From NCBI RefSeq assembly GCF_030542965.1, contig NZ_JAUAOA010000028.1, forward strand, positions 1 through 37,369: DNA of 37,369 nt. Reading direction: 5' to 3'. The position numbers and the translations under genes are program-made. The stretch is from Azotosporobacter soli. Lineage in GTDB: Bacteria > Bacillota > Negativicutes > SG130. Under the pieces are notes generated by a model. The model was not told the DNA's origin, ran no database searches, and was given only the letters and a program-made list of their open reading frames with translations. Numbering within the stretch: position 1 is the stretch's first letter; every line of letters starts with the position of its first letter. Of the stretch, positions 1 through 37,369 are shown in pieces.

Positions 1-12
1 TGAACTGAACCA
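1..12. repeat. IS3 terminal inverted repeat, orfB-proximal end
   Basis: TGAACTGAACCA is exactly complementary to 1296-1307. Similarity continues imperfectly inward (AAC and AAA tracts). The window begins on the first base of this repeat. Confidence 0.9.
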
Positions 13-60
13 GAAACAACGTACATAAAATAAAACGCCCAGAAGTAGAATAGCTTTAAA

Positions 61-918
61 TTACGCAAACTGGCATCGTTTTTCATACGGTGTCAGTTTT
101 GTTTTTAGTTGAATGCGTTCAAAATTATAAAAATAGATATACTCATCGATAACCTCGTTAGCCTCTGCAAATGTTTTGAGATGTATTCTCGAAATGCATT
201 CTGCTTTCAAAATACTAAAAAAGTTTTCAGCTAATGCGTTATCATAACAATTTCCTCGCCTTGACATGGACGGTGTAATACCATACTCTTTAGTTAGGTT
301 AAAATACCCCTGTGAAGTGTATTGAAACCCTTGGTCACTATGGAGTTGCAGCTCTGTAGTGACTTTTTCCTTTTTCATGGCAGTTCGAATTGTTTCAAGA
401 ACTAAATTTACAGTTTGTTCTGTTCCTGTTTTATAAGCAATAATACTGCGATCAAACGCATCGCGTATCATTGATAAATACAGGATTCCTTGGAGTGTAT
501 GGATGTATGAAATGTCGGTAACCCATTTCTGATTCGGCGCAGTTGCTTCAAAATCACGATTGAGTAGATTTTCATATTTATGAAGTTGTTGCTGCATTCT
601 CTTGTATTTTTTACGTCGGCGAATTTGAGATAATAAATTATATTTGCTCATTAAGCGAAGAACGGTTTTCGGATCAATAAATATATTTCTATTCTGTTGA
701 AGCCACAAATGAACCCTTCGATATCCATACGTTCTTTTTGATATTTCTTGGCATACCGCAATTTCTGCTACGATTCGTTCATTGCGATTCGGTTGATTCA
801 TGCGATGAACAAAATCATAGTACCCACTGCGTGATACATCAAAAAAGTCACACATTGCAGAGATAGAATAGCTGTCTTGGTTTTTATAAATTGCCATGTA
901 TTTTACAGATGGCCTCAC
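61..918 (-). CDS. IS3-family transposase OrfB (DDE integrase core)
   Basis: This is the catalytic part of the IS3 transposase, 285 residues. The acidic triad is visible: D135 in WVTDISYI, D195 in LHSDQGFQYTS and E231 in NALAENFF. The D195-E231 spacing gives the family's DD(35)E signature. An N-terminal HTH_21-like segment (residues 45-100) precedes the rve core. The start is GTG at 918, which overlaps the orfA stop as GTGA with a GGAAGG ribosome binding site just upstream. This looks like translational coupling rather than the A6G programmed frameshift found in many IS3 elements, because no A6G or similar slippery run is seen at the junction. The frame is intact. Confidence 0.95.
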   Translation of the reverse strand: MRPSVKYMAIYKNQDSYSISAMCDFFDVSRSGYYDFVHRMNQPNRNERIVAEIAVCQEISKRTYGYRRVHLWLQQNRNIFIDPKTVLRLMSKYNLLSQIRRRKKYKRMQQQLHKYENLLNRDFEATAPNQKWVTDISYIHTLQGILYLSMIRDAFDRSIIAYKTGTEQTVNLVLETIRTAMKKEKVTTELQLHSDQGFQYTSQGYFNLTKEYGITPSMSRRGNCYDNALAENFFSILKAECISRIHLKTFAEANEVIDEYIYFYNFERIQLKTKLTPYEKRCQFA

Positions 919-1229
919 TTCCTTCCAACGATTTGAAGAAAAGAACGTAATAGTTCGTTTTCCATCTTTAAACGCTTGATTTCATTATCTCTTTTATCCT
1001 GTATGGTAACATAGCTTTTAGGCGGTCTGCCTTTTTTCCGTGGAATAATTCCAGATTCAATCATCTTTTGTTTTCGGTTGTGTCTTCGGATTAGTTCTTT
1101 GATTACGTATTTATCCTTAAATCCATAGAACTCGCTAATTTCACGATTCGTTTTGCCTTCTTCTTTCATTTTTAGAACGTCGAGAATAATGTGTTCTCCA
1201 AAATGTTTTATTCCTCTTTGCCCTGACAT
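915..1229 (-). CDS. IS3-family OrfA (DNA-binding subunit)
   Basis: This is the small upstream IS3 frame, which binds the element's ends. I chose the ATG at 1229 (MSGQRGIKHF) because GGGGGTG lies five bases upstream of it; an in-frame start at 1247 has no such site. The resulting 104-residue protein has an N-terminal helix-turn-helix region (residues about 15-50, including KTNREISEFYGF), a basic stretch with an RKKGRPPK AT-hook-like motif, and a C-terminal leucine-zipper-like helix (NEIKRLKMENELLRSFL) that in this family mediates oligomerisation. Its ribosome binding site can be buried in a hairpin (1233-1275). The stop overlaps the orfB start. Confidence 0.9.
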   Translation of the reverse strand: MSGQRGIKHFGEHIILDVLKMKEEGKTNREISEFYGFKDKYVIKELIRRHNRKQKMIESGIIPRKKGRPPKSYVTIQDKRDNEIKRLKMENELLRSFLQIVGRK

Positions 1230-1232
1230 ATG

Positions 1233-1275
1233 AACACCCCCAGTCATAGATTAATTATCTACAACTGGGGGTGTT
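1233..1275 (-). promoter_or_regulatory. Hairpin that can bury the orfA ribosome binding site
   Basis: Bases 1233-1244 (AACACCCCCAGT) and 1264-1275 (ACTGGGGGTGTT) are perfect 12-bp complements with a 19-base loop. On the minus-strand transcript the second arm contains the GGGGGTG ribosome binding site of orfA. A transcript entering from outside the element carries both arms and would fold. A transcript starting in the loop would lack the first arm and stay translatable. Similar protection against read-through translation is known for IS10 and IS50. Confidence 0.75.
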
Positions 1276-1295
1276 TTGTCATTGTCCGTTTTTAT

Positions 1296-1307
1296 TGGTT
1301 CAGTTCA
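1296..1307. repeat. IS3 terminal inverted repeat, orfA-proximal end
   Basis: TGGTTCAGTTCA is the reverse complement of bases 1-12. Three bases further out (1311-1317) the sequence CAGTTCA occurs again in direct orientation, so the element sits next to a short copy of its own tip. Confidence 0.9.
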
Positions 1308-1340
1308 ATGCAGTTCACGGGATTCTTTTTTATAGACGCA

Positions 1341-1823
1341 TTAGCGCCATTGATTTGGGCCGTTTTTCTTGTTTTTGCTTTCCTGGTATTTGTTCCACAA
1401 AAAGCGTCCGCCCATAAACAAGCCGCCCAGCAGCAAGAGGTTGAAGAGCAGGCCAAAGATGCCGGAAGCTGCGCCGCTATTACCGAAACCAAACATGTTG
1501 CCGAGCATGCTGCCCATCAGCATACCGCCGCCGAACATGCCGAGACTGCGCAAGAAACCGCCGCTCGTTGACTGCTGTGCGGGAGGAGGTGTAGGGGGTT
1601 TGGCGGCAGGCGCTTTTTCACCCAAGGTGCTGGCTGGCGTTGACGGTTTATAGTCGGGCGTCGTGCTGGATGAAGTGGAGTTGGTGCTTGAACTCGAACT
1701 TTTGGGCGGAGGCGGGGGCGTTGCGCTCTTGGTTTTAGAACCTCCGACAGCGGCAAAAGCAATGGATTGAACAGAAAACAGGACTAAAAAAGCAAGTAGC
1801 GTGGCTTTTTTCATTTTTTTCAT
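1341..1823 (-). CDS. Secreted or membrane Gly/Met-rich protein, Tim44-N-like, function unknown
   Basis: This 160-residue protein has a classic signal peptide (MKKMKKATLLAFLVLFSVQSIAFA, cleavage near residue 25). A low-complexity Pro/Ser/Thr region (about 35-85) follows, then a Gly/Met-rich segment (about 88-120, with FGGGMLMGSML), one hydrophobic helix (about 122-143) and a basic tail. The Gly-rich-plus-helix layout resembles the N-terminal half of bacterial Tim44-like (predicted lipid-binding) proteins, but the Tim44 domain itself is missing. A GGAGG site lies 12 bases before the first ATG. It is the second gene of an operon behind a manganese-type riboswitch, seven bases after its partner. 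I do not assign a function. Confidence 0.75.
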   Translation of the reverse strand: MKKMKKATLLAFLVLFSVQSIAFAAVGGSKTKSATPPPPPKSSSSSTNSTSSSTTPDYKPSTPASTLGEKAPAAKPPTPPPAQQSTSGGFLRSLGMFGGGMLMGSMLGNMFGFGNSGAASGIFGLLFNLLLLGGLFMGGRFLWNKYQESKNKKNGPNQWR

Positions 1824-1830
1824 GGTTTGG

Positions 1831-2109
1831 TTATTCCTCCTTGTACTCTCTTACATCTTCGGGAAAGGTGTAAATTTCATTTAACGTTGGCAGTTCGCCG
1901 GACAAGTAGCGATCGATGTCATGAACATCGATGTAGAATGTGCAGGCTACTTCAAGATAGCCCTGGCTTTTTCCTTGCGTCAAATCGCGAAGCGCCATCA
2001 AGCGTTCTCTAAGAGCCAGACATTCCTCCTGTGATGCGGTTACCTGTAAGGTGGCCAACGGCACGCCGTGGTCACGCAGGACCTCGTGCAAAGTAAGTCG
2101 TTCTGACAT
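1831..2109 (-). CDS. Unrecognised 92-residue protein controlled by a manganese-type riboswitch
   Basis: The start is ATG at 2109 (MSERLTLHEV), preceded by AGGAG at a good spacing. A longer in-frame start at 2169 would lie inside the leader's terminator hairpin and is unlikely. The 92-residue product is acidic and soluble, with no signal peptide or membrane segment. It has a helical first half (LALRERLMALRDLT) and an acidic tail (FPEDVREYKEE). I do not recognise a family. It is the first gene after a yybP-ykoY riboswitch and is followed after seven bases by a secreted membrane-type protein (1341-1823), so the two are probably co-expressed. Confidence 0.75.
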   Translation of the reverse strand: MSERLTLHEVLRDHGVPLATLQVTASQEECLALRERLMALRDLTQGKSQGYLEVACTFYIDVHDIDRYLSGELPTLNEIYTFPEDVREYKEE

Positions 2110-2139
2110 GATGATTGCTCCTTTTTCGCCGAATAAATC

Positions 2140-2181
2140 AAAAAGACCATACTTACATGAATGAATCATATAAGCAAGGTC
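2140..2181 (-). terminator. Riboswitch-linked intrinsic terminator
   Basis: On the minus strand the arm at 2181-2167 (begins GACCTTGC) pairs with 2159-2145 (ends GTATGGTC). The 15-bp stem has one mismatch and two G-U pairs and is followed by five Us (2144-2140). The first arm reuses the conserved 3' strand of the yybP-ykoY aptamer, so aptamer and terminator cannot form together. That arrangement predicts that ligand binding turns the operon on. Confidence 0.8.
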
Positions 2182-2272
2182 TGACCAGCAAAAGTCTTGC
2201 CAGTAAAACCGGATGCGTCACCGCATCGTATTGACGATTTTACTGTAAAGGTTACTCCCCCTGCATACTATG
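2171..2272 (-). promoter_or_regulatory. yybP-ykoY (manganese) riboswitch
   Basis: Read on the minus strand, the leader contains the family's conserved blocks in order: GGGGGAGTAACC (2262-2251), CGTCAATACGATGC (2236-2223), GCATCCGG, then CTGGCAAGAC and AGACCTTGC (ending at 2173). Helices are visible: the closing stem GCAGGG with CCTTGC, an 8-bp outer stem (2201-2208 with 2238-2245) and an inner 6-bp GATGCG/CGCATC hairpin with a 4-base loop. Riboswitches of this family bind Mn2+ and usually control Mn export genes (mntP, terC-type, P-type ATPases). Here the next genes are unrecognised. Assignment is by eye from remembered consensus blocks. Confidence 0.85.
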
Positions 2273-2284
2273 CAATTGCTTTCT

Positions 2285-2313
2285 ATTATACGTGGGGGCC
2301 AGTAAGGTGTCAA
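2285..2313 (-). promoter_or_regulatory. Perfect-consensus sigma70 promoter of the riboswitch operon
   Basis: On the minus strand TTGACA (2313-2308) and TATAAT (2290-2285) are separated by exactly 17 bases. Transcription should start near 2278, about 170 bases before the ATG at 2109, with the riboswitch and terminator in between. A perfect promoter is typical where control is exerted after initiation. Confidence 0.88.
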
Positions 2314-2366
2314 TTACTATCGTATGGCGATGGCAGATAATAGTGGAAAAATAGTGAAAATACAGA

Positions 2367-2372
2367 TATAAT
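2367..2372 (+). promoter_or_regulatory. Possible -10 box of the purine operon
   Basis: TATAAT lies about 100 bases before the SDR start, but no good -35 box is visible 16-18 bases upstream, so an activator may be needed. The 365-base gap between genes (2110-2474) is otherwise filled by the minus-strand promoter and riboswitch and by the attenuator-like leader. Confidence 0.35.
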
Positions 2373-2379
2373 GAAAGCG

Positions 2380-2456
2380 AAAGAAAAAGAGATAACGGAT
2401 TGACAATAAATGCTGCAATCCGTTTTTCTTTGTGCAAAAAAGAAAAATAGCGGATT
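2380..2456 (+). promoter_or_regulatory. Attenuator-like leader with alternative hairpins
   Basis: Three related segments allow two exclusive folds. Segment B (2416-2431, CAATCCGTTTTTCTTT) can pair with segment A (AACGGATTG at 2394-2402, with AAAGAAAAA at 2380-2388). This gives a 9-bp stem followed by a U tract, which is an intrinsic terminator (2394-2430). B can instead pair with segment C (AAAGAAAAA at 2439-2447 and CGGATT at 2451-2456), which destroys the terminator. A and C are near-direct repeats. No known purine or xanthine riboswitch motif is recognised, so the signal is unknown. Confidence 0.55.
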
Positions 2457-2474
2457 TTCTCAGGGGGATATGCA

Positions 2475-3227
2475 ATGCAAGCAAAAAAACGACAAGCGAT
2501 TGCCGTCGTAACCGGAGCGGCGCGCGGGATCGGTAAAGCAATCGCAACCCGCTTGGCGCAGTGCGGCGCACAAGTCATTCTTGCAGATATCGATATCGAG
2601 GCCGGTGAGGCTGTAGCCTGTGCATTAAGAAATGACGGGTTGGCGGCTGTTTTTCAGCCGACTGATGTTGCCGAGGCTACCGAGATAGAGCAACTTTTTG
2701 CGCGGGTGGAAAACGAATATGGGCGCTTGGACTGGCTTGTCAACAATGCGGCGTTGGTTTCCTTTAAGAGTATTGATGAACTGAGCCTGGAAGAATTCGA
2801 TAGAATGTTCGCAGTCAATTTGCGTGCGTATTTTGCCACGGTGAAACTTGCCGTGCCGTTATTACGAAAAGCTTCGTCTGCAGCCATTGTCAACATTGCG
2901 TCTACGCGCGCGCTGATGAGTGAAGTTAACAACGAAGCCTATGCGTCGATGAAAGCGGGCGTGCTGGGACTTACGCATGCGCTGGCCAACTCACTCGGAC
3001 CGGCGATTCGGGTGAATGCGGTTTCGCCGGGCTGGATCGATACTTCGCAAGGGACAGTGGCGCTTACAGCGCAGGATCATGCGCAGCATCCGGTGGGACG
3101 CGTCGGCATGCCGGAGGACATTGCGGAGCTGACGGCATTTTTATTGTCTAATGAGAGCGGTTTCATCAGCGGACAAAATATTGTCGCCGATGGCGGCATG
3201 ACGAAAAAAATGATATATCATGAATGA
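2475..3227 (+). CDS. SDR-family NAD(P)-dependent oxidoreductase
   Basis: This is a 250-residue classical short-chain dehydrogenase, a normal length. The cofactor motif TGAARGIG is at residues 13-20, NNAA near 91-94, and the catalytic residues are Ser143 and YASMK (Tyr156, Lys160). The D at the end of the second strand (ADIDIEAGE) favours NAD(H). AGGGGG lies seven bases before the ATG. The gene is followed at once by guanine deaminase, so the two form an operon. The substrate cannot be told from the sequence; the context suggests a purine-related or scavenged compound. The last codons approach the start of guaD. Confidence 0.9.
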   Translation: MQAKKRQAIAVVTGAARGIGKAIATRLAQCGAQVILADIDIEAGEAVACALRNDGLAAVFQPTDVAEATEIEQLFARVENEYGRLDWLVNNAALVSFKSIDELSLEEFDRMFAVNLRAYFATVKLAVPLLRKASSAAIVNIASTRALMSEVNNEAYASMKAGVLGLTHALANSLGPAIRVNAVSPGWIDTSQGTVALTAQDHAQHPVGRVGMPEDIAELTAFLLSNESGFISGQNIVADGGMTKKMIYHE

Positions 3228-3240
3228 GGCAGGCGATACA

Positions 3241-4500
3241 ATGAGTCAAGTAAAAGTAATCAAAGGGAATCTGATATACGCCGCTGAAAGAGATGCCTTT
3301 ACGATTTGTCCGGATCACTATCTGATCCTGCGCCAAGGGCGGGTGCAGGCTGTAGTCGATAGGTTGCCGCAAGAATATGAAGCCTGTCCGGTTGAGGATT
3401 TTGGCGAGCGTTTAATCATTCCCGGTTTGGTCGATCTTCATACGCATGGCGCTCAATTCAACCAACGCGGTTTGGGCATGGATCTGCAATTGTTGGAGTG
3501 GTTGGAGCAATACACGTTTAAGGAAGAAGCACGCTTTGCCGACCTCGCGTATGCGGCTTCCATATATGAAGCCTTTGCGACGGAGTTAATCAGGCAGGGG
3601 ACTACGCGTGCGGTTATTTTCGGTACGATTCACGCGCCAAGCTGTGATATTTTGTGCGAGGTCTTAAAAAGACGCGGCATCGGCGCCTATGTCGGAAAAG
3701 TGAACATGGATGCAAACTGCGGCGCAGCGCTGCAAGAAGATACGCAGCAGTCTTTGCGCGAAACGGAAGAATTCCTCCTCCGTTGGAGCGGTGAACCGCT
3801 AGTCAAACCCATCCTTACGCCGCGCTTTGCCGTGACGAGCACGCCGCAATTGTTGGAGGGCCTTGGCAAATTGGCCCTTCGCCATCAAGTACCGGTGCAG
3901 TCGCACTTATCAGAAAATATGGCGGAGGTTCGTTTGGTTGCGGAATTGTTTCCTGCGCAGGGCGAATACCATGCGGTATATGACAATTATCAGCTGTTCG
4001 GCCAGACGCCGACGATTATGGCGCACTGCATTCATCTTACGGACAGTGCGGTAAAGCGCATGTGTGAAAGCGGCGTGGTTGCTGTTCATTGCCCGGATTC
4101 CAATCTGAATCTGGCCAGCGGCATCATGCCGACGCGTCGCTTGCTGGAAGCGGGCGTGACAGTGGGGTTGGGAACCGATATTGGCGCGGGTCATACCTTA
4201 TCGATGTTGCAGACGATGCGCTCCGCGATTCAAATGTCCAAGATCCAATCGAGTTATGACAGTGCGCAAAAACCATTGACATTGCCGGAAGTTTTTTATC
4301 TGGCGACCAAAGGAGGCGGTCGTTTCTTTGGCAAGGTCGGCAGTTTTGAACCCGGTTATGAATTTGATGCGCTGGTCATTGAAGATACTCCGGCCGAACG
4401 CGCGGGAAAGACCTTGCTGGAACGATTGCAGCAATTTATTTACACAGGAAATCCTGGAAATATTATTGCGCGCTACGCAGCAGGCAGTCCATTGAAATAA
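3241..4500 (+). CDS. guaD: Guanine deaminase (guanine to xanthine)
   Basis: This zinc amidohydrolase (EC 3.5.4.3) would deaminate guanine to xanthine and ammonia in the cytosol. Taking the ATG at 3241 gives 419 residues, close to the family length; an in-frame ATG at 3220 overlaps the upstream gene and is less likely. Metal and active-site motifs are in order: PGLVDLHTHG (His67, His69), SHLSEN (His222), AHCIHL (His262) and GTDIGAG (Asp313). The HTHGAQF wording is typical of guanine deaminases rather than cytosine or chlorohydrolase relatives. It is co-directional with the SDR and precedes the molybdenum hydroxylase genes, which fits xanthine as product. Confidence 0.88.
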   Translation: MSQVKVIKGNLIYAAERDAFTICPDHYLILRQGRVQAVVDRLPQEYEACPVEDFGERLIIPGLVDLHTHGAQFNQRGLGMDLQLLEWLEQYTFKEEARFADLAYAASIYEAFATELIRQGTTRAVIFGTIHAPSCDILCEVLKRRGIGAYVGKVNMDANCGAALQEDTQQSLRETEEFLLRWSGEPLVKPILTPRFAVTSTPQLLEGLGKLALRHQVPVQSHLSENMAEVRLVAELFPAQGEYHAVYDNYQLFGQTPTIMAHCIHLTDSAVKRMCESGVVAVHCPDSNLNLASGIMPTRRLLEAGVTVGLGTDIGAGHTLSMLQTMRSAIQMSKIQSSYDSAQKPLTLPEVFYLATKGGGRFFGKVGSFEPGYEFDALVIEDTPAERAGKTLLERLQQFIYTGNPGNIIARYAAGSPLK

Positions 4501-4510
4501 AACAGAGGAT

Positions 4511-4564
4511 AGGTTGTCTCAATGCAGACGGTAAGCCGTCATGCGGAGGCAACCTTTTATTATT
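4511..4564 (+). terminator. Intrinsic terminator after guaD
   Basis: AGGTTGTCTC (4511-4520) pairs with GAGGCAACCT (4545-4554) around an inner GACGG/CCGTC stem, followed by TTTTATTATTT. It separates the SDR-guaD unit from the molybdenum hydroxylase operon. Confidence 0.8.
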
Positions 4565-4680
4565 TAAACTTATAGAATGCATTATTAAAATTAATTTATC
4601 TAATTTAAAATGCTATGCTACAATCCGAAGAGAGCAATCATTGCCCATTCGCTTTATTCTATGCTCTACGGAGGTTTTTT

Positions 4681-5487
4681 ATGTTTAGCGTGCTCCATCT
4701 GATTCAGCCGGAAACGGTTGAAGAAGCATACAAGGCGTTGATCAATAAACGCAACAATGCAGTCCTTGGCGGCTGTACTTTTTTGCGTTTAGGGTCGCAA
4801 CGGATTGGGACGGCCATAGATTTGTCAAACCTGGGACTGCGTTATATACGCGAGGAAAACAGTGAAATTGAAATCGGCGCAATGGCGACATTACGTGATA
4901 TCGAAAAACATAGCGGCCTTGCACTCTGCGGCAATCATATCCTGTCGCGTGCGCTCGGCTCGATTATCGGCATACAGTTTAGAAATGTTGCAACGCTTGG
5001 CGCCTCAATATTTTCAAAATATGGTTTTTCCGATGTGATCACGGCATTCTTGGCGCTGGATGCAGACGTGGAGCTGCATCACGGCGGGCGTATGTCGTTA
5101 GAAGCGTTTTTGGCGCGTCCATATGAAAAGGATATTTTGACGAAAGTTTTTGTGCATAAGAGGAATCGGTGTGCGGCATACTTGGATTTACGCAATTCAG
5201 CCAGCGATTTTCCGGTTTTGAATGTTGCGGTTTCGCAGAGTGAGTGCGGTTGGAGGATTGCAGTTGGCGCAAGGCCGCATTGTGCGGTACTGGCTAAACA
5301 GGCTGCGGCCTTGCTCGAAGCGGCGCGCGTTATCGATGCGCCTGTTATTTTGCGGGCGGCGCAAACGGCAGCGGATGAAATCACATTCGGCGCTAGTATG
5401 CGCGGTTCGGCTGTCTATCGGCAAAGCGTATGTCTGACGCTTGTACAACGTGCGATTGAGGAGGTCATCTCATGCAAATTGAAGTGA
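4681..5487 (+). CDS. xdhB: Molybdenum hydroxylase FAD subunit (xanthine dehydrogenase family)
   Basis: This 268-residue subunit carries electrons from the iron-sulfur subunit to NAD+ through FAD. ACGGAGG lies seven bases before the ATG at 4681 (MFSVLHLIQP); an upstream in-frame ATG at 4615 overlaps the promoter area and lacks such a site. The N-terminal FAD-binding domain (about 1-165) contains VLGGCTFLRLG and RNVATLGASIFSKYG, and the C-terminal part matches the CO dehydrogenase flavoprotein C domain. It overlaps the 2Fe-2S gene by 16 bases. The naming follows the E. coli xdhABC scheme. Xanthine as substrate is inferred from the neighbours guaD and the purine permease. Confidence 0.82.
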   Translation: MFSVLHLIQPETVEEAYKALINKRNNAVLGGCTFLRLGSQRIGTAIDLSNLGLRYIREENSEIEIGAMATLRDIEKHSGLALCGNHILSRALGSIIGIQFRNVATLGASIFSKYGFSDVITAFLALDADVELHHGGRMSLEAFLARPYEKDILTKVFVHKRNRCAAYLDLRNSASDFPVLNVAVSQSECGWRIAVGARPHCAVLAKQAAALLEAARVIDAPVILRAAQTAADEITFGASMRGSAVYRQSVCLTLVQRAIEEVISCKLK

Positions 5488-5930
5488 TCATTAATGATAA
5501 AGCGATGGCATTGCGCGTCGGCAAAGCGGAATTTTTAGCGGACGCACTGCGCCGTTATGGGTTTTGCAGTGTGCGTAAAGGTTGCGATACGACTTGCTGC
5601 GGTCTGTGCAGTGTTTGGATCGACGGACAGCCGACATTATCCTGTGCGGTGCTTGCGATTCGCGTCGACGGAAAAACGGTTACGACGCTAGAAGGCGTCG
5701 CAGCGGAAGCGGAGGCGTTTGCCAAAGTTCTGGCTGCGGAGGGCGCTGAACAATGCGGTTTTTGCAGTCCTGGCTTCATCATGACGGTATTGGCGATGAA
5801 ACGCGAACTTACCGCGCCGAGCGATGAAGAAATTATTCATTATTTGACGGGAAACCTCTGCCGCTGCACCGGCTACATGGGACAACTCCGGGCGGTTAAG
5901 ACTTACCTGGGGGTGGCAAAGGATGCGTAA
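5472..5930 (+). CDS. xdhC: Molybdenum hydroxylase 2Fe-2S subunit
   Basis: This 152-residue protein has two [2Fe-2S] clusters that relay electrons from Mo to FAD. The plant-type ferredoxin cluster is ligated by C38-x4-C43-x2-C46-x11-C58. The second, helical-bundle cluster uses C95-x2-C98 and C130-x-C132 (CGFC and CRC). All eight ligands are present. GAGGAGG precedes the start inside the end of the FAD gene, and the 3' end overlaps the Mo subunit by 8 bases, so expression of the three subunits is coupled. The symbol follows the E. coli scheme, in which xdhC is the Fe-S subunit and not the maturation factor. Confidence 0.88.
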   Translation: MQIEVIINDKAMALRVGKAEFLADALRRYGFCSVRKGCDTTCCGLCSVWIDGQPTLSCAVLAIRVDGKTVTTLEGVAAEAEAFAKVLAAEGAEQCGFCSPGFIMTVLAMKRELTAPSDEEIIHYLTGNLCRCTGYMGQLRAVKTYLGVAKDA

Positions 5931-8214
5931 TGTCAGCAAAAGTGTGCCCAAGACCGATGCATTGCCGCTGGCGCTTGGCAAACCGGTTTATACAGAAGAC
6001 TTGGCGGACGCGAATGCGCTCGTTGTAAAAATATTGCGTAGCCCGCATGCATTTGCCCGAATCAAGCAAATTGACGCCAGCAAGGCCTTGAAACTGGAGG
6101 GCGTTGCCTGCGTGCTTACGCATAATGATGTTCCTGATGTGCGGTTTACCTTGGCAGGGCAGTCTTATCCGGAGCCGTCGCCGTACGACCGATTAGTTCT
6201 CGATCCGATTGTCCGCTATGTCGGCGATGAGGTCGCGATTGTCGCGGCCGTTGATGAAAAGACCGCCGTCAAGGCGATGAAACTGATCAAGGTTGATTAT
6301 GAAGTGTACCAAGCGGTACTCGATTTTGAAAAAGCGGCCGGTGCCGCATCGATCATCCATCCGGAAAGCGATTTGCATTGCAATTTTGATATTGGTATGA
6401 AGCAAATGGAGAATGTCGTTTCCACGCACAAGACCGAAGTCGGCGATGTCGAGGCGGTATTGGCCGAGTGCGCTGTAGTTGTCGAGGAAACGTACCATAC
6501 GCAGGCGCAGGCGCATGCAATGATGGAGACATACCGCGCATTCAGTCATCTTGACCACACCGGGCGCTTGGTGGTGGTTAGTTCGACGCAAATTCCGTTT
6601 CATGTGCGGCGTCAATTAGCCAGAGCGCTGCAAATTCCTGCCAGCCGAATCCGGGTGATCAAACCGCGTATCGGCGGCGGTTTTGGCGGCAAGCAGACCG
6701 GAGTGGTCGAGATGTTTTGCGCGATCGTGACGTTAAAGACGGGCAAAGCGGCGAAAATCGTGTATGATCGCAAAGAGACCTTTGGCTGCACGACCAGTCG
6801 ACACGCCATGAAACTGACGGTACGGCTTGGGGCAGATCTAGAGGGCTATATCCGTGCGGTAGATATTCAGGGACTGTCGGATACCGGCGCTTACGGCGAG
6901 CATGCATCGACCGTATTTGCAGTTGTAGGCGATAAAACGTTGCCGCTTTACAACAAGACAAAAGCGGTTCGCTTCTATGGACAGGTCGTATATACGAACA
7001 AGATGCCGGCGGGTGCTTTGCGCGGTTATGGTGCAACACAGGGCGGCTTCGCACTGGAATCGGCGGTAAATAAATTGGCGGTGGTCTTAAAGGTCGATCC
7101 GGCGGAGCTGCGCCTGAAGAATCTGATCCGCGAAGGCGAGACCAGCGTTACCGGAAAAACGATAAACAGCTCTGCACTGGACCGCTGTATTATTACCGGA
7201 AAAGAGTTAATCGGCTGGCAGGAAAAATATCCGACGCGCAAGGAGTGCGGCGCTGGAAAAGTGCGCGGCGTCGGCATGGCCGTCACGATGCAAGGTTCCG
7301 GCATCGCCGGAATCGATACGGCGGCGGCCGAGATCCGCTGGAATGATGACGGAAACTATACGCTGCTGATTGGGTCTACGGATATGGGAACCGGCAGCGA
7401 TACGATACTGGCTCAAATGGCAGCCGAGGTGTTGGATGCCGAACTTGACAGCATCATCGTCCACGCGGCCGATACCGATGTATCGCCTTATGATCCCGGC
7501 TCGTATGCTTCAAGCACGACGTATGTCACAGGGATGGCTGTTGTGAAAGCGGCGCAGGAGCTGAAGCAGAAAATAATGGAGCAGGCTGCATTGCACTTGG
7601 CTGCCGATGCGGCGGATCTGGTCTGGGAACGCGAAGAAATTCGCACGCTTCGAGGCGACAAGCGGATTGAACTCATCTCTTTGGCAAACCTGCTTGTTTC
7701 AGGACGCGGAAAAATGCAGTTGAGCGGTACGGCGACGCATGGCAGTCCCGTTTCGCCGCCGCCGTTCATCGCCGGTTTTGCCGAAGTCGAAGTCGATCTG
7801 GCAACCGGTAAGGTTGCAGTTGTTGAATATGTCTCCGTAGTGGACTGCGGCACGGTGATCAATCCGAATCTGGCGCGCATTCAGGTGGAAGGCGGTACGG
7901 TTCAGGGGATTGGTATGGCGCTAACTGAAGATGTGCGCTATGATCGGCGCGGCATGATGCAGACGAACAGCTTCATGCAATATAAAATCCCCAGCCGCAA
8001 GGATGTCGGCGAGATCAAGGTCGCGTTCGAAGCAAGCCATGAACCGACCGGACCCTTTGGCGCGAAATCGGTGGGTGAAGTTGTCATTAATACGCCGCCG
8101 CCGGCGATTGCGCATGCAGTATATAATGCCACCGGCGTCTGGATAACGGAGCTGCCGATTTTGCCGGAAAAAGTATGGCAGGCGGTGCAGAAAAAGCAAG
8201 GAAACGAAGAATAA
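5923..8214 (+). CDS. xdhA: Molybdenum hydroxylase catalytic (molybdopterin) subunit
   Basis: This is the 763-residue Mo-binding subunit, a normal length. The aldehyde oxidase/xanthine dehydrogenase a/b hammerhead domain is at about 15-125. Cofactor-binding motifs follow: GGGFGGKQ (about 250-257), RGYGATQG (about 367-374) and PFGAKSVGE, whose Glu719 is the expected catalytic base. There is no VAYRCSFR-type cysteine loop, so it is not a CO dehydrogenase. No XdhC-type or MocA-type maturation gene is nearby, so cofactor insertion must rely on genes elsewhere. Xanthine oxidation is the best guess from the guanine deaminase and permease context; a related N-heterocycle cannot be excluded. Confidence 0.85.
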   Translation: MRNVSKSVPKTDALPLALGKPVYTEDLADANALVVKILRSPHAFARIKQIDASKALKLEGVACVLTHNDVPDVRFTLAGQSYPEPSPYDRLVLDPIVRYVGDEVAIVAAVDEKTAVKAMKLIKVDYEVYQAVLDFEKAAGAASIIHPESDLHCNFDIGMKQMENVVSTHKTEVGDVEAVLAECAVVVEETYHTQAQAHAMMETYRAFSHLDHTGRLVVVSSTQIPFHVRRQLARALQIPASRIRVIKPRIGGGFGGKQTGVVEMFCAIVTLKTGKAAKIVYDRKETFGCTTSRHAMKLTVRLGADLEGYIRAVDIQGLSDTGAYGEHASTVFAVVGDKTLPLYNKTKAVRFYGQVVYTNKMPAGALRGYGATQGGFALESAVNKLAVVLKVDPAELRLKNLIREGETSVTGKTINSSALDRCIITGKELIGWQEKYPTRKECGAGKVRGVGMAVTMQGSGIAGIDTAAAEIRWNDDGNYTLLIGSTDMGTGSDTILAQMAAEVLDAELDSIIVHAADTDVSPYDPGSYASSTTYVTGMAVVKAAQELKQKIMEQAALHLAADAADLVWEREEIRTLRGDKRIELISLANLLVSGRGKMQLSGTATHGSPVSPPPFIAGFAEVEVDLATGKVAVVEYVSVVDCGTVINPNLARIQVEGGTVQGIGMALTEDVRYDRRGMMQTNSFMQYKIPSRKDVGEIKVAFEASHEPTGPFGAKSVGEVVINTPPPAIAHAVYNATGVWITELPILPEKVWQAVQKKQGNEE

Positions 8215-8232
8215 GAACGGAGGCGTTTTATT

Positions 8233-9576
8233 ATGACAGAACAAAGTTCAAATAAAGTACATCCGGTAGATGAAACGTTGCCGTTGGGCAAACTGTTTAC
8301 TTATGGATTCCAGCATGTGCTGGCCATGTATGCGGGCGCGGTCGCCGTACCGCTGATTCTTACTAATGCCCTAGGACTCGGCAAAGAGCAGTTGATTTAT
8401 CTGATCAATGCGGATCTTTTCACCTGCGGCATTGCAACGCTGATTCAAACGCTTGGTTTTTGGAATATGGGCATTCGTATCCCGATCATTCAAGGCGTTA
8501 CCTTTGCCGCCGTTACGCCGATGATTATTATCGGCAAGGCACATGGTCTGAACGGTGTTTACGGTTCGATCATCGTTGCCGGCGTGGTCACATATCTTGC
8601 GGCGCCTTATTTCAGCCGTTTATTGCGCTTTTTCCCTCCGGTAGTGACGGGAACGATTATCACGATTATCGGCGTTACGCTAATGCCGGTCGCCGTACGC
8701 TGGGTCGGAGGAGGCAATCCGGCGGCAGCGAATTTTGCCAGTTTGCCGCAGGTTGGATTAGCCATGATGACATTGGCGTTGGTACTCTTTTTTTACCGCT
8801 ATTTTAAAGGCTTTCTCAGCAATATTGCCGTACTGCTCGGTCTTGCGGCAGGTACGCTCATTGCGATGCCATTTGGGTTGGTGGACTTTTCCACGCTTGC
8901 GACTGCTGGCTGGATCGGTGTTACGACTCCGTTTGCTTTCGGTTTGCCGACGTTCGATCTCGCATCGATCGCGGCGATGGTCGTCGTGATGTTGGTCGTC
9001 ATGACGGAGACGACCGGAGATTGCATTGCCGTTGGCGAAATCATTGATAAACCGGTCACGGAAAAAGATTTGGCGCGCGCGCTTCGTGCGGACGGTTTTT
9101 CGACGATGCTAGGTGGTATGCTCAACAGTTTTCCTTATACGGCTTTTGCGCAAAATGTCGGCTTGGTTGGTTTGACGCGGGTGAAGAGCCGCTTTGTCGT
9201 TGCGGCAGCGGGCGCTATCTTGATCGTGCTTGGCTTGCTGCCCAAATTGGCCGCTGTGATTGCCGCCGTACCGGTGGCAGTATTGGGCGGTGCGGGAATT
9301 GCCATGTTTGGCATGGTTGCCGCAAGCGGCATGAAAACGTTAGCGAAGGTTCAGTTTGACGGCACGCACAATATGATGGTCGTTGCGGTCAGCATGGGCA
9401 TTGGCATGATTACTCTGGCAGTACCGAACTTTTATCATCATTTCCCCAGCTGGGCACAGGTGATTCTGCACAGCGGCATCACGGCCGGCAGTGTGACGGC
9501 CATCCTCTTGAATGCGCTGCTCAATGGTACGCAAACAGCGTCTGCGGTGAAGGAAAAGATGGATCAAGCAAGCTAA
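8233..9576 (+). CDS. NCS2-family purine permease (xanthine/urate type)
   Basis: This 447-residue membrane protein is a nucleobase:cation symporter of family NCS2, with about 12-14 hydrophobic segments. Family marks include the TM1 QH pair (GFQHVLAMYAG), PIIQGVTFAA, the acidic TM8 region (TETTGDCIAVGEI) and the TM10 signature NVGLVGLTRVKSR. GGAGG precedes the ATG, 18 bases after the Mo subunit, so it is the last gene of the hydroxylase operon. It probably imports the substrate of that enzyme. The xanthine- versus urate-specific choice cannot be made by eye. Confidence 0.88.
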   Translation: MTEQSSNKVHPVDETLPLGKLFTYGFQHVLAMYAGAVAVPLILTNALGLGKEQLIYLINADLFTCGIATLIQTLGFWNMGIRIPIIQGVTFAAVTPMIIIGKAHGLNGVYGSIIVAGVVTYLAAPYFSRLLRFFPPVVTGTIITIIGVTLMPVAVRWVGGGNPAAANFASLPQVGLAMMTLALVLFFYRYFKGFLSNIAVLLGLAAGTLIAMPFGLVDFSTLATAGWIGVTTPFAFGLPTFDLASIAAMVVVMLVVMTETTGDCIAVGEIIDKPVTEKDLARALRADGFSTMLGGMLNSFPYTAFAQNVGLVGLTRVKSRFVVAAAGAILIVLGLLPKLAAVIAAVPVAVLGGAGIAMFGMVAASGMKTLAKVQFDGTHNMMVVAVSMGIGMITLAVPNFYHHFPSWAQVILHSGITAGSVTAILLNALLNGTQTASAVKEKMDQAS

Positions 9577-9583
9577 GTTAAAG

Positions 9584-9626
9584 AACGGGGCCTTTTTTGC
9601 GGCAGTGCAAAAAAGGCCCCGTTTTG
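9584..9626 (+). terminator. Strong intrinsic terminator of the purine operon
   Basis: A perfect 17-bp stem (9584-9600 with 9607-9623, AACGGGGCC outermost) closes a 6-base loop and is followed by Ts. Confidence 0.9.
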
Positions 9627-9679
9627 TAAAAAGTTCATAAAGTTGTAATAAATATGACGAAGAGTTTGTAAAATTCATC

Positions 9680-9688
9680 TGATACAAT
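9680..9688 (+). promoter_or_regulatory. Extended -10 promoter element
   Basis: TGATACAAT (TGn plus TACAAT) lies 50 bases before the next ATG. No convincing -35 box is visible, which extended -10 promoters tolerate. Confidence 0.45.
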
Positions 9689-9737
9689 TACCTTGCGGCG
9701 GAGCCTGTCGCAAGCGTTGATAAGGATGTGAATTTTT

Positions 9738-10688
9738 ATGTTCAAATCGAAAATCAAAGAAATGTTCAACTATAAGAGGATTTATGTGAGCGATGAGTAT
9801 TTGCGCGTTGAAGTCGATGAGGCACAGATACAGGAAGCTTTGCTGGCGACCGCGAAGCGCAATGCCGAATTGCTTGAAGTGGATGATTATATAAAAAAGG
9901 GTGACCTCGTCACCATTAAAATGGAAAGTATGTTAGAGTGGTATAATCAAAAGAGTATTGTCTTGCTCGTCGGCGCGGGCATGTTTCACCAGCAATTTGA
10001 AAACAAACTCATCGGCTTGAAAAAGAATGAAAACCAAGTGATAAAGTTTGATGGTTATATTATCAAAACTAAGATTATCAAAATTGAACGACAGTATGTA
10101 CCGCTGCTAACGGATGAAATGGCGGCCCGCTCGGGAGTGGAAGGCGTCGACAGCGTAAAAAAACTGCGTGAATATCTGTATGCGGAAAGTTTGCGTCGTT
10201 CCCGTCAAGAAAGCTATCGGAAAACAAGCAATATCGTTTTTGAACAGCTTGTCAAGTTGTCGGAGTTTTTGATCGCGGAGACGGATCTTGATTTGATTTG
10301 CCGCAGCGAAATCAGCCGTTGGATCACGTTGCTTGAAATAGCAGGCTTAGATGCGACGGAGCTGACGCCAGAACAGCTTGAACTGAGAATCGGTTGCCGT
10401 TCGTTGGAAGAGTTCATGCAGTACAATCGCAGCTGGTATATATTGATGATCAAAGAAATGCTGCTTGGAAAAGCGTTGGCTAAGATGGATCGGGTGGCTT
10501 TTACGAAACGTACATATGAGGATTATATTAGAAGATACGCGCTGGAGAACGGCTATAAGTTGGAACAGGCGAGACGCCTGGTTGCCTATGAGAAGTACGT
10601 CATGGAAAGTTATCAGCGATACGGCAGGGAGCGGGTTTATCAATATTTTCTTCAGCAAGAGGAGCGTAAAACAGCGCAGGCGATGTAA
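9738..10688 (+). CDS. Trigger-factor-like chaperone lacking the ribosome-binding domain
   Basis: The 316-residue protein lines up with the middle and C-terminal parts of trigger factor: the linker VDEAQIQEALLATAKRNAELLEVDD, a shortened FKBP/PPIase-like domain (about 50-115, with GAGMFHQQFENKLIGLKKNE), then VPLLTDEMAARSG-VDSVKKLREYL and a helical C-terminal arm domain. Full trigger factor is about 430 residues and starts with a ribosome-binding domain bearing a GFRxGKxP loop. That part is absent, and the peptidyl-prolyl isomerase loop is shortened, so isomerase activity is doubtful. There is no signal peptide. AAGGATGTG precedes the ATG. It stands alone before a two-component system and is probably a specialised cytosolic chaperone. 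Confidence 0.72.
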   Translation: MFKSKIKEMFNYKRIYVSDEYLRVEVDEAQIQEALLATAKRNAELLEVDDYIKKGDLVTIKMESMLEWYNQKSIVLLVGAGMFHQQFENKLIGLKKNENQVIKFDGYIIKTKIIKIERQYVPLLTDEMAARSGVEGVDSVKKLREYLYAESLRRSRQESYRKTSNIVFEQLVKLSEFLIAETDLDLICRSEISRWITLLEIAGLDATELTPEQLELRIGCRSLEEFMQYNRSWYILMIKEMLLGKALAKMDRVAFTKRTYEDYIRRYALENGYKLEQARRLVAYEKYVMESYQRYGRERVYQYFLQQEERKTAQAM

Positions 10689-10691
10689 CCG

Positions 10692-10721
10692 TTCGACTGT
10701 TTTGGCTGACGGTGGTACAAT
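10692..10721 (+). promoter_or_regulatory. Possible promoter of the two-component operon
   Basis: TTCGAC (10692-10697) and TACAAT (10716-10721) are 18 bases apart, 39 bases before the TTG start of the response regulator. Confidence 0.4.
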
Positions 10722-10759
10722 AAGGCAAAAGGCTGAATCAGTCAGAGGAGGATATAGGA

Positions 10760-11461
10760 TTGCAACAGCAACAACACCAGGTATTAGTTGTCGACGATGA
10801 TAAAGAAATTGTCGGAGCGATTGAAATTTACCTTGCCCAGGCGGGGTTGGCAGTGACCGTCGCCTATGACGGAGCCGAGGCGATCCGCTTATTGGCGGAG
10901 AAAGAATTTCATATTATTGTCATGGATATTATGATGCCTAAATTAGATGGCATTCAGGCCATGCTGAAGATAAGAGAAGAAAGAAATATTCCTATCATAC
11001 TTTTGTCGGCAAAAAGTGAAGACACGGATAAGATCTTCGGTTTGACGATGGGAGCGGATGATTATATTACGAAACCGTTTAGTCCGTTGGAGCTGATTGC
11101 CCGAGTGAAGTCGCAATTGCGACGCTACACGACGTTCGGTGCAGCGCCGGTGAATAGTGGTGCGATCACGACGGGCGCTTTGACGATGGATACCGAACTG
11201 AAAGCGGTCAGCGTAGATGGCGAAGAAGTCAAGCTGACGCCGATCGAATACAAGATGCTGCTCATGTTGATGCAAAATCTCGGGCGGGTGTTTTCAATCG
11301 ATGAAATCTATGAACGTGTTTGGAATGAGCCGAATATCAATGGACATAATACGGTAGCCGTCCATATTCGAAGAATTCGGGAGAAAATTGAAATTAACCC
11401 GAAGGAACCTAGATATCTTAAGGTGGTGTGGGGGATTGGCTACAAAATCGAAAAATATTAG
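10760..11461 (+). CDS. OmpR/PhoB-family response regulator
   Basis: This 233-residue regulator has a receiver domain (about 7-120) with the acidic pocket DDD (12-14), phospho-acceptor Asp56 in VMDIMMP, a switch Ser and Lys105 in TKPF. A winged-helix DNA-binding domain follows (about 135-233, with LTPIEYKMLLML and VAVHIRRIREKI). It starts with TTG at 10760, eight bases after GAGGAGG. The kinase gene starts 26 bases before its end, so the two are translationally coupled. Target genes are unknown. Confidence 0.93.
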   Translation: MQQQQHQVLVVDDDKEIVGAIEIYLAQAGLAVTVAYDGAEAIRLLAEKEFHIIVMDIMMPKLDGIQAMLKIREERNIPIILLSAKSEDTDKIFGLTMGADDYITKPFSPLELIARVKSQLRRYTTFGAAPVNSGAITTGALTMDTELKAVSVDGEEVKLTPIEYKMLLMLMQNLGRVFSIDEIYERVWNEPNINGHNTVAVHIRRIREKIEINPKEPRYLKVVWGIGYKIEKY

Positions 11462-13529
11462 CTTTTCGATTTTTTTCAAAGTTTTGGCGATCGTAGTCGG
11501 CTTGTTCGGGACATTGCAGGTCTATTCCGGTATGGGGGCATACCGGGATTTTCCTTGCGGACTGGAAGCGGATTATTTGCAAAGCGCTATGTTGGCGGAA
11601 GAAGTTGCAGCGGTCAGAGAACGATTGGTTGTAATGCTTACGTTGCGCGGCGAAGATTATATCCTTAGCGGTCAAGCCGTTTCGGCGACGGAGTTAGAGC
11701 AGGAATTGACTGCTGTGATTCAAGAGCGTAAAGCGGCAACACAACGAGTCGCAGATAAGTATGACGCGCAGATAGAGGCTGCGATTCGGATGGACAGCCA
11801 GGAGGATAAAGCGCGCCTTGAATGGGAACGAAGCGAGAAACTGGCTATGCTCAAGGCGGAGTTTGAGAACAAACAGGCGGCGGCTAAGGATGCATTGGTG
11901 GCAAAGAAGATAAAGCTTTTTAACGAAGCGAAAAGCTTTATCGAGAACTACGACGGACTCTTTTATTCGGTTATGGATAGTAACCAAGCGGCCAGCAAAG
12001 AACCGGAAGCCTATCTTGCTTTGCCCTACCATGGCAAAGTGGTGTTGACTCAAGATCAGGTCGCATATATTGCTTTTAGCGAAACGGTTTTCCAGCGACA
12101 GGCGGCGGCGTTCGAACCACGGCATAAAAACGGTTCGGCGGGTATTTATCGCACCGCCGGTGGTTTGATTTTGATAACGTTCTCTCTCTTGTGGTTGATG
12201 CACACCGCTGGTAGGACGCCAAGTGGTGAAAGCCTGCAGTGGGCGTTTTGGGAACGATTATATCTCGATGCGGCCCTGCTTCTCTTTGCGGCCGCGGCTA
12301 CGTTGAGCGGCAGTACGGGCTTTTCGATTGCACTGGAAGAACAAAGTCGCCTTGCGCCGCTTGTTGTACAAGGCGGGCAGTTAGCATTTGCAGTCACCTA
12401 CTTGCTGTGCATCGCATATGCAGTGATGTTGGCAAAGCGCTGGCGAAGCCGCTCGATGCTTCGCCATACCGCGCTATATCGCTTGCTTTATGAACTGCGG
12501 CAAGTTGTTGGCGGCGGTGCGCTGTTTATAAAAGCAGTCGCCTTTCAATTGTTGTATTTGACGGCATTAGCCGGCAGCGGCGTTTTGTTTTGGCAACTGC
12601 GTGAGCGCTATGCTTTACTCGGAGAAATAGCGGGCGTCATTTTGTTTCTGGCAGTCAATTATGCAGCGGCAAAGGTACTGTTGAAACGACTCGAGGGATT
12701 CAAAGCGCTGGCTGAGGGAATCAAGCGAATCAAGGATGGTCAGATGGAGTGTGAAATAGGGCCGTGCGGTTCACCGGGCATCGATGAGGTGATTCATGAT
12801 TTGAATCATTTGGCGGATGGCTTGAAAAACGCTCTGGAACGTGAAGTCAAAGCCGAACATATGAAAGTGGAATTGATCACAAATGTCTCTCACGATTTGA
12901 AAACGCCTCTTACCTCGATTATTTCGTATTCGGACTTATTATCGCGCGCGGGTCTTAGTGAAGATCAGGTGCAAAAATATGTGGCGATCATACAATCAAA
13001 ATCAATTCGTTTGCAGCATTTGGTTGATGATTTGTTTGAAATTTCCAAAGCGCAGAGCGGAACGATCGCACTGAAGCTTGAGGCATTGTGCCTGAATGAT
13101 TTGCTTTCGCAATCTTACGCCGAGTATGAAGACGGCTTTTCCGCGGCTGAGCTTATGATGGTGATGAACATGCCGGAGGAAAAGATCATGGTAATGGCAG
13201 ACGGAACCAAATTGTGGCGCGTGATGTCGAATGTACTGAACAATGCCATTAAGTACAGTCTGGCGGGAACGCGTGTTTATGTAGACGTTCGACGCAGTGA
13301 AGACGTTGCCTATGTGACGGTGAAAAATATTGCAAGTTATCCGATGAATTTCAATGAAGTTGAAATTGTTGAACGCTTTGCGCGCGGTGATGAATCGCGT
13401 ACGGGCGATGGCTCGGGCTTAGGTTTGGCTATTGTAAAAAGTTTCATGGAATTGCAAAAAGGCAGTTGCGAACTGACTGTCGATGGCGATTTGTTTAAAA
13501 TCAGACTGGGCGTTCCGTTGCTGAAATAG
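11436..13529 (+). CDS. Membrane sensor histidine kinase
   Basis: I place the start at TTG 11436 (in-frame within the regulator gene), nine bases after AAGGTGG, giving 697 residues. One N-terminal membrane helix (about 12-32) precedes an extracytoplasmic region of about 200 residues. Much of that region is charged and predicted coiled coil (about 80-175, rich in Lys, Glu and Ala). Several membrane helices (about 230-400) follow, then HisKA with H486 in SHDLKTP and a HATPase domain with NNAIKYS and GDGSGLGLAIVKS. It is the partner of the upstream response regulator. The ligand is unknown. Confidence 0.88.
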   Translation: MATKSKNISFSIFFKVLAIVVGLFGTLQVYSGMGAYRDFPCGLEADYLQSAMLAEEVAAVRERLVVMLTLRGEDYILSGQAVSATELEQELTAVIQERKAATQRVADKYDAQIEAAIRMDSQEDKARLEWERSEKLAMLKAEFENKQAAAKDALVAKKIKLFNEAKSFIENYDGLFYSVMDSNQAASKEPEAYLALPYHGKVVLTQDQVAYIAFSETVFQRQAAAFEPRHKNGSAGIYRTAGGLILITFSLLWLMHTAGRTPSGESLQWAFWERLYLDAALLLFAAAATLSGSTGFSIALEEQSRLAPLVVQGGQLAFAVTYLLCIAYAVMLAKRWRSRSMLRHTALYRLLYELRQVVGGGALFIKAVAFQLLYLTALAGSGVLFWQLRERYALLGEIAGVILFLAVNYAAAKVLLKRLEGFKALAEGIKRIKDGQMECEIGPCGSPGIDEVIHDLNHLADGLKNALEREVKAEHMKVELITNVSHDLKTPLTSIISYSDLLSRAGLSEDQVQKYVAIIQSKSIRLQHLVDDLFEISKAQSGTIALKLEALCLNDLLSQSYAEYEDGFSAAELMMVMNMPEEKIMVMADGTKLWRVMSNVLNNAIKYSLAGTRVYVDVRRSEDVAYVTVKNIASYPMNFNEVEIVERFARGDESRTGDGSGLGLAIVKSFMELQKGSCELTVDGDLFKIRLGVPLLK

Positions 13530-13540
13530 CGGATTTTTTA
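13513..13540 (+). terminator. Weak intrinsic terminator after the kinase
   Basis: A short stem (CCGTTG with TAGCGG, including G-U pairs) spans the stop codon and is followed by six Ts. Confidence 0.4.
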
Positions 13541-13637
13541 TTGCAAGAGAAAAAAACACGTGGGACCATAGCACTAAAACATAGTCCTGTGGTATCATAG
13601 TGAATATGCAATAACGGATCCGAAGGGATGTCTTAGG

Positions 13638-14678
13638 ATGCTTGGGATTGGCGGCTGTGATACAGAAAAAATTTGGCGTTTGGCAGAGCGGTTAATAAAC
13701 TGCACGGATGCACTGGAAATAAGGCGGATCATTTTAGAAGAAGGATGTCGCTTATTTCCGGGCAGTCGTGGAGTTTTATTTGGCGTACAGGCGCAGACCG
13801 CCAAACTACAAGTCCTGCTTGCCACCGAGCCGGAGCTTTGCGGACTGGAAAAGGTCTTGAAAGAAAAAAAAGAAATCCTGCTTTGGTTAAAATCGCCGCA
13901 GCATCCTCTTTTGCTCGAGGCAGGCAAGAATTGGAGTGGGAGCTTAGAGCGAGCTGAAATCAGCCTTGACGCCATTCTTGCCTTGCCGCTTAAAAGAGAC
14001 GGTGAGCTAGAAGGGGTGCTTTGCATCATCAATCTTGATCATGCAAACAGCCTTTATGCGATGCGTTTAGCGGCTCTGCAGAGGATGGCCAGTTTGGCGA
14101 TGGCGGCAAAAACGCGGGCGGAGCAGGCAGAAAAACTAAAAAAGGAACTGACGGCAGGTCGAAAAAAAGAGGCGGAGCTACGGCGTTGGAGTTATCAGGA
14201 TGCATTGACCGGATTGAAAAATCGGCGCTATTTGGAAGAGCGTATAAAAAAATGGGAACATGAATTGGAAAAGCGCCATCTGGCATTGATTATTTGTGAT
14301 TGCGATGGCTTGAAAGAAGTAAATGACAGTTATGGTCATATCGTCGGGGATCAGTATTTGACCAATACGGCGGAACTGCTGCGCCAGTGTTGCCCTGAAA
14401 CGGGGGCATGGATACGTTTGGGCGGCGATGAATTTGTCTTATTTTGGCCGGATGGCAGTGTTGATGAAGTGAAAAAACTCTGCCGTAAAATCAAGAACTT
14501 GTCGGTGCGTCTGCCAGGAGTGAAGGGCGTCCAAGGTTCACTGTCCGTCGGCTGGGCTGTTGCAAGGGGTGCAGAGAAGACTTTGTGGCAGATTATTAAA
14601 GAAGCGGATGGAACAATGTACAAGGCGAAACGGCGCAGCAAACAGGAACGGCTAGAACGCACGCTGGAGATGCTGTGA
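13638..14678 (+). CDS. GAF-GGDEF diguanylate cyclase
   Basis: The 346-residue soluble protein has an N-terminal GAF-like sensor region (about 5-165), a short Lys/Glu-rich helix (about 155-185) and a GGDEF domain (about 188-340). It begins with the usual DALTGLKNRRYLEE, and the active-site motif GGDEF is intact at 262-266, so it should make cyclic di-GMP from two GTP. The inhibitory I-site RxxD expected five residues before GGDEF is not there (the sequence is PETGAWIRLGGDEF), so product inhibition is probably weak. No degrading EAL or HD-GYP domain is attached. It stands in its own transcription unit. Confidence 0.9.
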   Translation: MLGIGGCDTEKIWRLAERLINCTDALEIRRIILEEGCRLFPGSRGVLFGVQAQTAKLQVLLATEPELCGLEKVLKEKKEILLWLKSPQHPLLLEAGKNWSGSLERAEISLDAILALPLKRDGELEGVLCIINLDHANSLYAMRLAALQRMASLAMAAKTRAEQAEKLKKELTAGRKKEAELRRWSYQDALTGLKNRRYLEERIKKWEHELEKRHLALIICDCDGLKEVNDSYGHIVGDQYLTNTAELLRQCCPETGAWIRLGGDEFVLFWPDGSVDEVKKLCRKIKNLSVRLPGVKGVQGSLSVGWAVARGAEKTLWQIIKEADGTMYKAKRRSKQERLERTLEML

Positions 14679-14686
14679 ATTGCTAT

Positions 14687-14715
14687 TTGCAATTGTGTAC
14701 TACTTTTGCTAAGAT
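14687..14715 (+). promoter_or_regulatory. Promoter of lepB
   Basis: TTGCAA (14687-14692) and TAAGAT (14710-14715) are exactly 17 bases apart. A small GACGC/GCGTC hairpin lies between the promoter and the AAGGAGG site. Confidence 0.5.
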
Positions 14716-14775
14716 GAATAGCAGGCTCGCCAGCCGGATGACGCAAATGAGCGTCTGCATCAAGGAGGGAAAGGT

Positions 14776-15315
14776 ATGAAAGTAATCCAGTCATGGCTAT
14801 ATAGTATTGTGATTGCTGTTGCGGCAGCGCTATTTATTAATATCTTCTTGTTCCAACAGATTATTGTCGAAGGGCGGTCGATGGAGCCGACGCTAGAGAA
14901 CCACGAACATATCGTTATTTCCAAACTGGGCCATACGTTAAAACAGACGCCGGATTATGACGCGATTGTGGTGCTTGACAGTCGGATCAAGCGTGAACGA
15001 AAACTGCAGGATGATTTAATCGAACCGGTGAATAACTGGGTACAGCGCCAGGATTATATTTATATCAAACGGGTTGTCGGACGTCCCGGTGATGTGATGC
15101 GATTCAGCGGCGGCAAGGTATATCGCAATGATGTTGCATTGGCGGAAACGTATATAAAAGAGCCGATGAAATATTCGAACGATCAGGCGATCAAAGTGCC
15201 GGAAAATCATGTTTTTGTCTTGGGTGACAACCGAAATAACAGCAGCGACAGCCGTTTTATGGGCGCGATTCCCGTTGATCATGTAACGGGTGTGATGATT
15301 TTTAAATTATATTAG
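14776..15315 (+). CDS. lepB: Signal peptidase I
   Basis: This is the membrane protease that removes signal peptides from exported proteins. The 179-residue size matches the short Firmicute type. One N-terminal membrane helix (about 7-27) is followed by box B with the nucleophile Ser35 (EGRSMEPTL), box D with the general base Lys98 (YIKRVVGRPGD) and box E GDNRNNSSDSR. AAGGAGG precedes the ATG. It is monocistronic and ends in a strong terminator. Confidence 0.95.
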   Translation: MKVIQSWLYSIVIAVAAALFINIFLFQQIIVEGRSMEPTLENHEHIVISKLGHTLKQTPDYDAIVVLDSRIKRERKLQDDLIEPVNNWVQRQDYIYIKRVVGRPGDVMRFSGGKVYRNDVALAETYIKEPMKYSNDQAIKVPENHVFVLGDNRNNSSDSRFMGAIPVDHVTGVMIFKLY

Positions 15316-15321
15316 AAAAGC

Positions 15322-15362
15322 AAAGAACGATCTGTTCCAGCTGGAATAGATCGTTCTTTTTC
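15322..15362. terminator. Bidirectional terminator between convergent genes
   Basis: AGAACGATCT (15324-15333) pairs with AGATCGTTCT (15348-15357) with an inner TTCC/GGAA stem. A-rich and T-rich flanks on either side serve lepB on the plus strand and the small gene at 15368 on the minus strand. Confidence 0.85.
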
Positions 15363-15367
15363 AAGTC

Positions 15368-15601
15368 TTAACCACGGATCATGTATTGCAGGAGCAGCGT
15401 CAAATCTTCAGGATCGGAGGCGATGATTTCAATGTCTTCAATTTTGGCTTCGCTGAAGATTTTGGAAAGCGCGACATATTGGCAAAGCTTTGAGCGCAGA
15501 TTCAAACGATCTCCCTCGGAAGTCACCAATTCGATGCTTCCTTTACATTGGTCAATGACTTCCATAAAACGTTCCACGTTGGTTACTTGTAGAATCTTCA
15601 A
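15368..15601 (-). CDS. Small HPr-like protein of unknown function
   Basis: The 77-residue protein starts with TTG at 15601, nine bases after GGGAGG. The pattern (F-x2-V-x2-C-x-G-x-I-x-L, then NLRSKL, then a final helix EDLTLLLQYMI) resembles the small HPr-like domains found in Firmicutes. The phosphorylatable His of true HPr is not present, so it is unlikely to work in sugar phosphotransfer. It is monocistronic on the minus strand. Function is not assigned. Confidence 0.65.
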   Translation of the reverse strand: MKILQVTNVERFMEVIDQCKGSIELVTSEGDRLNLRSKLCQYVALSKIFSEAKIEDIEIIASDPEDLTLLLQYMIRG

Positions 15602-15628
15602 GGCAATTACCTCCCTTAAAATGGCTGA

Positions 15629-15658
15629 TACTACGTTATTCGCTGATTAAGCGCCAAT
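15629..15658 (-). promoter_or_regulatory. Possible promoter of the HPr-like gene
   Basis: On the minus strand TTGGCG (15658-15653) and TAGTAT (15634-15629) are 18 bases apart. Confidence 0.35.
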
Positions 15659-15721
15659 TTCCTGCGCCGAAAAGCACAAGTACGGAGAAGATTCTCGCAT
15701 AGGGAGGGGTTTCCAGTTTCG

Positions 15722-15796
15722 ATGCCGAATAGTAGCGAAAAAGAGAGCGCGCCGCGTGAACTAAATGAAAGCGGTGCAATGAATAAAGTGGGGTGA
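15722..15796 (+). CDS. Possible 24-codon leader peptide before the HicB-like gene
   Basis: An ATG at 15722 opens a 24-residue frame (MPNSSEKESAPRELNESG...) that stops six bases before the HicB-like start. GGGAGGGG lies 12 bases upstream of it. The peptide is hydrophilic. Coding is uncertain, and it may only be leader RNA. Confidence 0.25.
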   Translation: MPNSSEKESAPRELNESGAMNKVG

Positions 15797-15801
15797 CGAA
15801 G

Positions 15802-16227
15802 ATGAAATCATTGGATTATTATATGAATTTACCATATAGCGTAGTGGTGGAGAAAACCGGTGAAATGAAATTTTCCGCAACGGTCGTGGAACTGCCCGGC
15901 TGTATTGCGCAAGGCAGCAGCGAGAAGGATGCGCGAAGCAGGCTGAAAGTGGCAAAGGAGGAATGGCTTCGTAAGGCACTCGATAAGGGGACGGAAATTC
16001 CTGAGCCATCCGTGTTGAATGATGCCATCGAAGCTGCGATTAAGCTCAAGCAGGCCGAGAATTCGGCGACAAACCTTGAGATGCTACATATCTTGATGCA
16101 GATTAAGGATGGTAAGATTACGCTTGATGATGCGATAAAGCTATTTTCGCATCATCAAGCGCAGCGTAACAATTTTTCGGCTCAGGCGTCGACCAGCAAC
16201 GAACGTGATGAATCGATTGAAAAGTGA
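15802..16227 (+). CDS. HicB-like protein without a HicA partner
   Basis: The 141-residue product (ATG at 15802 after GGGGTGA; a GTG at 15793 is an alternative) starts with the HicB-type partial RNase H fold: YSVVVEK...FSATVVELPGCIAQGSSEKDARSRLKVAKEEWL. In HicAB systems this part binds and blocks the HicA RNase. A C-terminal extension of about 70 residues follows, helical and then Gln/Asn/Ser-rich. No HicA-like gene (about 60-80 residues) is found on either side, so it is either an orphan antitoxin or a HicB-fold protein with another task. Its own terminator follows. Confidence 0.75.
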   Translation: MKSLDYYMNLPYSVVVEKTGEMKFSATVVELPGCIAQGSSEKDARSRLKVAKEEWLRKALDKGTEIPEPSVLNDAIEAAIKLKQAENSATNLEMLHILMQIKDGKITLDDAIKLFSHHQAQRNNFSAQASTSNERDESIEK

Positions 16228-16231
16228 GTGA

Positions 16232-16282
16232 AAAAGACAGTTGCCGATGCAGAGTAGGCTCATGGCAACTGTCTTTTAATTT
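16232..16282 (+). terminator. Terminator after the HicB-like gene
   Basis: AAAGACAGTTGCC (16233-16245) pairs perfectly with GGCAACTGTCTTT (16264-16276), followed by TAATTTTT. The 18-base loop is large. Confidence 0.8.
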
Positions 16283-16356
16283 TTCAAAGCGGATGTTATT
16301 ACTGGGGAGCGTGAAGCTCACGTTAAAGATGTCGTTGCGCAGTTTTTTCGCAGGGG

Positions 16357-16385
16357 TTGGTGAAATGACAAGTTTGCTTTATAAT
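16357..16385 (+). promoter_or_regulatory. Promoter of the SEC-C gene
   Basis: TTGGTG (16357-16362) and TATAAT (16380-16385) are 17 bases apart. This places the start of transcription after the preceding terminator and supports the downstream ATG at 16443. Confidence 0.6.
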
Positions 16386-16442
16386 AATACTGAAATTAAG
16401 CAAAGCTGCTTGGACAGGAAAGATGGAGGAAATGAGAAGACA

Positions 16443-17624
16443 ATGGCGATAGAAATGGAAAAGTTGGAAGAATTGCAGGAGAAGGCATGGAATAAAAGAG
16501 AGCAGCTGCTTTGGGGCTGTGATATAGCGAAAGAGAGCGACCTGCGCTTCTTCTTGTCGCGTCTGACGAAGGATGAGTTGGCGGATGTGCGCCGCAGCTT
16601 GCAATTGAAAGGCATAAGTTCGCTGAAGAAAAATGAACTGGTGGAGCGATTGGCAGAAGAAATTGTTGCCGGATTGCCCCGGCTGCTGGGTGACTTGAAT
16701 CTCGAACAATACGAAATCGTTAAGAGACTTGTCGCTGCGGGCGGTAGCATGTCCGGACAGAATTTTAACGATGGTTGCGTTGTTTTTTTTCGTAAGCGGG
16801 GACTCTTTTTTTCCGGATTGAAGGATGGGGAACGTCAGCTCCTGATGCCGAGCGAAGTAGTGAAAGAGTTGTCTACTCTGGACCAGACTGCGCTTGCCAA
16901 GCAGGCGGCTGCCAATGACGAGTGCATGACGTTGGTGCACGGGATGCTCTATTATTACGGCGCAATGTCACTGGCGCAAATCATGGATCAACTTAAGGTA
17001 TTGGAGCGTGCCAAAGGCTTTGATGAAATAAGGCTGGATCGTTTATTACGTGAAAATGCAGCGGTTTACTATGATCTGATTGCCTGCGATAAGGATATCT
17101 TTTTTCATTTGCTGGCCGACCAGGAACGCGTCCGTGCCGAACATGACTTGCGGTCCTCTCTGCCGTGGCGCGCGTTCACACCGAGACATTTGTGTTTGGC
17201 CGGTCAGGTTGGCTTTGTTGAAAAGACGGAAGCTTTCTTGCGTTTGGCGGAATTCATTGGCGAATACTATGCCATTACCCGCGGCGAGGCGGAAGGTTTG
17301 GTCGAGGAATGCGTCGTTGCAATCAATGACGGTTATTCGCTGACGGAGTTGGTGGAACTGCTGCAAGAGAGCTTGGAAATGGATTCTGAGGGAATTGTGC
17401 AGGATTTTGTTGCGCTGTTGACCTACCTGGTTAACAACACACGCCAGTGGGGGCTGAAAGGACATACTCCGGCGGAATTATCGATTCGTGATCTCGCTTA
17501 TAAGAATGTCTTGCAGCTTCCGTTGGCAAAAACGCCGTTAGCTGCAGGAAAAACAGTGGGGCGCAATGAACCGTGCCTGTGCGGCAGCGGTAAGAAATTC
17601 AAAAAATGTTGCGGCAACTCGTAA
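16443..17624 (+). CDS. SEC-C motif protein with a SAP/Rho-N-like region
   Basis: The ATG at 16443 (MAIEMEKLEE) gives 393 residues. The frame stays open upstream, but that part contains the previous terminator and the promoter. GGAGG lies 13 bases upstream, with GAGAAG closer. Residues about 28-70 (LTKDELADVRRSLQLKGISSLKKNELVERLAEEI) look like a SAP or Rho-N nucleic-acid-binding helix pair. The middle is helical without a recognised domain. The C-terminus ends in a SEC-C zinc motif (GRNEPCLCGSGKKFKKCCG), as in SecA. The role is unknown; SEC-C tails often bind zinc and SecB- or ribosome-type partners. Confidence 0.8.
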   Translation: MAIEMEKLEELQEKAWNKREQLLWGCDIAKESDLRFFLSRLTKDELADVRRSLQLKGISSLKKNELVERLAEEIVAGLPRLLGDLNLEQYEIVKRLVAAGGSMSGQNFNDGCVVFFRKRGLFFSGLKDGERQLLMPSEVVKELSTLDQTALAKQAAANDECMTLVHGMLYYYGAMSLAQIMDQLKVLERAKGFDEIRLDRLLRENAAVYYDLIACDKDIFFHLLADQERVRAEHDLRSSLPWRAFTPRHLCLAGQVGFVEKTEAFLRLAEFIGEYYAITRGEAEGLVEECVVAINDGYSLTELVELLQESLEMDSEGIVQDFVALLTYLVNNTRQWGLKGHTPAELSIRDLAYKNVLQLPLAKTPLAAGKTVGRNEPCLCGSGKKFKKCCGNS

Positions 17625-17722
17625 GCGGGGGCGTTTTTAATCTAAATCTAATGCACGTTTAATGTGGGACTAATCTTCTCGGGCTATGATAAAGCTAAAG
17701 CAAACCGAAGGAGGCGTCCGGA

Positions 17723-18106
17723 ATGATTAAAGAAACGATTTCACGTTTGGCCGAACATAAACGCAAAATCTGGGGTGTTGTCATTGTTCTAATTTTTGTA
17801 GGCGTATTGAATGTTGCAGCGCATGCGATGTTTCGAGTGCAAGGAGTTGTCAAAGGCGTCGAAGGATCGCAAGTCACGGTGGCGGATTTTTTTCGCACGC
17901 AAACACTTGATTTGTCCGGTGCCGCAGTAAACATGGCTGCGATAAAGCCCGGCGAACGAATCTTTGTTCAAAAAAATCTGCAGGGTGAAGTGCTTTATGT
18001 ATCGGTCGCAAAAGAACGACATGGGCAGGAACGTGAACGGCATAATCGGCCGGATGGCAGAAATGGCAACATTGAGCATGGTGTAGTGAAGCCGGACAAC
18101 AGGTAG
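17723..18106 (+). CDS. Small single-pass membrane protein, unknown
   Basis: The 127-residue protein has one N-terminal membrane helix (about 17-36, VVIVLIFVGVLNVAAHAMF), an extracytoplasmic beta-rich part (FRVQGVVKGVEGSQVTVADFF..., about 37-95) that resembles small OB-like or DUF5666-type folds, and a very basic hydrophilic tail rich in Arg, His and Asn. AAGGAGG precedes the ATG. It is monocistronic, and its TAG stop lies at the edge of a large shared palindrome. I do not recognise a family. Confidence 0.7.
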   Translation: MIKETISRLAEHKRKIWGVVIVLIFVGVLNVAAHAMFRVQGVVKGVEGSQVTVADFFRTQTLDLSGAAVNMAAIKPGERIFVQKNLQGEVLYVSVAKERHGQERERHNRPDGRNGNIEHGVVKPDNR

Positions 18107-18168
18107 TAGCTCAACTAAACAAAAAAGAATCGCTAAAAAAGCGATTCTTTTTTGTTTAGTTGAGCTAC
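18106..18168. terminator. Perfect 29-bp bidirectional terminator palindrome
   Basis: Bases 18106-18134 and 18140-18168 are exact complements with a five-base A loop. The A6/T6 runs inside the arms give a U tract in both directions. The TAG stops of both convergent genes (18104-18106 and 18167-18165) lie at its edges, so the palindrome terminates transcription of both. Confidence 0.93.
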
Positions 18169-20195
18169 ATTGTAAAACGCTGGACGCGCCGCTGCAGATC
18201 GTCGGCCATTTGCCGCAGAGCATGGCAGGACGCAGCCACTTCCTGCAAGGTTGCGCTCTGTTCTTGCGCCGCTGCCGATACGGATTGTGTTTGATCGGCG
18301 TTTGAATGTGTGATGCTGTTGATGGACTGCGTCGCAACAACCATTTTGCTGCTGTCAGCACTCACTTGGCGCATGGCGGCATCTATTTCGGAAATCATGC
18401 CGACGCTTTGCGCAATGAGCGCGGCAATGTTGCTGAATGCTTCTCCCGCGCTGTCTACGACGCGAACGCCGGCGTCGACTTCAGCGGCGCCAGCCTGGAT
18501 GACTTGAACGGCTTCTTGGGTGTCGGATTGAATCTCACTAATTAGCGTAGCGATTTGATTGGCGGCGGCTTGCGATTGTTCCGCCAGCTTGCGAACCTCG
18601 TCGGCAACGACCGCGAACCCGCGTCCCTGTTCACCGGCACGGGCCGCTTCGATCGCGGCATTAAGCGCTAAAAGATTGGTTTGTGCGGCGATGCCGGAAA
18701 TCGTGTCAATGATTTGCCCGATCTCCTCGGAACGCGTACCGAGGGAAGTGATTACGCGTGAGGAGTGCTGCACTGTTTTTTCAATATTGCCCATTTGCAC
18801 CTTGGCGGCAGCGACTGCATTACCGCCATTTTCAGCGGCCGTGGTCGTTTCCTGTGAAATATGATTGACTTTGCTTGTGTTTTGCGCAGCGTGCTGAATG
18901 GCCGAGGCGATGGCCTGCGTCGTCACGGTTGAGGTGGCAACGGCGTTGGATTGCGTTTGAATGCCTTCGGCCAGCTCGGTTATGATGACCGCGATCTGCG
19001 TGGTTGCCTGTGCGGATTGATCGGCCCCGCTGCTCAGTGCATCCGATGCGGCGGTCAATTTGCCTGATTCGCTGGTAATACCCGACAGCAACTCGCGCAA
19101 ATGGTTGGACATGACGGAAATTCCTTGTGCCAGATCGCCGATTTCGTCATTGCGATCAATGTTCAATACGCGCTGACTAAGATTGCCGTCGGCGATCAAT
19201 AACGCTTCCTGGCGCAGCAATTGGATCGGCTTTGAAATTCGGCAACTGATCAGGTAGGAAAAGAGCAGGCTGAGCAGCAGACAAAAGAGGGTAAGCGAAA
19301 GAATAACCCAGGCCAGTCGGTGCAGTGCGTCGCTCGATTCCTGTTCCGCAACGCTTACGGCTAAGACCCATTTCTGTCCGCCGGGTAATTCGATTGGCGT
19401 GAATACGGAGTCGTAGAGGACGCCGTCGGTAAAAGAATAATAGCCGCTATGCTGCTTATTGTCGCTGGCGGTTTGACTAAAGAGGTTCAAGAGGCGATCA
19501 TCCAGGAGCGGCAAGGCCGATGCTGCTTTTTGTGCGCTGTCTTTTTTCGTCAAATCCAACTTACCGACCAGCTCAGGAGCTTTAGGATGCGTCAGCAGCA
19601 GGCCGGAGTCGTCAATCAAGTAACCATGCCCTGTTTTCTTATAATGGATTTGATCAACGGCCGAGAGGATGTTATCGAGCGGCAGTGTGCCGCCAAGCAT
19701 CGCTTGTAATTTGCCGTTGACAATAACCGGAACCGTAACGATGACGGCCGCTTTTCCGGAAGAACCGGACTGCAGGATGTCGGAGATGACCGGTTTTTTT
19801 GTTTCTAGTACTTTCTTATAGTAGCTGCGGGTGCTGACGTCGGATGTTGTGCCGTTAGAGCGTAGCGCAGAACCGTCGAGGCGAATATAGCTGATATTGG
19901 TCAACTGAGAAAGACGTTTATTTTCGCTGGATAGCGCGGTCAGTAAAGCGGGGATATTTTGTCCGTTTTTGATGTCGGGCTGACTGGCGACGCCTTCTAG
20001 TTGGGCGACGATCAGTGAAATTTCTTGTGCGACATGGTCTGCACTGCCGGCGGCGATGCTGGAAATGGTTTCATGAATGCTGCGATCCAAATAGTCTTTG
20101 GACAAATAGAGGCTGGTGCTGCCGAGCAGACCGAGGGAAAGCAGGAGCAGCAAACTGATTAGTCCGGTCAGACGTAAGCGTAGATTGATTTTCAT
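18165..20195 (-). CDS. Methyl-accepting chemotaxis protein with Cache sensor
   Basis: The ATG at 20195 ([11 protein letters not shown]) follows GAGGAGG at eight bases, giving 676 residues. A membrane helix (about 8-30), a periplasmic double-Cache-type sensor domain (about 35-285, with [15 protein letters not shown] and [20 protein letters not shown]), a second helix (about 290-315), a HAMP domain (about 315-370) and a signalling domain can be traced. The conserved tip [32 protein letters not shown] is intact, so it should couple to CheA/CheW. It sits behind the citrate transporter gene on the same strand, so citrate or another carboxylate is a likely attractant; this is inference. Confidence 0.92.
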
Positions 20196-20217
20196 GTGTG
20201 TTTCCTCCTCTTTTTGT

Positions 20218-20256
20218 AAAAAGGCGACTTCCCTTACGTAAGGGAAATCGCCTTTT
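20218..20256 (-). terminator. Terminator-like hairpin just before the chemoreceptor ribosome binding site
   Basis: On the minus strand AAAAGGCGA (20256-20248) and TCGCCTTTT (20227-20219) frame an inner TTCCCTTAC/GTAAGGGAA stem with one A-C mismatch, followed by Us. It ends the transporter transcript, yet its U tract is only eight bases from the chemoreceptor's GAGGAGG (20210-20204). Any chemoreceptor transcript starting upstream must cross it. Confidence 0.8.
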
Positions 20257-20351
20257 CGAAAACAGAAACGTTGTGGAAGTATATCCATACGGGTTTTCAA
20301 GTGAACGCAGCGGATGCTGCCGCTACGTCTTCTGGCCCGAAGATGGTACGA

Positions 20352-21659
20352 CTAAAAGTGGATCAGACCTGTTGCCAAGCAATACAGGAGCCAGATGAAG
20401 GATACCCCAATTGCCGGCAGCAAGGCGTATTTTTGCAAATCGCCGAACTCGACCTTGTTCAAGCCGACCAAGAGATAAGTGGAGGCGACCAGCGGACTGA
20501 GCAGATGGGAACCTTGACCGATCAGTGCGGCGCGGCCCATTTCCTGTGCGGTGATGCCGTATGCGGCGGCCGCTTTGGCGAGAACCGGCAATACGCCGAA
20601 GTAGAAGGCGTCATTCGTCATGAAGAAAGTGCCGGGCAAGCTGAGTACAGCGGTAATGAGAGAAAAATGAGGTCCCATTGAAGCTGGAATTGAGGCGATG
20701 ATGCTCTTTGCCATCGCGTCAGCCATTTTCGTGCCGGCCATGATGCCCATGAAAATACCGGCGGAAAAAATCAGCGCGACAACCGGCATCGCATTCGCGC
20801 CATTGGCTGCGATGCGTTCGCCTTGTTGTTTCAGACTCGGGTAGTTGATCAGCAGTGCCAGTGCGGTACCGATCATGAAGAGAATAGCCAGCGGGAAGAC
20901 TTCGATGACCAACGAAACCAGTAAAACAACGGTAAGCGTGATGTTGATCCAGAATTTGTCCGGGCGTTTCAACGCTTCCACTTCCGGGTCGTGGTTTTCG
21001 GCGGCCAGTTTGGCATGATCGAGATCTACGATGCCAAGGCGTTTGCGTTCCTGCATGCCCCAGCGGTAAGCGAGGAAGAGAACCCAGATACAGGCAAGCG
21101 CCATCGCAGGAATCATCGGCACGAAGACATCCTGTGACTCAACCTTCAGTGCTGCTAAGATACGGCCGGTGGGGCCGCCCCAGGGGATGATGTTCATGAC
21201 GCTGTTCAGAACAATCGTAACGGCCGGCAAAATCATCGGATTCATGCCGACGGCGCGGTGCACGCCGAGCATTGCCGTCGTCGTGACCAGGTACGTGGTG
21301 GAGCCGTCGCCATCCAGTGAAACAAGAGCTGCCAAGACGGCGGTACCGATCGCGATTCGCACCGGATCGCCTTTGACAAAGACCAGGATGCGTTTGATCA
21401 ACGGATCAAACATTCCCGTGTCAATCATGATGCCGAAATATAGAATGGCAAAACAAATCATAATGCCGGTTGGGGCGACTTGTTTTACGCCGTCCATCAT
21501 CATCTTGCCGAGTGCCGGGCTGAATCCCAGTATGGCGCCGAAGATGATGGGCACTGTGATCAGGGCCACCATGGCGGATAAGCGTTTTGACATGATCAGA
21601 TACATAAAGATTAGAACCATCAAAAAACCTGAAATAGATAAAATAGATGAGAACGTCAC
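20352..21659 (-). CDS. CitMHS-family citrate-metal:proton symporter
   Basis: The 435-residue membrane protein belongs to the CitMHS family, which imports citrate as a complex with Mg2+ or Ca2+ and related ions. It has about 11-12 hydrophobic segments with the family blocks LDGDGSTTYLVTTTAML and IIPWGGPTGRI. The start is GTG at 21659, ten bases after AAAGGA. It lies on the same strand as the LysR regulator and next to the divergent citrate lyase operon, so it is the probable citrate uptake system for that pathway. A terminator-like hairpin separates it from the chemoreceptor gene. Confidence 0.9.
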   Translation of the reverse strand: MTFSSILSISGFLMVLIFMYLIMSKRLSAMVALITVPIIFGAILGFSPALGKMMMDGVKQVAPTGIMICFAILYFGIMIDTGMFDPLIKRILVFVKGDPVRIAIGTAVLAALVSLDGDGSTTYLVTTTAMLGVHRAVGMNPMILPAVTIVLNSVMNIIPWGGPTGRILAALKVESQDVFVPMIPAMALACIWVLFLAYRWGMQERKRLGIVDLDHAKLAAENHDPEVEALKRPDKFWINITLTVVLLVSLVIEVFPLAILFMIGTALALLINYPSLKQQGERIAANGANAMPVVALIFSAGIFMGIMAGTKMADAMAKSIIASIPASMGPHFSLITAVLSLPGTFFMTNDAFYFGVLPVLAKAAAAYGITAQEMGRAALIGQGSHLLSPLVASTYLLVGLNKVEFGDLQKYALLPAIGVSFIWLLYCLATGLIHF

Positions 21660-21877
21660 TAAGAATCAGTCCTTTCGCAATAATATTTGTCTTGCTGCAT
21701 GACTACCGCGCTTTCTATCCCTCCCGTTTGGAATTATTTTAATATTCAATTCGCACTCACAGTGTAATATGTATCGATTAGTCTGTAAAATCTAAACAAT
21801 TGATAGCTAGGCATCAAAAATACTTATCTTTCGCGCAAAGAAGAAGCGCAAAAGCTTTAAGGGCGCGCTTGGAAGAG

Positions 21878-21919
21878 AAAAAACATCCGTCGCTTTGAGA
21901 TAAGTGACGGATGTTTTGA
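21878..21919 (-). terminator. Terminator after the LysR gene
   Basis: AAAACATCCGTC (21880-21891) and GACGGATGTTTT (21906-21917) form a perfect 12-bp stem just beyond the LysR stop, with A/T runs on both sides, so it may act in both directions. The AT-rich stretch 21660-21877 must hold the transporter promoter; no strong match is seen. Confidence 0.85.
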
Positions 21920-21922
21920 AAA

Positions 21923-22807
21923 TCAAATGGAATTCATAATCGTATTCTTAAAATCCATATTTTCGACAAATTCGATAAAGGCTTTCACGACATTCATCTC
22001 TCGAACGTCTTTTTGATGAATCATCCAGGTTTTGCGGATCAGAGGCTGGCCGTCGGGCATGTGCAGGAGAATCTTGTGGATGTCAGGCGTGCTGCGTAAA
22101 ATCATGTCCGGCATGATCGCGTAGCCCAAACCGTTGATCACCATTTCCTTGCAGGTCACCAGACGATCGACTTCCATGCTGATCAGCGGCGGCTGGGAGA
22201 AATTGTTGCGCCACCAGGTATCCGTTGCGGCATTGACAACATAGTCGGTCTTAAAATCAATGCGCGGCAGGTTCGGCAAATCTTCCAACGCAATTTTGGT
22301 AAGCGAAGCAACACAGACATTTTCTTCAAACAACAGGTGTTTTTCGTTTTGCCATTCATAGTCGGCGCGGGCAAAACCGACATGAACGTCCTGGTTGTAG
22401 ACCTGCTGATACACTTCGCGGCTCCAACCGGTTGTGACCTTGAATTCGACGGCCGGATAGCGATCTTTAAAGTGGCGCAGCAGGCTGGGGAGAATGAAAG
22501 TGGTAAAATAGCTGGATGCGCCGATTCGCAGTGTGCCGGATACCGTGCTGCCCATGTTGGTGACCGTTTCCTTTACGGTACGCAGATCGACGAGCATTTT
22601 ACTGGCTGTTTTAGCCAAATATTCGCCTTGCGGCGTAAATTTTACGCCCTTACTGGTGCGATGAACGATTTGCACGGCGAATTCCTTTTCGATTTGACGC
22701 AATCTTGCCGTTAGAGCCGGTTGCGAGATAAATAATGTTTGCGCGGTTTTGGTAATGTTCTTTTTCGCATAGAGCTCTTGTAGAATGAGCCAATCGCGGT
22801 TTTCCAT
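21923..22807 (-). CDS. LysR-family regulator of the citrate genes
   Basis: The 294-residue LysR-type protein has an N-terminal helix-turn-helix (about 1-62, ITKTAQTLFISQPALTARLRQIEKEF) and a substrate-binding co-inducer domain (about 90-290). GGGAGG precedes the ATG. It is transcribed away from citDEF and its intergenic region holds a palindrome (22864-22886), the usual layout for a LysR regulator acting on its divergent operon. The inducer is probably citrate; this follows from position and not from sequence. Confidence 0.9.
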   Translation of the reverse strand: MENRDWLILQELYAKKNITKTAQTLFISQPALTARLRQIEKEFAVQIVHRTSKGVKFTPQGEYLAKTASKMLVDLRTVKETVTNMGSTVSGTLRIGASSYFTTFILPSLLRHFKDRYPAVEFKVTTGWSREVYQQVYNQDVHVGFARADYEWQNEKHLLFEENVCVASLTKIALEDLPNLPRIDFKTDYVVNAATDTWWRNNFSQPPLISMEVDRLVTCKEMVINGLGYAIMPDMILRSTPDIHKILLHMPDGQPLIRKTWMIHQKDVREMNVVKAFIEFVENMDFKNTIMNSI

Positions 22808-22863
22808 CTAAAAATTCCTCCCGTATTAGCGGCAAATCCTCATAACGAGGCAGCAGTGCCGAC

Positions 22864-22886
22864 ATCTCGTTAAAATTATTCGAGAT
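22864..22886. promoter_or_regulatory. Candidate LysR operator
   Basis: ATCTCG (22864-22869) and CGAGAT (22881-22886) are perfect inverted repeats 11 bases apart, in the region shared by the LysR gene and citD. A second short palindrome, CCTC-N5-GAGG, lies at 22838-22850, closer to the LysR gene. This pairing of sites is common for LysR regulators. Confidence 0.5.
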
Positions 22887-22956
22887 AAGTCTGCCAAATC
22901 CTTGTTGCAGATCTGTCATAAATAATTTCTATCGCTTACTATAGCGGATTTGTATT

Positions 22957-22984
22957 TTTGCTATTATTGTTGATGAAGTATAAT
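22957..22984 (+). promoter_or_regulatory. Possible promoter of the citDEF operon
   Basis: TATAAT (22979-22984) is a perfect -10 box 47 bases before citD. The -35 area (TTTGCT at 22957) is poor, consistent with a promoter that needs an activator such as the divergent LysR protein. Confidence 0.45.
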
Positions 22985-23031
22985 AACTCTGACAATTTCG
23001 TTACGTTTACATGTATGGAGGTAGGAAAGTG

Positions 23032-23304
23032 ATGAAGAGCATAAAGCAGGTGGCGCAAGCCGGAACATTGGAGTCGAGCGACATCATGATCACCTTGTCG
23101 CCGGCGGATGCGGGAAGCGGCATCGAAATCGAACTGATCAGCCCGGTGCTTAAGCAGTTTGGCGATGAAATCAAAGCCGTGATTCGGCAGACTTTGCTGG
23201 AGTGGAATCTTGAAGATGTCAAAGTCCATGCCAACGATAAAGGGGCTCTGGACTGTACGATTGAAGCGCGTATGACTACCGCGATTGAGCGGGCGATTCG
23301 GTAA
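23032..23304 (+). CDS. citD: Citrate lyase acyl carrier protein (gamma)
   Basis: This 90-residue carrier holds the phosphoribosyl-dephospho-CoA arm on which citrate lyase passes acetyl and citryl groups. The attachment site is Ser15 in AGTLESSD. GGAGG lies ten bases before the ATG at 23032, and a GTG one codon earlier is an alternative start. It is the first gene of the operon, nine bases before citE. The loading genes citX and citG and the ligase citC are not adjacent. Confidence 0.93.
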   Translation: MKSIKQVAQAGTLESSDIMITLSPADAGSGIEIELISPVLKQFGDEIKAVIRQTLLEWNLEDVKVHANDKGALDCTIEARMTTAIERAIR

Positions 23305-23313
23305 GGAGGAAAA

Positions 23314-24192
23314 ATGATGGAAAAATTAACAATGCGCCGCGCGATGATGTTCATGCCGGGAAACAATCCGGCCATGCTGCAAAACGCCGGAATTTACGGA
23401 GCGGACACGGTCATCTTTGATATGGAAGACTCCGTGGCAATCAGCGAGAAAGATTCGGCCAGACGCTTAGTGCATAATGCGATCAAGCGCTTAAAGTATC
23501 CTTGTGAAGTGGCGATCCGCATCAATCACATCCAGACCCCATATGGCCTTGATGATTTGAAAGTGGTATTGCCGGCGCGGCCTGATTTGGTTCGTTTGCC
23601 GAAAGCGGAAACTGCGAAAGACATTCAAATTGTGGATGAGATCATCAGCGAAGCAGAAGAAAAAAATGGTTTTGTACCCGGATCGATCAAAATGATGGCG
23701 GCGATTGAAACGGCGAAAGGTTTGATGAATGCTTATGAAGTCGCTACTGCCAGTCCGCGTATGGTTGCGCTGGCCATCGGCGGGGAAGATTTCATCGCCG
23801 ATCTGAAGACCAGTCGCACGTCGCACGGCAATGAGCTTTTCGTGCCGCGCGGCCAGCTGGTCTTGGCGGCTCGGGCCGCCGGTATTCAAGCGATTGACAG
23901 CGTATATACCGATATTAACAATGAGCAAGGCTTCATCGAAGAAACGATTCGCATCAAGGAAATGGGCTTTGACGGCAAATCGGTCGTAAATCCGAAGCAA
24001 ATTCGTCTGGTGCAGGAAATTTTTGCGCCGACGGAAAAGGAAATTGCCCATGCAGAGAGAGTGATTGCGGCGTACCAGGATGCGCTAGCGCGTAATTCCG
24101 GCGTCATCGCCATCGACGGAAAAATGATCGATACCCCGATTGTGACGCGGGCCGAACGGGTTTTGGCTTATGCGGCGGCGGTCAGAAAATAG
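23314..24192 (+). CDS. citE: Citrate lyase beta subunit (citryl-ACP lyase)
   Basis: The 292-residue TIM-barrel protein (EC 4.1.3.34) splits citryl-ACP into acetyl-ACP and oxaloacetate. It has the HpcH/HpaI-type start RRAMMFMPGNNP, the motif DTVIFDMEDSV and the later AIGGEDFIADL and SVVNPKQI segments. AAGGAGG precedes two successive ATGs (23314 and 23317); the second is better spaced. The sequence is full length and closely packed between citD and citF. Confidence 0.94.
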   Translation: MMEKLTMRRAMMFMPGNNPAMLQNAGIYGADTVIFDMEDSVAISEKDSARRLVHNAIKRLKYPCEVAIRINHIQTPYGLDDLKVVLPARPDLVRLPKAETAKDIQIVDEIISEAEEKNGFVPGSIKMMAAIETAKGLMNAYEVATASPRMVALAIGGEDFIADLKTSRTSHGNELFVPRGQLVLAARAAGIQAIDSVYTDINNEQGFIEETIRIKEMGFDGKSVVNPKQIRLVQEIFAPTEKEIAHAERVIAAYQDALARNSGVIAIDGKMIDTPIVTRAERVLAYAAAVRK

Positions 24193-24210
24193 CGCGAAGG
24201 AGATTGCGAC

Positions 24211-25749
24211 ATGATAAACAGTATCGGCAGAATTATTCCCGATCAAATTAAAGGGATTGAAACGATAAAACCCTATCAAGGACCATTTGCGTTGCAGCCG
24301 CAAGGCCGCTCCGTCGGACGGAAACTGGGCGTCAATATTCCAAAGTCCAATAAGTTGTTAAAATCAATCGAAGATGCGATTGATGCTGCGGGTCTCAAGG
24401 ATGGAATGACGATCTCGTTCCATCATCATTTTAGAAATGGCGATTACATTTTAAATAAAGTCGTCGAAACGATTGCGAAAAAGAAAATCAAGAACATCAC
24501 GCTGGCGCCGAGCTCCCTTAACACGGTGAATGAAAGCATCCTGCCCTATCTGGAGCAGGGCGTCATCTCGGCGATTGAAACCAGCGGCGCGCGCGGCGAG
24601 CTCGGCAAGTTTCTCACGTACGGCAAACTGGCGAAACCAACGATCATTCGCTCGCATGGTGGGCGCGCACGGGCGATTGAGAGCGGCGAACTGCATATTG
24701 ACGTGGCGTTCATCGGCGCAGCATGCTGTGATTCGTTCGGTAACATCAACGGCGTGAATGGGCCGTCGGCGTGCGGTTCGATGGGCTATGCGATGGTGGA
24801 TGCCGAATACGCGGACACTGTTATCGCGCTGACCGATAACTTGGTACCGCATCCGATTTTCCCGATCAGTATCCCGCAGACGCAAGTGGATTATATTGTC
24901 GAACTGCCGAGCATTGGCGATCCGAAAGGCATTGCGTCGGGTGCGCTGCGCATCAGCCGCAATCCGCGCGAACTGCTGATTGCCGAATTTGCGGCTGGCG
25001 TCATTGAATATTCGGGCTATCTGAAAAACGGTTATTCGTTGCAACTCGGCAGCGGCGGCGCGTCGCTTGCGGCGGCCCGCTTCATTAAAGAAAAAATGAT
25101 TGCACAAAAGATAAAAGGCAGCTTTGGAGTCGGCGGCGTAACCGCGCCGTTTATTGAAATGCTGGAAGAAGGCTTGTTTGAAGTTCTCTTCGATGTACAG
25201 GATTTTGATATTCCGTCCATTGAATCGATCAAGAATAATCCGCGGCATCTTGAAATGTCGGCCTCTTACTACGCCAACCCGCATAACGGCGGACCGATCG
25301 TCAATAATCTTGACGTGGTCATCCTTAGCGCGACCGAGGTCGATGTGGACTTTAATGTTAACGTCATCACCGATTCGAACGGAGAAATCATGGGCGCATC
25401 CGGCGGGCATTGCGACACGGCGGCCGGAGCCAACCTTTCAATCGTCGTGGCGCCACTGCTGCGCGGTCGTCTGCCAATGGTCTTGGATAAAGTCAACACG
25501 GTGGTTACGCCTGGTGAAACGGTCGACGTCATCATCACCGAGCGCGGCATCGCAGTCAATCCCCGCCGTGCAGATCTGATGGATAATTTGAAAAATACTT
25601 GGCTGCCGGTGATGAGCATCGAGGAAATGCAGAAAATGGCGTATGACTTGACGGGTAAACCGAAAGAAATCGAAGTGAGCGATGACGTTGTCGCGGTTGT
25701 CGAATACCGTGACGGCAGCATTATCGATGTGGTGCGTCGCCCGTTGTAA
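24211..25749 (+). CDS. citF: Citrate lyase alpha subunit (citrate:acetyl-ACP transferase)
   Basis: The 512-residue alpha subunit (EC 2.8.3.10) exchanges acetate on the carrier for citrate. It is full length for the family and shows typical segments such as FHHHFRNGDYILN, AFIGAACCDSFGNINGVNG and TVVTPGETVDVIITERGIAVNP. AAGGAG lies eight bases before the ATG, 18 bases after citE. A long open antisense frame across it is a shadow. Confidence 0.94.
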   Translation: MINSIGRIIPDQIKGIETIKPYQGPFALQPQGRSVGRKLGVNIPKSNKLLKSIEDAIDAAGLKDGMTISFHHHFRNGDYILNKVVETIAKKKIKNITLAPSSLNTVNESILPYLEQGVISAIETSGARGELGKFLTYGKLAKPTIIRSHGGRARAIESGELHIDVAFIGAACCDSFGNINGVNGPSACGSMGYAMVDAEYADTVIALTDNLVPHPIFPISIPQTQVDYIVELPSIGDPKGIASGALRISRNPRELLIAEFAAGVIEYSGYLKNGYSLQLGSGGASLAAARFIKEKMIAQKIKGSFGVGGVTAPFIEMLEEGLFEVLFDVQDFDIPSIESIKNNPRHLEMSASYYANPHNGGPIVNNLDVVILSATEVDVDFNVNVITDSNGEIMGASGGHCDTAAGANLSIVVAPLLRGRLPMVLDKVNTVVTPGETVDVIITERGIAVNPRRADLMDNLKNTWLPVMSIEEMQKMAYDLTGKPKEIEVSDDVVAVVEYRDGSIIDVVRRPL

Positions 25750-25785
25750 GAGCGTTGTCTAATGAGCGGCGGGGAGGTGAAAGAA

Positions 25786-26058
25786 ATGGGACTTTTTGAT
25801 TTTCTGTTTGGCAAACCCAAAGCAAAGCAAAGCAAAAAGAAAAAGCGTCCGCCTGTAGAACAGTCGGTTGAGAACCGGAGCGTACCTGAGGGATCTGATG
25901 CGATCAGCCCGGAAGTGATGGCGATCCTTTCGGCGGCCGCAGCGGCTTACGTTATCCTGGAAGAAGATTCGAAAGATATCGTTTTTCGGATTAAAAGAGT
26001 TAATACCGCGTGGGAAATGGCCGGGCGGCAACAACAGATGAATGCGCGTTCTAAATAA
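25786..26058 (+). CDS. Soluble decarboxylase gamma-tail protein (MmdE-like)
   Basis: The ATG at 25786 (MGLFDFLFGK) follows GGGGAGGTG. The 90-residue product has a Lys-rich linker (about 12-25), then a segment with EVMAILSAAAAAYVI and FRIKRVNTAWEMAGRQQQMNAR. That second half matches the cytoplasmic C-terminal part of sodium-pump decarboxylase gamma subunits (OadG, MmdD) and the separate Veillonella MmdE subunit. There is no membrane helix; the membrane part of gamma appears as a separate 49-residue gene at 27685. It lies directly between citF and the biotin carrier gene, so it is very likely part of an oxaloacetate-decarboxylating complex. Confidence 0.72.
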   Translation: MGLFDFLFGKPKAKQSKKKKRPPVEQSVENRSVPEGSDAISPEVMAILSAAAAAYVILEEDSKDIVFRIKRVNTAWEMAGRQQQMNARSK

Positions 26059-26077
26059 AAAAACGGAGGATGAAATC

Positions 26078-26476
26078 ATGAGTTCGTTTGAGTTGAATAT
26101 TACATTGAATGGCGTCACCTACAACGTGGAAGTTGAAAAAGTGAACAAGAACAGTGCGGCGCAACCGAAAGCGGCTGTTGTCGCAGCACCGGCAGCACAA
26201 CCGATTGCCGCACCAGTGGCAGCAGCAAAACCTGCTAGTGCACCAGCTGCGGTTGCGGCTGGCGACACTTCGTTAAATGCTCCATTACCGGGCAAAGTGA
26301 TTCGGATCGTCGCAAAGGCCGGCAGTGCAGTGAAAAAAGGCGATGTCGTGATGATTCTTGAAGCGATGAAAATGCAAAATGAAATCGCTTCGCCGGTGGA
26401 TGGAACGGTCAAATCGATTCAAGTAAGTGACGGGCAAAATGTAAAACCTGGCGAGCAGCTTGCCATCATCGGTTAA
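26078..26476 (+). CDS. Biotin carboxyl carrier subunit of the Na+-pumping decarboxylase
   Basis: The ATG at 26078 (MSSFELNITL) follows GGAGG and gives 132 residues. The N-terminal part resembles decarboxylase and pyruvate-carboxylase carriers (LNGVTYNVEVEKV). A flexible Ala/Pro linker (about 30-65) precedes a biotinyl domain with the motif EAMKMQN, in which Lys98 carries biotin. It accepts the carboxyl group removed by a carboxyltransferase and passes it to the beta subunit. The carboxyltransferase is normally encoded next door or fused to the carrier, but it is absent here. Confidence 0.92.
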   Translation: MSSFELNITLNGVTYNVEVEKVNKNSAAQPKAAVVAAPAAQPIAAPVAAAKPASAPAAVAAGDTSLNAPLPGKVIRIVAKAGSAVKKGDVVMILEAMKMQNEIASPVDGTVKSIQVSDGQNVKPGEQLAIIG

Positions 26477-26513
26477 GCAGAGCGAGAGAGCGTTATAACT
26501 AGGAGGATATACT

Positions 26514-27671
26514 GTGGAGGCATTGATTCTACAATACCCATGGCTTGACGAATTGCTCATGGGATTTTTGGGACTGACATGGAAACATGTAGTCATGTGG
26601 TTGATTGGCAGTTTGCTGATCTATTTGGCGGTCAAAAAAGACTATGAACCGGCTCTGCTCTTGCCGATCGGTTTTGGTGCGGTACTGGCCAATATTCCTC
26701 ATTCTTCGGCTATTTCAAAAGTGGTCGGCGAAGAAGGCTTTCTCTGGGTTTTATACCAGGGCGGCATCGCCAATGAATTATTTCCGGTATTGATTTTTGT
26801 CGCAATCGGCGCGATGTGCGATTTTACGCCGTTGATCCGGCGTCCTTCCGTCATGCTCTTTGCAGCCGCGGCGCAGGTGGGGATCTTTTCCTGCGCAGTG
26901 ATAGCGACGTTCATGGGCTTTTCGTTTGAACATGCCGCATCGATCGGCATCATCGGCGCGGCCGATGGTCCGACGACGATTTATGTGGCTAGCCGTTTTG
27001 CACAGGAATTATTAGGCCCGCTCTCGGTAGCTGCTTATTCTTACATGTCGTTGGTGCCGGTCATTCAGCCGCCGGTCATTCGCATGCTGACAACCGAAGC
27101 GGAGCGTAAGATCAAGATGGGCTATGAAGATGAAGAACCGGTATCGCAAACGGCGAAATTTCTTTTTCCTATCGTAATTGTTTTGATTGCGGGCATTGTG
27201 GCGCCAATTTCGGTCGCGCTGATCGGTTCGTTGATGTTCGGCAACATTTTGAAGGAATCCGGCGTTGTTGACAATCTTTCAAACGCAGCGCAGAACGAAC
27301 TGGCCAATCTGGTCACGTTGCTGCTTGGCATCACGATCGGCGGAACCATGTCGGCGGAACGTTTCTTAACGCTCGAGGTTGCTATGATCATGGCCTTAGG
27401 CGCAGTGGCTTTCGTCTTTGATACGGCAGGCGGCGTGCTGTTTGCCAAATTAATGAATCTGTTTTCTTCCAACAAGATGAATCCGATGATTGGTGCATGC
27501 GGCATCTCCGCGTTTCCGATGTCGGGGCGCGTTATTGCCAAGATGGCGCTCAAAGAAGATCCGACAAACTTTATCATTCAACATGCCATCGGCGTCAATG
27601 TGGCCGGACAGGTAGCATCCGTTGTCGCTGGCGGCCTGGTGCTGGCTCTGATTCCGGCATTAGCAAAGTAG
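26514..27671 (+). CDS. oadB: Na+-translocating decarboxylase beta subunit
   Basis: This 385-residue membrane protein decarboxylates carboxybiotin and drives Na+ export. It starts with GTG at 26514, seven bases after AGGAGG. About nine to eleven membrane segments are visible. The conserved region GAADGPTTIYVAS holds Asp151, the expected Na+-binding and coupling residue, and the family's NMIR-like and ISAFPMSGRV areas are present. OadB, MmdB and GcdB cannot be separated by sequence alone, but the citDEF context points to oxaloacetate. Confidence 0.9.
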   Translation: MEALILQYPWLDELLMGFLGLTWKHVVMWLIGSLLIYLAVKKDYEPALLLPIGFGAVLANIPHSSAISKVVGEEGFLWVLYQGGIANELFPVLIFVAIGAMCDFTPLIRRPSVMLFAAAAQVGIFSCAVIATFMGFSFEHAASIGIIGAADGPTTIYVASRFAQELLGPLSVAAYSYMSLVPVIQPPVIRMLTTEAERKIKMGYEDEEPVSQTAKFLFPIVIVLIAGIVAPISVALIGSLMFGNILKESGVVDNLSNAAQNELANLVTLLLGITIGGTMSAERFLTLEVAMIMALGAVAFVFDTAGGVLFAKLMNLFSSNKMNPMIGACGISAFPMSGRVIAKMALKEDPTNFIIQHAIGVNVAGQVASVVAGGLVLALIPALAK

Positions 27672-27684
27672 AGGAGCGAAGAAA

Positions 27685-27834
27685 ATGGGAACTGCAACAG
27701 TACAAGCGCTGACCATGATGGGAATTGCGCTGCCGACGATGTTTGTCGTCATTCTGGTTTTTATCGGCGTGACAAAATTGATACATAAAGCTTTTCCGGT
27801 AGTTGAAGAAGAGGATGAATATGAGGTAGACTAG
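27685..27834 (+). CDS. 49-residue OadG-like membrane subunit
   Basis: A short gene just after oadB (ATG at 27685 after GAGGAGCG) encodes 49 residues: a single membrane helix (about 10-34, ALPTMFVVILVFIGVTKLI) and an acidic tail (EEEDEYEVD). This is the shape of the membrane part of sodium-pump decarboxylase gamma subunits and of the small OadG-related subunits. Together with the soluble tail protein at 25786 it would make up a gamma subunit split into two genes. It is easily missed because of its size. Confidence 0.8.
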   Translation: MGTATVQALTMMGIALPTMFVVILVFIGVTKLIHKAFPVVEEEDEYEVD

Positions 27835-27846
27835 AGAGGTAGTCTG

Positions 27847-27891
27847 ATGCACTGGTTTATACAGAGACTGCGGAAAGGCGGTAAGGCATGA
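27847..27891 (+). CDS. Possible 14-codon peptide coupled to the next gene
   Basis: ATG at 27847, six bases after GAGGT, opens a 14-residue basic frame (MHWFIQRLRKGGKA) whose TGA overlaps the ATG of the next gene as ATGA. It may only serve to couple translation. Evidence for a real product is weak. Confidence 0.3.
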   Translation: MHWFIQRLRKGGKA

Positions 27892-28424
27892 ACGAATGCA
27901 AGGTGGAATCGCAAACGGCGCTGAAAAATCGTTTGGTTGTCGGCGGATCGGTGTGCGTCATGTTATTGCTATTGGCGGCCACAATTGCCAAGTGGCTTTT
28001 ATGGGGCATTTTCATTCCGCTCGAATGGTTGGCGGAGTTGCTGGTCATCGGTTTTCTCTTTGAACGCTCCTACAGCCGTTATTGCTGTACGTTGACGGAT
28101 GCAGGCTTTCGTTTTGAAAAGAAATCGTTTCGCCGTACGAAGCTGGATGTGCCATTAAGCGATGTGTTTGCTTTATATCCGTATCGACCGGCGCTGGTCG
28201 GTTTAGTAAAGTTCCGGCGCAGTTATCGGATGCATTCTGCGCTCGATAACCGGGAAGTTTGGACGCTGGCGTATCGCTATGAAACGTCGGGCGGCAATGA
28301 GAATCGGCGGATTTACTTTAAGCCGAGTTCGGAAATGCTGACAGCGCTAAAACAGTGCTTGCCGGAAAAAATCATGGCGGGACAAGAAGGCGCTGCTGTA
28401 GCGGAACAAAAGACGATACAGTGA
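27888..28424 (+). CDS. Membrane protein of unknown function
   Basis: The 178-residue protein has two close membrane helices (about 17-37 and 40-57) and a cytoplasmic part resembling a PH-like or DUF-type beta domain (LTDAGFRFEKKSFRRTKLDVPLSDVFALYPY...). It ends in a hydrophilic tail. Its ATG overlaps the stop of the 14-codon frame, and AAAGGCGG lies upstream. It follows the decarboxylase genes by about 50 bases and may be read from the same transcript. No function is recognised. Confidence 0.7.
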   Translation: MNECKVESQTALKNRLVVGGSVCVMLLLLAATIAKWLLWGIFIPLEWLAELLVIGFLFERSYSRYCCTLTDAGFRFEKKSFRRTKLDVPLSDVFALYPYRPALVGLVKFRRSYRMHSALDNREVWTLAYRYETSGGNENRRIYFKPSSEMLTALKQCLPEKIMAGQEGAAVAEQKTIQ

Positions 28425-28437
28425 ATATGAAACGGTA

Positions 28438-28489
28438 GGGAAAGAGAACAGGTTGTCGCGCAAGGCGCGGCAGCCTGTTTGTCTTTCCC
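28438..28489. repeat. Long imperfect inverted repeat between genes
   Basis: GGGAAAGA-x-AACAGG (28438-28452) pairs with CCTGTT-xx-TCTTTCCC (28474-28489), with a CGCG-rich inner stem. There is no T tract, so a classical intrinsic terminator is doubtful. The right arm overlaps the -35 box of the next promoter. Confidence 0.6.
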
Positions 28490-28507
28490 GGCGCTACTTG
28501 GTATAAT
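28479..28507 (+). promoter_or_regulatory. Promoter of the SDR-protease operon
   Basis: TTGTCT (28479-28484) and a perfect TATAAT (28502-28507) are 17 bases apart. TGG before the -10 box also gives an extended -10. Confidence 0.7.
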
Positions 28508-28539
28508 GTTGGCAAGCATAACATGAGGAGGAAGCTCCT

Positions 28540-29307
28540 GTGAAACTTGATTTTACGGATAAAGTGGCGCTGATTTCTGGCGGGACGTCGGGAATCGGCT
28601 TGGCGACGGCCGAAGTGCTGCTTGCTGGCGGCGCTAAAGTCGTGCTGCTCGGCCGCGAGCGAAAAAAAGGCGAGGCTGCGCTTGCGTTGCTCAATGCGCG
28701 TGGCTGGCCTGCGGTTGTTTATGTTCAAACGGACGTGACGTTGCTTGCCGATTGCGCCAATGCAGTAGCGGAAACAGCCGCTGCGTACGGACGAATTGAT
28801 ATATTGATCAACTCAGCCGGTTTGTATTTGGAGAAACTCTTTCAAGATACGAGCGAAGAGGAGTATGACCAGGTTATGGACGGCAACGTCAAAGGGACGT
28901 ACTTGCTTACGCAGCAGGCGCTGCCGTTGCTGCGCACGCAAGGCGGCAGTATCGTGAATGTTTCTTCTGATGCCGGTGCGCGAGGCAATTTGCTGTGCAG
29001 CGCATACTGTGCGGCGAAGGGGGCGGTCAATGCATTCAGTAAAGCGTTGGCGCTCGAACTCAGTCCTTATAAAATCAGGGTCAATTGCGTAGCGCCCGGC
29101 GATGTCGATACGCCGCTGGTCGAGGCGCAATTGGCAGAGTGTGACGATCAAACAGCGGCGCGGCGCGATATGGCTGCCGTATATCCGCTTGGCCGAATCG
29201 GTCGTGCGGAAGAGGTTGCCAAGGTCATAGCATTTTTGGCTTCTGAAGAGGCTTCCTGGGTAAGCGGCTCGATCTGGCCGGTGGATGGCGGGCTTTCGGC
29301 CTGCTAA
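28540..29307 (+). CDS. SDR-family oxidoreductase
   Basis: This 255-residue classical short-chain dehydrogenase starts with GTG at 28540, eight bases after GAGGAGG. The cofactor motif GGTSGIG (14-20), NSAG, the catalytic Ser142/143 and YCAAK (Tyr156, Lys160) are all present. The sequence GRERKKGE after the second strand suggests NADP(H). It is only distantly similar to the SDR at 2475. The substrate is unknown; the co-directional metalloprotease gene gives no clue. Confidence 0.9.
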   Translation: MKLDFTDKVALISGGTSGIGLATAEVLLAGGAKVVLLGRERKKGEAALALLNARGWPAVVYVQTDVTLLADCANAVAETAAAYGRIDILINSAGLYLEKLFQDTSEEEYDQVMDGNVKGTYLLTQQALPLLRTQGGSIVNVSSDAGARGNLLCSAYCAAKGAVNAFSKALALELSPYKIRVNCVAPGDVDTPLVEAQLAECDDQTAARRDMAAVYPLGRIGRAEEVAKVIAFLASEEASWVSGSIWPVDGGLSAC

Positions 29308-29323
29308 ATAAGGAGGAATGATC

Positions 29324-30391
29324 ATGCTGAAACAAATCGTAAGTGCTGTTTTGGTTTTATGCCTGACTTTTTTGCCGCTGACCGGCTTGTTGCCGAAAGC
29401 GGAAGCGGCTAGTTTCGGCCAGCAGCTCCTCTATGCAGGGGTGGCATACAAATTGATCGATTATCAATTGAATAATATTAATGAAAACGGGCAGAAGGAC
29501 ATGCTGCGCAGCAGCCAGAAGCAAACGGGCGTATATGAAAATGAAGCCGCAACGGAGCGCGTAAAAGGAATTGTTGGACGATTGAAAACATCCGGCGGCG
29601 TGAGAGCGGATTACGCAGTCTACGTCAATCCTGAACAGGATATGAATGCTTTTTGCACGCTTGGCCATGTAATCAGTATCAACCGTGGTTCATTGGAGAA
29701 GACAAATGATGCAGAGCTGGCTGCCATGATTGCGCATGAAATGGGCCATGGCGAAGGCAAACATCCGGTCAAGGGAACGATGAAAATGATTAGCGTGGCA
29801 TTGGCGGTCGATCTTTATTTAACATCGAATGAGAACAATATGAGTTACATTTTAGGCGCTGTTGCCGATAATTATATTAATAATGAAGTGATTACGATGG
29901 AGCAGGAATGGGAAGCGGATAATCTCGGATTTGACTATGCTACACGTAGTGGCTACAATCCGGGCGGTTCGGCTGCGCTGATGCTGAAAATGCGTTCCTT
30001 GTATGGTGAATTACACAAAGAGGGATTAGTGAGAGTAATCAATCCTAACAATCATCCTAAAATGTCAGATCGGGTACGCAACTTTGCGCAGCGTTTGACG
30101 GCATATAGCAATGGGCATGTTCTGGTCAATGCGGAAAAAACACTGGTTGTTAACGGAAAAGAATGGGTGACGCCGACCAAGAGCGGGGAATATCTCGCAG
30201 GAGAACGGGCGTTTTTAATTGCGGGAAATCTTGCGAGTGCTTTTCATAACGGAGTTGCTGATGCTGCGTATCTGGGCGAAGACGGCTCCATTTATCTCGG
30301 GCGGCAAGCGGTTATGACCCCGCTCGATGGAGACGGCGATGCGGAAGAACTTGTCAGCCGTCTGAATCTGATTCTTGGTAAAAACATCTGA
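29324..30391 (+). CDS. Exported M48-family zinc metalloprotease
   Basis: The ATG at 29324 lies seven bases after AGGAGG; the ATG at 29318 is too close to it. The 355-residue protein has a signal peptide (cleavage after AEA, about residue 27), zinc site HEMGH at 138-142 and the third ligand Glu195 in EWEAD. The architecture matches periplasmic M48 proteases of the BepA/LoiP type, which act on outer-membrane or envelope proteins, consistent with a cell that has an outer membrane. The C-terminal quarter has no recognised domain (no TPR). Confidence 0.9.
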   Translation: MLKQIVSAVLVLCLTFLPLTGLLPKAEAASFGQQLLYAGVAYKLIDYQLNNINENGQKDMLRSSQKQTGVYENEAATERVKGIVGRLKTSGGVRADYAVYVNPEQDMNAFCTLGHVISINRGSLEKTNDAELAAMIAHEMGHGEGKHPVKGTMKMISVALAVDLYLTSNENNMSYILGAVADNYINNEVITMEQEWEADNLGFDYATRSGYNPGGSAALMLKMRSLYGELHKEGLVRVINPNNHPKMSDRVRNFAQRLTAYSNGHVLVNAEKTLVVNGKEWVTPTKSGEYLAGERAFLIAGNLASAFHNGVADAAYLGEDGSIYLGRQAVMTPLDGDGDAEELVSRLNLILGKNI

Positions 30392-30437
30392 TACGTTTGT
30401 AGCTTGCGTAGTTAAATAAAGGATATGAGGCAGAAAT

Positions 30438-31436
30438 ATGTTGCAATGTGCGAATTTATCCAATTACAGTTCGGATCAGGCGGTCATTGCCAATAATCCG
30501 CAGATACTGCAGCGTTTTTTAAAGGAACATTGCTTGAATGGACTGGAAATGATGTTTTGCGATCCCTGGGATGCTCAAGTGCACAAGAAAGAGTGGGTGC
30601 AGGGTGTGCATCTTCGTTTCTGGCCGAACTGGCTTGATTTCTGGCGCGGCGACAAGAAAGGCTTGGCGCGTCAGTTTTCGTCGCAACGTGAAATCAACGA
30701 GTATTACGGCGGAGCGAATCGGTCGGAATGGCTAGAACATTTTCGCCGTGATATTCGAACGGCAAGAGAAGCGGAAGCGAAATATCTGGTCTTTCATGTC
30801 AGCAATGTCTTGCCGGGCGAATTGTTTCACTGGCAGTTCAGCCATTCGAATGAGGAAGTTATCGAAGCGGCCATTGATGTAGTGAACGAATTGACAGCCG
30901 ATATTCCGCCGGAAATGGAATTGTTATTCGAGAATTTGTGGTGGCCGGGCCTGACGCTGCGTAATGCCCGGCTAACGGCCCGTCTTCTAGAGGGAGTCAG
31001 GCATGAGAAGACCGGCATCATGTTGGATACAGGACATCTGATGAATACGAATCCGGGTTTGAGTCGCCAGGAAGATGGCGTCGAGTTTATCCTTGATACG
31101 CTCAAGAAACTGGGGGAATATCGCCGAAAGATAAAGGGAATTCATTTACATTGCTCATTGTCGGGGCAATATGTCGAGCAGTCCTGTGAAGCGGCTCTTA
31201 TGGAAGCGGAGCAAAGTTACGATTTGGAAATGATGATGCGCCATGTCCTGCAGATTGATGAACATCTTCCCTTTGAAACGGAGCAGGCAAAAAAAATCGT
31301 CGATTATGTTGAACCGGATTATTTGGTGCATGAATTTATGTTTGGCTCGTTGTCAGAATGGGGACGGAAAATTTCGCTGCAGCAACAAGCCTTGGAAAAA
31401 GGCAATCGAAGCATAAAATCCTCTGCCAACGGATGA
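30438..31436 (+). CDS. Xylose-isomerase-like TIM-barrel protein
   Basis: The 332-residue protein fits the sugar phosphate isomerase/AP-endonuclease-2 TIM barrel. Probable metal ligands occur in LLFENLWWPG (Glu), IMLDTGHLMN (Asp, His), GIHLHCS (His) and PFETEQ (Glu). GAGG lies before the ATG. It is 46 bases after the protease gene and probably in the same unit. A sugar isomerase, epimerase or endonuclease role cannot be chosen from sequence. The terminator stem overlaps its last codons. Confidence 0.78.
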   Translation: MLQCANLSNYSSDQAVIANNPQILQRFLKEHCLNGLEMMFCDPWDAQVHKKEWVQGVHLRFWPNWLDFWRGDKKGLARQFSSQREINEYYGGANRSEWLEHFRRDIRTAREAEAKYLVFHVSNVLPGELFHWQFSHSNEEVIEAAIDVVNELTADIPPEMELLFENLWWPGLTLRNARLTARLLEGVRHEKTGIMLDTGHLMNTNPGLSRQEDGVEFILDTLKKLGEYRRKIKGIHLHCSLSGQYVEQSCEAALMEAEQSYDLEMMMRHVLQIDEHLPFETEQAKKIVDYVEPDYLVHEFMFGSLSEWGRKISLQQQALEKGNRSIKSSANG

Positions 31437-31458
31437 AACCGGCGGAGGATTTTTTTGT
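31415..31458 (+). terminator. Terminator overlapping the TIM-barrel gene end
   Basis: AAATCCTC (31416-31423) pairs with GAGGATTT (31444-31451), with an inner GCC/GGC, followed by seven Ts. The stop codon lies in the loop. Confidence 0.85.
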
Positions 31459-31556
31459 AGTGAGCGAAGGAGTTTATAGAATTATTCATCGCATCTTCAT
31501 AATGTTTTGCTATAGTAAAAAAGAAGGAAGATGCATGCTGCAGTAATGGAGGTCTG

Positions 31557-33968
31557 ATGATGAAAAAACTGACATTGATGATAGAAGGAATGTCATGTGG
31601 TGCGTGTTCGGCGCGTGTGGAAAAAGCGATACTTCGCTTGCCTGGCGTCAGCCAAGCGAATGTGAACCTGGCAACGGCGCGACTCAGTCTGGAATATGAT
31701 CCGCTCTTATTAAACACAGCGCAGATTTTTGGAAAAATCGAGGCGCTCGGTTACGGCGTCAGCCTGAAGCAGTTAGAGTTTGACCTGCAAGGGATGAGCT
31801 GCGCCGCCTGTGCGGTGAGGATTGAGAAGGTTGTCAACAAGCAAGCGGATATTACGTCGGCGCGGGTTAATTATGCGATGGCTAGGCTGACTGTAGAGGG
31901 CGGCGTGGAGATTGAAGCGGAGCAAATATTGACGGCGGTTCGAAAGGCCGGTTTTGAAGGGAGCTTGCGTTCTACGGAAGGGGCGGAAACGGAAGGCGAG
32001 ACCGATAAAGAAGCGGTAGCCAGGCAGGCTGAAATTCGGCGGCAGAAACGCTACTTAACGGTGGCTGCCTGCTTCTCCTTCCCGCTGGTAGCGGCAATGG
32101 CAGCGGATATGTTGGGTTTTGCCGCTTATCTGCCGCGAATTCTCTTTCATTCTTATTTTCAATGGGCTTTAGCGACGCCGGTGCAATTTTACGCCGGGTT
32201 TCAGTTTTATCGTGATGCATTCAATTCTTTACGGCATGGCGGCGCGAATATGGCAGTGCTCGTGGCGATGGGAACAAGCGCGGCTTACTTTTTCAGCCTG
32301 TACCATACGCTGGGCGGATTGGGCATGGCATATTATGAAACATCGGCTCTCTTGATCACGCTGATTCTGCTTGGCCGAATGCTGGAAGCGAGAGCTAAAG
32401 GACAGACTTCTGCAGCGATTAAAAAGTTGATGGGGCTGCAGGCGAAAACAGCACTTGTTTTGCGCGATGGTCACGAGCAGGAACTCCCTATTTCACAAGT
32501 ACGATATGGGGATGTTGTCCTTGTTCGTCCAGGCGAAAAAATCCCGGTCGATGGTGTGGTCATAGGCGGGGGGTCTACAGTCGATGAATCAATGCTGACT
32601 GGTGAAAGTCTTCCGGTGGAAAAAAACGTAGGTGACAAACTTGTCGGGGCAAGCGTCAATATTCATGGCAGCTTGCGTATGGAGGCGCAAAAAATCGGTA
32701 AAGATACCGTGTTGGCGCAAATCATCCGCGTGGTTGAAGCGGCGCAGGGTTCAAAAGCTCCGATTCAGCGCTTGGCGGATGTAATCTCCGGTTACTTTGT
32801 CCCGTTTGTCGTTGCAGCCTCATTTGTCACCTTTTTGCTTTGGTATTTTATTTTCAGTCCGGGAGAACTGACGCAAGCGGTTATGAATGCGACGGCAGTC
32901 ATGGTCATTGCCTGCCCTTGTGCGTTGGGTTTGGCGACGCCGACTTCGATTATGGTTGGAACCGGGCGCGCCGCTGAAACCGGAATTTTGTTTAAAGGCG
33001 GCGAGCAACTGGAAAAAGCGCACCGGGTATCGGCGATTATTCTCGATAAAACGGGAACGATTACGCACGGAAAACCGGAATTGACGGAACTGATTTCTTA
33101 CAATGAAGAACTGACGGAAGAGGAACTTCTTGCGATCTTGGGTGGCACGGAACGTTTATCGGAACATCCGCTGGCGAAGGCGGTTGTGGAAGGCGTGAGA
33201 AAACGCGGCATCGTGCTGGTTGCTGATGTTGAAGAATTCCGAGCATTACCTGGCGGCGGCATCATTGCGAAACAGGCAGGGCGAAGCATTGCGATTGGTA
33301 CGAGAAAATTAATGGCGGAACAAGGCGCGGATCTTGCGCATTGCATGGGCAAAGCGGAAAAACTCGAAGAAGAGGGAAAGACCGTCATCTTTGCTGCCAT
33401 TGACGGGAAAATGGCAGCGCTCTTGGCTGTAGCCGATACGGTAAAAGAAACGTCGAAGGCCGCAGTGGCCGAATTGGATCGATTAGGTATTGAAGTCTGG
33501 ATGGTAACCGGCGATAATCGGCGCACGGCCCAAGCCATTGCCGATCAGGTCGGAATCCGGCATCTCATGGCCGAAGTATTGCCGGAAGATAAGGCGGAGC
33601 AAGTGAGAGTCCTGCAGCAACAGGGCAAAGTCGTTGCCATGGCCGGTGACGGGATCAATGACGCACCGGCGCTGGCGCTGGCGGATGTCGGTATCGCGAT
33701 GGGAACGGGCACGGATATTGCAATGGAAGCGGGCGATGTCACGTTGGTTCGCGGTGACCTGAAGGGAATTGCGGCCACCATTCAAATAAGCCGCGCTACG
33801 ATGAAAAATATCCGGCAAAATCTCTTCTGGGCCTTGCTTTACAATGTAATCGGGATTCCGATTGCGGCTGCGGGTTGGTTGTCGCCGGTGATTGCCGGTG
33901 CGGCAATGGCGTTTAGTTCGCTCTCCGTTTTAAGCAATGCATTGCGCTTACGGCGCATGCCGTTGTGA
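31557..33968 (+). CDS. copA: Copper-exporting P1B-type ATPase
   Basis: The 803-residue pump moves Cu+ out of the cytosol. It has two N-terminal heavy-metal domains (GMSCGACSA with C14 and C17; GMSCAACAV with C82 and C85), eight membrane helices with the intramembrane CPC motif (453-455), the phosphorylation site DKTGT (Asp497), the HPLA nucleotide motif and [10 protein letters not shown]. Two ATGs follow GGAGG; the second (31560) is better spaced. No CsoR- or CopY-like gene or operator is recognised nearby and no CopZ chaperone is adjacent. It forms its own transcription unit. Confidence 0.94.
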
Positions 33969-33980
33969 AAAGAAAAAATG

Positions 33981-34010
33981 TTGACAATGTTACAGTGAAA
34001 ATGTTAAAAT
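33981..34010 (+). promoter_or_regulatory. Promoter of the SAM-riboswitch transcript
   Basis: A perfect TTGACA (33981-33986) and TAAAAT (34005-34010) are 18 bases apart, just before the riboswitch. Confidence 0.75.
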
Positions 34011-34036
34011 TTAAAATAATTATATATGGCGTAACG

Positions 34037-34140
34037 CTCTTATCAAGAGAGGTCGAGGGACTGGCCCGATGACACCCGGCAACCGGCAGCAATGCAGTGG
34101 TGCTAAATCCAGCAGAACGATAGGTTCTGGAAGATGAGAG
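34037..34140 (+). promoter_or_regulatory. SAM-I (S-box) riboswitch
   Basis: All hallmarks of the S-box are present: the P1 stem CTCTTATC (34037-34044) with GATGAGAG (34133-34140), the AGAGAGGTCGAGGGACTGGC block, CCCGATGACACCCGGCAACC, GGTGCTAAATCC and CAGAACGATAGGTTCTGGAAGATGAG. It binds S-adenosylmethionine. The 3' P1 strand and GAGGAAGG can pair with the CCTTTCCTC of the following terminator, giving the usual antiterminator. High SAM should switch the gene off. Confidence 0.96.
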
Positions 34141-34157
34141 GAAGGCAGATGAAAATC

Positions 34158-34188
34158 ACAGCCCTTTCCTCGGAAGGGGCTGTTTTTA
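34158..34188 (+). terminator. Terminator of the SAM riboswitch
   Basis: ACAGCCCTTTCC (34158-34169) pairs with GGAAGGGGCTGT (34172-34183, one G-U), followed by TTTTATTT. It is the expression platform of the S-box upstream of the 63-residue gene. Confidence 0.93.
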
Positions 34189-34227
34189 TTTGTGGAAAAG
34201 AGTGTTGCTGCCCGAAAGGGGTATCTA

Positions 34228-34419
34228 ATGAAAAAGAATGTAACCGATATTCGTAATTTACCTGGCGGCGAGGAAGAGGTCGTGATTGTGATTCGCAATG
34301 GCTGTGTGGTTCACTTTTCACAGCGTAAAGTGGAAAAGAATGCTGCCGAATGGTGGAAGGAAGAATGTCTTAGCGTGTCTGCGCCGCTCTTGCAGCGTAC
34401 GGCGGAGGCGGCCCGTTGA
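34228..34419 (+). CDS. 63-residue orphan protein under SAM riboswitch control
   Basis: The ATG at 34228 (MKKNVTDIRN) follows AAAGGGG at six bases. The frame continues upstream to 34192 but that part abuts the terminator. The product is small and soluble, with a predicted beta pair (EEEVVIVIRNGCVVHF), a Lys-rich turn (SQRKVEK), a Trp pair (EWWKEE) and a helical Ala-rich end. It has a single CxxC-free cysteine pair (Cys30 and Cys46) and no signal peptide. I do not recognise a family. It is the only gene between the S-box and the next promoter, so it belongs to the SAM/methionine regulon by position. Confidence 0.7.
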   Translation: MKKNVTDIRNLPGGEEEVVIVIRNGCVVHFSQRKVEKNAAEWWKEECLSVSAPLLQRTAEAAR

Positions 34420-34433
34420 AAGGGATTTTCTTG

Positions 34434-34461
34434 TTGCTAAAAAATACAAAAGATGTAAAAT
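34434..34461 (+). promoter_or_regulatory. Possible hcp promoter
   Basis: TTGCTA (34434-34439) and TAAAAT (34456-34461) are 16 bases apart, with TG just before the -10 box. Confidence 0.5.
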
Positions 34462-34473
34462 GAAGGCGAGGTG

Positions 34474-34490
34474 TTTATTTAGCAAATAAA
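34474..34490. repeat. Palindrome between the hcp promoter and start
   Basis: TTTATTT-AGC-AAATAAA is a perfect 7-bp inverted repeat placed just downstream of the predicted transcription start and just before the AGGGGGCGGA ribosome binding site, a typical repressor position. Confidence 0.4.
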
Positions 34491-34503
34491 AGGGGGCGGA
34501 AGA

Positions 34504-35802
34504 ATGTTTTGTTATCAATGTGAACAAACTGCCGGAGGGACGGGCTGTACAAAAGTCGGTGTTTGCGGCAAGAATGAAGACATTGCCAGCTTGCAGGACA
34601 CGTTGCTTTTCGGGCTCAAAGGGATTGCCGCTTATGCGCATCATGCCCGGGAGCTGGGCGCAAAAGATGATCAGGTTGACGCGTTTGCGCATGATGCATT
34701 GTTTTTTACCCTGACTAATGTGAATTTTAATTTGAACCGACATATTGAAATGGTTTTGAAATGCGGTGCGATGAATCTTCGCGCGATGGAAATGCTGGAT
34801 AAGGCGCATCTGGCTCGATTCGGCAGTCCGGTTCCGGTCAAAGTCTTTACCGGAACAAAGGCAGGGGCGGGAATACTGGTGACCGGTCATGATCTGCTGG
34901 ACTTGGAGGAACTGCTTAAACAGACCGAGGGCAGCGGCATCAATATTTATACGCATGGTGAAATGTTGCCGGCTCATTCCTATCCGGCGCTTAATAAGTA
35001 TCCGCATCTCGTGGGCAATTACGGTACTGCATGGCAGAATCAGCGCAAAGAGTTCGCTGCGTTTAGCGGTCCGATTCTTGTCACGACAAACTGCGTGATG
35101 CCGCCACTGGAGAATTGCTCTTATCAGGAACGTATTTTTACACGCAGCGTGACAGGCGTACAAGCCGATGACGCACGTCATTTGACGGAAAGAGATTTTA
35201 GCGCCGTTATCAGCGCTGCAAAAAGTTTGCCGCCGTTGGCGGAAGTGAGCGGTGACTATATGCTGCCGACCGGACATCATCACAGCGTCATTTTGAGTCT
35301 GGCGGATAAAATTGTTGCAGCGGTCAAAGCCGGTAAGATTCGCCGCTTTTTCCTGGTCGGCGGTTGTGATGGAGCTAAGCCGGGGCGTAACTATTATACG
35401 GAATTGGCGCAGCAAATACCGAAAGACTGTATTATTCTTACGGTTGCCTGCGGGAAGTTCCGTTTTAATCACCTTGAGTTCGGCGATATTGACGGCATTC
35501 CGCGTTTGCTTGACTTAGGGCAGTGCAACAATGCCTATTCAGGCATACAGGTGGCGTTGGCACTGGCTGAAGTTTTCAAATGTGGTGTGAACGAACTGCC
35601 GCTGTCGATGATTTTGTCCTGGTATGAACAAAAAGCAGTGGCGATCTTACTCACGCTCTTGCATCTTGGCGTGAAGGATATTCGGATCGGACCGACGCCG
35701 CCGGCATTCTTGACGGCGAATGTGTTCAAAGTTTTGCAAGACAATTTCAATTTGAAATTAATTACAACGCCGGCAGAAGATTTGAAAGCGATTTTAGGCT
35801 AA
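34504..35802 (+). CDS. hcp: Hybrid cluster protein, short (class III) form
   Basis: The 432-residue protein carries a 4Fe cluster at the N-terminus (C3, C6, C15, C21; MFCYQCEQT...GVCGK) and ligands of the hybrid Fe-S-O cluster in TTNCVMP, GGCDGAKPGR, ACGKFRF and GQCNNAYSG. Hcp reduces nitric oxide and hydroxylamine and responds to nitrosative stress. Class I and II proteins are about 550 residues; this one lacks part of the N-terminal helical region, as the class III type of anaerobes does. No Hcr-type reductase is adjacent. A terminator follows. Confidence 0.93.
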   Translation: MFCYQCEQTAGGTGCTKVGVCGKNEDIASLQDTLLFGLKGIAAYAHHARELGAKDDQVDAFAHDALFFTLTNVNFNLNRHIEMVLKCGAMNLRAMEMLDKAHLARFGSPVPVKVFTGTKAGAGILVTGHDLLDLEELLKQTEGSGINIYTHGEMLPAHSYPALNKYPHLVGNYGTAWQNQRKEFAAFSGPILVTTNCVMPPLENCSYQERIFTRSVTGVQADDARHLTERDFSAVISAAKSLPPLAEVSGDYMLPTGHHHSVILSLADKIVAAVKAGKIRRFFLVGGCDGAKPGRNYYTELAQQIPKDCIILTVACGKFRFNHLEFGDIDGIPRLLDLGQCNNAYSGIQVALALAEVFKCGVNELPLSMILSWYEQKAVAILLTLLHLGVKDIRIGPTPPAFLTANVFKVLQDNFNLKLITTPAEDLKAILG

Positions 35803-35809
35803 GGCGAGG

Positions 35810-35845
35810 CGACAGCGGGATGAAAATCCCGCTGTCGTTATGCTT
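35810..35845 (+). terminator. Terminator after hcp
   Basis: CGACAGCGGGAT (35810-35821) and ATCCCGCTGTCG (35826-35837) form a perfect 12-bp stem with a GAAA loop, followed by a modest T-rich tail. Confidence 0.75.
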
Positions 35846-35852
35846 ATAAGAC

Positions 35853-35881
35853 TTGCAGCTGGTCTTGACGCGACATATAAT
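35853..35881 (+). promoter_or_regulatory. Promoter of the fluoride genes
   Basis: TTGCAG (35853-35858) and a perfect TATAAT (35876-35881) are 17 bases apart, 30 bases before the DUF190 gene. The leader is too short for a fluoride riboswitch, and none is seen. Confidence 0.7.
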
Positions 35882-35910
35882 AGGAATAAAATAAACGGAG
35901 GGGGAACGGC

Positions 35911-36261
35911 ATGCCTAAAATTACCAGTCGAGCGAAGCGGTTACGCATCTATATTGGCGAAAGTGATCGCTGTCAGGGAAAACCGCTGTTTCAGGCGATT
36001 GTGGAAACGGCGAAGAGCTTTGATATTGCCGGTGCGACAGTGTTTCGCGGCTTGATGGGCTACGGTGCGCATAGCCGGATTCATACGGCTAAGATTATTG
36101 ATCTTTCATCCGATTTGCCAATTTTGGTGGAGATTATCGATAGCGAAGAATATATAGAGAAATTACTGCCGTATTTGGATGAAGTGGTGCAAGAGGGCTT
36201 GGTGACTGTCGACGATATTGAGGTTATCAAATATGGCAATAAGCCGCTTGCGCGCGTTTGA
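35911..36261 (+). CDS. DUF190 protein linked to the fluoride channel
   Basis: The 116-residue protein has the DUF190 pattern: RLRIYIGESDRCQGKPLFQAIV, ATVFRGLMGYGAHSRIHTAKI and DLPILVEIIDSEEYI, a small ferredoxin-like or PII-like fold. Such proteins commonly sit beside crcB/fluC genes, and their exact role is not established. GGAGGGGG precedes the ATG, and fluC follows after 19 bases, so the two are co-expressed. Confidence 0.92.
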   Translation: MPKITSRAKRLRIYIGESDRCQGKPLFQAIVETAKSFDIAGATVFRGLMGYGAHSRIHTAKIIDLSSDLPILVEIIDSEEYIEKLLPYLDEVVQEGLVTVDDIEVIKYGNKPLARV

Positions 36262-36280
36262 GCATCGAAAGGATTGAAAG

Positions 36281-36664
36281 ATGAATAACTGGCAACACCT
36301 ATTGATTATTGCAATTGGAGGCGGAATTGGCTCAGTTTCTCGCTACCTGACATCACAGTGGCTTGCGCAGCGCCTAGGACCGTTTTTCCCTTATGGAACA
36401 TTGGCGGTAAATGTAATCGGCTGTTTTATTATTGGCTTGTTTATGACATTTGCAACAGAGCGGTTTATCATCAATCCGCTTTGGCGCTTATTGATTACCG
36501 TCGGCTTCCTCGGCGGTCTTACCACTTTTTCGTCGTTCAGCTATGAAACGATAAAAATGTTGGAAGAGGCCGAGTATTTACTGGTTCTGGCCAACGTGTC
36601 TTTAAATTGTCTGATTGGTTTTAGCGCGACTTGGGCGGGAATGCTCGTGGCTCGGTCGCTATAG
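36281..36664 (+). CDS. crcB: Fluoride ion channel CrcB/FluC
   Basis: The 127-residue protein forms a dual-topology dimer that lets fluoride leave the cell. Four membrane helices and the family motifs are visible: GGGIGSVSRY near the N-terminus, GTLAVNVIGCF (pore Asn) and GFLGGLTTFSSFSYE (the phenylalanine and Na+ site). It is a single gene and so presumably a homodimer. AAAGGA precedes the ATG. A strong terminator follows. Confidence 0.95.
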   Translation: MNNWQHLLIIAIGGGIGSVSRYLTSQWLAQRLGPFFPYGTLAVNVIGCFIIGLFMTFATERFIINPLWRLLITVGFLGGLTTFSSFSYETIKMLEEAEYLLVLANVSLNCLIGFSATWAGMLVARSL

Positions 36665-36677
36665 TTTTGTGCTTCTT

Positions 36678-36727
36678 AAAAAAAACAGGTCGAATGACTG
36701 CTGCGTCATTCGACCTGTTTTTTTGTA
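36678..36727. terminator. Terminator after the fluoride genes
   Basis: AACAGGTCGAATGAC (36684-36698) and GTCATTCGACCTGTT (36705-36719) form a perfect 15-bp stem with A and T runs outside, so it can work in both directions. Confidence 0.92.
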
Positions 36728-36734
36728 TAAAGAA

Positions 36735-36757
36735 AACCACGCGCTAGGCGTGTGGTT
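36735..36757 (+). repeat. Left-end hairpin of the IS200-type element
   Basis: AACCACGCGC pairs with GCGTGTGGTT (one G-T pair) around a TAG loop. Such imperfect subterminal hairpins are what the Y1 transposase recognises. Confidence 0.75.
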
Positions 36758-36792
36758 CCGGAAAGCTTATAGCTATAAGTAGAAAAGAAAAG

Positions 36793-36847
36793 CCTCCTTT
36801 GCTAGAATAAATGCAGGTTTGCCGACCGCATAAACTAACAAAGGAGG
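36793..36847 (+). promoter_or_regulatory. Hairpin that can bury the tnpA ribosome binding site
   Basis: CCTCCTTTG (36793-36801) pairs perfectly with CAAAGGAGG (36839-36847); TAG/CTA extends the stem after one mismatch. The second arm holds the GGAGG site of tnpA. IS200 is known to limit its own transposase this way, together with an antisense RNA. Confidence 0.8.
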
Positions 36848-36857
36848 AGTATCCAAA

Positions 36858-37328
36858 ATGGATAACAGCAGTTTAGCACACACAAAATGGAAATGCAAAT
36901 ACCATATAGTTTTCGCACCGAAATACAGAAGACAAATCATATATGGGAAAATAAAAAGTGATATCGGAGTTATACTGAGAAAGCTATGCGAACATAAAGG
37001 TGTTGAAATTATAGAAGCAAGTGCTTGCCCGGATCACGTTCACATGTTGGTAAGCATACCGCCGAAAATAAGCGTGTCAAGTTTTGTGGGGTATCTAAAA
37101 GGAAAGAGTTCATTAATGATATTTGATAGGCATGCGAACTTGAAATATCGATATGGCAATCGACAGTTTTGGTGTAAAGGATACTATGTAGATACAGTAG
37201 GTCGAAATAAAAAAGCAATTGAAGAGTATATCAAAAATCAGTTAAAAGACGATGTGATCGCCGAGCAACTTACTTTGAAAGAGCTAGTTGACCCGTTCAC
37301 GGGTGAGCCAGCAAAAAAGTCGAAATAA
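36858..37328 (+). CDS. tnpA: IS200-family Y1 transposase TnpA
   Basis: The 156-residue protein is a complete HUH single-strand transposase. The metal-binding HVH is at 60-62 (CPDHVHMLV) and the catalytic tyrosine is Tyr124 in EEYIKNQ. The first strand KCKYHIVFAPKYRR and the GYLKGKSS segment are typical. The start is ATG at 36858, ten bases after GGAGG, whose site lies in a hairpin arm. The frame is intact, so the element may be active. Confidence 0.95.
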   Translation: MDNSSLAHTKWKCKYHIVFAPKYRRQIIYGKIKSDIGVILRKLCEHKGVEIIEASACPDHVHMLVSIPPKISVSSFVGYLKGKSSLMIFDRHANLKYRYGNRQFWCKGYYVDTVGRNKKAIEEYIKNQLKDDVIAEQLTLKELVDPFTGEPAKKSK

Positions 37329-37329
37329 G

Positions 37330-37343
37330 ACCCCTTTAGGGGT
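37330..37343 (+). repeat. Small hairpin after tnpA
   Basis: ACCCC-TTTA-GGGGT follows the tnpA stop by one base. It may be part of the element's right end or a terminator; the window stops too soon to tell. Confidence 0.5.
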
Positions 37344-37369
37344 AGACTGAAAAGGCTATGCGGTTGGCG

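Follow-up and report, generated by a model that had tools for sequence, protein, structure and literature searches.

A yybP-ykoY (Mn2+) class riboswitch before a conserved two-gene unit of the Negativicutes

The genes that lie behind yybP-ykoY riboswitches (Rfam RF00080) are mostly transporters. The leaders of E. coli alx and mntP have both been reported as Mn-sensing riboswitches (PMC9603457). In the L. lactis riboswitch the residues C40 and A41 contact Mn (PMC9190785), the X. oryzae equivalent of A41 being A48 (PMC6754395), and helix P1.1 competes with a terminator in an ON-switch in which Mn2+ stabilises P1.1 and blocks the terminator (PMC11087558). TerC operons (MeeY/YkoY, Alx) are also found behind Mn riboswitches.

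We compared these systems with a leader from the Negativicutes bacterium Azotosporobacter soli, carried on a 37,369-nucleotide stretch of DNA (the window; contig NZ_JAUAOA010000028.1). All parts of the system lie on the minus strand. The sigma-70 promoter, TTGACA-17-TATAAT (2285–2313), matches the consensus at 12 of 12 positions, as an earlier note on this DNA had recognised, and leaders of relatives have similar promoters at the same spacing upstream. Downstream of it lie, in order, a yybP-ykoY (Mn2+) aptamer (2172–2267), an intrinsic terminator (2140–2182), gene 1 (1831–2109, 92 aa) and gene 2 (1341–1823, 160 aa). Judged by its sequence, its covariation and the cross-detection of alx and mntP described below, the leader is a riboswitch of the yybP-ykoY class, in agreement with the manganese-type riboswitch proposed in the earlier note, with Mn2+ as the probable ligand. 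It has in common with the RF00080 riboswitches of E. coli (alx, mntP) and L. lactis the L1 block GGGGAGUA, the L3 block CGUCA...CCGG and AGACC, as well as helices P1.1, P1.2, P3.1, P3.2 and P4 and the switching of P1.1 against the terminator. In contrast to them, it is without P2, giving a three-way junction like that of most Negativicutes sequences collected, it scores below the Rfam threshold and it has no transporter under its control.

The leader transcript folds better than its shuffled counterparts (z = −4.9, with 0 of 200 shuffles as good). The terminator, a stem of −20.3 kcal/mol (2182–2145) followed by U5 (2144–2140), uses AGACCUUGC, which takes in the 3′ strand of P1.1; the first arm of the stem, AGACCUUGCUUAUAUGA, includes this aptamer-closing strand, and P1.1 and the terminator are mutually exclusive helices. 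This reuse of the 3′ strand, already noticed in the window from its letters, is present in all 14 leaders examined (that of the window and 13 others). By its anatomy the leader would act as a transcriptional ON-switch, the direction of regulation being read from the L. lactis arrangement. At low Mn2+ the terminator would capture the 3′ strand of P1.1 and transcription would end near 2140; at sufficient Mn2+, docking of L1 and L3 would stabilise P1.1 and prevent the terminator, and the two-gene mRNA would be made. We place the probability that an ON-type Mn2+ riboswitch controls the two-gene unit at about 0.9.

Within the aptamer, P1.1 (2264–2259/2179–2174) is followed by L1 (2259–2253), P1.2 (2252–2250/2186–2184), P3.1 (2245–2236/2210–2201), L3 with the discriminator A near 2232, P3.2 (2227–2222/2217–2212) and P4 (2200–2197/2191–2188). 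The conserved blocks that the earlier note had pointed out are all found and in the correct order (L1, then L3, then AGACC), reading in the window transcript GGGGGAGUAAC, then AUCGUCAAUACGAUG...CAUCCGGUU, then GGUCAGACCUUGC. Across an alignment of 67 sequences, GGGAGUA of L1 and AGAC show little or no variation, and all 67 have the C-A of L3, in which the A after GUC is the discriminator adenosine. We take this C-A to be the C40/A41 of L. lactis, from the L. lactis sequence set against the published residue numbers. The L3 blocks of the window and of E. coli alx are identical but for a single base.

Helices P1.1, P1.2, P3.1, P3.2 and P4 all covary, as tested in alignments of nine leaders and of 67 sequences. 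In the latter, which was fitted to the model and leans towards its pairing, 20 of 25 pairs show changes on both sides, 95.6% of cells pair and 337 compensatory cells were observed against 94 in shuffles, with the signal collapsing in slid controls. The MAFFT alignment of the nine leaders agrees, having seven pairs with changes on both sides, a result reached by none of 500 shuffles. P2 is absent from the window aptamer, which does not form the four-way junction, and from 64 of the 67 sequences, a count that is biased because the sequences were gathered with, and aligned to, a model without P2. Since the E. coli alx leader also has no P2 in the alignment to the model, we treated P2 as optional rather than defining.

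The scan with RF00080 that the earlier note had suggested returned nothing for the leader, either at the gathering score or at E ≤ 10, and such silence had been named beforehand as grounds for refutation. That proved too strong, the Rfam model being insensitive in the class: of 200 Negativicutes genomes a single one reached its cut-off, so that failure at the gathering score says little in this class and the absence of a match weighs only lightly against the RNA. Many of the sub-threshold RF00080 matches in these 200 genomes precede TerC, GDT1/UPF0016, MntP or Na/Ca-exchanger-like genes. Two weak matches in the window's own genome were rejected as they had neither the L3 nor the AGACC block.

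The assumption of insensitivity was tested with dedicated covariance models, which agreed with it. The first, R1, was built from nine aligned leaders of the gene pair with no known Mn riboswitch as input, and it finds the leaders of TerC, GDT1/UPF0016 and HtpX genes and of E. coli alx. Of 30 RF00080-derived loci of the class, R1 recovered 25 at E < 0.001 and 27 at E < 0.2, with position and orientation agreeing. In a scan of 6.5 kb from E. coli MG1655, it ranked the alx leader first (22.7 bits, E 1.1e-4) and the mntP leader second (E 0.07). The enlarged model R2, from 67 aligned sequences, was run on 233 kb, where it reported alx (E 5e-8) and mntP (E 2e-7); its first match away from a Mn-type leader had E 0.72. 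The window leader scores 79.8 bits to R2 and 92.3 bits to R1, whose training set included it. With R1, Mn-type riboswitches were found in 123 of 380 genomes, as against 1 of 200 at the RF00080 cut-off, and annotation pipelines therefore probably miss most Mn riboswitches of the Negativicutes.

Both open reading frames are as the earlier note had described them, a 92-residue soluble protein and a secreted, Gly/Met-rich membrane protein. Neither places a cation-transporter family behind the switch. Gene 1, predicted to be cytosolic, belongs to no known family: it found nothing in Pfam, NCBIfam or PHROGs, nothing significant in a sequence search of the PDB, and chance matches only when its model was compared by fold using Foldseek (best E 2.0). 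The gene 2 product, predicted to be exported and membrane-anchored, opens with a signal-like N-terminal segment and ends in two Gly/Met-rich helices; its linker, predicted with low confidence, bears an invariant Y-K-x-S-x-P...K-A-P motif. The predicted model of this product, of low confidence (pLDDT 62.7, pTM 0.26), shows three helices. Its only likeness in Pfam or NCBIfam, that of a low-complexity Pro/Ser/Gly-rich stretch to DUF2076 (PF09849, E 5.8e-5), was set aside for naming, as it reached 23.7 bits against a cut-off of 38 and looks compositional. No relatives of gene 2 were found in viral contigs.

Of 380 genomes of the class, 143 have gene 1, with homologues in Sporomusa, Pelosinus, Anaerospora, Selenomonas, Pectinatus and other Negativicutes; among 299 genomes sampled from the phylum there was one marginal match beyond the class. 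Gene 2 is next after gene 1 in all the relatives inspected at first and at 78 of the 80 named loci. The two genes are a fixed unit specific to the Negativicutes. Apart from gene 2, the census of 80 Negativicutes loci revealed no neighbour that was both constant and informative; in the Selenomonadaceae the pair is often followed by a sugar-phosphate isomerase-like gene.

The riboswitch lies directly before the pair in 11 genomes, the window's own included, from six families (f1, f10, f13, f15, f18 and f27), and a riboswitch-terC-gene1-gene2 operon is present in two further genomes, G029 and G039, both of f15. The homologues do, then, recur behind this riboswitch, a check that the earlier note had set. 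The aptamers of G029, G039 and G014 (one of the 11) are of a different subtype from those of the other pair leaders, so that the association does not stem from a single inherited copy of the leader. By a rough estimate, taking some 160 riboswitches, one gene in about 2700 and a pair present in 38% of genomes, the number of such cases expected by chance is well below one. At about 130 of 146 matches to the pair there is no detectable riboswitch, notably in the Selenomonadaceae, such as Selenomonas, and the pair is therefore not always Mn-switched.

We then considered which genes these riboswitches precede. The first recognised gene behind 100 of them, picked by score rather than at random, was TerC in 45 cases, GDT1/UPF0016 in 13, the gene pair in 11, HtpX in 11, a membrane protein of about 109 aa in nine, CaCA in two, and a P-type ATPase and MntP in one each, with seven unassigned. 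The protein of about 109 aa occurs mainly in Sporomusa-like genomes and is followed in several loci by a P-type cation ATPase; the one copy scanned had no match in Pfam. Six RF00080/R1 matches have leaders of the form GTAGCTAACGG... and a downstream gene not assigned to the seed families. At one locus (G133, contig C13, 8942–10143, minus strand), two TerC-type genes each follow a Mn-type riboswitch of their own, the two riboswitches lying on one strand and separated by about 1 kb.

The window's own genome has four convincing copies by R2. Besides that of the pair, these precede an HtpX gene (contig C4, 12645–12739, minus strand; Peptidase_M48, E 7e-38), a CaCA-like antiporter named from its sequence by eye (contig C3) and a TerC gene (contig C30; E 4e-42). 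A fifth, weak match inside a coding gene was rejected. An HtpX-type M48 membrane protease stands directly after the riboswitch in this genome and at ten other Negativicutes loci. The pair is the tail of the TerC operon in G029 and G039; in the window it stands alone, and the TerC gene of the same genome has its own riboswitch on another contig, although the riboswitch class is the same.

Because the arrangement of switch plus pair recurs in related bacteria, the two proteins very probably belong to the manganese response of the cell. In B. subtilis, TerC proteins co-purify with SecDF, SecY, FtsH and HtpX and help to metalate exported enzymes (PMC10550928). Given the switch common to TerC, HtpX and the pair, and the terC-pair operon of a sister lineage, we propose that the pair assists manganese handling or quality control at the membrane. 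At high Mn, it may be a membrane accessory that aids TerC-type export and the metalation of exported proteins; alternatively, it may protect the membrane and the secretion machinery. Some such accessory role, suggested by regulatory and operon linkage alone, is a tentative assignment to which we give rather less than an even chance. The same tentativeness applies to the wider proposal that the pair is a previously unrecognised component of manganese homeostasis, which would act alongside TerC and HtpX at the secretion machinery under high Mn.

A more specific form has the products of the pair assembling with TerC, and perhaps with HtpX and the Sec translocon, to load Mn into exported proteins. 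The two operons that join terC to the pair point this way, as do the riboswitch common to TerC, HtpX and the pair in the window's genome, the TerC-HtpX-Sec association of B. subtilis (PMC10550928) and the predicted export and membrane anchoring of the gene 2 product. However, only two genomes, both of one family, have terC beside the pair and most pairs lie away from it, and we consider direct assembly rather unlikely.

It is improbable that the leader is a yybP-family variant sensing another divalent metal (e.g. Fe2+, Co2+ or Ni2+), with the pair part of the response to that metal. The Mn-contacting C and A are invariant, the L3 core is a base away from that of the Mn-sensing alx leader and the same form of aptamer precedes TerC, HtpX and GDT1 genes, all of which argue for Mn2+, whereas the atypical controlled genes and the missing P2 in most sequences collected would suit such a variant, of which some may exist as Breaker and colleagues expect (PMC7266159).

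Still less probable is the alternative raised by the earlier note, in which the true target is a classical exporter located further downstream and separated by an IS3 element. An IS3-type insertion sequence does occupy the end of the contig (1–1307, minus strand), with orfA/orfB and terminal inverted repeats, and its right end at 1307 falls, as had been stated, 33 bases after gene 2. Where relatives have the riboswitch and the pair but no insertion sequence, the genes after gene 2 are unrelated and often on the opposite strand (by eye arginase-like, pseudouridine-synthase-like, beta-lactamase-like and others); with nothing conserved following the pair, a displaced exporter is unlikely. Moreover, the TerC and CaCA-like genes of the genome have their own riboswitches elsewhere. 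The IS3 element is a neighbour outside the system of riboswitch and pair.

Two other regulatory RNAs were seen in the window, both on the plus strand. Downstream of a SAM-I riboswitch (34037–34140, 93 bits) with a terminator lie a small ORF of about 63 aa and, beyond it, a hybrid-cluster-protein-like ORF (34504–35802), an unusual target for a SAM switch. A match to RF01405 (STnc490; 36735–36844) precedes an IS200-like transposase ORF (36858–37328) and is probably the element's own leader.

Chance resemblance, in which an ordinary attenuator or terminator leader holds no aptamer, has the missing RF00080 match on its side and is hardly credible against the covariation across 67 sequences and the finding of TerC leaders, alx and mntP by models derived from leaders of the pair.

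The RNA itself belongs to a known class; the pair as its target is new to our knowledge, and so is HtpX as the target of a Mn riboswitch. The open-access literature, with subscription papers and supplements mostly outside its scope, contained no report of htpX with a manganese riboswitch and no paper on yybP-ykoY in the Negativicutes that we could find. A Herbaspirillum paper that names htpX together with riboswitches concerns predicted sRNA targets and was set aside as a precedent.

Since the standard Rfam scan misses most of their Mn riboswitches, the manganese regulons of the Negativicutes are under-annotated. For both proteins, a testable physiological context comes from the recurrence of this conserved pair, which encodes no transporter, after the switch in six families, and from its linkage to terC in two genomes. 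The presence of HtpX behind the same switch suggests that the manganese response extends to the quality control of membrane proteins. If the proposed role is true, the Mn riboswitches of the Negativicutes would govern membrane quality control and the metalation of exoenzymes besides export.

Follow-up and report, generated by a model that had tools for sequence, protein, structure and literature searches.

The locus analysed here is, judged from its sequence, a stand-alone SAM-I transcription-termination riboswitch ahead of a small-protein gene. It lies in the window (the whole stretch of 37,369 nucleotides that was analysed, contig 28 of a source genome of 3.78 Mb in 39 contigs). By profile comparison the small protein is a member of a one-hairpin family that had no name before and is encoded behind this type of switch in eleven bacterial families. 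We regard the identity of the SAM switch and the membership of the small gene in the S-box regulon as nearly certain.

Table 1. Features of the riboswitch locus and its downstream neighbor (window coordinates).
Feature	Coordinates	Strand	Basis
Sigma-A type promoter TTGACA-N18-TAAAAT	33981..34010	+	11/12 consensus positions, TG before -10
SAM-I (S-box) riboswitch aptamer	34037..34140	+	RF00162, 93.2 bits, E 2.7e-21
Antiterminator helix	34138..34170	+	Fold of nascent stretch, -13.0 kcal/mol
Intrinsic terminator, 11-pair stem and U tract	34158..34191	+	Folding and terminator search
63-codon gene, small one-hairpin protein, tail-less variant	34228..34419	+	ORF, leave-one-out profile, homologues behind S-boxes
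hcp (hydroxylamine reductase), downstream neighbor	34504..35802	+	NCBIfam

The Riboswitch and the Small Gene

The earlier note on this DNA had described a complete S-box with promoter, antiterminator and terminator, and all of these elements were recovered (Table 1). The aptamer matched RF00162 over its full length (model positions 1-108), far above the gathering score of 44.4 bits, and was the top scorer among the six S-boxes of the genome. Promoter-like sites were more frequent in the region than in shuffled sequences (5 observed against 0.9). The 11 pairs of the terminator stem span 34158-34183 and are directly followed by TTTTATTT, and the folding minimum (-62.9 kcal/mol) combined P1 with the terminator. 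The alternative helix is formed by GAGGAAGGC, made up of the 3' strand of P1 with the bases that follow, which pairs with GCCC..TTTCCTC; its energy of -13.0 kcal/mol applies to a fold with P1 blocked and the 3' arm of the terminator not yet made. As this antiterminator uses both the 5' arm of the terminator and the 3' side of P1, it excludes both of these structures, and the element thus combines RF00162 membership with mutually exclusive antiterminator and terminator helices.

The five other S-boxes of the genome precede a metI-like PLP gene, an aminotransferase gene, metN, metY and metK (named by eye, except for the metI-type gene). The S-box regulon of the host is therefore an ordinary one, and the small gene is its sixth member.

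The small ORF starts with ATG, is preceded by the Shine-Dalgarno-like AAAGGGG, and encodes a 63-residue protein with the core EEEVVIVIRNGCVVHFSQR. The hairpin core is intact, the C-terminal third is unrelated, and the protein ends in RTAEAAR, carrying neither GDGI nor another isoleucine tail. The AlphaFold model was of low confidence (pLDDT 59), too low to serve as a query in structure searches. A BRX hit (E 0.015) was rejected, as it remained under the BRX cut-off, and the idea of a ThiS-like sulfur carrier was discarded because a Gly-Gly terminus and a conserved cysteine are absent. Neither the 63 residues nor their family matched an entry in Pfam, NCBIfam or the PDB. To this extent the protein is the orphan that had been assumed, but it does have a conserved family of its own, very probably related to YezD/OscA (DUF2292).

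A Small-Protein Family Behind S-Boxes

A search of 100 relatives with the 63-residue sequence as query found short ORFs in several families, with 42-60% identity over 25-33 residues, and a SAM-I riboswitch lay upstream of each of them, close by in all cases except G063, where it was farther away. The family was then assembled by searching 300 genomes of the class with a profile and inspecting the loci, the contexts being read from one genome per species. In total, small members with their surroundings read came from 19 genomes in 11 families of a single class, the Negativicutes. Their alignment (A2) defines the family, and the profile was built from 18 relatives, leaving out the window protein. 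This profile recovered the left-out protein with an E value of 1.8e-8 (Z = 100,000) and 36.6 bits, while 2,000 shuffles of the same protein reached at most 10.5 bits.

With S-boxes verified against Rfam, a SAM-I hit was found upstream of 18 of the 19 members, within 1.4 kb in 17 and at 2 kb in one, the sole member without an S-box being that of G041. Excluding the window, the count is 17 of 18. The distance from aptamer core to reading frame was 54-218 nt in 13 members and 570-1967 nt, in operons, in another five. Given about six S-boxes per genome, the chance of a gene lying within 1.4 kb downstream of one is about 0.1%. Values of dN/dS ranged from 0.02 to 0.41 in 15 pairs of relatives, indicating that the reading frame is a real protein in the relatives. 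Members without a tail recurred in other families and had values of 0.02-0.28.

In named genomes, a scan with the single sequence found no relative, and a profile scan found only three, giving names to three of the members, those of Sporomusa ovata, S. malonica and Sporomusa sp. KB1. Sporomusa belongs to the Negativicutes, which identifies the class of the small family. When the search was widened to the phylum (398 genomes), small members turned up in this class only. Profile matches of 320-360 aa were rejected as chance similarities; they lack an S-box and are by eye 2-hydroxyacyl-CoA dehydratase activators (SKIIIIRNGVVTDF). One gyrase-like match, also lacking an S-box, was dismissed likewise.

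The proposal that the small gene is a new member of the S-box regulon is thus strongly supported. The profile search and context check that had been suggested placed homologues behind S-boxes, with many near met or cys genes.

Relation to YezD/OscA

The core of the small family, predicted from sequence, is one beta-hairpin (EEIIIIIRxGxVVxF), and 11 of the 19 members close with [LV]E[GC]xxGDGI or a near variant of it. Domain 2 of the tandem YezD proteins of the class has this hairpin too, with almost equal spacing to an LEGxxGDGI ending. Comparing the small family with DUF2292 by hhalign gave 97.5% with the tail and 85.7% without it; the best of 40 column shuffles reached 9.3% and the reversed profile 3.2%. 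A relationship between the two families is therefore very likely. In view of the profile comparison and the shared spacing from hairpin to tail, the most fitting view of the small family is that of a shortened branch of DUF2292. The window protein itself gave no match above cut-off to PF10055 or NF033785, nor to a home-made DUF2292 profile (6.7 bits), and its predicted link to DUF2292 runs via the small family.

The host genome encodes two tandem YezD proteins, one directly after cysK (ending GVYGEGI) and one after the S-box-controlled metI (ending GLDGEGI). The nearest NCBIfam name for the host YezD, although below cut-off, is OscA, a sulfur starvation response protein. In Pseudomonas, OscA is listed alongside sulfate and sulfonate uptake genes. 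In the literature searched, DUF2292, YezD and COG5583 received only one passing mention, and no mechanism was found.

The G[DE]GI Tail and CysK

Of the YezD ORFs in 60 loci of the class, 48 carry the terminal domain, and every one of these ended in G[DE]GI; the eight other YezD ORFs were separate first domains ending in EKIRL or similar. The G[DE]GI motif closed 11 of the 19 small ORFs, against a single case in the 15,698 other ORFs that this DNA contains. In the window copy and the members of seven other genomes the hairpin was kept and the tail was absent. A cysK gene was located within 1.5 kb and on the same strand for 20 of the 48 tail-bearing YezD ORFs, and an S-box, scored in these operons from its sequence pattern, lay no more than 4 kb upstream for 22. 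The host CysK beside YezD is isoform A (TIGR01139, 452 bits against a cut-off of 351), the CysM models remaining below their cut-offs.

In E. coli, CysE ends in FEYGDGI (PMC6829319), its C-terminal isoleucine enters the active site of CysK, and this last residue is critical (PMC5562914); other partners of CysK usually end in isoleucine as well (PMC4961446). By analogy, CysK may be the partner of the G[DE]GI tail, a step to which we give slightly less than an even chance. The host CysE ends in VEQLEGELKK, and none of 29 further CysE proteins of the class carried a GDGI-like tail, one of them ending in ...NKSI. A strict complementarity between CysE and YezD tails was not supported; G016, for example, has no YezD and still a tail-less CysE. 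In two genomes of 6-7 Mb from one family (f57; L224 and L226), CysE ended in YIGDYEI and YezD was tail-less; few of the CysE proteins read had such an isoleucine-ended tail.

YezD proteins from outside the class mostly ended at or soon after the EKxR part and had no tail, and tandem YezD proteins ended in GDGI or GEGI in three genomes. Since tail-less YezD is the rule there, the superfamily must have a basic function other than the tail.

Proposed Mechanism and Alternatives

The explanation that we favor overall, and which in our estimate is evenly poised between right and wrong, is that of a SAM-switched, YezD-related hairpin protein acting in a CysK-directed sulfide module. The SAM-I class of switch is established. 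From the anatomy of the leader, the antiterminator would form at low SAM and allow transcription of the small gene, and the protein would be made only when S-adenosylmethionine is scarce. Tail-bearing relatives and YezD paralogues would sit in CysK in the manner of E. coli CysE, leaving sulfide for O-acetylhomoserine sulfhydrylase (metY), whose gene is often found in the same operons. For the class as a whole, the YezD proteins and the S-box-driven hairpin relatives could be trans-acting mimics of the CysE tail that plug CysK and channel sulfide into homocysteine in place of cysteine, while forms without the tail tune the module; we offer this general form tentatively and think it somewhat more apt to fail than to hold.

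As the window protein lacks the GDGI tail, the CysK step is not directly transferable to it. Instead of plugging CysK, it would contribute to this module as a partner or competitor that has no tail; its hairpin might pair with the host's two tandem YezD proteins, both of which end in GEGI. The absence of the tail makes the exact role of the window copy the weakest step, and we hold the role proposed here to be doubtful.

The neighborhoods of the small genes bear on a different reading, namely that under S-box control the protein assists an enzyme of sulfur transfer or methionine metabolism (a LarE-type sulfurtransferase, or MetI, MetC or MetY) and not CysK, its hairpin serving for binding and the GDGI ending being otherwise used. 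Frequent neighbors were metI/metC/metY/metX, larE or cysK: larE directly followed the small gene in four genomes and was nearby in others, metI/metC/metY/metX were neighbors in five, and in G048 MoeB/ThiF- and TusA-like genes followed. Such a role would also accommodate the members without a tail. However, no single neighbor was constant across the loci, and CysK is the well-documented partner of GDGI and is encoded near a good part of the tail-bearing YezD genes, so that we consider an accessory of this kind rather unlikely.

Several individual loci deserve mention in their own right. At L081 (5823-8394), an S-box and a small GDGI protein are followed by MoeB/ThiF-like, sulfite-reductase-like and TusA-like genes, possibly a sulfur-relay operon under SAM control. 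In Sporomusa (L080, L082, and L083) the small S-box gene lies beside genes for 2-oxoacid ferredoxin oxidoreductase-like and DJ-1-like proteins and not beside sulfur genes. Genomes of one family carry a tandem pair of S-boxes with one small ORF per S-box (L087, 5828-6452; also L008, L010, and L011); the first ORF (EEHVLVFLSDGSVV...) encodes a more divergent hairpin protein, and metI- and metC-type genes come after. The member without an S-box (L076, 6528-6788) ends in LEGVNGDGI, lies upstream of metY- and metI-type genes and adjoins a RuBisCO-like gene, perhaps of the methionine-salvage type. At L005 (1764-2283), two glycine riboswitch aptamers adjoin the metY locus that carries an S-box.

The window copy could also be a decaying or lineage-specific remnant, SAM-switched and perhaps translated, with no important function. 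Its missing tail and unrelated C-terminal third, the odd neighbor hcp, and the two full tandem YezD proteins kept by the genome are consistent with decay. Yet the hairpin core is intact, the riboswitch scores best in the genome, and tail-less members in other families show low dN/dS, which together make a remnant improbable.

On the downstream side, 84 bases separate the small gene from hcp, for which an own promoter and palindrome had been proposed in the earlier note. The palindrome is present (17 bases, TTTATTTAGCAAATAAA, at 34474-34490) and is possibly an operator, but the promoter is weak, with two matches at 9/12, which is chance level, and the separateness of hcp is not established. No terminator on the + strand was found in the gap, so that read-through into hcp is possible. 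In the other loci examined hcp was not seen beside the small gene; this gene arrangement is thus local, and the switch probably does not exist for its sake. After hcp come DUF190-like and crcB-like genes (by eye) and an IS200-type transposase. Within the contig no methionine gene follows hcp, so that read-through to a known methionine gene, named earlier as a case against the proposal, has no target there. A riboswitch serving mainly hcp and later genes, with the small ORF as a leader peptide or by-product, would fit the unterminated gap and the chance-level promoter matches, but is very improbable, as the amino acid sequence of the ORF is conserved across families, its S-box linkage recurs without hcp, and hcp and later genes are not methionine genes. 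Further downstream, positions 36735-36844 matched Rfam STnc490 (58.9 bits against a cut-off of 56) directly before the IS200/IS605-type transposase ORF (36858-37328); an sRNA is a less likely source of this match than the terminal hairpin of the insertion sequence.

If the tail-mimic reading is true, DUF2292/OscA would gain its first mechanism, and cysteine and methionine would come under a new layer of control. A further kind of cysteine synthase control would then stand beside the CysE-CysK and CymR-CysK complexes. YezD/DUF2292 is widespread and tied to sulfur starvation, its members in this class near-universally end in the motif with which CysE plugs CysK, and the small S-box family would add proteins dependent on SAM status to the YezD/CysK circuit.

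Comparison With Known Systems

Like the S-box regulon of Gram-positives, the locus uses a standard SAM-I aptamer with a transcription terminator and antiterminator; it differs in that the controlled gene is no known biosynthesis or transport gene and encodes a small non-enzyme of a family unnamed in the collections searched. With YezD/OscA (PF10055; NF033785) the family shares small size, the hairpin [ILV]x[ILV]xIxxGxVVxx and the link to sulfur genes, here also to S-boxes, and many small members have the LEGxxGDGI carboxy terminus in common with the second domain of tandem YezD. Unlike YezD/OscA, it has neither the N-terminal helix part nor the EKxR signature and stays below detection by both models, and the window copy is in addition without the tail. 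The last residues GDGI are identical to those of the CysE tail in most relatives and in nearly all YezD proteins of the class, whereas the small family and YezD have no acetyltransferase domain, the window copy has no tail, and CysK binding is only predicted. CymR-CysK of Bacillus subtilis is a precedent for CysK having a regulatory partner in the sulfur network of a Gram-positive (PMC4961446), with the difference that CymR is a DNA-binding repressor and the small protein shows no such domain.
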